From: Clostridiales bacterium
Lineage (GTDB): Bacteria > Bacillota > Clostridia > Peptostreptococcales > Acidaminobacteraceae
Length of the DNA stretch: 64,000 nt
NCBI GenBank assembly: GCA_030446305.1
Contig: JASUSA010000001.1
Location: 1 to 64,000, forward strand
Reading direction: 5' to 3'
Both the position numbers and the translations under genes were made by a program. Each line of letters opens with the position of its first letter. Position 1 is the first letter of the stretch. Shown in pieces: positions 1 through 64,000 of this stretch. The notes below the pieces were generated by a model. The model did no database searches, was not told the origin of the DNA, and saw only the letters and a list, made by a program, of their open reading frames with translations.

Positions 1-105
1 TTACTGCAACGCACTGGGATTGGCTACGTGGCTCACTGGCGATTACCACGATGGGACTTGAACCCACTAGTGTGGTCCAGCTTCGCTGGACACACAACGA
101 TAAAA

Positions 106-135
106 AGCACACGACGCGTTCATACGCCGTGTGCT
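106..135 (-). terminator. Probable intrinsic terminator downstream of tnaA
   Basis: Stem AGCACACG/CGTGTGCT followed on the minus strand by TTTTT. Confidence 0.65.
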
Positions 136-266
136 GTCTTTTACAGTTTTAGTATTTTATTCAGCGCTTGCCACATCCTCATTTCATTCACGAATGAGCG
201 CTATGGTCAGTTCGCCATTTTTTATGTTCGTGCAGCATTTTACGTGATCCGTACGCGCACGGCAAC

Positions 267-1649
267 TTAATCGACAGGTTTGAGTTTTGCCGTAAAATGC
301 CTCAGCACTTTCGGCTCATAGTCAAACGTAAAGCCTTTGAGCGTATCTGCTTTCTTTGCCACTTCGATGACTGCGTCGGCAACATAATCCATATGATCGT
401 TGGTATAAACGCGTCTTGGAATCGTTAACCGCATCAGTTCGAGCGGCGATTCAAGCGGTTCGCCCGTCTCACCGTCTCTGCCTAACAGAAATGAACCAAT
501 CTCAACAGCTCTCACACCACTGTCAATATAAACTTCATTGCAGACAGCCTGTGCCGGAAATTGATCAAATGGAATCTGTGGACAGAGTTTTTTACAATCT
601 ACAAATACAGCATGACCGCCCGTTGGGTATTGGATGGGAACGCCGGCTTCTCTCAGTCGATCGCCCAAGTACTTAACTTGCCCAATTCTGTAGTCAAGGT
701 AATCAAAGTCAAGGCCCTCTTCAAGTCCGACTGCGAGCGCTTCCATATCTCGGCCAGCGAGGCCGCCGTAGGTTGGAAACCCTTCCATTGGCACAACGGT
801 TGATCGACAAGCATTGTAAAGATCTTCATCATCTTTAATGCCGATAAGACCACCCATATTGACAATACCATCTTTTTTAGCGCTCATCATAAGACCGTCC
901 GCATAACCAAACATCTCCTGCGCTATTTCAAGAATGGTTTTATCTTCGTAACCTTTTTCTCTCGTTTTCACAAAATAAGCGTTTTCTGCATATCTTGCTG
1001 CGTCTATAAAGACCTTGAGTCCGTGACGATGGGCAATTTCACTAGCCGCTTTCATATTCGCCATGGAAACAGGCTGACCACCTGCGGAGTTGCATGTCAC
1101 TGTTATAATAAGACAGGATATGTTCTCCACGCCTTTATCGACGATAAAGTTTTCCAGCATCTCTAGGTCGAAATCGCCTTTGAAGTCATCATAAGCTTCA
1201 GTATGATAGGCTTTTTCATGAATGAGGTTTACCGGCTTGCCGCCAGCGATGAGCACATGGCCCATGGTGGTGTCAAAGTGCATGTTGTTCAGTACGTAAT
1301 CGCCCCTTTTCTTAATGACGTTTGGCAAGACAACTTGCTCGGCACCCCTACCTTGATGTGATGGTATGATGTACTTGTAACCCGTAATTTTTTGAACCAC
1401 CGTTTCAAGCTTGTAGAACGATCGGCTTCCCGCATAGGATTCATCGCCGAGCATCAGTGCAGCCCACTGTCTGTCACTCATAGCACCTGTGCCGCTGTCC
1501 GTTAAAAGGTCAATATAGATGTCTTCGGCGCGCAGGGCAAATGGATTGTAACCCGCTTCGACAAGACGCTGTTCTCTGACCTCCTTTGGAATAATGCTCA
1601 TGCTTTCCACCATCTTGATTCTGAATGGTTCTGGTACTCGCTTTGCCAT
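267..1649 (-). CDS. tnaA: Tryptophanase (beta-eliminating lyase, PLP-dependent)
   Basis: 460 aa; motifs [73 protein letters not shown] resemble tryptophanase more than tyrosine phenol-lyase. Confidence 0.88.
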
Positions 1650-1757
1650 AAAATTAATCCTCCTTATGTGATGATATAAGGTGAATTTTTAAAAGGTATC
1701 CATAGACGCCTTTGCAAATCACAATGTCATTCCTTCTCAGCTTCCAAAAAATTTTTA

Positions 1758-1817
1758 TGGCTTCAAAATTTCGTGGTCATCCTTATTATAACGGATTTCC
1801 AGTTCATTTTGAAGCCA
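1758..1817. repeat. 12-bp perfect inverted repeat TGGCTTCAAAAT-N36-ATTTTGAAGCCA around candidate tnaA promoter
   Basis: Arms at 1758-1769 and 1806-1817; TATAAT-like -10 (minus strand) within the 36-bp spacer. Confidence 0.85.
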
Positions 1818-1944
1818 ATCTCTCTTGTATACAATAAATATCATCCTCTGATCGCGTTTTTATAGATATTCTTCTTATCGTCATGCCGTCAAAGTACAAA
1901 TCATAGATGGGCAAAGATTAAACACCGCAAGACATTTGCAATGT

Positions 1945-2937
1945 TTATACTTTTAGATCATGACCTGTCGGCGTATAGGCGCGTTCACAGATGGATTCCA
2001 GTTTTAATGCAATACATCCCGCATTGTGTCTGACATAGCCCTTGACCACTTCGATCAGATCGTCTTTATAGACATCTATCCCCATTTCTGCCAACAGTGC
2101 TTCACATGCAGATGTGTAGGCAACGAGGTTTGAATCTTCTTTTAAGTATCGCGCCATCTGTTCTTCCGTCAGCGTTCCCTCGTTAATAAAGACGGCATCA
2201 AGCGCTTTTAGTTTTGTATGGGCAAACAGTGCTTTAACGTGATCGCTGACGGTAAAATGATCCGTCTCTCCCGGCTGCGTCATGATATTGCAGACATAGA
2301 CGCGTTTTGCACGGGTTGTATTAAGTGCCGTCATCAGGTTATCGACGAGCAAATTGGGAATCACACTGGTAAATAAGCTTCCCGGCCCCAATACCACGAC
2401 ATCCGCTGATAAAATTGCCTCAATAATTTCATCACCGCTTTCCACATCGTGCGGTTCAACCCATATCTTTTTAATGCCGGCACCGCGTTTTACCACTTCA
2501 AGCGGGATATTGGATTCGCCTTTTACGTGAATGCCGTCAGTCAGCTGTGCATAGAGCACCATTGGAACGACAGAAACAGGCAACACCTTTCCCGTAATGG
2601 CAAAAATATCTGATATTTTCCGAATTGCATCTTCAAAACCATCTGAAATACCCTGCATAGCGGCGATCATTAAATTGCCAAAGTTCTGCCCTTTTAAACG
2701 GCCTTCTGAGAAACGGTATTGCAGCAAATCCTGTAAAATGGGTTCCGTGTTGGCCAGTGCCAAAATACAGTTTCGGATATCGCCCGGCGGCAGCATCCCA
2801 AGGTCTTCTCTCAGCACGCCCGATCCGCCGCCATCATCGGCAACGGTTACAACTGCTGTAATCTCTTGTGAAACTTCTTTTAACCCCCTTAGGAGGATGG
2901 ACAGACCGGTTCCGCCTCCTATTGCTACTATTTTCAA
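1945..2937 (-). CDS. yvcK: YvcK-family (CofD-like) gluconeogenesis factor
   Basis: MKIVAIGGGTGLSILLRGLK, VTVADDGGGSGVLREDLGMLPPGDIRNC, NFGNLMIAAM. Confidence 0.93.
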   Translation of the reverse strand: MKIVAIGGGTGLSILLRGLKEVSQEITAVVTVADDGGGSGVLREDLGMLPPGDIRNCILALANTEPILQDLLQYRFSEGRLKGQNFGNLMIAAMQGISDGFEDAIRKISDIFAITGKVLPVSVVPMVLYAQLTDGIHVKGESNIPLEVVKRGAGIKKIWVEPHDVESGDEIIEAILSADVVVLGPGSLFTSVIPNLLVDNLMTALNTTRAKRVYVCNIMTQPGETDHFTVSDHVKALFAHTKLKALDAVFINEGTLTEEQMARYLKEDSNLVAYTSACEALLAEMGIDVYKDDLIEVVKGYVRHNAGCIALKLESICERAYTPTGHDLKV

Positions 2938-3009
2938 GTATTGTATCTCCTTTTATTGATTTTGTCAGATCCGTTGGTATTTTTCGTTATGCTTTCGCCT
3001 CGTTTTAAT

Positions 3010-3879
3010 CTAATCCAACTCTCTGTGAACGCATTTGACAGGGTAATGCTGTTCGCGATAATAAGCGGCAAGCAAGTTCGCAAACGTTACAGAACGATGC
3101 TGTCCACCGGTACACCCTATGGCAATCACCAGCTGACTGCGCCCTTCCCGCATAAAGCCTGGCATGGCGAAATCAAGCAGCGACTGAATATGTGTCATCA
3201 GCTGACGGCTCTCATCAAATCCCATGACATAGGACTGAACAGCGGCTTCGTTCCCTGTGCGATGTTTCAAATCTTCGATATAATACGGATTTGGTAAAAA
3301 TCGCACATCAAAGACAAAATCCGCATCAAGCGGCAACCCTTTTTTAAACCCAAAGGACATAATGGTCAGATTCAGACTTTGATCGCCTTCTGACAAGTCA
3401 AGATACCGTGTGATTTCTGCCTTTAACTCGGCATGTGTCAGATTGGACGTATTGATCACATAGTGCGCCTGATCTTTCAAGGTTTCCAAAATCTGCTTTT
3501 CATAGGCAAGCGCATCTTCAATACGACCTGTAGGGTCGAGCGGATGCGTCCGACGCGTTTCTTTAAATCGCTTTACCAGAATATCGTCATTGGCTTCAAA
3601 ATAGAAAATCTTATAATCGTAGTGTTTTTCCTTAAGCCCTTCGAGATGATCTTCAAGATCTTTAAAAAACCTGCCGCCACGTATGTCAATGACGAGGGCG
3701 ATATTGTGAATTCCTTCGGAATTCTGCTCAACCAGCTCCACAAAATTTGGAATGAGCGACGGCGGTAAATTGTCAATGCAATAATACCCTAAGTCTTCAA
3801 AGACCTTTTTCGCTTGGCTCTTGCCTGCACCGGATTGTCCGGAGATGATAATAAAATTCACGTGACACCTTCCTATCAA
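3010..3879 (-). CDS. rapZ: RapZ/YvcJ nucleotide-binding protein (RNase adapter family)
   Basis: IIISGQSGAGKSQAKKVFEDLGYYCIDNLPPSLIP; C-terminal IAIGCTGGQHRSV. True start probably the GTG (VNFIIISG) a few codons in. Confidence 0.93.
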   Translation of the reverse strand: MIGRCHVNFIIISGQSGAGKSQAKKVFEDLGYYCIDNLPPSLIPNFVELVEQNSEGIHNIALVIDIRGGRFFKDLEDHLEGLKEKHYDYKIFYFEANDDILVKRFKETRRTHPLDPTGRIEDALAYEKQILETLKDQAHYVINTSNLTHAELKAEITRYLDLSEGDQSLNLTIMSFGFKKGLPLDADFVFDVRFLPNPYYIEDLKHRTGNEAAVQSYVMGFDESRQLMTHIQSLLDFAMPGFMREGRSQLVIAIGCTGGQHRSVTFANLLAAYYREQHYPVKCVHRELD

Positions 3880-3962
3880 ACTTCATCATGGGTTCTATTG
3901 GCATTTTATTTTAATATAACACAGCTCATATACAGGTCATTTCCGTAAACGCAGTGGTTGAG

Positions 3963-4038
3963 AACACCGCTGTTGCAAAACAATGCTGCTACAGAACACT
4001 ACTATTGCAAAACACCACTGCTACAAGACAACGCTGTT
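3963..4038. repeat. 16-nt tandem repeat array (~4.75 imperfect units)
   Basis: AACACCGCTGTTGCAA / AACAATGCTGCTACAG / AACACTACTATTGCAA / AACACCACTGCTACAA / GACAACGCTGTT. Confidence 0.8.
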
Positions 4039-4079
4039 TAAGTACGCGATAATAGATACAAGCCGTGATGGTTTCAAAC

Positions 4080-4808
4080 TCACGCGTCATCCAGATTGTA
4101 TATGCGCTCAGCAGGCAATCCCGCTTCGACAATTCGCCGAATGCTGTCAGTGACGACGCCTATTCGTTCAATGCGATGCGCATCACTGTTCGCCACAAAG
4201 ACGACATCGTACTGCATTGCAATTTTAATTTCTTCTGTTGTGAGGTGCCCGTGTGACTGATTTATTTCAAGCATGGTGCCTGTTTCCGCTGCGACACGCG
4301 CCACGGTATCAATATCGATAGGACCTTTGGCGCCGGGATGTGTCAGCATGCGAATCGAATGCTGACGCATTGCGTTGACCATGGCCATTGTATTGTCCCT
4401 TTTGGCACGTTCATAAATGCGTTTGCTGAACTTGCTTAAAAAATTTCGAATGTGAATCCCCATATCGCGTCCAAGATTGCTGCCAAAATGATAGCCAACG
4501 TTCAGCCAGTCACAGAGCGGTTGCATGGTATCCGTGAGATCAATCTCGCCGTCCGTCCCAATGAGGTTAGCCTCTAATCCGAGTAAAATACTGATTTGAG
4601 GGTACTTCTGCCTTAAAGTGTCAATTTCGGCGCGCATTTTCGGATATTGCGACGCCTTGATGCCATATCCCGAATGCATTGGACCATGATCTGTAATAGC
4701 AATCTCTGACAGTCCCATTTCAATGGCTTGTTTGACAACCGCTTCCATCTCATTTTTGCAGTCACCGCTGTATTTAGAATGCATATGATAATCTCCTTTG
4801 AGTCTCAT
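4080..4808 (-). CDS. PHP-domain phosphoesterase
   Basis: GDYHMHSKYSGDC, ITDHGPMH, GLEANLIG, THPGAKG, NSDAHRIERIG. Confidence 0.85.
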   Translation of the reverse strand: MRLKGDYHMHSKYSGDCKNEMEAVVKQAIEMGLSEIAITDHGPMHSGYGIKASQYPKMRAEIDTLRQKYPQISILLGLEANLIGTDGEIDLTDTMQPLCDWLNVGYHFGSNLGRDMGIHIRNFLSKFSKRIYERAKRDNTMAMVNAMRQHSIRMLTHPGAKGPIDIDTVARVAAETGTMLEINQSHGHLTTEEIKIAMQYDVVFVANSDAHRIERIGVVTDSIRRIVEAGLPAERIYNLDDA

Positions 4809-4901
4809 GGCAACCCTCCTTTCTATTCACTATTATACCATCCCGTCAGCAAAAAAATCAGAAGCAATGTCGCAAAGTTAAAACAATGCAATCTTTCTTA
4901 A

Positions 4902-4933
4902 AAACAAAAAGAGATGTTGATCACATCTCATTA
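4902..4933 (-). terminator. Probable intrinsic terminator for the 5163-5933 gene
   Basis: GAGATGTGATCAACATCTCTTTTTGTTTTT on minus strand. Confidence 0.55.
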
Positions 4934-5100
4934 CTGGCTTATTAGCTTATTTACCTACTTGCTTATTTACTTACTTGCTTATTGGCTTACTTGCTTATTA
5001 GCTTACTGGTTTCTGGCTTACTAGTTTTTGGCTTATTGGCTAGGCTATATTGGCTTTATTAGCTTTATTAGCTTTACTAACTTTACTGGCCTGACTATAT
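4931..5100. repeat. Degenerate octanucleotide tandem array (TTAYTDGC-like)
   Basis: ttactggc ttattagc ttatttac ctacttgc ttatttac ttacttgc ttattggc ttacttgc ttattagc ... Confidence 0.8.
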
Positions 5101-5162
5101 TTTCATGTGCCTTATCGACTTTTCCCGGTTATTAGAAACCCTCAAAAATCTCTGCGGCAGTC

Positions 5163-5933
5163 TCAAAGTGTCTTAATGGCAGTCACCTTTTTCTGTGTCA
5201 CGTGTTTGCCGCCCAATGTAAACGCATTTTTGGGACAGTAATTCACACAGCGCATACAGGCCATACACTTTTCATATTGAATCTGAACACCGCCCGCCGT
5301 CATCGTCATCGCATCGACTGGGCAATGTTTTTCACATAAGCCGCACTGAATACACAGCGGTGCTTCCAACTCAATGCGTTTACTGGTCTTGGTCCAAATG
5401 CCGCGCCCCTTTGATATGGCACGCATTGCATCGGATAGAAAGGGAATTCGCGGCCAAACTGCTTTTTCTGTCACAATCGCCTGAACATAGGCATCCGCCT
5501 CCAACAGCGCTTTCTTATTTTTCAGCATGCCCTCTTCTGCCTTTTTCAAGGTCGTCTGCATACTGGTCGCCATTTTGAACTCGCGTGCGGCAATACATGT
5601 ATAGCCTTTTTTCATCAGCACCTTTTTCATCGGTCCCACAATACCACCGGAAAAGCTTTCCATCGTATCTGCTAAAAAGACTGGTCTACCATTGCCGGGT
5701 GGCAGTTGTTCAATAAAATCCCATACGAGCGGAAATGTCGACTGCACTGCTACGGGGACGACAATCCCCAAAAGGCCTTCATTTGTTGCATCAGACGCTG
5801 ATGCTTGCGTCATGTTTTTAAGTGTTGCGGTATAATGCCTTTGTTCAAACGCTTTTTTAATCGCATCTGCCATTAGCAGTGTATTGCCGGTTCCGGAAAA
5901 ATAATAGATGGTAATCGGCGCTTTGGCTAACAT
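5163..5933 (-). CDS. EFR1-type ferredoxin-flavodoxin fusion protein
   Basis: N-terminal IYYFSGTGNTLLMADAI flavodoxin motif; two CxxCxxCxxxCP clusters (CIQCGLCEKHCP, CMACMRCVNYCP). Confidence 0.85.
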   Translation of the reverse strand: MLAKAPITIYYFSGTGNTLLMADAIKKAFEQRHYTATLKNMTQASASDATNEGLLGIVVPVAVQSTFPLVWDFIEQLPPGNGRPVFLADTMESFSGGIVGPMKKVLMKKGYTCIAAREFKMATSMQTTLKKAEEGMLKNKKALLEADAYVQAIVTEKAVWPRIPFLSDAMRAISKGRGIWTKTSKRIELEAPLCIQCGLCEKHCPVDAMTMTAGGVQIQYEKCMACMRCVNYCPKNAFTLGGKHVTQKKVTAIKTL

Positions 5934-6353
5934 TTACATCACAACCTTTCCAGCGGCTGTAACGCAAATAAAGAGCAGGACAGCCATTGACGCATTGACG
6001 ATTTCCATCAGCATCAGCACTTTCGACATCTTCGTCGGCGATTTTGGAAATATGCCTGCCAGATCGACCATATAAACGCCAAAATATAAGACGGCAAGCA
6101 CTTGTGCCATCCGTACCGCATAAGGACTGGCCGTCATCAATAAATAACTTGTGACATAAGAAGCAATCCCCAAAGAGATGAGAAAAACATTAAATCCCCA
6201 AAATACAATGCCTTTAAGCGCCTGAAAGTCTCTATTTTCAATTGGCCCTCCCGGCACCAAAACAGTCAGCAGCAAAACATTCATAAACATCATCATACCT
6301 GCAAAAAATAACATTGTCGATTCTCTATCAACACGACAGAAGCTTTTACGCAT
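5934..6353 (-). CDS. Small multi-pass membrane protein
   Basis: 139 aa, about four hydrophobic segments; directly abuts the flavodoxin/ferredoxin gene. Confidence 0.6.
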   Translation of the reverse strand: MRKSFCRVDRESTMLFFAGMMMFMNVLLLTVLVPGGPIENRDFQALKGIVFWGFNVFLISLGIASYVTSYLLMTASPYAVRMAQVLAVLYFGVYMVDLAGIFPKSPTKMSKVLMLMEIVNASMAVLLFICVTAAGKVVM

Positions 6354-6535
6354 CTATCCGAACGTGTCAATTTTCCTTTCTTAAAGATTTGATATGCTCA
6401 TCTTAACAGTGAAGCTCAAATCTGTATTGTAAAAAATCGGCGTTTGCTGCTCTTGCAGTCTTTTTCTAAGAAAATTGCATTATAAGCTTTCATTCATTTT
6501 TACATTATATCGTTTTAAATTATGTCGTTTTTACA

Positions 6536-7354
6536 TCATTTCGAGGGCGGTTCTCCTTTAATCAAATAGTGAAGCGTCAGTTCATCCTGAACCGTTTCCA
6601 GTGTCCCCGCAGTCCTGCCCGAAAGTTTTTTTGCCTGCTTGATCAAATGTGACTGATCGTAATATTGACTTTGTATTTCTTTTCGCAGCGATTCATCTTC
6701 GACGTTTTTTCGAAATTTAATAATCTCACCATATGCTTTTGGAGACAATCCGACATATTTTTTTAAAAAACGCTCCAATGCACTAATCGATAGCTCGAAG
6801 TTCGATGCCATTGACGGAATGTTAAGCGTTTCCCAGTGTGCTTCGACATAGGATGTCATCTGCACCACACGTGAATGACGGCCTTGATGGATTCCCCTTC
6901 CCACAGCACAGCACTGTTCGAGATATGCATAAAGCATTTCTGCACGCATCGACATGCTTTCTGTCTCTTTAACTGCGGCAATCATCGCTTGGTACATGGG
7001 TAAAACAGTCGTTGCATCGACAATTTTTTCCGTAAGTGAAATACCGGGTAATTGCAGGCAAGCCAAAACGCCGGCAGGTTTTAAAGCGATGCCGATCTGA
7101 TTGACAAAATCACCATAGCGGACATGCTTTGCATTTTTGATCTGACCGATAATCGCTGTATTCGGCACCTGTTTGGACTCACCATTGTCTACCGTAAAGT
7201 ATGGGGATGCTAAATTAAAAATGATATTGACGTGCCCCAACGGCATGATAATATCATTTTGACTTGCTTCTGACAGATTCTCAACGTTGACTGACCAAAT
7301 GTAATCGATATCATTTTTAAGCGTAACACTCGGTAAAAACTGTTGAATGGTCAT
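6536..7354 (-). CDS. AraC-family transcriptional regulator
   Basis: C-terminal HTH-like LSISALERFLKKYVGLSPKAYGEIIKFRKN. Confidence 0.8.
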   Translation of the reverse strand: MTIQQFLPSVTLKNDIDYIWSVNVENLSEASQNDIIMPLGHVNIIFNLASPYFTVDNGESKQVPNTAIIGQIKNAKHVRYGDFVNQIGIALKPAGVLACLQLPGISLTEKIVDATTVLPMYQAMIAAVKETESMSMRAEMLYAYLEQCCAVGRGIHQGRHSRVVQMTSYVEAHWETLNIPSMASNFELSISALERFLKKYVGLSPKAYGEIIKFRKNVEDESLRKEIQSQYYDQSHLIKQAKKLSGRTAGTLETVQDELTLHYLIKGEPPSK

Positions 7355-7432
7355 AAAAAAACTCCTGTTTACAGACTTTAGGACATTGCATCATCGCAAT
7401 CACGATAGAAATTGCATACCGACATTAATGAT

Positions 7433-7545
7433 GGAAATTGCATAGTGGCCTTTCATTGATCCTTCACGACAATCTATTAATGCCTGTCTTTCAAGCAACC
7501 TATACAAACGGCGTGAAAGGCGTTAGCGTTAAATAATTCAATGGC
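7433..7545 (+). repeat. Dispersed ~115-bp repeat, copy A (degenerate 3' end)
   Basis: GGAAATTGCATAGTGGCCTTTCATTGATCCTTCACGACAATC...GGCGTGAAAGGCGTTAGCGTTAAATAATTCAATGG. Confidence 0.75.
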
Positions 7546-7550
7546 TACAA

Positions 7551-7850
7551 CTATAAGACTTGTTTAATAAAAAATGAAAGCTCGCTGATTAAAGCGAGAC
7601 CAAAAGCAACATTGAGGAGGCGTCTATTTTGGAAATGCTTAACATGACGAAAGGCTGTCCCTACAATTAAAATGCCGGACACGAAAAAAGAAAGGTGTGC
7701 CAACAGCTGCATCTCTTCAACCAAGTCAAAATAGTAATGGCTGAAAAAAAAGCCCGATCCAATAAAAATAAGTTGTACGAGACTGATGGTAATGAGGATT
7801 CTGAGCATCAATGTCGTTTGTTCAGAATCCAGCCAATTCATGTGTTTCAC
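7551..7850 (-). CDS. Small membrane protein of unknown function
   Basis: 99 aa, three hydrophobic segments. Confidence 0.5.
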   Translation of the reverse strand: MKHMNWLDSEQTTLMLRILITISLVQLIFIGSGFFFSHYYFDLVEEMQLLAHLSFFVSGILIVGTAFRHVKHFQNRRLLNVAFGLALISELSFFIKQVL

Positions 7851-8040
7851 GAGATTGCCTCCTATTCTGTCCTATGTCTAAATTGTAGCGTACGCCCATT
7901 ACAAGACACTGAGAGTTTTCTTAAAATCCCATTAAAAAAGGAATAAGCATTTGCTTACCCCTTCATGCTGCTCAAAAAATCAGTATCGCGATGACCGCAT
8001 TTCATCCATATCGTTACCCCGTACTTTAATCTCCGATACT

Positions 8041-8946
8041 TTATTCTCCAATAATTTGCACTTCTCGTGCCAGCTTAACCTGTGCATGATCGAATACGAC
8101 CTTTTGGATGATGCCAATGAGCATTAGCACATCTTCACAGGTTGCCTGCCCTCTATTGACGACAAAACCGCAATGTTTTTGTGAAACCTGCGCATCCCCG
8201 TAGCGCAATCCTCTCAGCCCTGCCATTTCAATCAGTTGGCCTGCAAAATGACCTTCCGGTCGCTTAAAGGTGCTGCCTGCACTTGGCAATTCTAATGGCT
8301 GCTTTGATTTTCTGCGCATTGTATAGTCGTCCATTTCTGACTGTATGGTTTCTTTTTTACTTTTTTGAAGTGTCATACCACATCTTAAGACAATATAGCC
8401 CTTTGATTTGACAATACTGGTTCGATAACCAAACTGCATTGCTTCCGGTGTCAGTCTGATGATATCACCCTCCGGCGTCAATGCTTCCACCCATGTAACC
8501 ACATCTTTCATTTCACCGCCATAGGCACCTGCGTTCATAAAAATCGCACCGCCGAGCGTCCCCGGAATACCCGAAGCAAAAGCCAGCCCTGCCAGCGATG
8601 CTTCTTTGGCTTCGTTTGCCAGTCTTGACAAAAGAATGCCTGCTTCGGCTACCATCTCTGTTCCTTCAATGGAAACGCGGTTAAACGGTTCTGAAACTTT
8701 GATAACCGCCCCACGAAATCCCTTATCCGTCACAAGGACATTGGATCCGTTGCCCAATATAACATAGGGAAGCTCTGCCTTACGGCAGAGCTCTACAGCC
8801 ATTGCAATTCCTTCTATCGATCCCGGTGTCAGCAGGACGTCGGCTTTACCGCCGATCTTAAATGTCGTGTGATTTTTTAAAGGTTCCTGATATTGAATCA
8901 TACATTGAGGGTCGATTGCCATTAAACACTGAAAATCAACTGTCAT
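8041..8946 (-). CDS. murB: UDP-N-acetylenolpyruvoylglucosamine reductase
   Basis: NHTTFKIGGKADVLL, ILGNGSNVLVTDKGFRGAVI, GIPGTLGGAIFMNAGAYGGEM, SAGSTFKRPEG. Confidence 0.95.
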   Translation of the reverse strand: MTVDFQCLMAIDPQCMIQYQEPLKNHTTFKIGGKADVLLTPGSIEGIAMAVELCRKAELPYVILGNGSNVLVTDKGFRGAVIKVSEPFNRVSIEGTEMVAEAGILLSRLANEAKEASLAGLAFASGIPGTLGGAIFMNAGAYGGEMKDVVTWVEALTPEGDIIRLTPEAMQFGYRTSIVKSKGYIVLRCGMTLQKSKKETIQSEMDDYTMRRKSKQPLELPSAGSTFKRPEGHFAGQLIEMAGLRGLRYGDAQVSQKHCGFVVNRGQATCEDVLMLIGIIQKVVFDHAQVKLAREVQIIGE

Positions 8947-8997
8947 GTGCTGCTCCTTTTTTAAGTGTTGCCATATTATTTAATATTGTAGCACAGC

Positions 8998-9381
8998 CTA
9001 CTTGATATCTCCATGTTTTTCAACGTGATCAATTTCTACGATGCGATTCTGGTCATCCAGAAAGACGACATTTGGTTCAAACGTCTTCGCTTCTTCGGCC
9101 GTCATCATCGCATAGGCAATAATGATAACCGTATCTCCCGGCTGAACGAGACGTGCAGCAGCGCCATTTAGACAGATGACACCACTGCCCGGTTCCCCTG
9201 CGATTGTATAAGTTTCAAGCCGTGCGCCGTTGTTGTTGTTGACGATTTGAACTTTCTCACCCGGCAGGATATGCGCCGCATCCAGCAAGCTGCTGTCAAT
9301 GGTGATACTGCCAACATAATTTAAATTCGCCTCTGTGACGGTTGCACGGTGCAATTTACTTTTAAACATGTTTAAAAACAT
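8998..9381 (-). CDS. panD: Aspartate 1-decarboxylase
   Basis: [25 protein letters not shown]; annotated ORF is longer (to 9528) but GGAGGTCGACCATG places the start at 9381. Confidence 0.92.
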
Positions 9382-9536
9382 GGTCGACCTCCAATATACT
9401 TCGTATCTGATTCCTGCATATACCTTATTAGTGTCAATCAAGGCAATTGCCTCAATCGTGAATAACGCGATTCTGTTATTTAAAAATAACAGGGGTGGCG
9501 AAGTCATTCGATAACGTCGCCGCATCACGCCGTTGT

Positions 9537-10391
9537 CTATTGTGACAAGGTGAATCGCATATTGTCAATAAGCCTCGTTTTGCCAATGCGCACTGCCATT
9601 GCAATTAGCACTTCACCCTGTATGACATCGAGATCTTCCAGCGACTGCGCATCTACGATCTGAATATATTCAACCGCTGCCGACGGTGATGTTGCAATGT
9701 GCTTTTTCATGCTTTCGATAACTTCGACCGCTTCTTTCACGCCAAGGTCGATCGCCTGTTTCGCAATTTTAAGCGACTGACTCAATACCAGCGCTTCCTT
9801 ACGCTGCGATTCACTTAAGTACGTGTTGCGGGAACTCATGGCCAAACCATCCGCTTCGCGCACAATTGCACATGGTACGATTTCAAGATCAAAATTTAAA
9901 TCTCGCACCATTTTCTGAATAACGGCAACCTGCTGTGCATCCTTTTGACCAAAGTACGCTCTCGTCGGCGCAACGATATGGAACAATTTAGTGACGACTG
10001 ATGTCACGCCTTTAAAATGTCCCTCTCTGGAAGCGCCACAGAGCGTTCTCGTAATGTTCCCTTCAGCATTGACATACGTACTGTAACCCGTTGGATACAT
10101 TTCTGACACAGATGGTGTAAAGACGATGTCGACACCAACGGATTCGCACTTCGCCAAATCGGCTGTAAGATCTCTCGGATAGGATTCAAGATCCTCATTT
10201 GGACCAAATTGTGTCGGATTGACGAAAATACTGACAACTACCAATTCATTTTCAATACGCGCCCGCTTCATCAGAGACAGGTGTCCATCGTGAAGGAAGC
10301 CCATCGTCGGGACCAGCCCTACTTCCTGTTCTTTCAACTTGGCATTTTTTACGGCGGCCCTTACGGCTTCAACGGTTTCTAAAACTCTCAT
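9537..10391 (-). CDS. panC: Pantoate-beta-alanine ligase
   Basis: [56 protein letters not shown]. Confidence 0.95.
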
Positions 10392-10411
10392 GCTTCACCT
10401 CTTGGTCTTGC

Positions 10412-11242
10412 TTAATAAAGCTTTTCTAATACTTCTTCATTTATTTTAAACGTATGCTTTTCCTCTGGAAAAGCACCTGATTTGACTTCTTCACAGTACG
10501 CTTTTGTCGCATCTTGGATGATAACTTTCAAATTAGCGTACGTCTTGACAAATTTTGGACTCAGCGCATCATACATCCCGAGTACATCTTGAATCACCAG
10601 CACTTGGCCGTCACAGCCATTGCCTGCACCAATGCCGATGGTTGGAATACTGATCGCTTCTGAAATCATCTTGGCAAGTTTAGCCGGCACACATTCCAGT
10701 ACGATACCAAAGCAGCCTAACGATTCTAGCAGTTTTGCCTCCTCAATAAGCTTTCGCGCCTGCGATTCAGATTTGCCCTGTACTTTAAAACCACCCATCA
10801 TATTGACAGATTGCGGTGTCAGGCCCAAATGACCCAGTACTGGAATTTGAGCGGCAATAATCGCTTCAATTTTATCCTTTACAGCAAACCCGCCTTCGAG
10901 TTTAACGGCATGCGCACCGGCCTCTTGAATAAATCTTCCGGCATTTAAAACAGCCGCTTCCGGCGTCGTGTGATAGGAAAGAAAAGGCATATCGGCAATA
11001 ACCATTGCCTGTTTTGCCGCCCTCACCACTGCTTTAACATGGTGAAGCATATCTTCCATTGTGACAGACAGCGTATTTTCGTACCCGAGCATTGTCATCC
11101 CGAGGGAGTCGCCAATGAGCAAACTGTCGACACCTGCATCGTCCAAAAGTTTGGCCATACTGTAATCGTAAGCCGTCAACATGGTGATTTTTTCACCCTT
11201 TGCCTTCATTTCCAAAAATGTGCTGACACTCTTTGTTGCCAT
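10412..11242 (-). CDS. panB: 3-methyl-2-oxobutanoate hydroxymethyltransferase
   Basis: [58 protein letters not shown]. Confidence 0.95.
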
Positions 11243-11243
11243 A

Positions 11244-12146
11244 TTAATCCTCCTTAAGTCGATTGAGCAACTGATCGCTTAACGTCCTCGACAACCCCTT
11301 TGCATCCGCCAGTGCAAGTGTCCGTCGACCCAGTGCTTTATACAGCACCGCGTCTTCACCCGACAATTTTGCGAGATGTTTATCTACGGTATGGACATCC
11401 CCTCTTGCGATAGGACCCGTTAGGGCATCTACCGTTCCCAAGCGATCAATGTTATCAATGGTACCTTGGATTAATGGAAATAATGCTTTCATTGCAAATC
11501 GCTGATCGCAGCCTATCTTTTCAAACTGACTGAGTGCGAAATCCAGTGTTGCGACGAGATAATTCGAGCTAATCACCGCGGCGGCATGGTAAAGTGCCTT
11601 ATCTTCCGCCAACATGACAAAATGTTCATAGGCAGCACGATTCATGAGGTCAATGACCTTTTGTGCTGATGGCGTTGAAGCAATTGGCTGACCATTTTCA
11701 TGTGTCAACCCGGTTCCCTCTACGCTAAACACTGTCTGTCCCACCAGTTTCAGCGCCTGTTCAACTGAAGCAAACGCCTGAAGCGGGTGAATAGCATAAC
11801 CCGATATACCTTTCTCTAAGAGTGGTGCAATCAACCCTGATTCGTGAACACCACTGGTATGAGCAATGATCTTGTCATCAAACCGCATTGGAAGTGTATG
11901 AAGCAAACTGACAACACCTTTAATGGCGTCATCATTAACGGTTAAAAACACAAAATCACACGCTTTGACGAGTGCTTCAGCTGACTCGAATGCTACACCA
12001 TCAACGGCTGCTGCCGCCGCTACAGCATGATCAAATGTCTTGCTGTAATAGCCCATAACATTGAAATGCTTTCGGTGTAAATCCTGTCCAAGCGAGCATC
12101 CCACTCTGCCGGCGCCAATAAATCCAATTTTCATGTTCTTCTCCAT
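11244..12146 (-). CDS. panG: DUF2520 / Rossmann NAD(P) oxidoreductase, probable PanG-type ketopantoate reductase
   Basis: [19 protein letters not shown]; first gene of panB-C-D cluster that otherwise lacks a ketopantoate reductase. Confidence 0.7.
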
Positions 12147-12183
12147 TCGAAAAATTTATTGATTGTATAAATCTTTACTTTTA

Positions 12184-12300
12184 AGGAAATAACATCATTA
12201 CCTTTCGTAGATCCTTCACGGCAACAGGTTGCATTTTCGTACGATGAAAATAGTGCCAATTGTCATGAAAGGGTTAAAATTTAAATGATGTAATTTTCTC
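12184..12300 (+). repeat. Dispersed ~115-bp repeat, copy B
   Basis: AGGAAATAACATCATTACCTTTCGTAGATCCTTCACGGCAA...TTGTCATGAAAGGGTTAAAATTTAAATGATGTAATTTTCT. Confidence 0.85.
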
Positions 12301-12306
12301 ATTTAA

Positions 12307-12337
12307 AAAGCTCTTTTTGCACAAGACAAAAAGAGCT
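12307..12337 (-). terminator. Intrinsic terminator for the deacetylase gene
   Basis: AGCTCTTTTTG-N7-CAAAAAGAGCTTTTT on minus strand. Confidence 0.7.
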
Positions 12338-12510
12338 ATGGTATCATAACCTTGCTATTCCTGTCTCGGGCATATGCTCAGAGCAGTATTTGTTTTTTTC
12401 ATACATTTTTCGTGCGATCTAAATCCAAATTGCGTATAGTCCATTAGGTACTATCGCATTTATTATAACATACTATCCTAAACAAAATATTACGTTTTTT
12501 TAACATTCAT

Positions 12511-13878
12511 TTAACCGAACAACACTGGTGCAAGTATTTCAACTGCCTCTGCCCGCGTATAGGTTTCGCTTGCAGGTTCTTTCACATAAGCCTGATTGCT
12601 TCCAACTGCTTTGGCAACGCCGCCTATAAAATCAACCATAAACTCCATTGACACTTCTGCCTCTGCATTGACGGTTCCTATGCGATTTAAATACCCCATT
12701 GACCGTGCATATGTCAGATGCTTTGCATATGATGCTCTGTATTTTCGAAGATTCAGCCTTTTATCACGCGGTTCGGAAAGCAGTTCTTCCCGCAGCATTT
12801 TGTAGTAATCTCTTGGCGTTACCATGGTGACGAGCTCGCCGATTGTAATCTTTCGATTAGGCTGGAACGTGTTGTTGCGATAACCTACGATGAAGCCCGC
12901 ATTGTCCATGCGCCGTGCCGCTTCAAATCCCGGCATGCCCTCGCCGAAATCTTCAAACGGCGACAGTTTCAACAGTTCTGACACCGTGATGACTTCATAA
13001 TCATAAGATTCCAAAAGCGCAAGCTGTTTCGACAGCGCATCTGCAATCGGCGTCTGAATCGACATATTACAGCCGTCTTTCTGAAAGATAATCTGCCCAT
13101 TCAATGCATTGGGATCACGCTCAAGCAATGCGCGCATTGGTGCAATCATCGCCTCGACATCTTTTTCGTAATTACCGCTCGATGCCTTCCACCCGCCGCC
13201 GTCATAACTTGCCGCCATGTAGTGATAGCCCATGATCGCATAGGCATCATAAGCATCATAACCGTCTTTGATTCGGTCAATATAATGCGGCGGTCTCGCA
13301 AATCGCATGCCTTCGCCGGTGAGTTCTGTGACCGCATCCTCTAAAGCAGATAAGTCTTCAACGACTTCAATGAGATTATGAAATGTTTCGCGCCTGCCGT
13401 AAACCATTCTATTCTTACCAAACAAAACATGTCGATAGCCGTGATTGGCCAGTTGATTCCCAGATTCAAACAGCATTTTTACGAGTTCAGGCTGATTGAC
13501 CGCACCTGCCGACGCGTCTTTTTCAAAATCCGGATAGTGATCGTGTTTTATGCCGCCCCAGCTTGCCGTGTGCAGTTTGCCGCGCTGATCCGGATAGTTG
13601 TCAGCCGTCGTGCCAATGATGTCGAAGGTGCCTTTTGCGCCGTAAGCACGAAGGATCTCATTTAATGTAATGGTCAATCCTTTTCCCAGTGCTGCCGTAT
13701 CCGGCGACGGTGGCAATGCGCTGGGACCATCATCAAATGTCATGGCGCAGACGCGTTTTGAAGCCAGTGGATAGACGCGTTCGATACGTCTTACAGGGGA
13801 AAGAAACTTCCCGGCACGTTCTTTTTTTACCTGCTTAAACCTTTGGTTTATTTTTCTTAAACTCTCATATCCAATCAT
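12511..13878 (-). CDS. Polysaccharide deacetylase with C-terminal SLH-like repeats
   Basis: VCAMTFDDGPSA, NQLANHGYRH, ARPPHY; C-terminal GFIVGYRNNTFQPNRKITIGELV SLH-like segments. Confidence 0.8.
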   Translation of the reverse strand: MIGYESLRKINQRFKQVKKERAGKFLSPVRRIERVYPLASKRVCAMTFDDGPSALPPSPDTAALGKGLTITLNEILRAYGAKGTFDIIGTTADNYPDQRGKLHTASWGGIKHDHYPDFEKDASAGAVNQPELVKMLFESGNQLANHGYRHVLFGKNRMVYGRRETFHNLIEVVEDLSALEDAVTELTGEGMRFARPPHYIDRIKDGYDAYDAYAIMGYHYMAASYDGGGWKASSGNYEKDVEAMIAPMRALLERDPNALNGQIIFQKDGCNMSIQTPIADALSKQLALLESYDYEVITVSELLKLSPFEDFGEGMPGFEAARRMDNAGFIVGYRNNTFQPNRKITIGELVTMVTPRDYYKMLREELLSEPRDKRLNLRKYRASYAKHLTYARSMGYLNRIGTVNAEAEVSMEFMVDFIGGVAKAVGSNQAYVKEPASETYTRAEAVEILAPVLFG

Positions 13879-14049
13879 CGCGTTCCCTCACTCATCTCAT
13901 CCTAATCGTATAACCTTCCATTACACCATGTATTCGGCTTTTATCAAACTTATATCAAGCTTTTATCAAGTATTTCATATCGTCAAAGGCTTTCGTCTGC
14001 ATATGCCAAAGTGCTATGTCCCCTTTGATCATGCATTCAGTCATTACGT

Positions 14050-14865
14050 CTATTCTGAATCCTTCCCCCGATATGTCATAATCAGCCCTTCAAGTGCTCT
14101 TCCAGATGGATTCAGCGCTAAAAAAAGACTGTATAAAAGTTTGGCAGTATTTTTTAGCAGTGCACCGGGTTTCTTTTGACAAATCGCCTTGTACATCTGA
14201 CTGATACACTCATACATGGGATGTGTCGGATAACCGTATGCACGTGTTTGATAAGCTGCAAACTGTTTCAGTGAAAATGCTTCCGGCAGGCAGTCAATTT
14301 CTAAATAGGCATTGCCGACTTCCATGGGCAAATGGGCGTCACTGCCTGCGACAATGGGCTTCCCATATTTCTTAGCCGCTTGTACCGCCAGTGCATTTGC
14401 TTGAAAATGATTTCGCAAATAGGCTGAACGCGCATTGTAAACTTCAATGGCATCCACCTTTTGGAGCAGTTCATCTGAAGGCGGTTTTCCCTTTATGCGA
14501 TATGGATGAGCCAAGATAATAAAGGCATCCTGCAGGCGAGCAGCTTCAATTACCGATGCACACTGGTAACGCCTTTCTTCGCACATTAAAATCGCCTCAA
14601 GAGGCGTTCGCAATCCCAGTACGATCAAATGCCCATACTCTGTCGAATATTCTGCGCCCCTTATAATCAGCGGTCGCCTTTTTGGATCAACATCCTTATA
14701 ATGCGTTTCAATAACGCTATTGAGCGTTTCGATCTCTGACATGTTGTTATGGTCGACAATGACAACGCCATTTAATTTGCGAATGTCCATACGCTCCAAT
14801 ATCGTTTTAAACTGCATATAGGAATCTAATGAAATTGCTGAATGAACATGAAAATCTATCTTCAT
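14050..14865 (-). CDS. PHP-domain metal-dependent phosphoesterase
   Basis: MKIDFHVHSAISLDSYM, VIVDHNNMSE, ILAHPYR, VAGSDAHLPMEVG. Confidence 0.85.
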   Translation of the reverse strand: MKIDFHVHSAISLDSYMQFKTILERMDIRKLNGVVIVDHNNMSEIETLNSVIETHYKDVDPKRRPLIIRGAEYSTEYGHLIVLGLRTPLEAILMCEERRYQCASVIEAARLQDAFIILAHPYRIKGKPPSDELLQKVDAIEVYNARSAYLRNHFQANALAVQAAKKYGKPIVAGSDAHLPMEVGNAYLEIDCLPEAFSLKQFAAYQTRAYGYPTHPMYECISQMYKAICQKKPGALLKNTAKLLYSLFLALNPSGRALEGLIMTYRGKDSE

Positions 14866-14904
14866 ATTTTTACTCCATGATAAAACGAGGTAGTGCCATC
14901 CATC

Positions 14905-16095
14905 TTAACGTCGATGTAAAAATGCATTCATCATGTATTTAATGCCCGGATGGGGATCATTCAAACTCAACAGGCCATCTTTGGTTGACGGGTTAATCAA
15001 ATGGCCGAAATAGCTCAAAATACCCATTGGATGTTTGCGAATATTGCCAACCGTTGACAAGAAGTCCTGTAAAACAAACTGCATGCGAACACCCAGCCGA
15101 TAGCGACCGCCAAATGATACTTGTCCCTGATACGCTGTAGACAGTCGCTGAACAGATTTATAGTAGGCAAACGGCATATCACAGCCAGCTTGCAAGGATA
15201 ACATCATGCTGCCCCAAAACCTCGGGTTGATTTCCATTAAATAGACGTCGCCGTCAATTTCTCCCTTGAATTCCACCATGGCAAATCCTCGCCAATTCAA
15301 TGCTCTCAGCAAATCCACGGCATAACGCACCATGCGATCATCCCATATGCTCTCGCACAGGGTGCTTGGGCCGCCGCTGACAGGATACTCCCTCAATCGC
15401 TTATGGCAAAAAATCGCCGTTGGTTCATGCGAGCCATCAAAGACGCAAGAGACGCCAAAACCACTACCGGTTACATAGCGCTGCACCAATGGCGATGCCT
15501 GAATGGCATGCATATTTGAATAGGCAGCAATAAAATCTTTGGCATTGTCAACAATGCGATAGCGCTGCTCAGGCTTGAGTGTCAGGCGTTCAGCAAATCG
15601 ATATTTTATGACCACCGGATATGTCAGTCGATCAGCCAATGATTGAATGGTTTCTTCCTCTTTCAGCCACGTCGTTTCTGGGAACGGCACATTGACATCC
15701 TTGGCAACTTCCGACAGCAAAAAAGTATTGTTCGCCCGTTCCAAATTTTCATGGCAGACCAAATGATATTCAAAGTACGGTTTGATTAATTCACTGTACT
15801 GCACAATGCATTCATGTGTCTGACTTCTTGGCACAATCAATACGGGACACTCACCTGTTCGTTCCAGAATACGATTGCCAATTGACGCCAGCTGATTGAT
15901 AAATGCCTGCTTAGATTGTTCCGGCCCCGTAATGACTTCTTGATAAGTGACATATTTCGAAAAAAAACCGAGTCTTTCATAGGGCTTTGTCGTTTCAAAA
16001 GCAACTGCTGTTATAGGAATGCCCTTTCTCCCCAATGACCAGATTGCCGTCATGGTCATTCTATATTGTATATCGGTAATGACGACTTCTCTCAT
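14905..16095 (-). CDS. ATP-grasp (carboxylate-amine ligase type) protein
   Basis: YPVVIKYRF, GFAMVEFKGEIDGDVYLMEINPRFWGSMMLS. Confidence 0.82.
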   Translation of the reverse strand: MREVVITDIQYRMTMTAIWSLGRKGIPITAVAFETTKPYERLGFFSKYVTYQEVITGPEQSKQAFINQLASIGNRILERTGECPVLIVPRSQTHECIVQYSELIKPYFEYHLVCHENLERANNTFLLSEVAKDVNVPFPETTWLKEEETIQSLADRLTYPVVIKYRFAERLTLKPEQRYRIVDNAKDFIAAYSNMHAIQASPLVQRYVTGSGFGVSCVFDGSHEPTAIFCHKRLREYPVSGGPSTLCESIWDDRMVRYAVDLLRALNWRGFAMVEFKGEIDGDVYLMEINPRFWGSMMLSLQAGCDMPFAYYKSVQRLSTAYQGQVSFGGRYRLGVRMQFVLQDFLSTVGNIRKHPMGILSYFGHLINPSTKDGLLSLNDPHPGIKYMMNAFLHRR

Positions 16096-16323
16096 ACCGC
16101 CTCCTGCAAAATAGCTTGAGTCGAATCTTTGCTGATCTCAGGCGTACAGTTAACCCTCTTCAGCAATAAAAGCTCAATAAGTAAGGAAATTGTATCAAAT
16201 CGCCAATATCGTGTCAATCAGCCACCGCACGAACGTCAGCACTGCCGCCCATGTAAAATTAAAAGCGGCTTAGACTATCGTCCAAACCGCTTACATTCAT
16301 TATGGCTTATTGCGTTACAAAGT

Positions 16324-16482
16324 TTAGTGTTCCTTTGTCTTGGTTTCATACATGAGTGAATATTCTAAATCAACTTCACTCTCGCATCCTTTACATAATC
16401 CAAACTTGTTAACTTTTTTCTCATCGCCACAACGCTTACAAAATTCTACTTTGAATTGGTTGCCTTTAACAATATTTCTCAT
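16324..16482 (-). CDS. 52-aa zinc-ribbon protein (below ORF-track cutoff)
   Basis: MRNIVKGNQFKVEFCKRCGDEKKVNKFGLCKGCESEVDLEYSLMYETKTKEH; two CxxC knuckles; RBS-like sequence upstream. Confidence 0.7.
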   Translation of the reverse strand: MRNIVKGNQFKVEFCKRCGDEKKVNKFGLCKGCESEVDLEYSLMYETKTKEH

Positions 16483-16650
16483 ATAATCACCTCACATAGT
16501 TGTTCTCAAGTATTTTTGTATACAATTATTCTCTATGTGAATATTATAGCGAAAGGCATTGCATAATTCAAGTCCTTTTTAGCAGTTTTTTTGTTTTTTT
16601 TAAAAAAATATGAAATTTACGAACATTCAACTTGCATCTCAAGTTGCATG

Positions 16651-18321
16651 TTACTCGTTTAACCATTTAGAAAGGAACACATCCATTGAATCTGAACTGT
16701 AACCTCTTCGCCATGCAGCAATTCCAGGCAATTCATATGTTTCAACCAAGTTGAGTCTCGATTGCATTGATGTTTCGTCTTCAATCCATACACGATACTT
16801 TTTGTCATTTTCGTAATATTCAGCGTAATATTGTTCGGAAGCTGAATCCCATTGAATTTCCAACGATTTATCGTCTTTAAGCTGTGTCAGTCCATTCATG
16901 GTTATCGCTTTGGAACCCGTTTTCACGTACGTTCCTCTACTGTTCTTCGTTTCCTCCCATACACGCATATATTGTGGTACACCCAAGAGTATTTTTGACG
17001 CCGGAATTTCATTTAGCGTCATTTGAATGCTCTCCTCTGTCCAAGGCAATGAGGCAACGGGACCGCTTAGCGGGCTAGATCCCCAGAATTCATCATATGC
17101 CATCAGACATACATAATCTACAGATTGCCCTAAGCGAGTTCTGTCATAAACTTTGGACCACTGATCGCTGCCGCCAGGTCTCGTCACATCAATGCTCACT
17201 GTTAAATCAGCGGCCTGCAGCATCTCTGATGCATTTGCAATAAAGTCGGCAAATGCAGTCTGATCTTCTAGGTACATATTTTCGAAATCAAAATTGATGC
17301 CATCGAGTTCGTAAAAGGCACTGTAAAAAAGCAGCTGTGCAATGGCATAGCGTTGATCAATCTCGTTGGTCAGCAAATCATGCGTCCAGTCTGGGTCGAA
17401 ATTGTTCTTAACCAGCCCCCATACTTTCACACCATTTTCATGAGCCGATCTCACATAAGAAAGTTCTGCGCTGTTGATGAGTATGCCGTTGACATTTAGA
17501 TTAAACCAAGTTGGTGAAACAACGTTAATACCAGCTTCGAAAGGTGTTTTAAGCTTCGAAAAATTTTGGCTGAACTGTTCAATTGCTTCCCACGTCAAGC
17601 TGATCGGTTCATTGGATGAGGGTTTCACAGGATCATATGTCACTTGCGGTTCAAAGGCCACGGGTGTGGTCTGAACTTTCTCCTTAAGGTAAATCAAATG
17701 CCCTGTTGCATCCAGTGCTGATACATAGTCATTTGCACTGCTAAGCATATACACCGTTTCACTGACGCCTGCTTCACCATACCTTGCGAAACCATTCGGC
17801 AGCGCTTTATATTTTGTGACGCCCTGCTGGAGCATTCCTACGCCAACATTGGTCGTTTCATTATAAAGCAACAGGGCACCAGTCTCTTCAAAATACACAT
17901 AGCGGTATGCATAAAGCCGGCACAATGTCTCCAAAGAGAGATACGCTCGGTCTTCATTGTAAACAAGCGGCACGTTAATCGCGCTCATATTGTCTTCGAG
18001 ATATGCTCTAACCACTTCATTGTCTATATTAAACGCAATCTCAGACAAATCTACGTAAATACGCTGACCACTGTTTGACAGCGTTACCGTATCATCAATA
18101 TACTGCGTCAATAAATCTAGTGCGATATAATGCTGACCTTCATAATCCGTCAAGTACTCTGATCCAATTAACTGGTCATTTAAATAGACAGCATTGAGAT
18201 CTGCCTCATCATCAATAAGAGATGTCAGCAGCGATTGATAGCTTTGATTTAAAAAAAAGAGCTTTACACTGAGCCCAATAACACAAATGAGCAATATGGC
18301 AATGGCCAATTTGGATTTCAT
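16651..18321 (-). CDS. Secreted glycoside hydrolase family 18-type protein with copper-amine-oxidase-N-like domain
   Basis: N-terminal membrane anchor; LDGINFDFENMYLED (GH18 DxxDxE-like), VDYVCLMAYDEFWGSSPLSGPVASL, PASKILLGVPQYMRVW. Confidence 0.85.
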   Translation of the reverse strand: MKSKLAIAILLICVIGLSVKLFFLNQSYQSLLTSLIDDEADLNAVYLNDQLIGSEYLTDYEGQHYIALDLLTQYIDDTVTLSNSGQRIYVDLSEIAFNIDNEVVRAYLEDNMSAINVPLVYNEDRAYLSLETLCRLYAYRYVYFEETGALLLYNETTNVGVGMLQQGVTKYKALPNGFARYGEAGVSETVYMLSSANDYVSALDATGHLIYLKEKVQTTPVAFEPQVTYDPVKPSSNEPISLTWEAIEQFSQNFSKLKTPFEAGINVVSPTWFNLNVNGILINSAELSYVRSAHENGVKVWGLVKNNFDPDWTHDLLTNEIDQRYAIAQLLFYSAFYELDGINFDFENMYLEDQTAFADFIANASEMLQAADLTVSIDVTRPGGSDQWSKVYDRTRLGQSVDYVCLMAYDEFWGSSPLSGPVASLPWTEESIQMTLNEIPASKILLGVPQYMRVWEETKNSRGTYVKTGSKAITMNGLTQLKDDKSLEIQWDSASEQYYAEYYENDKKYRVWIEDETSMQSRLNLVETYELPGIAAWRRGYSSDSMDVFLSKWLNE

Positions 18322-18477
18322 GATGCCTCCTCGCTAATGTCTTATGTTTGCTATCCTTATTATATCACGACATTAGAGGGATACGCTTTACAGTGCCGTT
18401 ACAAGTATTGACGCATCGAAATAGATAATCGCAATTGCTGCTTGATTTTGAATGCGTGTCATATAAAGCACGGATGG

Positions 18478-19116
18478 TTACAGGCAGCGAACAAATGCTG
18501 AATGCAAGGCCTCTGCCGTATCATACCGATCAGCCTGATTTAATGCCAGAGCTTTTGCAAGTACATTGAGATGATCCGGTTTAAAGGATTTCAACCTGCT
18601 CTCATAACAACGGTAAAACGTCTTAACGTATGCAAAGATGTCAGAAGTTTCATTGTATTTTTCAGGTTCAAAAAGTGCCTCAGGCGCTGCATATGCAATG
18701 GTTCCCACAATCGAATCCTGTGCTTCATGAGCTGTTGCACTGCCAAAGTCAATAAAGGATATACTGTCGGTTTCATCTACAAGCAAATGTCTTGGGCATA
18801 TATCGCGATGCAGAATATGCCGTTCATGCATCGCACTTAATACCTTTAACCCGTCTAAAAACAGCGCATCAAACGGCTGTTGACTTTGATTCAGCGGTAC
18901 GCCTTCTGCATACTGAATAAACAAATGCATGATTCCGTCTCCCACTTGATAGTCCATAAGTCTGGGAATACCGCGAATGCCATTTAATGCTTTTAAATTT
19001 TTTACTTCTTCAAGCCCGCGATGCAGCGGCAATATTTTTTTCACGCGCTTGGCACGTGTCATCTCATTTATTTCTACTGTGCAATTATCGCTCAGCACAC
19101 GCTCTTTTTCCCACAT
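18478..19116 (-). CDS. Small Ser/Thr protein kinase-like protein
   Basis: HILHRDICPRHLLVDETDSISFIDFGSAT, GTIAYAAPEAL, SDIFAYVKT; no obvious glycine-rich loop. Confidence 0.75.
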   Translation of the reverse strand: MWEKERVLSDNCTVEINEMTRAKRVKKILPLHRGLEEVKNLKALNGIRGIPRLMDYQVGDGIMHLFIQYAEGVPLNQSQQPFDALFLDGLKVLSAMHERHILHRDICPRHLLVDETDSISFIDFGSATAHEAQDSIVGTIAYAAPEALFEPEKYNETSDIFAYVKTFYRCYESRLKSFKPDHLNVLAKALALNQADRYDTAEALHSAFVRCL

Positions 19117-19191
19117 CCTTATAACTTGCCTCCTTTGGCCTCATATATTTTTACTGCATTGGTTCACCGATGATTCAATAGCCATCACCCA

Positions 19192-19800
19192 TTATTGCGA
19201 TGGCGGCCGACAGTGACTGCATGGTCTATAGCCATCCGCTTTCGCCTTTTCAAGTGTCGTCTTAATCTTACTAAGCCTTAAATGATAGCAGCTTCCGGTA
19301 TGATAACATTCTCCCGTTCGTGTAATGTAGACGATGGTACTCTTAGGCTTAATCGTATCACCTGACAAAGCAGCGGATACCGGTACTGAAAACTGCTTTC
19401 TCATAACATTCAGCGGCAGGTTTATATCATATGTAAGGGTCCATACAAAGATGCCCTCATTGTCTAAACTGCTTCCGGCGCTGCTGTAAGCCGATACAAG
19501 CTCCAAATCATCGCATTTGCTCTTAATGCGCTGTGTCCCCCATGCTGCCAGCATCAAACGATTGACCTCTCTTACAGGCAACTCATTTGAAGTTAATGTC
19601 GCAGACATAATAACGGACATTTCTTTTGAAATCGTCTGCATTTCACCAACAACACGTGTTTCGACAAACAGACTATAGACAAACCCTATGGCTGTAAACG
19701 TGATGAGCATCGTAACCGTCATCACAATAAGGCTCTCAATGGCAATACTGCCTCGTCGCCTGCACTTTTTATCTCTCTGTTTTAACAAAGCCCTATTCAT
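19192..19800 (-). CDS. TadE-like pseudopilin with C-terminal Cys/His metal-binding-like motif
   Basis: RRRGSIAIESLIVMTVTMLITF N-terminus; C-terminus VYITRTGECYHTGSCYHLRLSKIKTTLEKAKADGYRPCSHC. Confidence 0.65.
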   Translation of the reverse strand: MNRALLKQRDKKCRRRGSIAIESLIVMTVTMLITFTAIGFVYSLFVETRVVGEMQTISKEMSVIMSATLTSNELPVREVNRLMLAAWGTQRIKSKCDDLELVSAYSSAGSSLDNEGIFVWTLTYDINLPLNVMRKQFSVPVSAALSGDTIKPKSTIVYITRTGECYHTGSCYHLRLSKIKTTLEKAKADGYRPCSHCRPPSQ

Positions 19801-21652
19801 AATGACGCTCCGTCGTCATAATCACTTGATGATCCAGCGTGATCTCCACTTGGTGCCCAACAGCATAGTTTGAAAGCGGTGTGCTAATGTTGGCCTCCAG
19901 AATTGTCTGCAGATAGGCCAGCGTTTCGTCTACCGGCTGCCAAAACAACAATAATCTTAAGTAGTCTTGATAGTACAAATCCGTATCCAGTATATTATTC
20001 GTCTGCGTATGACTGCCTGTAGCATTGGCACCTGTCGCATTGCCACCTGTCGCATTGGCGCTGGCTGCTGCAGAAATATCTTCAACAGTCGATGTCATCA
20101 GCCTTGTTGAGCTCAATTCAAAATCTGCATACGTCTTAACAAGCGGCAGCCCCTTGCCATTATGAAGTGACTTTATATCAAAAATTGATTCGCCAACGCT
20201 CCACGCTGTTACCAGAGCACCTTGGGCAAGTACCTGAAAAGGCATTGGAATGGCAACGGTCACACTGACCACCTGCTGTCTTGCCGTAGCATCTGTCAAC
20301 AATGTCATGGCATTGCTCAATGTTCTCAATGCGAGAATCTTGCCGTCAACAATGGTTTGATTTAATTGATCATCTGTTGTATGCCCGATCAAATACTCAA
20401 CTTCACCTTTATAAACACCTTCTCTATCTGATTTCGTCCCGGGAAAATCAAAATTACGCACGGTTCCAGGATCTTTGCTCTTCAGTACACCTAGGCAATA
20501 TTCATTGATAATCATTTTTTCATCCAGACCAATGGCAATTTGCTTAAAGGCTTCTCTTTTAAGTTTCACCTCATCACGCTCTGAACCGCTTATCATGCCA
20601 ACTGTACTTTCATAATATGTGGATAATGACGCTTTAATTGACTTTAATTTATCCCAGGCACTACTTGATTCACTTGCATATGTATTGCTAAAAGTTTCTG
20701 CCTCTGCCGAAAACTGTCTTTGAAGCCTTTTCAGCCTTTCTTCCAATCGATCGATGTCATCCTTTAAATCCTTTTTATCTTCTTTTAATGCTTTAATCGC
20801 CTCACTAATGGCCGGCTTTTCTGATACTTTTGCATTATCACGTCTTTCTTTTAATTTATCAATCCGATCATCAAGCGTATCCACATCATCTTCTAAGTCA
20901 TCAATATCCTCTTCTATTTTTTTCATATCTGAAATGCTTTCCGATCCTTTTTCTATAAACACTTGAAGTTCTTGTGCAAGGGCTATCGAAGCTGCAACAT
21001 CTTGATCATAGGCATTTTGATCTTCAAATGTCGGACGCGCATCATCAATCACCTGCTTCAGCGCTTGTTTTGCATTTGACAAGTCATCGAGCTGACCTGT
21101 AATCGCAGCAGACGACATGCCGACACAATCGCGCAAATCATTTAACTTATCCGCAACCTTATAACGCTCAAACGTATCAAGAAATTTTTCATTTACTTTT
21201 TTAACGGATTCAAATCGCTGGTAAACACCCTCATTTGCCATTTTTTTATCTGCCCAACTTAAAGCCAGGTCAATCGCCTCAGATACGCCTTCTGCGGAAC
21301 CTGCCAGCAATATCGCTGATTTAAAATATTCAGGTTTTGAGAGCGTTTCATATGAGACATTGTAATAGACGCGATCCTTGTAACCATTTCGGACGATAAG
21401 CTTATTAAAGAGATCATGCATTTGATCACTCTTTTCATAAGCTAAAATACGATAATCATCATAGAGAACGTTGCTGAACCTCGCCAATCGCACCTCCGAG
21501 ACTTCAACACCCGTTATAATCGCATTATTCTCAAGCTTTCGCTCTTCCAGCTGCTGATAAATCATAAAAATACCAAACAAAATAACTGGCACGACGATAA
21601 CGGCAAAAATAGAAACACTGCCACGTGATGCGCGATTCAGCATTTCTGTCAC
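19793..21652 (-). CDS. TadG-like / DUF5702-type membrane-anchored coiled-coil protein
   Basis: RGSVSIFAVIVVPVILFGIFMIYQQLEERKLENNAI; long Lys/Asp/Glu coiled coil; NATGGNATGANATG repeat. Confidence 0.65.
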   Translation of the reverse strand: MTEMLNRASRGSVSIFAVIVVPVILFGIFMIYQQLEERKLENNAIITGVEVSEVRLARFSNVLYDDYRILAYEKSDQMHDLFNKLIVRNGYKDRVYYNVSYETLSKPEYFKSAILLAGSAEGVSEAIDLALSWADKKMANEGVYQRFESVKKVNEKFLDTFERYKVADKLNDLRDCVGMSSAAITGQLDDLSNAKQALKQVIDDARPTFEDQNAYDQDVAASIALAQELQVFIEKGSESISDMKKIEEDIDDLEDDVDTLDDRIDKLKERRDNAKVSEKPAISEAIKALKEDKKDLKDDIDRLEERLKRLQRQFSAEAETFSNTYASESSSAWDKLKSIKASLSTYYESTVGMISGSERDEVKLKREAFKQIAIGLDEKMIINEYCLGVLKSKDPGTVRNFDFPGTKSDREGVYKGEVEYLIGHTTDDQLNQTIVDGKILALRTLSNAMTLLTDATARQQVVSVTVAIPMPFQVLAQGALVTAWSVGESIFDIKSLHNGKGLPLVKTYADFELSSTRLMTSTVEDISAAASANATGGNATGANATGSHTQTNNILDTDLYYQDYLRLLLFWQPVDETLAYLQTILEANISTPLSNYAVGHQVEITLDHQVIMTTERHYE

Positions 21653-22065
21653 CTCCTGAACAAATTAGCCGCTTCATTAACATACTGTTTAAGCAAAAGC
21701 ATACGTCTATAGTTAAATTTATAATCACGACGTTCAAGTTCTACCTCAGCTAATTCCTCCCCCAGTGCTGTATTAATCCCATTTTCAATGGTAAATGTCT
21801 CATGGCTCTTGTAACGTTTCAGCAAACCAAGATTATTCACTTCGATATCGGCTATAAGCCCACTGCCGTTTTGCGGCACGGATACATTGCCATTGCCCGG
21901 TAAAGGGGGCACGCCGTTCACAGTTTCCAAAAAGCTATTTTCCATTTCAATTGCAGCATAGGTCTCCATTGCAATATCAATAAAAAAGCCTAAGATGCCC
22001 AATAACAGAATAAAGACAACCGTAAAGGCAATTGTCGTTTCAAGTGTTAGCATGAATACCTCCAA
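21649..22065 (-). CDS. TadE-like minor pseudopilin
   Basis: LETTIAFTVVFILLLGILGFFIDIAMETYAAIEME; overlaps next gene. Confidence 0.55.
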   Translation of the reverse strand: MEVFMLTLETTIAFTVVFILLLGILGFFIDIAMETYAAIEMENSFLETVNGVPPLPGNGNVSVPQNGSGLIADIEVNNLGLLKRYKSHETFTIENGINTALGEELAEVELERRDYKFNYRRMLLLKQYVNEAANLFRR

Positions 22066-22227
22066 GATTTAATTTAACATATTTGTTATATTTTTACATT
22101 TTAGCATAAAAAAATGAACCCCACAACTGTTAATCGTCATCATTTGTCATGAATTATCATCATTTGATGTCCACTATAATTGATTAATCATTCGTCATTG
22201 GGATCATTGTCAAATTTGAGGCTTTCG

Positions 22228-23646
22228 TTATGCATTTTTATCCAAGCCATATTTATGTCTTTTACGTGTAATCGTCGATGGGTCAACCTTTAATATTTCT
22301 GAAGCTTCGCCAAGGCCATACTGTGAAAGAACAAAAGCCAGTAACGCTTTTTCATAATTTTCAACAGATGTTTTCAAAGAAAAATCACTGGCTTTAAAAG
22401 TGTCTTCATTGAATAAATGATTTTCATTAACCTGTCGTGCGCTTTCATGCAAAAATAATTCTGGGAAATAAACAAACTCCAACTTTTCATTATCACTCAT
22501 GATGACAAGGCGTTCAATAAAGTTCTTAAGCTCTCGCACATTACCAGGCCAGTGATATGCCGTTAAATCTTTGTATGCCGTAGGGGTTAGTAATTTAATT
22601 TTATCGTATCGCTTACAAAACATTGCCAGAAAATATTTGCTGAGTATGCGAATATCTTCAGGTCTTTCCCACAGTGGCGAAATTGTCAGCGGCAAGACGT
22701 TAATACGATAATAGAGATCTGCTCTAAATGTTTTCTCCGCCACCTTATGTTCCAAGACAGCATTCGTTGCCGTAATCAGTCGAAATCTTATCTCACGCGA
22801 TTTCAATGCCCCAATGCGCTGTACCTTTTTTTCTTCAAGCACTTTCAGCAGTTTCCCCTGCAAATTTAATGAAAGGGAATCTATCTCGTCGAGAAAGAGC
22901 GTTCCATTCTCTGCCGTTTCAATCAAACCAGGCTTTCCCGTTGCCAGCGCACCTGTAAATGCCCCTTTTTCATAGCCAAACAGCATTGATTCAAGCAGCG
23001 TCTCTGGGAATGCTGCACAATTGACTTCAACGAGTTCATGACTGCCAAAGCGACTCTCATTGTGAATATATCGCGCCAAAACACTTTTACCCGTTCCGGA
23101 TTCTCCTGTAATGAGTACTGCCGTATCAACTTTCGAGACGCGCTTTGCCTGTGCAATGAGCCGTTTCATTGATGCACTCTCATAAATCAAATCCGGTGAT
23201 TTATCACCTATTTGTTTAAGCTCTCGGTCTGTACTTTCGCCTTCCATCCAGACGCTCATCAACAGTTCCTGCAAATGCCCCATGATCATGGACATAACAT
23301 AAAGAACGTCGCCATTTTCATCCAAAATAGGTGATGAGAAGCCAATGATTTTGTGCGCTTTCCCTTCATCCGTATAATAAGTATTTGACAAAAATGCAGG
23401 CTTTTTGCTTTCTCTTACGCTTTTTGTAATATTGCGTTTAATCAATCCTTCCCGATACATTTCATCAAAGTTCAGCACCATAAATGCCGCTCTCTCCATA
23501 TCTACTAAATCCAGCATTGACTGATTTACATAGGTTACAGAGCCATTTTTATCTGTTACAAAGATGCCGAACACCATGTTGTCCAGCATCATTTCATATA
23601 GTGCTGCATCACTCATCGAATTTCCCCCTTTACATGCATACAGCAT
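22228..23646 (-). CDS. Sigma54-dependent transcriptional activator (PAS-AAA+-HTH)
   Basis: GESGTGKSVLARYIH, FGYEKGAFTGA (GAFTGA loop), ENGTLFLDEIDSL, WPGNVRELKNFIERLV. Confidence 0.93.
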   Translation of the reverse strand: MLYACKGGNSMSDAALYEMMLDNMVFGIFVTDKNGSVTYVNQSMLDLVDMERAAFMVLNFDEMYREGLIKRNITKSVRESKKPAFLSNTYYTDEGKAHKIIGFSSPILDENGDVLYVMSMIMGHLQELLMSVWMEGESTDRELKQIGDKSPDLIYESASMKRLIAQAKRVSKVDTAVLITGESGTGKSVLARYIHNESRFGSHELVEVNCAAFPETLLESMLFGYEKGAFTGALATGKPGLIETAENGTLFLDEIDSLSLNLQGKLLKVLEEKKVQRIGALKSREIRFRLITATNAVLEHKVAEKTFRADLYYRINVLPLTISPLWERPEDIRILSKYFLAMFCKRYDKIKLLTPTAYKDLTAYHWPGNVRELKNFIERLVIMSDNEKLEFVYFPELFLHESARQVNENHLFNEDTFKASDFSLKTSVENYEKALLAFVLSQYGLGEASEILKVDPSTITRKRHKYGLDKNA

Positions 23647-23721
23647 AAACGCCTATGTGCCAAATCACCATTTTTAAATCCATTAACGGCATCTCGAACA
23701 CGCTTTTAGCGCTTATTATCC

Positions 23722-23860
23722 TCAATCTCTCAATTTCCTATTCTCCTATTCTCTTATTCTCTTATTCTCTTATTCTCTTAATTTCTTAATTTCTTATTCT
23801 CTCATTTTCTTATTTTCTTAATCTCTCAATCTCTTATTCTCTTATTTTCTCATTTTCTTT
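23722..23860. repeat. Octanucleotide tandem array (TTATTCTC-like)
   Basis: ttattctc ttattctc ttattctc ttaatttc ttaatttc ttattctc tcattttc ttattttc ... Confidence 0.9.
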
Positions 23861-23920
23861 ATATCTTCGCTTAATATTCTCATTTTCTGTCCTGATCTGC
23901 AACTACTAATAGTAATAATT

Positions 23921-25171
23921 TTATAAGATTTCAAGCGGCAGTTCATAAAGGCGAATGGCATTGTTTCTTAATATATCCTTTGCTATTTGAACAGCAACAG
24001 GCTCAGTGACAATACCATCGTCGATCATCCCTGCCAACGCCAGATAAACAGCTCTTCTGCCGGTCTTTGCACAGGTAAAGAGAAATCGCTCGCCTAAGAG
24101 CGTATCTGAACCATATAAAATCTTTTTCCAAAGTGCTGGCACTTCCAAAAAATTTCTCAGCATTTTGGCGATTATCGTTGGATCATTGGCAAACATCACT
24201 CTTCCTGAAATATCAATGTAGACATTGTTGACTGTCAGCGGTTTAGACGCCATCGCCATTAACTTTGCATTGTCAAACATTGGGTAACCTGCGTGCAGCA
24301 GCACAATTTTCGCTTGATACGTTGTTTCATCTTTCAAAAAATTACTTAGGTTGATAGGATTGGTTACATCAATGTGTCCATCAATCAGTGCCGTATGAAG
24401 CTGAACCGGCATTCCGTTTTGCGCCGACTTCTCCATTACCTTCCATACGATAAAATCCTGAAATGCACGGTAGGCGTTTGCATCACCGCTGCGCGCTGCT
24501 TCGTAAAGTTTATTGCCGGTTTCCGAAGGCTTTTCAAAATACAGGCTCCTCACATAGGCGGAAATAATTTTATAACCCTTATAGCCTTTCAATTTGTAGT
24601 CGTCCAATACGCGGTCGACCATTGCCATATACGTATCGAAGTCGGGATCATCGCATACGCCATAAGTCTTTTTTATCTCACTCAGTATATAACCAAAACT
24701 CAATACATAAGGTTTTGCCATAGGCCGATCCGTTACAAAATAATCGCCAAACGGATACATCAATGGATCTATCATTGGTATTAGTGAAATGTTGGCTTCA
24801 TCCTTTAACGCTTCCGGCAAAAATAGATTTGAAATGACGTGCTCGACATTTCCCATTTTCATAAAATCATTAAATGTCTGCTTAAGATCACAGCGTTTTG
24901 CTTCATAGGCAACGGCAAGCTTTTTATATTGACTGGCTTGATTCAAATCTTCAGGTATAAAACCATAATAATTCACATAAGCCTCTTCGTGTAGCGCTTC
25001 CAAATATGGAAATCCAAAAGAACTCTGTATCGGCGGCAAGTATACATCAGACGCTGGAAGCAACGGTTTAATATAAGCCCCCAGCTCATTTACAGCCTGC
25101 GTTATCCCAACATGTGCATGATCATCTACAATTGAAATAGTATCCGTGATACGTCTTAACTCAAAATACAT
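23921..25171 (-). CDS. Amidohydrolase-superfamily metal-dependent hydrolase
   Basis: ISIVDDHAHVGITQAV, PVQLHTALIDGH, IVLLHAGYPMFDNA, KILYGSDT. Confidence 0.8.
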   Translation of the reverse strand: MYFELRRITDTISIVDDHAHVGITQAVNELGAYIKPLLPASDVYLPPIQSSFGFPYLEALHEEAYVNYYGFIPEDLNQASQYKKLAVAYEAKRCDLKQTFNDFMKMGNVEHVISNLFLPEALKDEANISLIPMIDPLMYPFGDYFVTDRPMAKPYVLSFGYILSEIKKTYGVCDDPDFDTYMAMVDRVLDDYKLKGYKGYKIISAYVRSLYFEKPSETGNKLYEAARSGDANAYRAFQDFIVWKVMEKSAQNGMPVQLHTALIDGHIDVTNPINLSNFLKDETTYQAKIVLLHAGYPMFDNAKLMAMASKPLTVNNVYIDISGRVMFANDPTIIAKMLRNFLEVPALWKKILYGSDTLLGERFLFTCAKTGRRAVYLALAGMIDDGIVTEPVAVQIAKDILRNNAIRLYELPLEIL

Positions 25172-25233
25172 ATTGACCTCCTATTCAAATAGCCGCGTGT
25201 CTTTTATCATCACACGATACAAATTATTTATAC

Positions 25234-25249
25234 GCAAGCTTCATGCCAA
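25234..25249 (-). promoter_or_regulatory. Sigma54 (RpoN) promoter for amidohydrolase gene
   Basis: Minus strand TTGGCATGAAGCTTGC: matches TGGCAYG-N4-TTGC with canonical GG/GC spacing. Confidence 0.8.
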
Positions 25250-25359
25250 TTAGACAAAGGGCTAATTGGCATGATTCGGTGCATTTTTCGATATGAAAAC
25301 CGGCTTCTTTTAAATATTCGTGCACATTTGCATTACTTTGATTTGCAGCCTTGTATTTT

Positions 25360-25474
25360 CATGCAATATTGCATGCTATTTAAGATACACATTTATCATC
25401 TTGGGAATTCCAACAATCATGCTCGTGCAAAATTGCACGTTTTACATGTACATAGCCACGCACGTTTCGCGTGC
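25360..25474. promoter_or_regulatory. Cluster of palindromes, candidate enhancer (UAS) sites
   Basis: CATGCAATATTGCATG (25360-25375), CGTGCAAAATTGCACG (25424-25439), GCACGTTTCGCGTGC (25460-25474). Confidence 0.55.
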
Positions 25475-25508
25475 ATATCGCATGCTTAACCATCCCTTTC
25501 AAAAACAG

Positions 25509-25570
25509 AAAATGCACCTTTTCACCATACGATTCTTAATCGTCGTACCATTGTGAAAGGTGCATTTTTT
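25509..25570 (-). terminator. Long hairpin terminator downstream of typA
   Basis: AAAATGCACCTTTTCAC...GTGAAAGGTGCATTTTTT. Confidence 0.75.
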
Positions 25571-25631
25571 ATATACCGTCCATAAAGGACATGCTCATTC
25601 TAACTAAAACTTATTTTCAACCGTATGCCGA

Positions 25632-27479
25632 CTAACCGATTTCTCGGTCCGTCAATTCACGGTTGACGCGATTTCGCGCACGTACACGATCCGTTTCGTT
25701 CAAAATGCGTTTACGCAAACGAAGTGAATCAGGTGTAATTTCCAAAAGCTCATCGTCTTCAATAAATGTCAGTGCTTCTTCCATGGTAAAGATTTTAGGC
25801 GGCAGCAATTTAATGGCATCATCTGAACCAGAAGCGCGCGTATTGGTCAATTTTTTATTTTTGGTCGGATTAACCGTCATATCGTCTTTACGAGAGTTAA
25901 TCCCAATAATCATGCCCTCATACACGTCTGTGCCGGCATCAATGGTCATAACAGCGCGTTCAGACAAATTGAAAAGTGAATATGCCATTGCCGTTCCACC
26001 TGTTTGGGAAACGAGCACACCGTTGTTACGCTTTGGAATTTCACCTTTGTACGGTTCGTATTCATAAAAAGATCGAAGCAAAATGCCTTCACCGCGCGTT
26101 GTATTGATAAAATCACTGCGATAGCCTAAAAGGCCGCGTGTTGGTACAGTAAATTCAATACGCGTATGGCCATCTTCCGTTGACATCGTCTCCATTTGTC
26201 CTTTACGCTGATTGAGTTCTGATATGACGGCACCCGCATATTCATCCGGTACAATTGCCGTCACTTTTTCAATTGGTTCGCAGCGTGCACCGTCAATGAC
26301 TTTTGTGAGAACTTGCGGTTTTGACACGGCAATCTCATAACCTTCACGGCGCATGTTTTCGAGCAGAATGGATAAGTGCAGTTCGCCTCTTCCTGAAACC
26401 TTAAAACCATCTTGAACAGAGTCCAGTGCTTCAACGCGTAAGCCGACATTGACTTCGAGCTCTTTCTCCAGACGGCTTTTAATATGGCGGCTGGTGACAA
26501 ATTTACCGCTCTTGCCGCAGAAAGGTGAATCATTTATCAGAAAGTTCATTGATAGTGTTGGTTCTTCAATTTCGATAAGCGGCATTGGATCAATAGCATC
26601 CGGCGCACAGATGGTTTCGCCAATCGATAAATCTGCAATTCCAGAAATAACGACCATGTCGCCAGCTACTGCTGATTTAGCCTCAGTTTTAGCCAATCCC
26701 TCATATACATAGAGTTTGCCGATTTTCGACTTTACAACACTACCATCTCGCTTGCACACAGCAACCTGTCCGCCTTGCTCAATCGTTCCCTGTACAACGC
26801 GGCCTATTCCAAGTCTGCCGACGTATTCATCATATCCAAGCGAGGATATCTGCATTTTTAAAGGCGCTTCTACTGGCGCGTCATACGGTTTGACATGACT
26901 TAAAATCGTCTCGAAAAGCGGCGTTAAATCAGTGCTGTCATCTTCGATTTCGTATTTTGCAATACCTTGTTTCGCAATACCGTAGATTATTGGAAATTCG
27001 AGCTGTTCATCAGATGCATCAAGCTCAACAAAGAGATCAAATGTCAGATTGACAACTTCTTCTGCACGCTGATCTTTTTTATCAATTTTGTTAATCATCA
27101 GAATTGGTCTTAAGCCACACTCAAGTGATTTCTTGAGGACAAACCGCGTTTGCGGCATTGGACCTTCACTTGAATCCACCAACAGAATAACCGCATCGAC
27201 GGTTTTCATAATTCGCTCAACTTCTGAAGAGAAGTCAGCATGCCCCGGTGTATCTACAATGTTGATTTTATAATCCTTGTACATAATGGAACAATTTTTG
27301 GAATAAATCGTTATTCCACGTTCTCTTTCGAGATCATTGCTGTCCATAACACACTCAGGAACGGCCTCATTGGCTCTAAAAACACCACTTTGGCTTAAAA
27401 ATGCATCAACGAGTGTCGATTTCCCGGCATCGACGTGTGCAATAACGGCAATATTAATGATCCCTTTACGATTTGACAT
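25632..27479 (-). CDS. typA: Translational GTPase TypA/BipA
   Basis: [60 protein letters not shown]. Confidence 0.96.
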
Positions 27480-27847
27480 TTTTTACTCCTAATCTAATAT
27501 GATACGTTTAACCTGCGCTGGCAAGCGCATTTATAAAAAAGCTGTCCTGTCCGTCCTGTTATCGGCCCATTGCAGCATGGTGACACACTAATATTGTATT
27601 TCATAATAGTCACAACAGGCATAGCTGTCAAAATGATTGCGTCTATCGTCAAGCGTCTTCTCTCTGATTCTTCCTATTATTGTATACAACTTATATATTG
27701 TATAACACTTTTGGTTTAAAAGATACTTAAAGTTTTAATTTAACAGTAAGTTTACAAATGAGGCAATTGCAGACGGCTGTGTAATCGCCTTTTCTCATTA
27801 GCGCAATCAATTGGCTGTATCCCAGATTAGCTTCGATGAAGCGCATA

Positions 27848-27880
27848 AAAAAACATCACCGCTTAATGCTAGTGATGCCA
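27848..27880 (-). terminator. Terminator at end of HydS-associated operon
   Basis: GGCATCACT-N-GTGATGTTTTTTT on minus strand. Confidence 0.6.
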
Positions 27881-27888
27881 TGTGCGAA

Positions 27889-28062
27889 CTAATCCATGTC
27901 ATTATCATCATAACCCTTAAAAAATATCAAAAATACACCTGATCCCAGCATAAATGTCGTCAATGCCGTGCGAATATAAGAATCAATGGGAATCATTGAC
28001 CCCAAGAACATGGCGGCAATGCTGACTGCAATGAGAATCAGGCCAACTTTACGATAGCTCAT
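27889..28062 (-). CDS. 57-aa membrane protein coupled to the upstream HATPase gene
   Basis: MSYRKVGLILIAVSIAAMFLGSMIPIDSYIRTALTTFMLGSGVFLIFFKGYDDNDMD; start overlaps upstream stop (ATGA). Confidence 0.7.
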   Translation of the reverse strand: MSYRKVGLILIAVSIAAMFLGSMIPIDSYIRTALTTFMLGSGVFLIFFKGYDDNDMD

Positions 28063-28619
28063 ATAACAACCTTCTCCTCTGCTCTGATCTCTGCCAATCC
28101 TTCGTTGATATAGCCTCTAAGCCAGCTTAATACTTCAACATTATTGATCGATATGCCTTCCAACAGCTTTTTGATTTCCTTCGTATTGAGCGTAAATGTT
28201 CTGCCCTGAATCTGATGGGTATAAATAAGATCCATCTCTTCACATACATTCAAAATCGTAACAATCGTCTCTGCCATATTGCCAAGTGGAACGCGATCAA
28301 TATGGCTGTACTGGAAAGTCGCCATAATTTCAGTTCCCTTTCCCAGCTGACTCTTTATTTCAAAGCTCCCGCCACACTGAAGCGCTGATATTTTAAAAAG
28401 CGGAATGCCCAGACCGACTTTTCGCGTCGTTCGCGTCGTATAGAATGGATCGACAACCCGCTTTACTGTTTCTTCGTCCATGCCAATGCCATCATCTTTG
28501 ATTTTAATCGTCAGCAAATCACGGTCATAATCTTCAATAATCGCTATTCTGAGTGTTTCGGCTTCTGCCTTAATAGAATTTTGTGCAATGTCCAATATGT
28601 GTAATGACAATTCTCTCAA
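28059..28619 (-). CDS. Histidine-kinase-like ATPase domain protein
   Basis: HILDIAQNSIKAEA, IKDDGIGMDEETV, PFYTTRTTRKVGLGIPLFK. Confidence 0.85.
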   Translation of the reverse strand: MRELSLHILDIAQNSIKAEAETLRIAIIEDYDRDLLTIKIKDDGIGMDEETVKRVVDPFYTTRTTRKVGLGIPLFKISALQCGGSFEIKSQLGKGTEIMATFQYSHIDRVPLGNMAETIVTILNVCEEMDLIYTHQIQGRTFTLNTKEIKKLLEGISINNVEVLSWLRGYINEGLAEIRAEEKVVI

Positions 28620-28624
28620 TCAAA

Positions 28625-29323
28625 TCACGCTCCCCGCAAACACTTAAACACCGCTGCTGCTGTCTTTTCATCCACTTCAAGATAATACTCAGGTTCGGAT
28701 ATTGCAGCGAGCGCATGTGCATCAGAATTAAACAACTGTACGTAATGATCAAAAATTCCTGGTGGCAAGGGTGCACCTTTATAGATTTCAACCGTACGGA
28801 TATCAGCCGATTTCGGCATAAAGCCAAGATTGGCGAGAATGCTGTTGCTGCCCTTGTTGACATGTGCAGGTATTGCAATACCGCCATGCTGTTTAACCAA
28901 TGCGATAAGTGCTTCAAAGCTTAAATCCATTGATGTTATCAGCGTGTACGCATACGTATCAATGATGCTGTCTGTGGTATCCATCAAATACTGTTCACCG
29001 AAATAATCTGGGCGGTTTGGCAAACACAGCCGATACGTATCAAATATTTCAAAAAAAGCCTGCATATGTTCAAGTGTTTCAAAATAGCAGAGAACATGTA
29101 CCTCTTCCCGAGTTTGAACTTCCATTCCCGGAATACATAAAATGCCTTGCGCATTTGCCAATTCACATACAGGCGCGACATTGCCACAGTGATTGTGATC
29201 TGTCACCGCAATAATATCAAGCCCTTTTAAAGCACTCATATTGACAATGTTATTTGGCGTCATCGTCTCATCACCGCACGGTGACAAACAACTGTGCATG
29301 TGCAAGTCATAATACAGTTTCAC
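28625..29323 (-). CDS. PHP-domain protein of HydS-associated cassette
   Basis: YYDLHMHSCLSPCGDETMTPNNIV, ITVDHNHC-like AVTDHNHCGN, IPAHVNK, NSDAHAL. Confidence 0.85.
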   Translation of the reverse strand: MKLYYDLHMHSCLSPCGDETMTPNNIVNMSALKGLDIIAVTDHNHCGNVAPVCELANAQGILCIPGMEVQTREEVHVLCYFETLEHMQAFFEIFDTYRLCLPNRPDYFGEQYLMDTTDSIIDTYAYTLITSMDLSFEALIALVKQHGGIAIPAHVNKGSNSILANLGFMPKSADIRTVEIYKGAPLPPGIFDHYVQLFNSDAHALAAISEPEYYLEVDEKTAAAVFKCLRGA

Positions 29324-29679
29324 TACTCAATACCCGCTTCATATAAAATCTTAAAAATATGATAGGAATCCAACGGTGTTGACAAGAGAATAATCTCCTG
29401 CTCATTGGCTTTATCAATAATTTCCGCGTCAATTTTAATGCCTTCAGGAATAATGACACATGCAAAATCCAAAAGTGCGGCTACCGCCAGAATATTATTA
29501 TGCGTCTGTACAGTAATCCAAGCGGTATTATTTTTTCCCTTTGCCATTACCCAACTCAGCAAGTCACACGAGTAGACATTTTCAATTGTCCGGTCAAGTG
29601 CTTCTGCTGACAGCTTGGTAAAATCGTACTGAGCCACCAAATCATTTACAGTGATCATAACGGCCTCCTTATACTTCAT
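29323..29679 (-). CDS. DRTGG-domain-like protein
   Basis: Size, fold pattern and operon context; paralogous to 31585-31932. Confidence 0.6.
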   Translation of the reverse strand: MKYKEAVMITVNDLVAQYDFTKLSAEALDRTIENVYSCDLLSWVMAKGKNNTAWITVQTHNNILAVAALLDFACVIIPEGIKIDAEIIDKANEQEIILLSTPLDSYHIFKILYEAGIE

Positions 29680-29770
29680 TCTTTATCGTTTACTTTATCG
29701 CTTTCGTGTTCATTTTACATGTCTTTTGTTTATGTTTTATGTTAGATCTGTTTCATATGCTTTATACTTG

Positions 29771-29790
29771 AGGAAATTGCATCATTCAAA
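29771..29790 (+). repeat. Partial terminus of dispersed repeat (copy C)
   Basis: AGGAAATTGCATCATTCAAA, identical to repeat terminus; remainder absent. Confidence 0.6.
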
Positions 29791-29796
29791 TATGAA

Positions 29797-31050
29797 TCAT
29801 TTTTCCTTATTCTCCTGCTGCATCTGAAGCACCACACAACGTGAAATTGTCGCTCGTTTGTTGACGATGTCTTCGACTAAAACGCGACAGGTTGGCGCAC
29901 CGCAAGCACCACAGTTGATACCGGGCAGTATCTGTGATATTTCTTCAATTTGCGCCATTTTTTCCAGCGCTTTTCTAAAATCCGTATCCAATTTGAAAAT
30001 TGGCAATGCCTCAATTGGCGAATCCCATGCCATGTTTTCAGCTTTTAACGGCATATCAACATTGATTTCTTTTGTAAGATCATAATTTTTCACATGTTTC
30101 CGAATACGATTTTTGCCAATAAATGTATTTTCTACATTGAGCGGACCGCCGACACAGCCGTTGACGCATGCATAACCTTCAAAAAAATCCAAGGTATTGA
30201 GCTTGCCGAGTTCCATTGTCTCAAGTACCTTTATAACCTCTTCTATGCCATCGACAGCAATATAATCCTCTATTTCCATTGCATAACTTTGGCCGCCAAC
30301 GCGTCCCCATCCAATGCCCTTGCCCGTTGCGCACTGAATTTGACGTTTTACTTCAATTTTATCAATGAATTTCATCAGACGATAATAAACTTCCTCTGTG
30401 GAAATGGCTTCATCAATATGAGAATGTGTCAGACCGATTGGGTTTTTGATACTCGTAATTTTTGCTGGACATGGTGTAATATAGAAGATACCAATATCCT
30501 CTCGCTTCATGCCCGCATCTGCAAGCTTCTGTTCAATAAAACGCGCTGCAATTTCCATTGGCGATTCGAGTTTAATAATATTGTCAATCAGCGATGGAAA
30601 TCTTATTTGAATAAGTCGTGTGATCACGGGACAATAAGTTGAAATAAGTGGTTTATTCTCCGTTGTTTCTTGGATAATTTTCTTTTGATAAATGGATAGG
30701 ATTTCAGCGGCATGCGCCAGATCAAAGACATCGTCAAAACCAAGCTGCAACAAACCGTTGTATATTGTATTCATATCGTGTTCCAATCCGAATTGGCCAT
30801 AAAATGATATTGCTGGCAAAGCCACTTTGTATTTATATCTATCAAGCGTTTCAAGTGTACTTACTTGTGCACCCTTTGCATGAAAAGGACAGACGCGCAA
30901 ACACTCGCCACAGTCAATACATCTGGATTCAATGATCTTCGCCTTTCCGTCAACAACGCGGATAGCTTGTGTTGGACATCGATCCAAACAATGCGTGCAG
31001 CCATTGCAATAATCCTTTTCAAGAATAACCGAATGCCAGTATTCTTTCAT
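29797..31050 (-). CDS. [FeFe]-hydrogenase-like iron-sulfur protein, putative sensory HydS type
   Basis: 2x[4Fe-4S] CNGCTHCLDRCP / CIDCGECLRVCP; H-cluster-like STYCPV, ITPCPAK, GYACVNGCVGGP; C-terminal Fe-S domain GINCGACGAPTC. Confidence 0.85.
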   Translation of the reverse strand: MKEYWHSVILEKDYCNGCTHCLDRCPTQAIRVVDGKAKIIESRCIDCGECLRVCPFHAKGAQVSTLETLDRYKYKVALPAISFYGQFGLEHDMNTIYNGLLQLGFDDVFDLAHAAEILSIYQKKIIQETTENKPLISTYCPVITRLIQIRFPSLIDNIIKLESPMEIAARFIEQKLADAGMKREDIGIFYITPCPAKITSIKNPIGLTHSHIDEAISTEEVYYRLMKFIDKIEVKRQIQCATGKGIGWGRVGGQSYAMEIEDYIAVDGIEEVIKVLETMELGKLNTLDFFEGYACVNGCVGGPLNVENTFIGKNRIRKHVKNYDLTKEINVDMPLKAENMAWDSPIEALPIFKLDTDFRKALEKMAQIEEISQILPGINCGACGAPTCRVLVEDIVNKRATISRCVVLQMQQENKEK

Positions 31051-31124
31051 GTATGCCTCCGTTCGATCGGTCTTAATACGGTCCTGTCATCGCCTTCGTT
31101 GTCATACTTTCTCAGCCATCGTTC

Positions 31125-31574
31125 CTAAGTATAGCGGACAATCATTTTTACCTTCGTCCCTACGCCCACTTCCGATTCGATCACAAAATCATCGGAGACT
31201 TTTTCCATATTGGGAAGTCCCATGCCAGCGCCAAATCCCATCTCGCGCACAGCAACTGAAGCCGTTGAAAAGCCTTTGGTCATCGCCAGCTCAATGTCTG
31301 CAATGCCTGGGCCAACGTCTTCTACATAAATTTCAATGCAATCCGGCTTAATATACACCTCCAAAGTCCCGCCTTCCGAGTGAATCACCAGATTGATTTC
31401 TGCTTCATATGTTGCAATCGCCGCCCTTCGAATAACCGTAGCGTCAATTGCCAATTGCTTTAAGACCTTTTTAATTTTACTCGAAGCTTCTCCTGCCCTC
31501 GTAAAATCATCGCGCAAAATTTGATACTTCAACCGCATTGCTACGTCGCGCTCATCTTTAAAATACTTATCCAT
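31125..31574 (-). CDS. Anti-sigma-factor-like (RsbW/SpoIIAB-type) ATPase
   Basis: EDVGPGIADIELAMTKGFSTAS, FGAGMGLPNMEKVSD. Confidence 0.82.
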   Translation of the reverse strand: MDKYFKDERDVAMRLKYQILRDDFTRAGEASSKIKKVLKQLAIDATVIRRAAIATYEAEINLVIHSEGGTLEVYIKPDCIEIYVEDVGPGIADIELAMTKGFSTASVAVREMGFGAGMGLPNMEKVSDDFVIESEVGVGTKVKMIVRYT

Positions 31575-31584
31575 TCATACCCAC

Positions 31585-31932
31585 CTATATCTGTAGTCCC
31601 TTTAAACCTTCCTTATATAGAATGCCAGATACGGTAAAGAGTGTATGCTTCGTCGTCAATAAAACAATTTCTTTTTCCTTCGCTAATGCAACGACTTCCT
31701 CGCACGGAACCTTGCCACGTACAAAGAGAATGGCCTTTAAGTCAAGCATTTCTGCTGTTCGAATCACTTGCTGATTAATTAGCCCAGTTATCAGCAGCGT
31801 GTTTTCTTCAACATATGCCAGTACATCGCTCATGAGATCTGAACCAAACGCTGAACTGACTTCATGGTCGAGACCTTCTTGACAGGCAATCACCTCGCCA
31901 TCTACAAACGCCATAATTTCCTTTAACGTCAT
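31585..31932 (-). CDS. DRTGG-domain protein
   Basis: 115 aa, first gene of HydS-associated operon; paralogous to 29323-29679. Confidence 0.65.
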   Translation of the reverse strand: MTLKEIMAFVDGEVIACQEGLDHEVSSAFGSDLMSDVLAYVEENTLLITGLINQQVIRTAEMLDLKAILFVRGKVPCEEVVALAKEKEIVLLTTKHTLFTVSGILYKEGLKGLQI

Positions 31933-31995
31933 AATGCCCCCTAAAATGACTTTCGCTACTGTTTCTTTATTTGCAGCGTAAAGGCGGATCTAAAA

Positions 31996-32013
31996 AAGTT
32001 AATATTTTAACAA
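31996..32013 (-). promoter_or_regulatory. Rex-box-like operator of HydS-associated operon
   Basis: Minus strand TTGTTAAAATATTAACTT (16/18 to TTGTTAANNNNTTAACAA), just downstream of TTGAAT-N17-TATAAT (-10 at 32025-32030). Confidence 0.75.
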
Positions 32014-32183
32014 TCCCTATTTTCATTATAACATCTAACCCAAGTCTATTCAATTTTATTCATTGAAATTTTGCGAAAAAAAGCTTGTTTTTTGACCTTT
32101 GAATCATGACACCTTCTGACATCTATATACATGCATTTTTCAGTTGCTTTCAACCGCTGATACATTAGCGCATAATCTTGAAA

Positions 32184-32873
32184 CTAACGTATGCGCTTCT
32201 CTAAAAAGGCAGTCACTTTTTCATATAATTCATCATTAATATTCTCAATTGACCGCAATTGACCATCGTGAATACAGCTGACAACATCCCAGCCATACAG
32301 TGAGCTGACAAAATGAGCATTATTATATGACTTGACCAAATGTGACGTATCTTTTTCATGAATATCTTTTTCCTGCTCACCGGTGATCTTGTTCTGACGT
32401 GCCTTAATGAGCTGTTCACTCACTGCCGGTGGCATATCCAGAAAAAAAACGATATCCGGCTTAGGAATTTTATAAATCTCATATTCCAATTGCCATAACC
32501 ATGCCAGAAAGGTTTTCTTTTCAGGTTCATCATCAATCTTTGATGCTTGATGCACCATGTTGGCAGTCGTATAGCGATCGGCAATAATAATACCTCCCTT
32601 TTCATAATGTGCTCGCCATTTGGTCATAAATGAGGCATACCGATCTGCCGCATAAAAAGTTGATGCGACATAAGCCGTCACGTCCTGCGGATCTTCGCCA
32701 AACGCGCCTGAAAGATACATTTTCACAAGTGATGAAGATTCCGACTCGTAATCCGGAAAACTCAGTCTGATGACACTGTGTCCCTCTTGCTTCAAGCGCT
32801 CATAGAGCGCGCGCGTCTGTGATTCTTTGCCGCTGGCATCAACGCCTTCAACTACAAATATTTGTCCCGACAT
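32184..32873 (-). CDS. tmk: Thymidylate kinase
   Basis: IFVVEGVDASGKESQTRALYERL, ADRYTTANMVHQ, DIVFFLDMPP. Confidence 0.85.
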   Translation of the reverse strand: MSGQIFVVEGVDASGKESQTRALYERLKQEGHSVIRLSFPDYESESSSLVKMYLSGAFGEDPQDVTAYVASTFYAADRYASFMTKWRAHYEKGGIIIADRYTTANMVHQASKIDDEPEKKTFLAWLWQLEYEIYKIPKPDIVFFLDMPPAVSEQLIKARQNKITGEQEKDIHEKDTSHLVKSYNNAHFVSSLYGWDVVSCIHDGQLRSIENINDELYEKVTAFLEKRIR

Positions 32874-32901
32874 GGTTATTTCCTTTCGTTTCTTTATATC
32901 A

Positions 32902-33018
32902 AAGGAAATTGCATAACCAGCATTCGTTCCGCCTTCACGACAATATGTTGTACTTCAGCCTTGTGATAGATATACATATTGCGGAAAAAGCTTGAAATTT
33001 AAATGATGCAATTTCTTT
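32902..33018 (+). repeat. Dispersed ~115-bp repeat, copy D
   Basis: AAGGAAATTGCATAACCAGCATTCGTTCCGCCTTCACGACAATATG...CATATTGCGG...GAAATTTAAATGATGCAATTTCTTT. Confidence 0.85.
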
Positions 33019-33172
33019 GTCTTTCTCTATTTTAAACTATTTATCTTGTTTTTGAAACCATACATTTAAAAAACATGCGCTTTCCATCCATCTTCACGTC
33101 TACTCGGACAACATGTCAAACAAACCGATGACCGTTTCAGAGGATGATCAGCGCATATAATAATAGACAATA

Positions 33173-33202
33173 AAAAACGACAGACTAAAAATCTGCCGTT
33201 TT
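33173..33202 (-). terminator. Terminator downstream of GntR gene
   Basis: AAAACGGCAGATTTTTAGTCTGTCGTTTT. Confidence 0.65.
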
Positions 33203-33237
33203 CGCCGCAGCAAAATGCTGCCGGAATTGAAATCATG

Positions 33238-33975
33238 CTAAAATAAAATATGGTAATTATCTCTCAATGTCGTTCTGACATTGTGAATATGAATACGCAT
33301 CACGCGCTCTGCTTCATCGGGATCACCAGCCTCAAGTGCGTGAAATAACGCTGTATGTTCTTCAAGCGATTGATTGCTCCGACCTGTGATGAGAACCGTG
33401 CGTTTGTTGTATCGCCTCAACTGCAGCCTGATAGATTGTATCAGTTCAATTGCTTCACGATTTGGACAAATATCATACAGCACTTGATGAATCATATCGT
33501 TTATTCCCGAGTATTCGAGCAGTTTATTTTCCGCTAGAAATCCCTTCATTTCCCCTAAATTATTTCGAAGAATTGAAAGCTCTTTTTCTGTGATAACCTT
33601 TGCTGCACTGTAGGCAATAAGCCCTTCTAGCCGCTCTCTTATTTCAAGGAGATAAACGGCTTCTTCCAGCGTCAGTGACTTAACGCGAGCGCTCTTGTTT
33701 GCTTCCAGTTCAACGAGTTTTTCGTTCACTAGCATCATCAAGGCTCTTTTAACCGTGTTTCTGCTAACGCCAAGCTCCTCAGCAAGCGCTGATTCAACCA
33801 GTGTTTGCGATGGAACATACACGTGATTTAATATTCTGCTTTTAATGGTTTCATATGCCTTTTCTCCGGACAGTGACAAAAAAATCGACCTTCCTTTCGC
33901 TAAATTCAAACGATTCGCATGCCTATTATACCATAAATTGTGATGACTGAAAACTGAGTGTATTAACGATTTCAA
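33238..33975 (-). CDS. GntR/FadR-family transcriptional regulator
   Basis: YETIKSRILNHVYVPSQTLVESALAEELGVSRNTVKRALMMLVNEKLVELEANKSARV. Confidence 0.88.
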   Translation of the reverse strand: MKSLIHSVFSHHNLWYNRHANRLNLAKGRSIFLSLSGEKAYETIKSRILNHVYVPSQTLVESALAEELGVSRNTVKRALMMLVNEKLVELEANKSARVKSLTLEEAVYLLEIRERLEGLIAYSAAKVITEKELSILRNNLGEMKGFLAENKLLEYSGINDMIHQVLYDICPNREAIELIQSIRLQLRRYNKRTVLITGRSNQSLEEHTALFHALEAGDPDEAERVMRIHIHNVRTTLRDNYHILF

Positions 33976-33997
33976 TCACCCATGTTTAGTGTTGTCT

Positions 33998-34702
33998 TTA
34001 AATAACTCCAGCTTTCGCCAATGTATCGTCAATCGCCTTTTTCGCAATAACGCCAGAAAGTATTTCCGCCATCCGTGCACGGTCTTTTTCGAGTTTTGCT
34101 TCCGCACCCTCTAAAATCGCTTGCCATTGATTTTTTGGTACGACGACAACGCCATTGGCATCGCCTACAATAATATCCCCGGGTGTCACTGCCACACCGC
34201 CGCATGCAATAAGGCCGTTTATTTCACCGGGACCATCCTTGTCGCCGACAGCAGGTGTGATACACCTTGCAAAAACTGGTGCATTGCCCTGTTTCAATTC
34301 TAAAATATCGCGAACACCACCATCAATTACAAGGCCGCTGACACCTTGTGCCATTGCTGCGGTCGCCATGAGATCACCCATAACGCAATTGCTGTCACAG
34401 CCACATGTATCCACGACAATGACATCCCCAGGTTTAGCCATGGCTATTGCCTTATGCAGCATCAAGTTGTCGCCCGGACGCATTTTAACCGTAAGTGCAC
34501 ATCCAGCGATCGTCAGCATTTCATCAATGGGTTTTATTTGATGATGCATGGCATTAAATTTATTAAGACCGTCGCTTACTGCACAAGTACCCGCTTTTTT
34601 AAAGCGTTCCAGTATTGCATTGTCAAGGCGTTCAAAATCATCATTAATTCTAAATCCAATTTTACCTTTGTTTATATTTTCCATAACCAGTTCCTTTATC
34701 AT
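33998..34702 (-). CDS. RraA-family protein (HMG/CHA aldolase-like)
   Basis: GTCAVSDGLNKF, KPGDVIVVDTCG, MATAAMAQGVSGLVIDGGVRD, GDIIVGDANGVVVVP. Confidence 0.88.
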   Translation of the reverse strand: MIKELVMENINKGKIGFRINDDFERLDNAILERFKKAGTCAVSDGLNKFNAMHHQIKPIDEMLTIAGCALTVKMRPGDNLMLHKAIAMAKPGDVIVVDTCGCDSNCVMGDLMATAAMAQGVSGLVIDGGVRDILELKQGNAPVFARCITPAVGDKDGPGEINGLIACGGVAVTPGDIIVGDANGVVVVPKNQWQAILEGAEAKLEKDRARMAEILSGVIAKKAIDDTLAKAGVI

Positions 34703-34711
34703 TTATTGTGC

Positions 34712-34831
34712 AAGACAATTACATAATAGCCTTGCGTTGAACCTTTGTCACAATAAGGTCGAATACCCCACTTTCAGCGAACTTCCCCATTGTGGCAAAG
34801 GCGTTAAATTTGAAAGATACAATACGTTTCT
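34712..34831 (+). repeat. Dispersed ~115-bp repeat, copy E (diverged)
   Basis: AAGACAATTACATAATAGCCTTGCGTTGAACCTTTGTCACAATAAGG...CCCCATTGTGGCAAAGGCGTTAAATTTGAAAGATACAATACG. Confidence 0.75.
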
Positions 34832-34904
34832 CTTTCTTCATTGTTGCGTTTAGATCTGTAAAAAATCACATTAATATTTATTACCATCTCTATTAATTGG
34901 TTCA

Positions 34905-36785
34905 TCATGCAGCGTTTGCTGCAGACATTCTTTTCCGAATGGTAAATTCACCGGCGATAATCACAGCACTCAGAACCAAACCAACAATACTCAGGATCGG
35001 TGGATTTGCCATAAAGAGCATGATCGCACAAGGCAAGAGCAGTAAACGGCTCACTATAGAGAGCTTTGTGCCAAACCATCCAATTAATGATGACGCCAGT
35101 ACCAAACAGCCGATCATCGCTGTTATAAATGCGATGGCAATTTGCATACCATTGCCAACGAGCAGCAGTTCTTCGTTAAAGACAAAAACAAATGGAATAA
35201 TAAAGCCCGTCGCCGCCAATTTAAGCGCATCAATCCCCGTCTTCCAGATATTTGCCTCCGCAATGCCTGCCGCGGCAAAAGTTGATAGTGCCACAGGCGG
35301 CGTAATCGTTGACAGCGCCCCAAAGTAGAGAATAAATAGGTGTGCTGAAAGCGTTGAAGCACCCATTTTAATCACAGCAGGTGCAACGAGCACTGCCAAA
35401 ATCATGTAAGCAGCAGATGTCGGCAACCCCATCCCCAAGAGCAGACTCGTGAGCATTGCGAGAATCAAAGCAATTAGCAGTCTTCCTGCAGCAATGCCTT
35501 CAATGATGCCGCTGATTTTTAAACCAAGGCCTGTTAGGTTGATAACACCCATGATAATGCCGGCAAGAATGCAGGCAGATGCAATGGGGGCAATACCGTT
35601 AGCCGCTTTTTTCAGTGCTGTTATAAAATTAGCGAACGTCATATTGGCACGATTAACAATAAAGCCAACCACCAGTGTCGCAATAATGGCACCAAATGCA
35701 GAACGTTGCGGACTGTATCCTTTAAAAAGCAGTGCAATCAGCATGACGAGGGGGAGAAAGTAAAGCCATCCGCTTTTTAGTGTTTGAAAAAAGTCTGCCA
35801 ATTCCTCTTTTGGAATAGCGGGAATATGATCGCGTCTTGCTGTGAGATACACCCCGGAAGACAGTGTCAAATAGTAAAGAACCGCCGGAATTAATGATGC
35901 CATCGCAATGGTTGCGTACTCAATCCCAGTTATTTCACTCATGAGAAAAGCAACTGCACCCATAACCGGCGGCATAATTTGTCCACCGCTTGATGCAACA
36001 GCTTCAATGGCGCCAGACATACTCGGCTTAAAACCAACTTTTTTCATCAGCGGAATCGTAAACGTTCCCGTCGTTACAACATTCGCCGCACCAGAGCCAT
36101 TGATGGTTCCCATGAGCATTGATGAATAAATAGCTGCCTGAGCCGGGCCACCTCTGGCACGACCTGTCAGCGAAAATGACATGTCGACAAAAAAGCTGCC
36201 CGCTCCAGTCATATCCAATATCGTGCCAAAGAGCACAAACAGGAAGATAAACTGCGCCGATACGAGTAATGTCTGTCCAAACAGTCCATCCGTCGATGTA
36301 TAAAGATATGGCGCTATTCGACTAATTGAAAAACTTACCGTTTTAAACAATCCTGAAAGATGTGAACCGAGCAGTGCATAGCTCAGAAACAAAACTGAAA
36401 TAATGGGAAGAATGAACCCAATGACGCGCCTTGAAACTTCCAGTGCAATGAGCAGTGCAATGACAGAAAGGACGATTTCATACTTATAATATATCCCAGC
36501 CCTAAAAATCATATCCTCTTGAATAACCATCTGATAATATGTCAGGTAGACGTTGACAGCAATAATGGCGAGGTCAATCAGTCTGCCAAATTTAAACTTT
36601 AACGGCTTTGTCAGCAGTATATAGGCCGAGACCAGCGCCCAATGCACAGATGCTTGGGCGTAGCTCGGTAAAATGCCGACAGAAGCAGTATATAAATGAA
36701 ATGATGCCAGTGCGGCAATAATGACGACAATACTGATGTCCACCCAGTTATGGCGTTTCACTGCACTGTTTTTTTCCTGATTCAT
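34905..36785 (-). CDS. TRAP transporter fused permease subunit (TAXI type)
   Basis: 626 aa, many TM; MLMGTINGSGAANVVTTGTFTIPLMKKVGFKPSMSGAIEAVASSGGQIMPPVMGA; GLPTSAAYM. Confidence 0.92.
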   Translation of the reverse strand: MNQEKNSAVKRHNWVDISIVVIIAALASFHLYTASVGILPSYAQASVHWALVSAYILLTKPLKFKFGRLIDLAIIAVNVYLTYYQMVIQEDMIFRAGIYYKYEIVLSVIALLIALEVSRRVIGFILPIISVLFLSYALLGSHLSGLFKTVSFSISRIAPYLYTSTDGLFGQTLLVSAQFIFLFVLFGTILDMTGAGSFFVDMSFSLTGRARGGPAQAAIYSSMLMGTINGSGAANVVTTGTFTIPLMKKVGFKPSMSGAIEAVASSGGQIMPPVMGAVAFLMSEITGIEYATIAMASLIPAVLYYLTLSSGVYLTARRDHIPAIPKEELADFFQTLKSGWLYFLPLVMLIALLFKGYSPQRSAFGAIIATLVVGFIVNRANMTFANFITALKKAANGIAPIASACILAGIIMGVINLTGLGLKISGIIEGIAAGRLLIALILAMLTSLLLGMGLPTSAAYMILAVLVAPAVIKMGASTLSAHLFILYFGALSTITPPVALSTFAAAGIAEANIWKTGIDALKLAATGFIIPFVFVFNEELLLVGNGMQIAIAFITAMIGCLVLASSLIGWFGTKLSIVSRLLLLPCAIMLFMANPPILSIVGLVLSAVIIAGEFTIRKRMSAANAA

Positions 36786-36809
36786 CTAACCCTCCTGCAC
36801 AATATCCAA

Positions 36810-37856
36810 TTACTGAATAACACCTATTTCACGATAGTACTTTTCTGCACCTGGATGAAGCGGCACAGGTACTTGCCAAGCCGTTTCCGGCGTAATCTCT
36901 TTAACGACATTATGTGCAGTTGCATAATCATCGACACCTTCCAGCGCATGCTTCACAAAATCATAGGCAGCTTCGTCTGAAAGTGATGATTTTGCAAAGA
37001 TATTGGTCATGATTTTAAGTGTTGTCGTGTCATGATCAATGCCTTTGTAGGTTCCTGCCAGAATAGTGTATTTTTCATAATAGGGTGATTCCGCAACGAT
37101 TTGATCTAAAATCGCATCATCGACGGTCACCAAATCCACATCTGCCGTTGCACTTGCATTCATTAATGCCGCTGTTGGAATGCCGGCAACAAAAAATGTC
37201 GCATCCAAATCGCCGTCTACGAGCTTGGATACACCTTCGTCAAAAGAGAGGTAGTATGGCTTAATATCATTTTCAGGATCGACACCATAAGCGCTTAAAA
37301 TTGCTTTTGACATTTCAACAATCGTCGTACTCGGCGGTCCAAGACATACCTTTTTACCTTTAAGATCTGCATAGCTCGCAATGCCCGAATCAGATTTAAC
37401 CACCATATGACCTGCGCTCATGTACAGCGACATCAATCCAACAATATCTTGCTTGCCGATGTTCTCGTAACTTCCAGTACCATAGTAGCCAAAATAGACG
37501 CCGTCTGCATTTGACATCCCCATTTGAATATCACCCGCATTTGTTAAATTGATATTTTCCATAGACCCTTTTGTCGCCTGTACAATAACGTTAACCTTAT
37601 CAGAACGCTCAGAGATCACCTTTCCCATTGCCGCACCAACGACATAATAGGTTCCCGCTGTACCGCCAGTGCCGAGAATTATATCTTCTTTCGCCGTCGA
37701 TGCCGTCGCCTCAGATGATGATGTTTCTGTCGATGACGCGCCTTCAGATCCTGTACCGCCAGTTGTTTCCGGTGCCGATGATCCACAAGCTGTCATCACC
37801 ATGATGATAACCAATAATAAGCTCAATAACCCACTAAACTTTGCCTTATTTCTCAT
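36810..37856 (-). CDS. TAXI-family TRAP solute-binding lipoprotein
   Basis: MRNKAKFSGLLSLLLVIIMVMTACGSS lipobox; IILGTGGTAGTYYVVGAAMGKVIS. Start moved to 37856 (GGAGGG RBS) from ORF start 37895. Confidence 0.9.
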   Translation of the reverse strand: MRNKAKFSGLLSLLLVIIMVMTACGSSAPETTGGTGSEGASSTETSSSEATASTAKEDIILGTGGTAGTYYVVGAAMGKVISERSDKVNVIVQATKGSMENINLTNAGDIQMGMSNADGVYFGYYGTGSYENIGKQDIVGLMSLYMSAGHMVVKSDSGIASYADLKGKKVCLGPPSTTIVEMSKAILSAYGVDPENDIKPYYLSFDEGVSKLVDGDLDATFFVAGIPTAALMNASATADVDLVTVDDAILDQIVAESPYYEKYTILAGTYKGIDHDTTTLKIMTNIFAKSSLSDEAAYDFVKHALEGVDDYATAHNVVKEITPETAWQVPVPLHPGAEKYYREIGVIQ

Positions 37857-37880
37857 GTTTTCACCCTCCAAATTAAGTTT

Positions 37881-37993
37881 AGGAAATTGCGTCATTCAAA
37901 TTATAAGCCTTTCACGATACAGCGATTATTTAATAGCACGAAGATTCAGCATTTCGTCGCGAAGGATCAACGATAATGATGATGCAATTTCCT
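37881..37993 (+). repeat. Dispersed ~115-bp repeat, copy F (best-preserved termini)
   Basis: AGGAAATTGCGTCATT...AATGATGATGCAATTTCCT. Confidence 0.9.
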
Positions 37994-37999
37994 TAGTTT

Positions 38000-38725
38000 C
38001 TAAAATTCCGTTGCCACCCTTGGAAAGAAATTCGAAAAACTCTCTGCATATTGATAATCTTTAACACCAGACAGCCGCCTTGCATGATTACCGCGCATAA
38101 AAGCACGCTGTGTGTAGTACTCAATCAAATGCCCCTGTGCCTTAAAACATTTCATCGCCTGTACTTTTTGTTCATACGTCTCAGTAATGTCAATGATTGT
38201 TCCCAGCATAAAATCGCTGATCTCCGTTTGATGCGGTTCAAAACCATAAAGCTGCATCTGTTTTGTCGCCGCTGTTTCTCCAAACCTCACCCCTGCCGAA
38301 TTCGACATAATGCTCGCTTGGAAGACAAAATTTCGAACGGCGTCATGATCGGGATTAATCGCATCTTTTTTATCATGCGTCAAAATAATGTCCGGTCTAA
38401 ACGTCCTAATCGACTCTGCCATGCGATCAAGACGATCACGTGTAATCGTCATCGGATAATCTTCAAAATCCCAAAATTCAATCTGTTCAACACCAAGTAG
38501 TGCTGCTGCATTGCCTGATTCTTCTTTGCGGATAGCCTTGACACGCTCTGCTGTCTGTCCTTCCTGCTTCCACAAATCATTGGATTCACCCCGGATGCCG
38601 AAACTCAGAACGATTACCTTTACCTCAGCGCCATGTTTAATATATTTTGCTATTGTTCCGCCAGCACGCCATACAAAATCAGCCGCATGCGCACTGACAA
38701 CCAGTAATTTCTTGTCTTTCAACAT
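38000..38725 (-). CDS. PIG-L family deacetylase
   Basis: LLVVSAHAADFVWRAGGTIAKYIKHGAEVKVI, ILTHDKKDAINPDHDAV. Confidence 0.87.
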   Translation of the reverse strand: MLKDKKLLVVSAHAADFVWRAGGTIAKYIKHGAEVKVIVLSFGIRGESNDLWKQEGQTAERVKAIRKEESGNAAALLGVEQIEFWDFEDYPMTITRDRLDRMAESIRTFRPDIILTHDKKDAINPDHDAVRNFVFQASIMSNSAGVRFGETAATKQMQLYGFEPHQTEISDFMLGTIIDITETYEQKVQAMKCFKAQGHLIEYYTQRAFMRGNHARRLSGVKDYQYAESFSNFFPRVATEF

Positions 38726-38731
38726 TGCCTC

Positions 38732-39613
38732 CTACTTCAATAATGCCACATTGTTATGAACAGTCATTTTTTCAATTTCAGCTTCCGGCATACCAGCTTG
38801 AAACAATTTTTCAGCAAAGATCATCAGACCTTCATCGGGATAGAGTGCCGTTTTCTGTCCCAAGTCCGTTCCAAGTACCACATGATCTGCACCAATGGCT
38901 TTGATTTGAGCCAATGTCGTTTCAAAATCAACTTTACCTGTGGCAAATGTCGTATAGCAGTGCTCCATCACGGCACCGAGTTTTACCAATTCCCGCTGCT
39001 CATCAACACTGTAAAAAGTTGTTGGAAAATCAACGTGTGTTGCAATAATGCGTTCAACTTTTCTCTTCTTTGCTTCTCTAAGCAGCGCAAAGACCTCTTT
39101 ATGTGAGAGATGTGCCGTCGCTAATATCATATTGTACTTTGCGATGATTTCCAATACCTGAATGGTTTCAGCTGTCAGTTTACCATCTTTTAATACACTA
39201 ATCGGCGGTGCAACAATCCCTTCCGCTTTCATATCCAGAACGATCTTTGCCCAGTAAGGCATCTTTTTATTCGGATCGCCCGAAAAGACATGCGACTGTT
39301 CATAAGCGCCGTCACATGTTGGAAACCACACGAGCTTCGCCCCGGAACGACCGGCCATTTCTACTGCAGACGGATTGATGCCGCCAACTGAGTTATTTAA
39401 AGTAATGGTACCAACTGTATGGCATTCGGGATATAATGTGTTCATAAGTTCTGCTCGTTCTGATGTACAAAAATAGTGCGATTTAATGGCATACCCTTTC
39501 ATGCCCGCATCTATTATGCGCTTTGCCATCTCAAGATCATTCATCTTTCTGGGGAGAACATCTGGTGCTGAATGGACGTGTAAATCATACGCCCCATCAA
39601 TTAATGACTTCAT
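38732..39613 (-). CDS. DUF6282-type amidohydrolase-like protein
   Basis: GAYDLHVHSAPDVLPRKMNDLEMAKRIIDAGMKGYAIKSHYF; ATHVDFPTTF; VLGTDLGQ. Confidence 0.78.
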   Translation of the reverse strand: MKSLIDGAYDLHVHSAPDVLPRKMNDLEMAKRIIDAGMKGYAIKSHYFCTSERAELMNTLYPECHTVGTITLNNSVGGINPSAVEMAGRSGAKLVWFPTCDGAYEQSHVFSGDPNKKMPYWAKIVLDMKAEGIVAPPISVLKDGKLTAETIQVLEIIAKYNMILATAHLSHKEVFALLREAKKRKVERIIATHVDFPTTFYSVDEQRELVKLGAVMEHCYTTFATGKVDFETTLAQIKAIGADHVVLGTDLGQKTALYPDEGLMIFAEKLFQAGMPEAEIEKMTVHNNVALLK

Positions 39614-39680
39614 CTAAACCTCCTGAGTCACATTGTACTTCTAGTTAGTCGACTTAATTGTATTACAATATTGTGTCTAC

Positions 39681-39709
39681 ATTATATATTGCAATTTTGG
39701 CTCTGTCAA
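39681..39709 (-). promoter_or_regulatory. Sigma70-type promoter of TRAP/DUF6282 operon
   Basis: Minus strand TTGACA-N17-TATAAT, followed by palindromes ACAATATTGT and TTGTAATACAA (39658-39674). Confidence 0.82.
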
Positions 39710-39736
39710 TGTCTATTTTAATAATATGTACATAAA

Positions 39737-39780
39737 AAAACCCTCTACAATTGTCATAAACGACAGCTGTAGAGGGTTTT
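39737..39780 (-). terminator. Intrinsic terminator downstream of hydA
   Basis: AAAACCCTCTACA...TGTAGAGGGTTTT, T-rich on both sides. Confidence 0.8.
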
Positions 39781-39873
39781 CAAAAGTTATAGCATTTTAA
39801 TGCATTTACTTTTTGACGGCTGAGTACCATTTCAATTACAGGTTAAGCGATTAAGGCTTTCCTGAATGGCCTA

Positions 39874-41634
39874 TTAGTCTTGTACTGGATATTTTTCTCT
39901 TGCATAGTAATGTGTATGCAGGAGTTCATGCGCTTTATGTGAATTTGGTTCTCCCAAGTATTCATCATAAAGGCGCTTGATTTCTGGGTTTTTATGCGAT
40001 TTACGAACAGTTGATGCCGCATCTTCACTGTAAAGTGCTTTTGCGCGTTCCGCTCTAATATCGATAACATTGCGAACACTTGCAGGTTGAATTGGCTGTC
40101 CACCGCCGTTTACACAACCGCCTGGGCAAGCCATGATTTCGACGAAGTGATAATCCGCTTCGCCTGCTCTGATTTTATCGAGTATAATCGCTGCATTTTT
40201 AGTGTTGTGGGCAACGGCAACTTTAATGTCTTTACCGGCAATATTGACAGTGGCTTCTTTAATGCCTTCAACGCCACGAACAGCCGTATAATCGACGTTT
40301 TCAAGATCTTGTCCTGTCAAGACGTCTGCAACCGTTCTGATTGCTGCTTCCATAACGCCGCCAGTTGCACCGAAGATAACGCCGGCACCTGAATAGTCAC
40401 CCATGAATGGGTCAAATGTGCCGTCTTCGAGTTTATCGAATTCCATACGCGCTTCTTTAATCATACGCGCAAGCTCTCTCGTTGTAATGGAGACATCAAC
40501 ATCGCGAACGCCGCCAACTGAAAGCTCAGGTCTCTCGATTTCCGTTTTCTTAGAAGTGCATGGCATAACAGAAACGACAAAAATGTCTTTCGGATCAATG
40601 TTATTCTTTTCAGCATAGTAACTCTTTGCAAGTGCACCAAACATATTTTGCGGCGATTTACAAGAAGACAGATGATCTAAGAGATCAGGATAGTTGAATT
40701 CAATAAAGCGCACCCAACCTGGCGAACACGATGTAATCATCGGCAGTTTACCGCCGTTTTGGAGTCTGCCAAGCAGTTCGGTTCCCTCTTCCATAATGGT
40801 AACGTCTGCTGCCCAGTTTGTATCGAAAATTTTATCAAAGCCCAAATTGCGGAGCGCTGACGCTAATTTGCCAGTGACATTGGTGCCGATTGGATAACCG
40901 AATTCTTCACCAAGCGCCGCTCTAACAGCCGGAGCTGATTGGACGATCACATGTTTTTTAGGATCTTCCAGCGCATCCCACACTTTGTCAATCGCTGGTT
41001 TTTCAGTTAATGCGCCAACAGGACATACAACCATACACTGACCGCAGTAGATACATGGCGCATCTTTCATGCTCACTTCAAAAGCAGGGCCAACAGTGGT
41101 TTCAAATCCTCTGTTAACAAAATCGAGGATGCCGATACCCTGTACATTTTTACAGGCGCTTACGCAACGTCCGCAAAGAATACATTTGCTGGAATCTCTG
41201 ATGATTGAATGTGAAAAGTTATCGTATTTGCCTTCCCGTTTTGCACCCGTGTAACGGATATCTCGAATACCGAGTTCTTCAGAAACGGATTGCAATTCAC
41301 AGTTTTTGCTTCTAACGCAAGTTGTACATTCTCTGTTGTGGTTGGCGAGAATGAGTTCAACCGTCGTTTTACGCGCATTTCGAACGCGTTGGTTATTTGT
41401 TTTGACGACCATGCCTTCTCTTACAGGCAATACACACGATGCTTGAAGCGCTCTAGCGCCTTCAACTTCGACAACGCAGACACGGCACGCGCCCACTTCA
41501 TTGATATCTTTTAAGAAACAAAGCGTCGGGATATCAATGCCGACTGTTCTAGCAGCCTCAAGTACCGTTAAGTTGCTCGGTACAGCGTACTGATTGCCAT
41601 TTATCGTAATCGTAACATTATTCACGATGCACAC
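39874..41634 (-). CDS. hydA: [FeFe]-hydrogenase catalytic subunit, HydABC type
   Basis: N-terminal [2Fe-2S] CFLKDINEVGACRVC; CILCGRCVSACK, CIYCGQCMVVCP; TSCSPGW, MPCTSKKTE, EIMACPGGCVNGGGQP. Confidence 0.93.
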   Translation of the reverse strand: MCIVNNVTITINGNQYAVPSNLTVLEAARTVGIDIPTLCFLKDINEVGACRVCVVEVEGARALQASCVLPVREGMVVKTNNQRVRNARKTTVELILANHNRECTTCVRSKNCELQSVSEELGIRDIRYTGAKREGKYDNFSHSIIRDSSKCILCGRCVSACKNVQGIGILDFVNRGFETTVGPAFEVSMKDAPCIYCGQCMVVCPVGALTEKPAIDKVWDALEDPKKHVIVQSAPAVRAALGEEFGYPIGTNVTGKLASALRNLGFDKIFDTNWAADVTIMEEGTELLGRLQNGGKLPMITSCSPGWVRFIEFNYPDLLDHLSSCKSPQNMFGALAKSYYAEKNNIDPKDIFVVSVMPCTSKKTEIERPELSVGGVRDVDVSITTRELARMIKEARMEFDKLEDGTFDPFMGDYSGAGVIFGATGGVMEAAIRTVADVLTGQDLENVDYTAVRGVEGIKEATVNIAGKDIKVAVAHNTKNAAIILDKIRAGEADYHFVEIMACPGGCVNGGGQPIQPASVRNVIDIRAERAKALYSEDAASTVRKSHKNPEIKRLYDEYLGEPNSHKAHELLHTHYYAREKYPVQD

Positions 41635-41661
41635 CTCTTTCTTTTAATGTTCAACCCAAAA

Positions 41662-43458
41662 TTACTGCTTGTAAATAACCTTTTTAGGACATTTAGGAAT
41701 ACAAGCGCCACACTTGATACACTTCGATTGGTCAATGACATGCTGTCCTTTTACTTCGCCGGTAATAGCGCCGACTGGGCAGACACGTGCACAGGCTGTA
41801 CAGCCGATACAGCCGTCGCCAATGACGATTTGTAAGAGATCTTGGCATACGCCTGCAGGACATTTTTTGTCGACAACGTGTGCAACATATTCATCTCTAA
41901 AATATCTGAGTGTTGATAATACTGGGTTTGGTGCAGTTTGTCCCAAACCGCAAAGTGCTGAATCCTTAATCGAGTAAGCAAGCTGCTCCAATGTGTCAAG
42001 GTCTTCGAGGGTTCCTTTGCCAGAAGTGATCTTTTCAAGGATTTCAAGCATACGCTTAGTCCCTTCACGACATGGTACACATTTTCCACAGGATTCATCA
42101 ACTGTAAAGTCTAAGAAGAAGCGTGCAAAGTCTACCATACAGTTGTCTTCGTCAACGACAATCATACCGCCTGAACCCATCATGGAACCAATCGCTGTTA
42201 AATTGTCAAAGTCAATTGGCGTATCAAGATGCTGTTTCGTTATACAGCCGCCTGACGGTCCGCCCGTTTGAACCGCTTTAAACTCTTTGCCGCCAGGAAT
42301 ACCGCCGCCGATATCATAAATAACTTCTCTAAGTGTTGTTCCCATTGGAATTTCCACGAGACCCGTATTATTGATTTTACCGCCAAGTGCAAATACTTTT
42401 GTACCAGGTGATCTTTCAGTACCCATTGACGTAAACCAATCGGCACCATTTAAAATAATCTGTGCAATAACTGCATAGGTTTCAACGTTGTTAATGATTG
42501 TCGGTTTGCCAAATATCCCCTTTACTGCTGGGAATGGCGGTTTTGGTCTAGGCATACCGCGTTCACCTTCGATAGAGGCAATCAGCGCTGTTTCTTCACC
42601 GCAAACAAATGCACCGGCACCTAAACGGATTTCAAGGTCAAATTCAAACCCCGTACCAAAAATATCCGTTCCGAGCAGGCCCATTTCTTTTGCTTGTGCT
42701 ATCGCAATCCCTAAACGCTTAACGGCAATTGGATACTCAGCACGGATATAAACATAACCTTTTTTTGCACCAATTGCATAAGCGGCAATCGCCATTGCTT
42801 CAATGACTGCATGTGGATCGCCTTCCAAAACGGAACGGTCCATAAATGCACCCGGGTCGCCTTCGTCTGCGTTGCAGGCAACATATTTAATGTCCCCTTC
42901 TGATTTGCTGGCAAATTCCCATTTTAGCCCTGTTGGGAAACCGCCGCCACCACGGCCTCTTAATCCAGATTTTTTGATAACGTCAATAACATCTTGCGGT
43001 GTCATTTCCGTTAAGACTTTACCAAGTGCCTGATAACCGTCAAATGCGATATATTCTTCAATAACTTCCGGATTGATTACACCGCAGTTTTTGAGGGCAA
43101 CGCGTTTTTGCTTTTTATAAAAATTCACTTCACTAATTGAAGTGGTGATATCTCTAGCTTCATTGGCATGGTCGACATAGAGTAAATCTTTTACAATTCT
43201 ACCTTTAAGCAAATGTTCTTCGACGATGCGCTCAACATCGGCCATTTTAACATGCGAGTAGAATGATCCCTCTGGATAAACGATACAAATAGGGCCCGCT
43301 TCGCAAAGACCGAAGCAACCCGTTCTGACGACCTTTACTTCTTTTTCTAATCCTCTTGCCTTTAGTGCCGTATTGAACATCTCTTCAATCGTTAAAGAGC
43401 CGGATGACGTACAGCCAGTTCCGCCGCATACGAGCACGTGCGCTCTATAAAAATCCAT
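41662..43458 (-). CDS. hydB: NuoF-like HydB subunit of bifurcating hydrogenase
   Basis: GLRGRGGGGFPTGLKWEF, NADEGDPGAFMDRSVLEGDPHAV, ESCGKCVPCREGT, C-terminal 2x[4Fe-4S]. Confidence 0.93.
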   Translation of the reverse strand: MDFYRAHVLVCGGTGCTSSGSLTIEEMFNTALKARGLEKEVKVVRTGCFGLCEAGPICIVYPEGSFYSHVKMADVERIVEEHLLKGRIVKDLLYVDHANEARDITTSISEVNFYKKQKRVALKNCGVINPEVIEEYIAFDGYQALGKVLTEMTPQDVIDVIKKSGLRGRGGGGFPTGLKWEFASKSEGDIKYVACNADEGDPGAFMDRSVLEGDPHAVIEAMAIAAYAIGAKKGYVYIRAEYPIAVKRLGIAIAQAKEMGLLGTDIFGTGFEFDLEIRLGAGAFVCGEETALIASIEGERGMPRPKPPFPAVKGIFGKPTIINNVETYAVIAQIILNGADWFTSMGTERSPGTKVFALGGKINNTGLVEIPMGTTLREVIYDIGGGIPGGKEFKAVQTGGPSGGCITKQHLDTPIDFDNLTAIGSMMGSGGMIVVDEDNCMVDFARFFLDFTVDESCGKCVPCREGTKRMLEILEKITSGKGTLEDLDTLEQLAYSIKDSALCGLGQTAPNPVLSTLRYFRDEYVAHVVDKKCPAGVCQDLLQIVIGDGCIGCTACARVCPVGAITGEVKGQHVIDQSKCIKCGACIPKCPKKVIYKQ

Positions 43459-43479
43459 TAAAATACCTCCTCAAATCGT

Positions 43480-43848
43480 CTATTTATCAGCAGCGCCGAT
43501 GGTGTACTCCGTAACGACGTTTCCGTTCACGATATGTTCTGCAATGACGCGTCTCGCTTTTTCTTCTGTCATTTCTACATATGTGACTTTTTCTTGCCCT
43601 TCACTGTATACCTCGACAATCGGTTCTAATCTGCATACGCCAATACAACCGGTTTGAGTGATTTCAACTTCTTTTAAACCTCTTTTTTGTGCTTCGTCAA
43701 GCAGTGCTGTTAAAACAGGTCTCGCCCCAGCCGAGATCCCGCAAGTAGCCATGCCCACAACAATGCGCGTACCTTTTCTGTCTGTTCTCAAATCGACGCG
43801 CTTAAGTGCTTCTTCTCTAATTTTCGCTAATTCCGCTAACGATTTCAT
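43480..43848 (-). CDS. Thioredoxin-like [2Fe-2S] ferredoxin subunit
   Basis: VGMATCGISAGARPVL ... ITQTGCIGVCRLEPIVEVY. Confidence 0.87.
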   Translation of the reverse strand: MKSLAELAKIREEALKRVDLRTDRKGTRIVVGMATCGISAGARPVLTALLDEAQKRGLKEVEITQTGCIGVCRLEPIVEVYSEGQEKVTYVEMTEEKARRVIAEHIVNGNVVTEYTIGAADK

Positions 43849-43900
43849 TAAGCTTCCTCCTCAGTGTATTCCGATGTACTCTGAAATAACAGATCCATCA

Positions 43901-44401
43901 TTAACCTTGATATTTCGCGATAATACCTGGAACATCGTCGACAACCAATCTTCCATAGACATCATCATTTACCGTCATTACCGGTGCAAGACCGCACGCG
44001 CCAATGCATCGCGTTGCTTCAAGTGAAAATTTGCCATCTGCAGATGTCGTTCCCACTGAGACACCTGTCAACTCGGTAACTTTATCGATTAGCTTTTGAG
44101 AACCCTTAACATAGCAAGCCGTTCCCAAACAAACACTGATGAGAAAATCGCCTTTTGGTTCAAGTGTGAATTGCGAATAAAATGTCACGACGCCGTAAAT
44201 CTCAGCAAGCGGGACATTTAGCTTTTCCGAGATGACCTTTTGAACTGCCATAGGAATAGCACCGAAAATATGCTGCGCTTCGTGTAACACCGGCATTAAG
44301 GGTCCCTGCATGTCCTTATGCGCTTCGATGACACTTTCAAGCTTCGCAAAATTTTCTGCCGTCAAAAAGTTTTTTGCCATTAATCGTTCCTCCTTATACA
44401 A
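43901..44401 (-). CDS. hydC: NuoE-like HydC subunit
   Basis: VVTFYSQFTLEPKGDFLISVCLGTACYVKGSQKLID, CIGACGLAPVMTVND. Confidence 0.92.
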   Translation of the reverse strand: MYKEERLMAKNFLTAENFAKLESVIEAHKDMQGPLMPVLHEAQHIFGAIPMAVQKVISEKLNVPLAEIYGVVTFYSQFTLEPKGDFLISVCLGTACYVKGSQKLIDKVTELTGVSVGTTSADGKFSLEATRCIGACGLAPVMTVNDDVYGRLVVDDVPGIIAKYQG

Positions 44402-44442
44402 TCGTAACGATTGAGTTAAAGCAACACCCTAATCGTTTAAAT

Positions 44443-44459
44443 CCTAGTAAATTACTAGG
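44443..44459. repeat. 17-nt palindrome CCTAGTAAATTACTAGG in hydC 5' UTR
   Basis: Perfect 8-bp arms around one central base. Confidence 0.8.
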
Positions 44460-44470
44460 TTTAAGGTTGT

Positions 44471-44488
44471 TTGTTAATAAATTAACCT
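44471..44488. promoter_or_regulatory. Rex-box-like operator of hydC-B-A operon
   Basis: TTGTTAATAAATTAACCT (16/18 to TTGTTAANNNNTTAACAA), just downstream of candidate TATAAT. Confidence 0.75.
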
Positions 44489-44598
44489 TTATTCGAAATG
44501 ATTATAACACAGATTTTTCTGTATGTATACAGCTTATTCGGGATAAAGGAATGTTAACAAATCGTAATATTATTGTATAGAAAATAGCTCAAAATATG

Positions 44599-44640
44599 AA
44601 AAAGACACATTTCGCATCAACAGCGATTTGTGTCTTTTTT
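44599..44640 (-). terminator. Terminator downstream of uvrC
   Basis: AAAAAGACACA-TTCGC...GCGA-TTGTGTCTTTTTT. Confidence 0.75.
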
Positions 44641-44712
44641 GTAACATTTATTTCGATTACGTTTTATTTTTTTGAAAAATTGGGCTATTTTTCACCTAGC
44701 GAACAAATGTTG

Positions 44713-46650
44713 TTAACTATTCGTAACATTTTCAGAATCGGTTGTATGAAAAAATACGTATATCGCTTCTGCAACATTATGGGGAATTTCTGAAAGTGTC
44801 GACAATTCCTCAACAGATGCCTTCCTAATCGCTTCAATTGATTTAAAATGCTTCATTAGAGCGATTCGACGCTTCTCGCCGACACCTTCTATTTCATCGA
44901 GTTCAGATGCGGTCATCGCCTTGGTTCTAAGTGATTTATGGTATTCTATAGCAAATCGATGGACTTCTTCTTGAACGTCATAAATATAACGATATGCAGC
45001 TCTTTTTTGCTTTAATCCACATAATACACCATCATAATAAAGATCCTCTGTCTTATGATAGTCGTCTTTTACCATCCCGGCTACTGGAATATGCAGCTCA
45101 AGTGCATTCAAGACATCCAAGACGGCATTGACATGTCCCTTTCCGCCATCGATCAGCAAAAGGTCTGGAAAAACAGAGAATTTATTCGTATCAACACCTG
45201 TGTCAGCTGCTATCGCCTGCTCTTCGAGGCCACGTTTAAAACGCCTGTACAACACTTCTTGCATGGCCCCGTAGTCATTGGCACCTTCAATAGTTTTGAC
45301 GCGGTATCTTCTGTAATCGCTTCTTTTTTTCTTGCCGTCTTCATAGACAACCATACTGCCAACTGTATAAACACCCGACGTATTGGATATATCATAAGCT
45401 TCAATGCGATTGAGCGGCAAATTATCCGGCAATCCCAGGAGCACGCGAAGTTCTTCGATCGTTTGCTGCTTAAGAGCGCTTTCTTTTTCAATGCGTTCTT
45501 GGAATTTAATAATGTATTCTTTGGCGTTTTTTTCGACGAGTGCCATCATCTGCTTTTTTTCACCTTTAAGCGGTACGGCAATTTCAACTTTGCTGCCGGC
45601 AAGTTTTGACAGCCAAGCCCCATACGCTTCCCGCTCTTCAATCTCCGTTGATAAATAGATTTCCTTTGGTATAAAAAGTGCACCTGCATAATACTGAAGG
45701 AGAAACGAACTGAGTAGCGCACTGCCGGCTTCGCCTTCGCCGCCAGTGATATTATAAGCCTCCCGACCTTCTATTTTGCCCCCTCTTACTTGGAAGAGCA
45801 TGACGCAAGTGCGCGCTTCAAAGCGATAATAAGCAATAAAATCCTGATTTTTATCATTGTTTTGAATCGCTTTTTGCTTTTCATTCAATGCCTTTAATGC
45901 AATGATTTTATCCCGCAGAACTGCTGCGTCTTCAAAATTCATTTTTGCTGCGGCATGCTGCATCTGCTGTTCGAGATCATCGATCAGCCAGCCTTTGTCC
46001 CCGTTGAGAAAGCGAATAATTTGCTCGATATACGCTGCATAAGCTTCTTTGGTAATTTGATGATTGCAAACACCTGCACATCGGCCAATATGATAATTAA
46101 GGCATGGCCGATCAATTTTGTCTGTGATTTTTTTGCTGCACTCTCTAATTGGAAAAATAGTTTGAATGACCTCAAGGGTCTTCTTAACCTGATCTGCACC
46201 GGTAAATGGCCCAAAGTATTTGGACTTGCCCTTCACAACTGTACGCGTCATAAAAACACGCGGAAAATCCTCTTCAAGTGTGATTCGGATATAGGGATAC
46301 ATCTTGTCGTCTTTTAATAAAATATTGAATCTAGGCAAGTGCTTTTTAATCAAATTGGCTTCCAGCACGAGCGCTTCCGTTTCACTGTCAGTAATAATAT
46401 AGTCAAAGTCTGCAATATTGACAACCATGGTCTGCACTTTTGGCATATGTGTATTAAAACCTCTAAAATAGGAACTTACACGGTTTTTTAAGTTCTTTGA
46501 TTTGCCGACATAAATAATCTCGCCCCGATTATCCTTCATAATATAAATACCCGGCAAATGCGGCAAACGTTTGAGTTGTTCCTTTATATGCTCTTTGACT
46601 ACAAATTTTGATGATGACATGGATGCTCCTTCTTTATTTTTTAAAGACAT
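44713..46650 (-). CDS. uvrC: Excinuclease ABC subunit C
   Basis: LPHLPGIYIMKDNRGEIIYVGKSKNLKNRVSSYF, DISNTSGVYTVGSMVVYEDG, DLLLIDGGKGHVNAV. Confidence 0.96.
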   Translation of the reverse strand: MSLKNKEGASMSSSKFVVKEHIKEQLKRLPHLPGIYIMKDNRGEIIYVGKSKNLKNRVSSYFRGFNTHMPKVQTMVVNIADFDYIITDSETEALVLEANLIKKHLPRFNILLKDDKMYPYIRITLEEDFPRVFMTRTVVKGKSKYFGPFTGADQVKKTLEVIQTIFPIRECSKKITDKIDRPCLNYHIGRCAGVCNHQITKEAYAAYIEQIIRFLNGDKGWLIDDLEQQMQHAAAKMNFEDAAVLRDKIIALKALNEKQKAIQNNDKNQDFIAYYRFEARTCVMLFQVRGGKIEGREAYNITGGEGEAGSALLSSFLLQYYAGALFIPKEIYLSTEIEEREAYGAWLSKLAGSKVEIAVPLKGEKKQMMALVEKNAKEYIIKFQERIEKESALKQQTIEELRVLLGLPDNLPLNRIEAYDISNTSGVYTVGSMVVYEDGKKKRSDYRRYRVKTIEGANDYGAMQEVLYRRFKRGLEEQAIAADTGVDTNKFSVFPDLLLIDGGKGHVNAVLDVLNALELHIPVAGMVKDDYHKTEDLYYDGVLCGLKQKRAAYRYIYDVQEEVHRFAIEYHKSLRTKAMTASELDEIEGVGEKRRIALMKHFKSIEAIRKASVEELSTLSEIPHNVAEAIYVFFHTTDSENVTNS

Positions 46651-46695
46651 TTCATAAGATAATCGTTATAATAGTAATGATGCCGTTATTTGCAC

Positions 46696-46741
46696 GTTCA
46701 TTACACGGTTCATTGCAGGGCCCATTGCACGGCCCATTTAA
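46696..46741. repeat. Short ~12-13-nt imperfect tandem repeats
   Basis: cgttcattaca cggttcattgcag ggcccattgcac ggcccattta. Confidence 0.55.
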
Positions 46742-46814
46742 CAGCATACTGCATTCGCAAATCTGTCTTCACATGGGCAGACCTACAGATCGATAACATT
46801 AGAAAGGTGATCTT

Positions 46815-47489
46815 ATGAATCAAACGACGCGAACCATCATTTTCTTTTCGAGTCTCGTGATGATGTTCTTATATTATCTCATGATTATCCCACGTTTGCC
46901 ACTGGCATTCGATAATGCTGTACTCTATGCAAACTATTCATTTTCATCCTTTTTCATCTGCGTTCCGGCAACACAAATGCTGCTGAGAAGACGAATATTG
47001 GCGCGATTTAAGGATGATCACCTTTATGAATTTCGCATTCACGATGCCATTGCCGTTCAACATCTCATTTATCTCGTCATCGGTTATCTGATGCTTATTA
47101 GGCCCCTGACAGCATCTTTAACAGATTTCAGCAATGTTGAACCGATTAACTGGCTTAGTTTCATTGGATGGCTCGCTGTGGCACAAGTGCTTATTGCATT
47201 AACTTACCGATCGACAAAAGCGCAATTCTGCCGTGAACATATTCTCATCTACGGCTGGGATCTTCGAATGGATTTTCCTTTTGGCAACCCTTTGTACAGT
47301 CATTCCGGTGTTTATGCTTACAGCGATTTTGAATATTACTTTTTTGACGGCAATCGATTAACGCTGAGGCTTAAAGGCGAACTCGGCAAAATTGTCATTG
47401 TCGTCCCTTCTGAAATGCAGGAACAGGTTGGCGAGTATTTAAAAGCACAGCAGCTTGACAAACCAAAAAAACAGCAACATCAATACTAA
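46815..47489 (+). CDS. Membrane protein of unknown function
   Basis: 224 aa, about four TM segments; RBS AAAGGTGATC upstream; one of only two well-supported plus-strand genes. Confidence 0.65.
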   Translation: MNQTTRTIIFFSSLVMMFLYYLMIIPRLPLAFDNAVLYANYSFSSFFICVPATQMLLRRRILARFKDDHLYEFRIHDAIAVQHLIYLVIGYLMLIRPLTASLTDFSNVEPINWLSFIGWLAVAQVLIALTYRSTKAQFCREHILIYGWDLRMDFPFGNPLYSHSGVYAYSDFEYYFFDGNRLTLRLKGELGKIVIVVPSEMQEQVGEYLKAQQLDKPKKQQHQY

Positions 47490-47634
47490 TTACCTTTGCA
47501 AAACCAAGTCTTAACAATCGCTATTGCAATTTTTATAAATAGCCTGTAGAGACAACCCATATGAATAACCTGTAGAGAAACCTATATCAATATGCTTCAT
47601 TGACAATTTACAGCAGCAATCCGTTTTCATGCTG

Positions 47635-47664
47635 AAAAGACACCTTATAACAGGTGTCTTTTTT
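47635..47664 (-). terminator. Terminator downstream of uvrA
   Basis: AAAAGACACCT-TATAAC-AGGTGTCTTTTTT. Confidence 0.75.
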
Positions 47665-47676
47665 AATGATTAACGC

Positions 47677-50600
47677 TTAACTGGATGCTTTTTGACCTCT
47701 TTTTGCCGTTGCGGTGGTCTCAGTCATTTTCTTTGTCTTGGCCGATGCGCTTTTCGCCTCGGCCGCTGCACTTTTCGTCTTAACTGGTGCATTTTTCGCT
47801 TTCGTTGCTGTACTTTTCGTCTTAGCCGATGCGCTTTTTGTCTTAGCTTGTGCACTTTTTGTTTTTACGGCTGATTGATTTTTCTCAGTTGCCGCATCTT
47901 TCATCACTGCTGATATCGTTTTTTTCTTTTGTTTTAAGGGCTTTGCAGCGGCTGCATCTGTAGCTGCAACGGTTTTGCCACTCCGCTTTTTAACTGGTTC
48001 TGCGACTTTTGGGACAAAAGGCTCTTTCGCAAGAATATCCGCAAGAAATGCACCTGTGTAGGACCCTTCCACACGCGCCACTTCCTCAGGTGTCCCGTTA
48101 GCCACGATGCCACCGCCTTTGTCACCGCCGTCAGGACCTAAGTCAATAATATAGTCGGCAGACTTTACAACGTCCAGATTGTGTTCAATGACAATCACCG
48201 TATTGCCAGCATCAACAAGTTTTTGCAGCACATTAATAAGATTGTGAACATCCGCCGTATGAAGTCCGGTCGTCGGTTCATCTAGAATATAGAGTGTTTT
48301 GCCCGTACTCACCTTGCTGAGCTCCGTCGCAAGCTTAATCCGTTGTGCTTCTCCACCGGAAAGTTGTGTTGACGGCTGCCCAAGGCGTATATAATCTAGG
48401 CCAACGTCATGCAGTGTTTTAATTTTACGCTTAATCTTCGGAATATTGGCAAAGAAATCAAGTGCCTCTTCAACCGTCAGATCCAAAACATCCGAAATCG
48501 TCTTGCCCTTGTATTTTACTTCTAGCGTTTCACGATTATACCGCTTGCCCTTGCAGACATCACACTGAACATAGACGTCCGGCAGAAAATGCATTTCGAT
48601 CTTGATAATGCCATCGCCTTTGCAGTGCTCACAGCGGCCGCCGGCGACGTTAAAACTAAAACGTCCCTTTTGGTATCCTCTCATTTTCGATTCCGGCACC
48701 TGTGCAAAAATATCGCGGATGTAATCAAAGACACCTGTATAAGTAGCGGGATTAGAACGCGGTGTACGGCCAATTGGCGATTGGTCGATATCAATAATCT
48801 TATCAATATTTTCAAGACCTAAAATGTCTTCGTGCTTTCCCGGTTTTACGCGACTTTTATTGATCTTTAACGCACAGCTTTTGTAGAGAATTTCATTGAC
48901 CAGTGTACTCTTGCCAGAACCTGAAACCCCCGTTACAACACAGAGTACACCCAAAGGAAAATCTACGTCAATGCCCTTCAAGTTATTTTCTGCTGCTTTT
49001 GTAATGGTAATTCGCTCTGGTCTCGGCAGTCTTCTAACCTGTGGCAAATCAATATGCTTTCTGCCGGAAAGGTACTGACCTGTAATCGATTCTTCAGAAT
49101 TCAGAATCGTTTCATAGGGTCCCTCAGCAATAATATAACCGCCGTGTTCGCCAGCGCCCGGACCTAAGTCTAGGATATAATCCGCTTCAGTAATTGTCTC
49201 TTCATCGTGTTCAACGACGATGAGCGTATTGCCGAGATTCGTCAAACTCCGAAGTGTCTTTAAAAGTTTTTGATTGTCCTTTTGATGGAGTCCAATGCTT
49301 GGTTCATCAAGAATGTAAAGCACACCGACGAGACCGGAGCCAATCTGTGTGGCCAGCCTTATGCGTTGTGATTCACCACCGGACAAGGTACTCGCTGCCC
49401 TGGAAAGATTAAGGTATTCCAGGCCGACATTTTGAAGGAAGGTCAAACGCGCCACGATTTCCTTTAAAATCTGTTCCGCAATTTTTTGTTCGGTTGCCGA
49501 CAAGGCGAGCTGATCGAAAAAAATCAGTGCATCTTTAACAGACATTTCTGTGATATCGCTTATCCGCATACCGCCCACTGTCACCGCCAGGACTTCATCC
49601 TTAAGGCGTTTGCCATGACAGGTCTCGCATTCAATCATGCTCATAAATTCATCGATTTTTTCGCGGATATATTCAGAATTTGTCGCCGCATAACGTCTTT
49701 CAAAGTTATTGACAAGACCTTCAAAAGGACGGCTAAATGAGGTATAACCCGCATACTTACTATCGTATTCAAAAGTAACGACACGATCGCCGGTACCATA
49801 GAAAATCTCATTTTTCAGTTTCTCGGGAAACGCTCTAAAAGGTGTCTGCTGTGTCACGCCATAGTCTTCCAGCATAGCATTAATCATGCTCACATAGAAA
49901 GATCCCTCAGAACTATTGGCAATTGGCAGCAATGCCCCTTCCTCAATACTGAGTTTCGTATCCGGCACAAGCAGTTCAGGGTCAACCTTCTTCGTAAAAC
50001 CCAATCCATTGCAGGTTGGGCACGCACCATAGGGCGCATTGAAGGAAAACATCCGCGGTTCCATTTCAGTAATGCCTTCACCGTGTTCAGGACATGAAAA
50101 CTGCGTATTAAAGGATAAATCCTCACCACCGATAACATCAATAATAATCAGTCCCTCTGTCAATTTTAAAACAGTTTCCAGTGCGTCTGTTAGACGCTGC
50201 TGAATTTCTGGTTTTACAATCAATCGGTCAATGACAACTTCGATGGTATGTTTCTTATTTTTATCGAGATCAATACTGTCTGCGAGATCAAAGGTCTCCG
50301 TATCAATGCGCGCACGTACATAGCCTTCTTTTTTAAGCTGCTCGAGCAGCTTTTGGTGCTGTCCCTTTTTCCCGACGACCACCGGTGCCAGCACTTGAAT
50401 TCTCGTTCCCGCTTCAAGCGCCAGAATTTTATCGACAATCTGATCGACTGTTTGGGGTGAAATTTCAATGCCGCAAACTGGGCAGTGCGGGATGCCGACG
50501 CGCGCGTACAGCAGCCTTAGGTAGTCATATATTTCCGTAACCGTTCCAACAGTGGATCTGGGATTTCGGCTGGTCGTCTTCTGATCAATTGAAATGGCAG

Positions 50601-50847
50601 GCGACAATCCTTCAATGTACTCAACATTTGGTTTCTCCATCTGTCCGAGAAACTGTCTGGCATATGCTGACAAACTCTCAACATAACGTCTTTGTCCCTC
50701 TGCATAGATGGTGTCAAACGCAAGTGATGACTTGCCCGATCCGCTAAGCCCTGTGATGACGACCATCTGATCTCTCGGAATATGGACATCAATCCCTTTA
50801 AGGTTGTGCTCTTTCGCACATTTTACAAATATTTCATTCTTACTCAT
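47677..50847 (-). CDS. uvrA: Excinuclease ABC subunit A with extended basic C-terminal tail
   Basis: [43 protein letters not shown]; two ABC signatures; ~110-aa Lys/Ala/Thr/Ser tail. Confidence 0.96.
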
Positions 50848-50862
50848 GTCTCCGCCTCGTCA

Positions 50863-52845
50863 CTATTTTCGCTTTCTCGTCTGTTTCAGTTCAATAATTA
50901 AATCCCTCAACTCTGCCGCACGTTCAAACTGCAGCTGCTTAGAGGCATCATACATCTCGCTTTCCAGCGTTTCCAGGTATTGATTAAATTCATGTTTTGT
51001 CATTTCTTCAATGCGGTCAATACCATAAGGTGCTGTCTCTTCTGCCGCGACGGTTGCTTCAATAACATCGCGAATCCCTTTTTTAATACTCTGTGGTATT
51101 ATCCCATGCGCCTGATTATAGGCTTCCTGAATCTCACGTCTTCTATTGGTTTCACTTATGGCGACATTCATGGATCGCGTCATCTGATCGGCATACATAA
51201 TAACCTTGCCGTGTTCGTGACGCGCAGCCCTGCCGATGGTTTGTATAAGTGACGTTTCCGATCTCAAAAAGCCTTCTTTATCCGCATCGAGAATAGCGAC
51301 CAATGACACTTCCGGTAAATCGAGACCCTCTCTCAACAGGTTAATGCCAATGAGCACGTCAAATTGACCGCGCCTAAGATCCTGAATAATCGTCATGCGC
51401 TCCATCGTCTTGATATCCGAGTGCATATACCTGACCTTAACCTCTAACTTTTTAAAATAATCGGTCAAATCCTCGGCCATTTTTTTCGTCAGCGTGGTAA
51501 TGAGAACGCGTTCATTCTGTTCAACGCGCTTCATAATTTCACCGTAGAGATCGTCAATTTGATTCTTGATCGGCCTGACTTCTATAATGGGGTCCAGCAA
51601 CCCTGTCGGCCTGATAATCTGTTCTGTAATCTGTGCCGTCTGGTCGTACTCATAGGGTCCCGGTGTTGCACTGACAAAAATAATCTGATTGATTAGCGAC
51701 TCGAATTCGTTGAAATTAAGCGGCCTGTTGTCAAGTGCTGACGGCAGTCTAAAACCGAAATCTACCAATGATTCTTTTCGCGTTCTGTCGCCGCCGTACA
51801 TCGCGCGTATCTGTGGAATCGTAACATGTGATTCGTCAATAACCAGCAAAAAATCATCTGGAAAATAATCTAGCAATGTGAACGGCCTACTGCCTGACGG
51901 TCTTCCAGATAGGATTCTGGAATAGTTCTCGATGCCCTGACAGAATCCAACTTCTTTAAGCATTTCAATATCATAGCGCGTTCGTTGATCAATACGCTGC
52001 GCCTCAATGAGCTTATTGTTGTCTTTGAACTGCTTAACTTGGGCATCCAGTTCTTTTTCAATTTCTACGATTGCCGTTTCCAGCTTGTCCTTTGGCGTCA
52101 CATAATGGGAAGCCGGATAAATGGTGATATGTGTGCGATAGCCCAGAATTTCTCCGGTTAGTGCATTGATTTCGCCAATGCGTTCAATTTCATCACCAAA
52201 GAGTTCAATTCTGTATGCTTTTTCAAACTCGTACGCCGGCATTACTTCGATGACGTCACCGCGTACGCGAAAGGTGTTTCGCGTAAAATTGATATCATTG
52301 CGTGAATATTGAATATCGACGAGCCGTTTTAAAATTTCATTTCTCGTCTTGGTCATGCCAGGCCTAATGGATAATGTCATATTGGCATAGTCAATCGGGT
52401 CACCCAAACCATAGATACAGGAAACGGACGCGACAATAATGACATCGCGCCGCTCAAAGAGTGCGGAGGTCGCAGAGTGTCTTAGCTTGTCAATTTCATC
52501 ATTAATAGACGCATCTTTTTCAATATACGTATCACTTGCGGCAACGTAGGCTTCCGGCTGATAGTAATCATAATAGCTGACAAAGAATTCTACTGCATTG
52601 TCTGGAAAAAACTCTTTAAATTCAGACGCCAACTGCGCTGCAAGCGTTTTATTGTGCGCTATAATCAATGTTGGCCGCTGAACGGCTTCTATGATGTTTG
52701 CCACTGTAAACGTTTTGCCCGATCCCGTGACGCCTAGAAGGATACTCGCCCTTTCATTGGCGTCAATGCGATTGGTGATCTCCTGAATGGCAGCAGGCTG
52801 ATCGCCGGTTGGTTTATATTCTGATTTGATGACAAATTTATTCAA
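50863..52845 (-). CDS. uvrB: Excinuclease ABC subunit B
   Basis: [56 protein letters not shown] start at 52845 after GGAGG more likely than ORF start 52905. Confidence 0.95.
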
Positions 52846-53090
52846 GCAAACCTCCAAACATGTGTTCGTTTTTTCTATTATATGATTTTTGATTCCATTC
52901 GTCAACGCGCGCTTTTAAAGGATCAAAATTTTTTACCCATTTATATAAAATTTGATAGAAAAATTTATAGACCAACATTATACCATGAATTTATGAATAC
53001 CAAGTTAAAAAAAAGAAACAATGTATCGCGAATCGCCCACATTGCTTCTTATATATATGCTCAGTCATCTTTGCAGCACATCAATCTACT

Positions 53091-53294
53091 TCAATTCAAC
53101 AGCCAGAAATGCAGGCCAACAACACTCAAAAGGATAATGGCACCTATAATGCCAAAGAGAATTTTCGTATCGCGCTGTTGAGCGCCGGACGGCTGTTCCC
53201 TTTGCTGCTTTTCCGCAGTATTGCTTGATGCACCGCGCATCGATTCAACATCACTTTGAATGCGTTTGGCATATGTCATATACTTTTTGATCAT
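53091..53294 (-). CDS. Small single-TM protein
   Basis: 67 aa with C-terminal TM ILFGIIGAIILLSVVGLHFWLL. Confidence 0.5.
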   Translation of the reverse strand: MIKKYMTYAKRIQSDVESMRGASSNTAEKQQREQPSGAQQRDTKILFGIIGAIILLSVVGLHFWLLN

Positions 53295-53402
53295 TAAAGC
53301 CTCCTCAACCTCAGCCGCTAAAGCTTTGTGAATAGTCCCCGTAAAGGCATTGCAAAGGCATTACAAAGGCCTTTCAAGCGCAATGCTCGCTTGTATATTC
53401 CG

Positions 53403-54611
53403 TTATTCTGCTCTAAGAATTTCAAGTGCCTTCTGAAGCTGGTTATCATCTTCATCAGTAGGATTTTCTTTTTCTAGGTAAGCATCATCCAGCGGAACGA
53501 CAATATCCGGTTCGATGCCAATCCCATGAATATTCTCTCCATTTGGTGTAAAATACTGTGCCGTCGTCAGCTTGTAACCCGTATCGTCGAGATAAGGTCT
53601 AACCACTTGTACAATGCCCTTGCCAAATGTTGTAACGCCTATGATGGTCGCCGCATGATTATCTTTTAACGCGCCTGTCAAAATTTCTGAAGCGCTTGCA
53701 GATCCCTCATCAACGAGTACAGCCAATTTAACATCGTAGTGCTTTGCATCGGATTCAAACGATTCATGATCGCCGTTACGGCTGTCTGTATAGACAATCA
53801 GACTTTTGCCCAATAAGCTGTCTGAAATATCTACACATTGATCCAAATAACCGCCCGGATTTTGTCTGAGGTCGATCACCACTTTTTTTGCACCTTTTGA
53901 AACGAGTTCATCCATGTGTTTTTTGAATTCTTCCGCAGCATTTTCATCAAACATTGACAATCTGAGATAACCGATTTCATCATCAATCATTCTCGATTTG
54001 ACAACTTTGACATCAATCCACGCACGTACGATTTCAACATCAAATTTTTCCCGTTTAGATGGTCTGTATATTGTAATCGTCACCGCTGTACCCGGTTCAC
54101 CTTTTATTTTGCTGATCGCTTCATCCATTACCTCAGCATTGACTTCTTCGCCATTGACTGCGACGATGAGATCTTTTGCCTGTAGTCCTACATGATCTGC
54201 GGGTGTATCTTCTATTGGTGAAACAATCTCAATTTCATTGTTGTCATTCGGCGTCAAATAGATGCCAATACCCGGATACTCTCCGGAAGATGATTCCATA
54301 TAACTTGAAAATTCTTCAGCATTCATAAAGACGGAATAAGGATCGTTCAACACCTCAAACATACCCTTTTTCATGCCTTCGTAAAGCAGTGCATCATCAA
54401 CTTCTTTGTAATAATTTGTTTCAATATACGTCTTGAGATCGTTTACTTCCGAATACGACGAATAGAGTTTCTGATAGGCATCCATGCTCTCACGGCTGAT
54501 GACGACTTTATCACCTATAGTAAGTTCAATAAAATTAGTTGCGAAAAAAGTACCCATAACACTGATTAACACTAAAAAAATACTTAACATTACAACATTT
54601 GATTTCTTCAA
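53403..54611 (-). CDS. S41-family C-terminal processing peptidase
   Basis: PDZ and protease domains: VVIDLRQNPGGYLDQCVDISD, VLVDEGSASASEILTGAL, GKGIVQ. Confidence 0.92.
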   Translation of the reverse strand: MKKSNVVMLSIFLVLISVMGTFFATNFIELTIGDKVVISRESMDAYQKLYSSYSEVNDLKTYIETNYYKEVDDALLYEGMKKGMFEVLNDPYSVFMNAEEFSSYMESSSGEYPGIGIYLTPNDNNEIEIVSPIEDTPADHVGLQAKDLIVAVNGEEVNAEVMDEAISKIKGEPGTAVTITIYRPSKREKFDVEIVRAWIDVKVVKSRMIDDEIGYLRLSMFDENAAEEFKKHMDELVSKGAKKVVIDLRQNPGGYLDQCVDISDSLLGKSLIVYTDSRNGDHESFESDAKHYDVKLAVLVDEGSASASEILTGALKDNHAATIIGVTTFGKGIVQVVRPYLDDTGYKLTTAQYFTPNGENIHGIGIEPDIVVPLDDAYLEKENPTDEDDNQLQKALEILRAE

Positions 54612-54621
54612 ATTCTACACC

Positions 54622-55776
54622 TCAATTTCCTTTTACATATGGAATCGGATCAACGTATTCACCATTGACGCGAACTTCGAAATGAACGTGTGGCCCTGTT
54701 GAAAAACCAGTGCTGCCTGATTTTGCAATCGAATCACCTTTTGAAACAGCATCGCCTACCGAAACCAGCAAGCTGTTATTATGTGCATACAATGTTGAAT
54801 AGCCGCCGCCGTGGTCAATAATCACCACTTTGCCATAACCGCCGTACCAGTCGGCATAGATAACTGTACCCGATTGTGCTGCAACAACCGTTGTATTGGT
54901 AGATGCCGAAATATCAATTCCCGTATGCATCGTTTCCTTTTTCGTTATCGGATGAACGCGCACACCAAAATCAGAGGTAATAATCGTATTGCCCGGTACG
55001 GGCCACATCATCTCACCACCTACATAGGTTTCAGAAAGCTTTAGATTTTTAATGACACTTGTCAGTTGATCTGCTTCATCCAATAATTCACCTTCAGCTT
55101 CATTCAGCGCCGCTTCGTCTTTTTTGAGATCTTCCTTGTAGGCGACTAAATCTTTAAGCTGGCCTTCCAGTTGATCCTGTTTATTGCTCTTATCTTGAAA
55201 TAAAGATTCGAGATCCTGTTTGACCGCCTCGAGCTCTGTTTTTTTTGCAATAATGGCATCGCGCTGTTCTTTTAACTCTCTGATAAGATTTTGATCGTGT
55301 ACAAGTACCTTTTGGAGCATGTCAATACGGCTCAGGAGATCTGAAAAATCTTCTGAACCAAACAGCACTTCAAGGTAACCAATGGTTCCCGTTTTATACA
55401 TGACGCGAAGTCTTGAATCCAGCAAATCGTTTTTATCGGAAATCTGCGTCTCAGCATCTGCCAGTTCATCTGTCTTTACTACGATTTCATCCTCTGTCTG
55501 CGCAATATTGCCATCGAGCTTTTCAATTTCCCGTTCAAGTCCTTTAATCGCTTCGGTCGTATTTACAATTTTCGTATTGGTGGTATTTTGGAGTGATTTA
55601 TTCTGGCTGATGGAATCATCAAGCGCTTCAATTTTTTCTTTTAACGTCTCCAGTTCCCGCTCTCTCTTTTTCAATTCATCATTGTCAGACCATACAATTG
55701 AACTCGCCAGAATAATCATAGAAAGCAATATCACAACCGTTTTTCGACATCTCACCATGCTATGCCTCCTAGACAT
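54622..55776 (-). CDS. EnvC-like coiled-coil M23 peptidase
   Basis: Coiled coil then DFGVRVHPITKKETMHTGIDI, VIIDHGGGYSTLYAH, GPHVHFEVRVNGEYVDP. Confidence 0.92.
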   Translation of the reverse strand: MSRRHSMVRCRKTVVILLSMIILASSIVWSDNDELKKRERELETLKEKIEALDDSISQNKSLQNTTNTKIVNTTEAIKGLEREIEKLDGNIAQTEDEIVVKTDELADAETQISDKNDLLDSRLRVMYKTGTIGYLEVLFGSEDFSDLLSRIDMLQKVLVHDQNLIRELKEQRDAIIAKKTELEAVKQDLESLFQDKSNKQDQLEGQLKDLVAYKEDLKKDEAALNEAEGELLDEADQLTSVIKNLKLSETYVGGEMMWPVPGNTIITSDFGVRVHPITKKETMHTGIDISASTNTTVVAAQSGTVIYADWYGGYGKVVIIDHGGGYSTLYAHNNSLLVSVGDAVSKGDSIAKSGSTGFSTGPHVHFEVRVNGEYVDPIPYVKGN

Positions 55777-56662
55777 TCAAGTACTTGCGCATTGACCAGA
55801 TACTCCCGAGTGCACCAATCCCCGCCCCAATAATGAAGAACAGGAAGATCAAATCGCCAACCAGCACTTCCGGCTTTACGACATAGGCAGATATAAGTGC
55901 GTAAAAGTCAGAATTCAACAAATCATAAACATACGTATACAAGAATTTCATAACAAGGGTCGATACACCGGCCCCCATCATGCCAAGCAAGGTTCCCTCC
56001 GTTAAGAAAGGCCATCGTATAAACCAGTTGGTGGCACCAACGTATTTCATAATGTTAATTTCGCGTCGGCGCGCATTGACAGCTAGTTTAATGGTATTGT
56101 GTATGATAAAAGTAGAAATTGCAATGAGGACAAACATGATTATCATCCCCGCCTTGCGCATCATTTCCGTAAAATTCAGAAGTGTTTCAACAATGTCCTG
56201 ATATGATTTTACTTCTTCGACGCCCGGCAGTGTTGACATCGTACTCACGACTTGCGCAGAATAGTAGATATCCGTTAAATAGACGATAAATGAGTTTGGC
56301 AGCGGATTTTCTTCAAGTCCCTCTAATAAATAGGCATTGTCCTGCCATGATTCTTTCATCTGTTCAAGTGCATCTGAACGGCTTTCATATATAACCTGAT
56401 CGACGCCGGTAATGCCTTCAATCGTCGTTTGAAGTGATTCGCGTTCCTCGGCACTGACATCGTCTCCGATATAGACTTGTATGGAATTGAATTGGTCTTT
56501 AGCCGACTGCGCCATGGCATTAATGTTGATAATCAATGCAAAAATAATGCCTAATATAATCAGTGTCGCAGAAACAGATGAGATCGATGCGATGCTCATC
56601 ATGCGGTTCCGCCACAAACTCTTTAATGCTGTCTTAAGTGTGAAAATGGGCTTAATCGTCAT
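55769..56662 (-). CDS. ftsX: Cell-division permease FtsX
   Basis: KSLWRNRMMSIASISSVSATLIILGII; VNARRREINIMKYVGATNWFIRWPFLTEG. Confidence 0.93.
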   Translation of the reverse strand: MTIKPIFTLKTALKSLWRNRMMSIASISSVSATLIILGIIFALIININAMAQSAKDQFNSIQVYIGDDVSAEERESLQTTIEGITGVDQVIYESRSDALEQMKESWQDNAYLLEGLEENPLPNSFIVYLTDIYYSAQVVSTMSTLPGVEEVKSYQDIVETLLNFTEMMRKAGMIIMFVLIAISTFIIHNTIKLAVNARRREINIMKYVGATNWFIRWPFLTEGTLLGMMGAGVSTLVMKFLYTYVYDLLNSDFYALISAYVVKPEVLVGDLIFLFFIIGAGIGALGSIWSMRKYLNV

Positions 56663-57359
56663 ATCCGTAAACTCCTATTTTGTCATCTCTTGCTACGTTG
56701 CCCTTTTCAAGTGCAATGACGCGTTTGCGCATAATATCCACAATTTCGCGATCGTGCGTTGCCATTAAGATCGTCGTGCCGCGGCGGTTGATGGTTCTCA
56801 ATATTTTCATAATTTCCCATGATGTCTCGGGGTCAAGATTGCCTGTCGGTTCATCTGCAATGAGAATTGGCGGATTATTAATCATCGCACGTGCAATGGA
56901 TACACGTTGCTGTTCACCGCCTGAAAGCTGGTTTGGATAGACATTGCCCTTTCCCATTAAGCCTACCAGCGCCAAAATCATCGGAACTTGTTTCCGAATA
57001 ATACGCTGATTGGTGCCGACAATTTCCATGGCAAAGGCAATATTTTCATAAACTGTTTTGTTCGGCAAAAGCCTAAAATCTTGAAAGACAACACCGACTT
57101 TGCGCCGTAAATAGGGAATGCGTCTACGGTGAAGCCGCGTGATATTGGTTTCATCAACCCATATTTTCCCGGTTGATACGTCCACTTCCTTAAGAATCGT
57201 CTTGATAAAGGTTGATTTGCCTGCGCCGCTTGGCCCAACGATAAACACAAATTCACCCTTTTCTATTTTTATGTTAACATTATCCAGCGCCATGACGCCG
57301 TTGTCATACTTCTTGGATACATTCTGAAATTCAATCATAGTTGCTCCTAATCTAAGCAA
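56652..57359 (-). CDS. ftsE: Cell-division ATP-binding protein FtsE
   Basis: [51 protein letters not shown]. Confidence 0.95.
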
Positions 57360-57369
57360 AGTTTATCTA

Positions 57370-57482
57370 AGGAAATTACATCCTATCACTCAGTTGAACC
57401 TTCACCCAATGGGTTGAATACCCGCTTTAAATAGGGTATATATTGCAGTGAGCGTGTTAAACGCTTAATGATGCCATTTCCT
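57370..57482 (+). repeat. Dispersed ~115-bp repeat, copy G
   Basis: AGGAAATTACATCCTATCACTCAGTTGAACCTTCACCCAAT...GTGTTAAACGCTTAATGATGCCATTTCCT. Confidence 0.82.
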
Positions 57483-57566
57483 CATCTACTAACTATTATA
57501 CCTGTATTTTCCGCTTTTTTAATAGTATAATTATTAAATAAATATTACACGAACGGAGTGTTGAGA

Positions 57567-58142
57567 ATGGATAAAAAGCAATTGCGTCAACAGGTTATCA
57601 CGGCTCGAAACGCACTCGGCGATGAAATGCGCCTTACCTTGAGCAAGCAAATACAACAGAAAGTGCTTAGTTTACCTGAATTTAAGTTTGCACGCGCCGC
57701 TGCAGGGTTCGTCGATTTTCGCAATGAAGTCTACATGCGCCCGATTTTACAGTCTGTATTAAATGCCAATATTCCGTTAATGCTGCCAAGAATCAGCAAT
57801 GACGGAAAAGAAATGATCTTTTATCAGGTCAGCAATTTAGATCATTTGACAACCAGCCGTTTCGGTATTAAAGAACCGAATCCTGACCGCTGTACACTGG
57901 GCGATACGAGTCAACTCTCAATTGTCTTAACCCCTGGTGTTGCTTTCACACAGGATGGTTACCGCCTTGGATATGGCGGCGGTTTTTACGACCGCTTTTT
58001 TCAAAAGATCAGCGAGGACGTCCAACGCGTTGGCATTGCTTTTGAAATGCAAATGGTATCTGAAATTCCACACGAATCACATGATATTCGCGTTCATTGC
58101 ATCGTTACTGAACAGAATATCTACGAAGTTTCTCTAAAATAA
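57567..58142 (+). CDS. 5-formyltetrahydrofolate cyclo-ligase
   Basis: MDKKQLRQQVITARNAL; VLTPGVAFTQDGYRLGYGGGFYDRFF. Confidence 0.92.
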   Translation: MDKKQLRQQVITARNALGDEMRLTLSKQIQQKVLSLPEFKFARAAAGFVDFRNEVYMRPILQSVLNANIPLMLPRISNDGKEMIFYQVSNLDHLTTSRFGIKEPNPDRCTLGDTSQLSIVLTPGVAFTQDGYRLGYGGGFYDRFFQKISEDVQRVGIAFEMQMVSEIPHESHDIRVHCIVTEQNIYEVSLK

Positions 58143-58180
58143 AGATATTACAAAATCATCTTATGATGATTATGAATCAG

Positions 58181-58222
58181 CAAGGGCAGTGATTAATGAA
58201 TCACCGCCCTTGTTGAGGTTTT
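58181..58222 (+). terminator. Terminator of 5-FCL gene
   Basis: AAGGGCAGTGATT-AATG-AATCACCGCCCTTGTTGAGGTTTTT. Confidence 0.7.
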
Positions 58223-58286
58223 TCTATCCTATTATTGTTGTCTATCCTATTATTATGAAATCATTTCCCCAATGATTTATTCAGTA

Positions 58287-60071
58287 TTATTTTCTGCTCA
58301 TGGCAATATTAATGGCAATCGTCTTGACAACTTCTTCTGATTTATAGGCCGCCTTATGATGCCAGTTCTCATCTGTATGCAACAGTGCATGTGCCTTTGC
58401 ACCCAACGGTTTGCCTAAAAAGTCGCGATAAAGCGCTGATACTTCTTCATTTTCATGTGAATAACGTATGGCAGCCTGCTGATCTAACCGCCATAGCATC
58501 TCACCTCTCTCTTCAGCGCATTCCTTCGCCTCGTGAATAGGCTGACCGCCACCACCTGCACATCCGCCGGGACAAGCCATAACTTCTACAAAGTCATATG
58601 CCGCTTCGCCTTTTGAAAGCGATTCCATGAGCGCCCTTGTATTGCCAAGTCCCGATACGATGGCAACGCGAATGTCGCCAAAACTCGGAATGGTGAATGT
58701 CGCTTCTTTCCAGCCTTCCATGCCTCTAACTGCATCAAATGCATCAGCATCGACATTTTTTCCTTCAATTAAATAATAGGCACTCCGCAGTGCAGCGTCC
58801 ATGACGCCTCCCGTCGCACCGAAGATAACACCGGCACCCGTACTGCTGCCCAATGGTGAATCAAACGGCCGGCTGGCAATTTGATTCATATTCAAATGCT
58901 GCGCTTTCATTAATCGGATCAGTTCACGCGTTGTTAAAATAACATCGACATCTAAATCCCCACAGGCTGATCGCATGTTTTCCAGTTTGTTTTCTTCTTT
59001 CTTAGCAATGCAGGGCATAATGGAAACAACCATCATTTTATGTGGATCAATGCCCGTCCTGTCAGAAAAATAGCTTTTGGTGATTGCCCCGAACATTTGC
59101 TGCGGGCTCTTTACAGTTGAAAGTGCAGGTTTAAATGACGGGTATTGTTTTTTTAAGAATTGAACCCATGCCGGACAGCAGGAGGTGAACATCGGCCACT
59201 GGTGCGCATCTTTATGCTGCAAGCGTTCAAGAAGTTCAGCGCCTTCTTCCATGATGGTTAAGTCCGCCGCAAAATTGGTGTCAAAAACATAATCAAAACC
59301 CATGTGTTTTAAAACGCCAACCATTTTCTCCGTCGTCACTTCCGCTTCAGAAAGTCCCATTCCCTCAGCCCACGCAACGCGAACAGCCGGCGCAATTTGG
59401 ACAATCGTCGTCGTCTTTGGATCTGCTAAAGCACGTCTTACCGCCGCTGTATCGTCACGTTCATGCAGCGCACCTGTTGGACAGTGTGTGACACACTGAC
59501 CGCAATGTGTGCAATCCGTTTCACTTAGCATTGCTGCCGGTATGCCAATTGTAGCGCGACTGCCTGAACCAAATACCTGCCAGACATTCATGGCCTGTAC
59601 CTTATCACAGACCTGTACACAGCGCATGCACTGAATGCACTTCTCCGTTTCCTTCACGAAAGGCGCACGTGGATCCCATGAACCCGTTCGCGTTTCAACT
59701 TTAAAGGGCAGTGATAAAATGCCTAAATCGCCTGCAAGGTTCTGCAGTTCACAGTTGCCGTTTCGCAGGCAAAGTGCACATTGACAGTCATGCTGAGACA
59801 GCAATAATTCTACATTGGTTCGTCTTGCCTGCTGCACGCGCGCTGTATTTGTAAAAACGCGCATGCCTTCTTGAAGCCTTGTTGCACATGCTGGTACGAG
59901 TCGATCTAAACCTTCTACCTCAACCATGCAAACACGGCACGCCGCAATTTCATTAATGCCTTCAAGATAACAGAGACTCGGAATATGAATAGCCGCTGCT
60001 TTTGCAGCATTTAAAATTGTCATTTCTTCGTCTGCCGTCATCCATTGTCCATCGATTTCAACGGTTACCAT
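58287..60071 (-). CDS. Second [FeFe]-hydrogenase catalytic-type subunit, linked to GltD-like oxidoreductase
   Basis: [2Fe-2S] and ferredoxin domains; FTSCCPAW, MPCIAKKEE, EVMACPGGCAGGGGQP. Confidence 0.9.
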   Translation of the reverse strand: MVTVEIDGQWMTADEEMTILNAAKAAAIHIPSLCYLEGINEIAACRVCMVEVEGLDRLVPACATRLQEGMRVFTNTARVQQARRTNVELLLSQHDCQCALCLRNGNCELQNLAGDLGILSLPFKVETRTGSWDPRAPFVKETEKCIQCMRCVQVCDKVQAMNVWQVFGSGSRATIGIPAAMLSETDCTHCGQCVTHCPTGALHERDDTAAVRRALADPKTTTIVQIAPAVRVAWAEGMGLSEAEVTTEKMVGVLKHMGFDYVFDTNFAADLTIMEEGAELLERLQHKDAHQWPMFTSCCPAWVQFLKKQYPSFKPALSTVKSPQQMFGAITKSYFSDRTGIDPHKMMVVSIMPCIAKKEENKLENMRSACGDLDVDVILTTRELIRLMKAQHLNMNQIASRPFDSPLGSSTGAGVIFGATGGVMDAALRSAYYLIEGKNVDADAFDAVRGMEGWKEATFTIPSFGDIRVAIVSGLGNTRALMESLSKGEAAYDFVEVMACPGGCAGGGGQPIHEAKECAEERGEMLWRLDQQAAIRYSHENEEVSALYRDFLGKPLGAKAHALLHTDENWHHKAAYKSEEVVKTIAINIAMSRK

Positions 60072-61902
60072 TTGGCTTGCCTCCCCCCTTTAAAACTGCC
60101 ATAGCCGTAATAATCACAGCGCAGACATCGTGATGCTTCCTGTTTTACTTCTCGTTCAGACATCTCACATACAATGCTTGAAAAATCATTTTTGCGTTCT
60201 GAAGCACTGCGATGCGCAATTGTCGCTCTGCCGCACGGCTGACGATTAATCAGAAGCGGACGCGGAATTACCACATCTGATGTCATTTCATGCGCAAAAC
60301 CCAAATAGCTGTCTATATTGGCAGCTGCCACCTTGCCGGCTGCAATTGCCTTGATGACAGTTTCCGGCCCCGTTACGCAGTCACCGCCTGCAAAAACGCC
60401 TTTGAGATCGCTGACCTGACAGGCTGCATTTGCCTGAACACGGCTTTTCCCAATTTTATCGCGTATATTCTCTTCTTTAAATAAATCAACCGCTTGGCCA
60501 ACGGCAATTAATAAAATATCCGCTGAAATGCGTCTTGTACTCGATGACGCCTTTGACGGTTTGGGTCTTCCTGCATTGTCATAAAGACCAATCATTTGCG
60601 GCTGTACGATCAATGCGGATACCGAACCCTCTTCATTTGTTTCGATTTCAATGGGTGCCTGCAAAGTTTCCATGATAACGCCTTCTGCGATAGCGCCCTC
60701 AATTTCTTCTGCCAATGCCGTCATATCCTCCTGGCGGCGCCTATAGACACAGGATACACTCTCGGCACCTAACCTGACAGCAGTCCTGGCACAATCCATC
60801 GCCACGTTGCCGCCTCCGATCACCGCCACCTTCATGCCGTTGAAATCGGGAATTTGGCCATCACCAATCTGTCTCAGCATCGTCACTGCTGAGTAAACAC
60901 CTCTCGCGTCTTCACCTGAAATGCCCAGCATTTTCCCCGAATGTGCGCCAATTGCAACATAGAGTGCATCAAAAGACTGTCTCAAATCTTCAACGGCAAG
61001 CTGTTTACCAATTTCAAAACTGGTTTTGACCTTAACGCCCATGAAAGAATGGTGGTGATGTCTGCATCTAATTTTTCCCTTGGCAGCCGATAACTTGGAA
61101 TACCGTAGCGAAGCATGCCGCCAAGCTGATCCCTTTTTTCAAATATTGTCACCTGATGCCCCATAATCGCCAGATAGTAAGCTGCTGTCAGTCCTGCCGG
61201 ACCGCCGCCAATCACGGCAATTGTTTTACCGGTACTCGTCCCCGGTATCGGCGCCGGTACATGATCCGCATAATCAACCGCCGCTTTTTTAATGCCCCTT
61301 ATATTCACAGCACTGTCGACAATGCCCCTTCTGCATTGAGATTCACATGGATTTTCACAAATATAGGCACAGACAGCCGGAAATGGATTATCTTTTCGTA
61401 TTAATCGAACGGCATCCTCATATCGCCCAGCCTCAACAAGTGCTATATAGCCCGGAATATCTACATTAGCAGGACAAGCCGAAACACAAGGAATCGACTG
61501 CTTGTAATCATTGCTACAATGCCCCGTCATTATGTGCGCCAAATAGTCTCCCGCAAAACCTCTTACACCCAAAAACACTTGTTTTGCTGCCTCTACACCA
61601 ATAGCGCAGTCCGCGGTATCCATGATAACCATCGCCAGTTCTTCTATCTTTTCGAGGTCGGATGCCTCACCATTGCCATCCAATATTTGCCTTATCATCG
61701 ATGCCAACTGCTGTAGTCCAATACGACATGGTACACATTTTCCGCAGCTTTGCGCATGGCAAAGTGTCAGCAGATTAAGCGCCATGTCGACAGGACACAC
61801 ACCTGAAATACGTGTCGCCAATTGGCGTTCAACATCTTTATAAAGCATTTCGAGCACATCTTGCGAATGGCTCTTCGCTTGTAAAGTTAACCTATCCAAC
61901 AT
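60065..61902 (-). pseudogene. NuoF-C-terminal/GltD-like NAD(P)-FAD oxidoreductase split by apparent 1-nt frameshift
   Basis: ORF 60982-61902 (ESCGKC-like SCGKCVPCRIG; IAVIGGGPAGLTAAYYLA; LRYGIPSYRLPREKLDADITTILS) continues collinearly in ORF 60065-61042 (MGVKVKTSFEIGKQ...VAVIGGGNVAMDCARTAVRLGA). Confidence 0.75.
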
Positions 61903-61973
61903 TTTATCCTTCCTTTAACACATTATAAATCACACTGCTCTAAGCCGCTTAGAATAAAGCTTTCCGTTATTTA

Positions 61974-61991
61974 TCGTTATATTTTTAACAA
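61974..61991 (-). promoter_or_regulatory. Rex-box-like sequence upstream of GltD-linked hydrogenase operon
   Basis: Minus strand TTGTTAAAAATATAACGA (16/18 to consensus). Confidence 0.55.
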
Positions 61992-62075
61992 TCTTTTTAT
62001 GCGTACAAGTCCCCCGTAAAATTCTTTTAATGGAACTTTCCGTTTTTTAATGCGATTTATCAACTTGTCGACGTT

Positions 62076-63338
62076 TTACAGTTGCCGAAATTGAGCGCGA
62101 ATAGCACCTACCATATAAAGTGATCCAAAGGCACAAGTATCCCATCCCATTTTCAGCGCCAAGGCTACACCATCTGCAACACTGTCTGTATCAAGAACAT
62201 CACCGTCAAAGTACATTTGGATCTGCTCTTTTAACCGCCTTGACGGCAACGCGCGACTATTCTCCGGTGTGACGCAAATAAAGCGCTCTGCATAGGGGAT
62301 GATGCATTTAATCATCTCCTGATATGCTTTATCTGCCATAACCCCCATTAAGATGGTTGCTTTGCCTGCCGGAAAAAGCATGGCCAAACTTTCTGCCATC
62401 GCTTTAATGCCGTTGACATTATGTGCACCGTCAACAACAAACAAAGGCTTTTGACACATGTATTCAAACCTGCCCGGCCATTTCACCTTTTCGAGACCAG
62501 TTCTAACCGCTTTATCTGAAATAGTGTACCCAATGCGCCTCAGAACGTCTATCACCTCAACTGCCAAAGCGGCATTTGACAGCTGATAGAGTCCCAAAAG
62601 CGGTATTTTCAATGCTTCGTAATGCCCATAGTCAAAACATTGCATGTGATCAATGCGTTGGCTCCGGCAGATCGTGCCTTTAGACACAACGGTCAATGGT
62701 GCTTGAAACCGTTCACAGGTTTCTCTCATTAATTTCATTACCACTTCATCCTGATTTAGGAGGACAACCGGGGTTTTCTCACGAATAATCCCGGCTTTCT
62801 CACCTGCAATCTTTGAAAGTGTGTCCCCCAGCACTGACATATGATCTTTGTCAATTTGGGTGATGACTGAAACGGCAGCTTCTTTAATAAGGTTTGTCGC
62901 ATCCATTCTGCCGCCCATTCCCACTTCCAGCACAACGAAATCACATGCGATTTTTTCAAAATAGATGAATGCGATGGCAGTCATCAGTTCAAACAGCGTC
63001 GGTTTATCATCCATTTTATCAGCCTGCAAGGTGACGAGGTTTGCTATTGCCATGAGGCTTGCATCATCTATTTCTTCACCGTCAACGCGAATGCGCTCAT
63101 TAAAGCGATTGAGCGCCGGCGATGTATATAGCCCCGTTTTATAGCCGGCTGATGACAAGACCGAAGCAATCATCGAGGCCGTAGACCCCTTGCCGTTTGT
63201 CCCTGCAATGTGAATATATTTTAAATCATCCTGTGGATCGCCGAGCGCGTGCATAAGTGCTTTGACACGTTCCAGACCGAGTCTGCTGCCCGGCGATGCA
63301 TAGGCTTCTAAAAATGAGGCAGCTTCCAATGCGGTCAT
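62076..63338 (-). CDS. folC: Folylpolyglutamate synthase / dihydrofolate synthase
   Basis: YIHIAGTNGKGSTASMIASVLSSAGYKTGLYTSP, VLEVGMGGRMDATN, VDGAHNVNG. Confidence 0.95.
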   Translation of the reverse strand: MTALEAASFLEAYASPGSRLGLERVKALMHALGDPQDDLKYIHIAGTNGKGSTASMIASVLSSAGYKTGLYTSPALNRFNERIRVDGEEIDDASLMAIANLVTLQADKMDDKPTLFELMTAIAFIYFEKIACDFVVLEVGMGGRMDATNLIKEAAVSVITQIDKDHMSVLGDTLSKIAGEKAGIIREKTPVVLLNQDEVVMKLMRETCERFQAPLTVVSKGTICRSQRIDHMQCFDYGHYEALKIPLLGLYQLSNAALAVEVIDVLRRIGYTISDKAVRTGLEKVKWPGRFEYMCQKPLFVVDGAHNVNGIKAMAESLAMLFPAGKATILMGVMADKAYQEMIKCIIPYAERFICVTPENSRALPSRRLKEQIQMYFDGDVLDTDSVADGVALALKMGWDTCAFGSLYMVGAIRAQFRQL

Positions 63339-63862
63339 GCAGTTGCCCTTCTCTCTAAAACGCGTTCAGATGCCTTAGCAACCGGTACAATGACAACCAT
63401 TTGGATTGGCACCATTAAAATGATTTGCAGCAAACGCGCAGGCAATAGCCCCTGAAAAGGCGCACCATATAAAATTGAGATCCAAAACGTATTGACAAAC
63501 AAGCTAAAAATAAGCTGATTAATGCTGACGGCAAGCAGTGCCCGCCAAATTGTCTGACGATGATATAAACAAAGGCCGAAAGTCATGCCCACTAAGAAAG
63601 CCGTCAATGTAAAGCCTGGAAAATAAGCGCCAATTGGAAATAAAATCGCACCGATGAAATCACCTAGCGCACCAACGATCCCTGCATAAATGGGCCCCAG
63701 TGCAATCGCTGCAATAACAACGGGTATGAAGCTTAAACCAATCTTCATATTCCAGACTGAAAAGGATAGAAATCGCGACAACACAATTTCCATAGCAACC
63801 AGAACACTTAGTGTCACCATAACATTTGTCGACCATTTTACGCCCAATAATTTTGTTTTCAT
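63335..63862 (-). CDS. folT: Folate-family ECF transporter S component
   Basis: 175 aa, multi-TM; VLVAMEIVLSRFLSFSVWNMKIGLSFIPVVIAAIALGPIYAGIVGALGDFIGAILFP; downstream of THF riboswitch. Confidence 0.88.
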   Translation of the reverse strand: MKTKLLGVKWSTNVMVTLSVLVAMEIVLSRFLSFSVWNMKIGLSFIPVVIAAIALGPIYAGIVGALGDFIGAILFPIGAYFPGFTLTAFLVGMTFGLCLYHRQTIWRALLAVSINQLIFSLFVNTFWISILYGAPFQGLLPARLLQIILMVPIQMVVIVPVAKASERVLERRATA

Positions 63863-63917
63863 CTTATAACCCTCCTTTTAATTCGCTGGTGTTTGAAAAG
63901 AGGGTCTCTCTTTCTCA

Positions 63918-64000
63918 TCAGCGGATGCGGTACGTCATCGCAGAAAAATCTTTCGTCCGTCGGCAACCTCCCATCCGACGGCACTTAACGCGTCGTACCT
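63918..64000 (-). ncRNA. Tetrahydrofolate (THF) riboswitch upstream of folT
   Basis: Minus strand GGTACGACGCGTTAAGTGCCGTCGGATGGGAGGTTGCCGACGGACGAAAG...CGTACCGCATCCGCTGATGAG matches THF aptamer pattern; 5' end at window edge. Confidence 0.88.

What the first reader, a model, noticed from the sequence alone, without database searches (positions are those of the whole stretch)
32902..34831. Inner helix of the repeat family shows apparent compensatory changes
In copy E the inner arms are CCTTTGTCACAAT and ATTGTGGCAAAGG (complementary with one G-U); in copy D a different inner pair, CAATATGT and ACATATTG, is perfectly complementary; in copy B CCTTCACGGCAA faces TTGTCATGAAAGG. Pairing maintained while sequence differs would point to selection on RNA (or cruciform) structure.
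Basis: inference. Interest (0 to 1): 0.65.

Follow-up and report, generated by a model that had tools for sequence, protein, structure and literature searches.

The report
Mobile hairpin repeat favouring RNA folding
The repeats are about 100 worn copies of a 118-base mobile DNA element that folds into a long hairpin; in this bacterium and a relative from another genus, mutations that leave the hairpin intact in the transcribed RNA outnumber those that break it, which suggests that cells benefit from keeping the inserted RNA folded.

Summary
The arms are real and belong to a 118-bp quasi-palindromic repeat with about 95 copies in this Fusibacter genome and at least 80 in F. paucivorans. It is a MITE: 16-bp terminal inverted repeats, a 4-bp ANNT target duplication (35/135 perfect, 4.6 expected) and clean empty sites in F. 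paucivorans at copies B, D and 37880.

D's pair is simply the unmutated consensus. B has no double change in its inner arms. Only E has true double changes, and its "G-U" is an A·C on the transcribed strand. Single pair-breaking changes outnumber pair-keeping double changes about 10:1.

Two tests still support structure. Pair-keeping double changes exceed a tree-based null, and they also separate four genera. New here: on the transcribed strand G·U wobbles outnumber A·C mismatches 429:272 in 122 independent copies (copy-level p=2e-5), but not at unpaired positions (178:165). This replicates in held-out copies and in another genus. It points to RNA, not cruciform. Strand-biased mutation is not fully excluded, and post-split changes in shared copies (28:32) do not show the bias.

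The core hairpin also occurs with unrelated ends and a 9-bp duplication in another genus, so core and ends are modular.

The parts
32902..33018 (+). Copy D, full element, 117 bp; between a promoter-like site (33056-33029, - strand) and the tmk start (32873, - strand)
   Evidence: CM R1 93.5 bits; empty site in F. paucivorans L074; promoter-like site; tmk Pfam
32941..32948 (+). D inner arm CAATATGT (unmutated consensus)
   Evidence: consensus
32974..32981 (+). D inner arm ACATATTG (unmutated consensus)
   Evidence: consensus
34712..34829 (+). Copy E, full element, strongly diverged (38%), upstream of the rraA-like gene
   Evidence: CM R1 69.1 bits; divergence; fewer bases at this site in F. paucivorans but junction too diverged
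34742..34754 (+). E inner 5' arm CCTTTGTCACAAT with three double changes against consensus
34789..34801 (+). E inner 3' arm ATTGTGGCAAAGG
12183..12300 (+). Copy B, best preserved copy in the window, between the pan motif and the DUF2520/panG-like gene
   Evidence: CM R1 119.5 bits; clean empty site; pan motif
7431..7548 (+). Copy A, degenerate (40% diverged)
   Evidence: CM R1 69.7 bits
37880..37994 (-). Copy in the opposite element orientation, just upstream of the ribosome-binding site of the NMT1-like solute-binding protein gene
   Evidence: CM R1 82.7 bits; clean empty site
57369..57483 (+). Degenerate copy between divergent genes, shared with F. paucivorans at the same site (68% identical; flanks 97-98%)
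29769..29800 (-). Truncated copy (one end only) overlapping the 3' end of the gene at 29797-31050
6469..6515 (+). Truncated copy (5' part only)

Best explanation
The repeat is a non-autonomous DNA transposon (MITE) of 118 bp, AAGGAAATTGCATCATT...AATGATGCAATTTCCTC, that inserted many times into TA-rich intergenic targets, duplicating 4 bp (ANNT). Shown: terminal repeats, target duplications, empty sites, both orientations, placement mostly between co-directional genes or upstream of divergent genes. Inferred: an unidentified transposase moved it. After insertion it is co-transcribed with the neighbouring gene (inferred from position) and folds into a long hairpin (predicted). The hairpin decays by mutation, but changes that keep pairing in the transcribed RNA (G-U) persist more often than their mirror images (A-C): weak purifying selection on the RNA fold. 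Pair-keeping double changes in source lineages and between genera fit the same constraint. Most likely use (inferred, about 40%): the fold keeps inserted RNA closed on itself, so that it does not sequester ribosome-binding sites or expose unprotected RNA to nucleases or premature termination. Second (about 25%): RNase III processing or mRNA stabilisation, as for Neisseria Correia/NEMIS elements.
For: MITE: TSD; empty sites; patchy distribution, 5 of 297 and 5 of 395 genomes of the order; orientation 42:45 and 87 co-directional, 29 divergent, 6 convergent gaps. RNA-level selection: G-U:A-C 334:232 on the transcribed strand in 87 copies, Fisher p=2.5e-5, copy-level p=2e-4, MFE asymmetry p=2e-4; replicated in held-out Fusibacter copies (74:52, p=0.015) and in genome G013 of another genus (64:28, p=1.2e-4); after removing shared sites and tandem copies 429:272, CMH by pair column p=2e-9, copy-level p=2e-5; unpaired columns 178:165, paired versus unpaired CMH p=0.004 on the 133-copy set. 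Covariation. The G-U/A-C logic is that of RNAstrand (PMC1892782).
Against: Decay dominates: consensus -57, copies median -28 kcal/mol; single pair-breaking events about 10 times the pair-keeping doubles; RNAalifold finds no pairs. Between shared copies of the two species, post-split single differences are G-U 28, A-C 32, no bias (small sample). The control with partners already broken by transversion gives 59:48, so part of the bias may be general. No transcript data. Gene calls are a simple ORF heuristic.
Confidence: 0.6

Rival explanations
1. Plain neutral decay of a palindromic MITE: pairing is inherited from the source element, copies lose it at random, and apparent compensation is chance plus subfamily ancestry.
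For: Consensus folds far better than copies, and a simulated independent decay comes near the observed energies (-23.8 vs -27.6 kcal/mol mean); 30-copy pairing 78.5% vs 76.4% shuffled; shared copies are often only 66-86% identical while flanks are mostly 90-100%; post-split changes show no wobble bias.
Against: Pair-keeping doubles exceed the leave-pair-out tree null; strand asymmetry replicated in three sets and two genera; cross-genus covariation.
Confidence: 0.2
2. Structure is kept at DNA level: the palindrome matters for transposition (or cruciform/ssDNA hairpin), or arms are corrected to each other by template switching in the quasi-palindrome; no RNA role.
For: Excess of doubles on internal branches, that is in source lineages; 22-36 bp remnants with intact target duplications suggest DNA hairpin deletion; REPIN hairpins show compensatory changes and are read as DNA mobility units (PMC3116915).
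Against: DNA-level selection or correction should not distinguish G-T from A-C by the direction of transcription of the host locus. The internal loop stays asymmetric (8 against 6 nt), so arms are not simply homogenised.
Confidence: 0.2
3. Strand-asymmetric mutation (leading strand or non-template strand C>T and A>G) produces G-U on the sense strand without selection.
For: Flanks show G over C skew 0.20 on the transcribed strand; cells whose partner was already broken show a slight excess, 59:48.
Against: Unpaired columns of the same copies show no clear bias (121:119, 29:30, 40:33), and exposed bases should be more, not less, affected; flanks are A over T, not T over A; both C>T and A>G are biased only at paired sites.
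Confidence: 0.2
4. A dedicated cis-regulatory RNA (leader switch) for panG, tmk and rraA.
For: Copies B, D, E sit in 5' leaders close to start codons; D follows a promoter-like site.
Against: Both orientations equally frequent (42:45); sites B and D empty in F. paucivorans; no Rfam match; hosts functionally unrelated.
Confidence: 0.04

Closest known systems
Correia / NEMIS elements (Neisseria)
   Same: 100-155 bp MITE with terminal inverted repeats, many intergenic copies co-transcribed with genes, hairpin RNA (PMC2229807, PMC10969869)
   Different: Other ends; Correia termini carry 5'-TA-3', here a 4-bp ANNT duplication; RNase III processing not tested here
ERIC / IRU (Enterobacteriaceae)
   Same: 127-bp imperfect palindrome, intergenic, transcribed; orientation matters for mRNA stability (PMC2229807)
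   Different: Other host phylum, ends and target duplication; here both orientations tend to keep the fold on the transcribed strand
REPIN / RAYT elements
   Same: Short mobile hairpins with compensatory changes (PMC3116915)
   Different: REPINs are doublets of REP sequences linked to RAYT tyrosine transposases; here 16-bp TIRs and a target duplication of the kind DDE transposases make
TIR-sharing MITEs in genome G025 (another family of the order)
   Same: Identical ends GAGGAAATTGCATAATT, about 76 ends
   Different: Other core sequences, 83-376 bp
Core-sharing elements in genome G013 (another genus)
   Same: Same core GTTGATTCTTNNNNACAATATGTTG...ATACATATTGT...AAGAATT
   Different: Unrelated ends (AAGCCACTGAAAAAGT) and a 9-bp duplication

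Membership tests
Bacterial MITE | Terminal inverted repeats | tested here: met
   16-bp complementary ends in consensus
Bacterial MITE | Target-site duplication | tested here: met
   4-bp ANNT, 35/135 perfect vs 4.6 expected, maximum 13 in 2000 shuffles
Bacterial MITE | Dispersed copies with empty orthologous sites | tested here: met
   About 95 copies; empty sites B, D, 37880
Bacterial MITE | Mobilised in trans by an autonomous element with the same ends | tested here: inconclusive
   No transposase element with these ends found in sampled loci of G000, G001, G025
ERIC / Correia-NEMIS | 5'-TA-3' at the termini as in those families (PMC2229807) | tested here: not met
   4-bp ANNT duplication around AAGG...CCTC ends
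ERIC / Correia-NEMIS | RNA processing by RNase III or RNase E affects neighbouring mRNA | not testable with these tools
   Needs transcripts
REPIN / RAYT | REP doublet with associated RAYT tyrosine transposase | not tested
   RAYT genes were not searched; the target duplication points to another mechanism
Known Rfam RNA family | Covariance-model match | tested here: not met
   No match over the element at gathering or E<=10 thresholds
Dedicated cis-regulatory leader RNA | Fixed orientation to the regulated gene | tested here: not met
   42 sense, 45 antisense
Structured RNA under selection | Covariation above phylogenetic background | tested here: met
   Leave-pair-out trees; cross-genus core; modest effect
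Structured RNA under selection | G-U tolerated over A-C on the transcribed strand, at paired sites only | tested here: met
   not seen in post-split changes of shared copies

The most novel reading that the evidence does not exclude
The core hairpin is an RNA module in its own right that has been carried by at least two unrelated transposition systems (16-bp GGAAATTGCAT ends with a 4-bp duplication; AAGCCACTGAAAAAGT ends with a 9-bp duplication), and host transcripts then keep it folded: a mobile element family that spreads by tolerating or exploiting selection on its RNA shape.
Probability: 0.22. Interest if true: 0.75.

Novelty: new variant of a known kind. Interest (0 to 1): 0.52.

Why it matters
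Whether bacterial MITE hairpins matter as RNA or only as DNA has mostly been argued element by element. This family gives a genome-wide, strand-aware test that needs only sequence: both orientations occur in equal numbers, so each copy's two strands control for each other. If the wobble asymmetry holds up, selection acts on the transcripts of a supposedly selfish repeat, and the same test can be run on ERIC, Correia, BOX and REPIN families. The shared core with exchanged ends is also a handle on how MITEs change transposase partner.

Tried and rejected
Rfam at gathering and permissive thresholds: nothing on the element. RNAalifold on 30 copies: no common pairs. A dedicated leader regulator: rejected on orientation and empty sites. 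An autonomous partner: pattern search for ends and 20 loci each from G000/G001 and G025 gave only short elements, solo ends and 22-36 bp deletion remnants. An early alignment mixed both orientations because the element is nearly symmetric; copies were re-oriented. A first tree test with the tested columns inside the tree gave excess only on internal branches; leave-pair-out trees gave it on both, so "only in mobile lineages" is not claimed. The per-copy fold excess over simulated decay cannot separate RNA from DNA causes. The junction at copy E is too diverged to show an empty site.

Full report
OBSERVATION. The quoted arms are in the sequence, but they are parts of one 117-118 bp element with further copies at 7431, 12183, 37880 (opposite orientation) and 57369, plus truncated pieces at 6469 and 29769. 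Aligned in the right orientation, the copies give a nearly perfect palindrome, AAGGAAATTGCATCATTACCTTTAGTTGATCCTTCACGACAATATGTTGAATTTTCGTCTTATGAAAATAATACATATTGTCGTGAAAGGATTAAAATTTGAATGATGCAATTTCCTC: an outer helix of 16 pairs (the terminal repeats), an asymmetric internal loop, an inner helix of 22 pairs and a small apical helix. A consensus folds at -57 to -59 kcal/mol (z -12), real copies at -14 to -54, median -28.

Measured against the 135-copy consensus, D's CAATATGT/ACATATTG is unchanged consensus sequence, higher up the same helix than E's arms, so the two were not comparable. B's inner arms show single changes only. E has three adjacent double changes in the inner helix, shared with a copy elsewhere (C4:21614) and so probably inherited from a source element. 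E's single G-U is on the + strand; tmk, rraA and the panG-like gene are read from the - strand (Pfam), where it is A·C.

WHAT IT IS. Flanks carry a 4-bp direct repeat of form ANNT: 35 of 135 perfect, 4.6 expected, never above 13 in 2000 shuffles. In F. paucivorans the sites of B, D and 37880 are empty, with flanks joining where the element sits here. The two species share 19 occupied sites among the copies compared. The family is patchy: 5 of 297 and 5 of 395 genomes of the order. This is a MITE. No autonomous partner was found. Remnants of 22-36 bp with their duplication still present show that the palindrome is lost by internal deletion.

MODULARITY. Genome G013, another genus of the family, has 42 copies with the same core but unrelated ends (AAGCCACTGAAAAAGT) and 9-bp duplications such as CATTTAGGG, GAATTATTT and CCATAATAA. 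Genome G025, another family of the order, has about 76 of the same ends (GAGGAAATTGCATAATT) around different cores. G101 and G050 have both the ends and the core. Ends and core have therefore been recombined.

COVARIATION. Across 30 copies pairing is 78.5% against 76.4% for shuffled columns. Across 135 copies, cells changed on both sides and still Watson-Crick number 235 against 153 (z 7.8), mainly at columns 38/82, 45/75, 4/115 and 35/85. With trees rebuilt without the tested pair, pair-keeping double changes are 16 against 4.7±1.9 on internal and 86 against 60±7 on terminal branches, while single pair-breaking changes number 1064. Between genera the inner helix covaries: 45 double-changed cells against 22, pairing 83.6% against 78.8%, 0 of 500 shuffles. 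In copies shared by the two species, double differences are 56 against 46.6 (p 0.025), 19 of them paired in both. Covariation is above background but weak; decay is the main trend.

STRAND TEST. A transition in a Watson-Crick pair gives G·U on one strand and A·C on the other (principle in PMC1892782). Under DNA-level causes neither should follow the direction of transcription. Genes were called by an ORF heuristic; 87 copies lie between co-directional genes, 42 sense and 45 antisense. On the transcribed strand G·U:A·C is 334:232 (Fisher p 2.5e-5; copy-level permutation p 2e-4), and folding energy shifts the same way (p 2e-4), in both genomes. Unpaired columns of the same copies give 121:119. 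Held-out Fusibacter copies: 74:52 (p 0.015). G013, with other ends: 64:28 (p 1.2e-4), energies p 5e-4. Pooled over 133 copies: 481:313, seen in outer, inner and apical helices; paired against unpaired CMH p 0.004. Keeping one copy per shared or tandem site: 122 copies, 429:272, unpaired 178:165, CMH stratified by pair column p 2e-9, copy-level permutation p 2e-5, and a similar ratio in young and old Fusibacter copies. Weak points: post-split differences in shared copies are 28:32, and cells whose partner was already broken are 59:48.

INTERPRETATION. The element moves as DNA. Once transcribed as part of a leader or intercistronic stretch (inferred; D lies just after a promoter-like site conserved in F. 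paucivorans), its hairpin is under weak selection as RNA. I favour a self-insulating role, with RNase III processing second. Rivals are neutral decay, DNA-level palindrome maintenance and strand-biased mutation; the last is the hardest to exclude because co-directional genes are probably also co-oriented with replication.

KNOWN KINDS. MITEs with long hairpin transcripts that affect mRNA are known (Correia/NEMIS with RNase III, ERIC with RNase E: PMC10969869, PMC2229807), and REPINs show compensatory changes (PMC3116915). This family differs in its ends and target duplication, has no Rfam model, and adds the strand-resolved evidence and the exchange of ends around a conserved core.

Noticed in passing
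12357-12457 (- strand): Rfam pan motif; MITE copy B lies between it and the start codon of the DUF2520/panG-like gene, in a site that is empty in F. paucivorans.
   Followed up: partly
63917-64000 (- strand): THF riboswitch aptamer cut by the end of the window.
   Followed up: no
23697-23904 and 4922-5017: Imperfect tandem arrays with an 8-bp register (CTTATTCT-type, and CTTATTTACTTGCTTA-type).
   Followed up: no
29769-29800: A solo end of the MITE overlaps the 3' end of the gene at 29797-31050, so a MITE fragment probably supplies its last codons.
   Followed up: no
L186, L187, L188, L196: Remnants of 22-36 bp in which the hairpin interior is deleted but the 4-bp duplication survives, e.g. 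ATGT-AAGGAAATTGCATCATTTCCTC-ATGT.
   Followed up: partly
shared sites, e.g. window 57369-57483 vs G001:C6:50345: At several shared sites the element is only 66-86% identical between the two species while the 60-bp flanks are mostly 90-100% identical; the element appears to evolve much faster than its flanks.
   Followed up: partly
G025 (L224-L243): A set of MITEs of 83 to 376 bp with the same ends and different cores in another family of the order.
   Followed up: partly
37880-37994: The ORF list starts the NMT1-like gene inside the MITE copy; a Shine-Dalgarno-like GGAGGG near 37850 suggests the true start is downstream.
   Followed up: no
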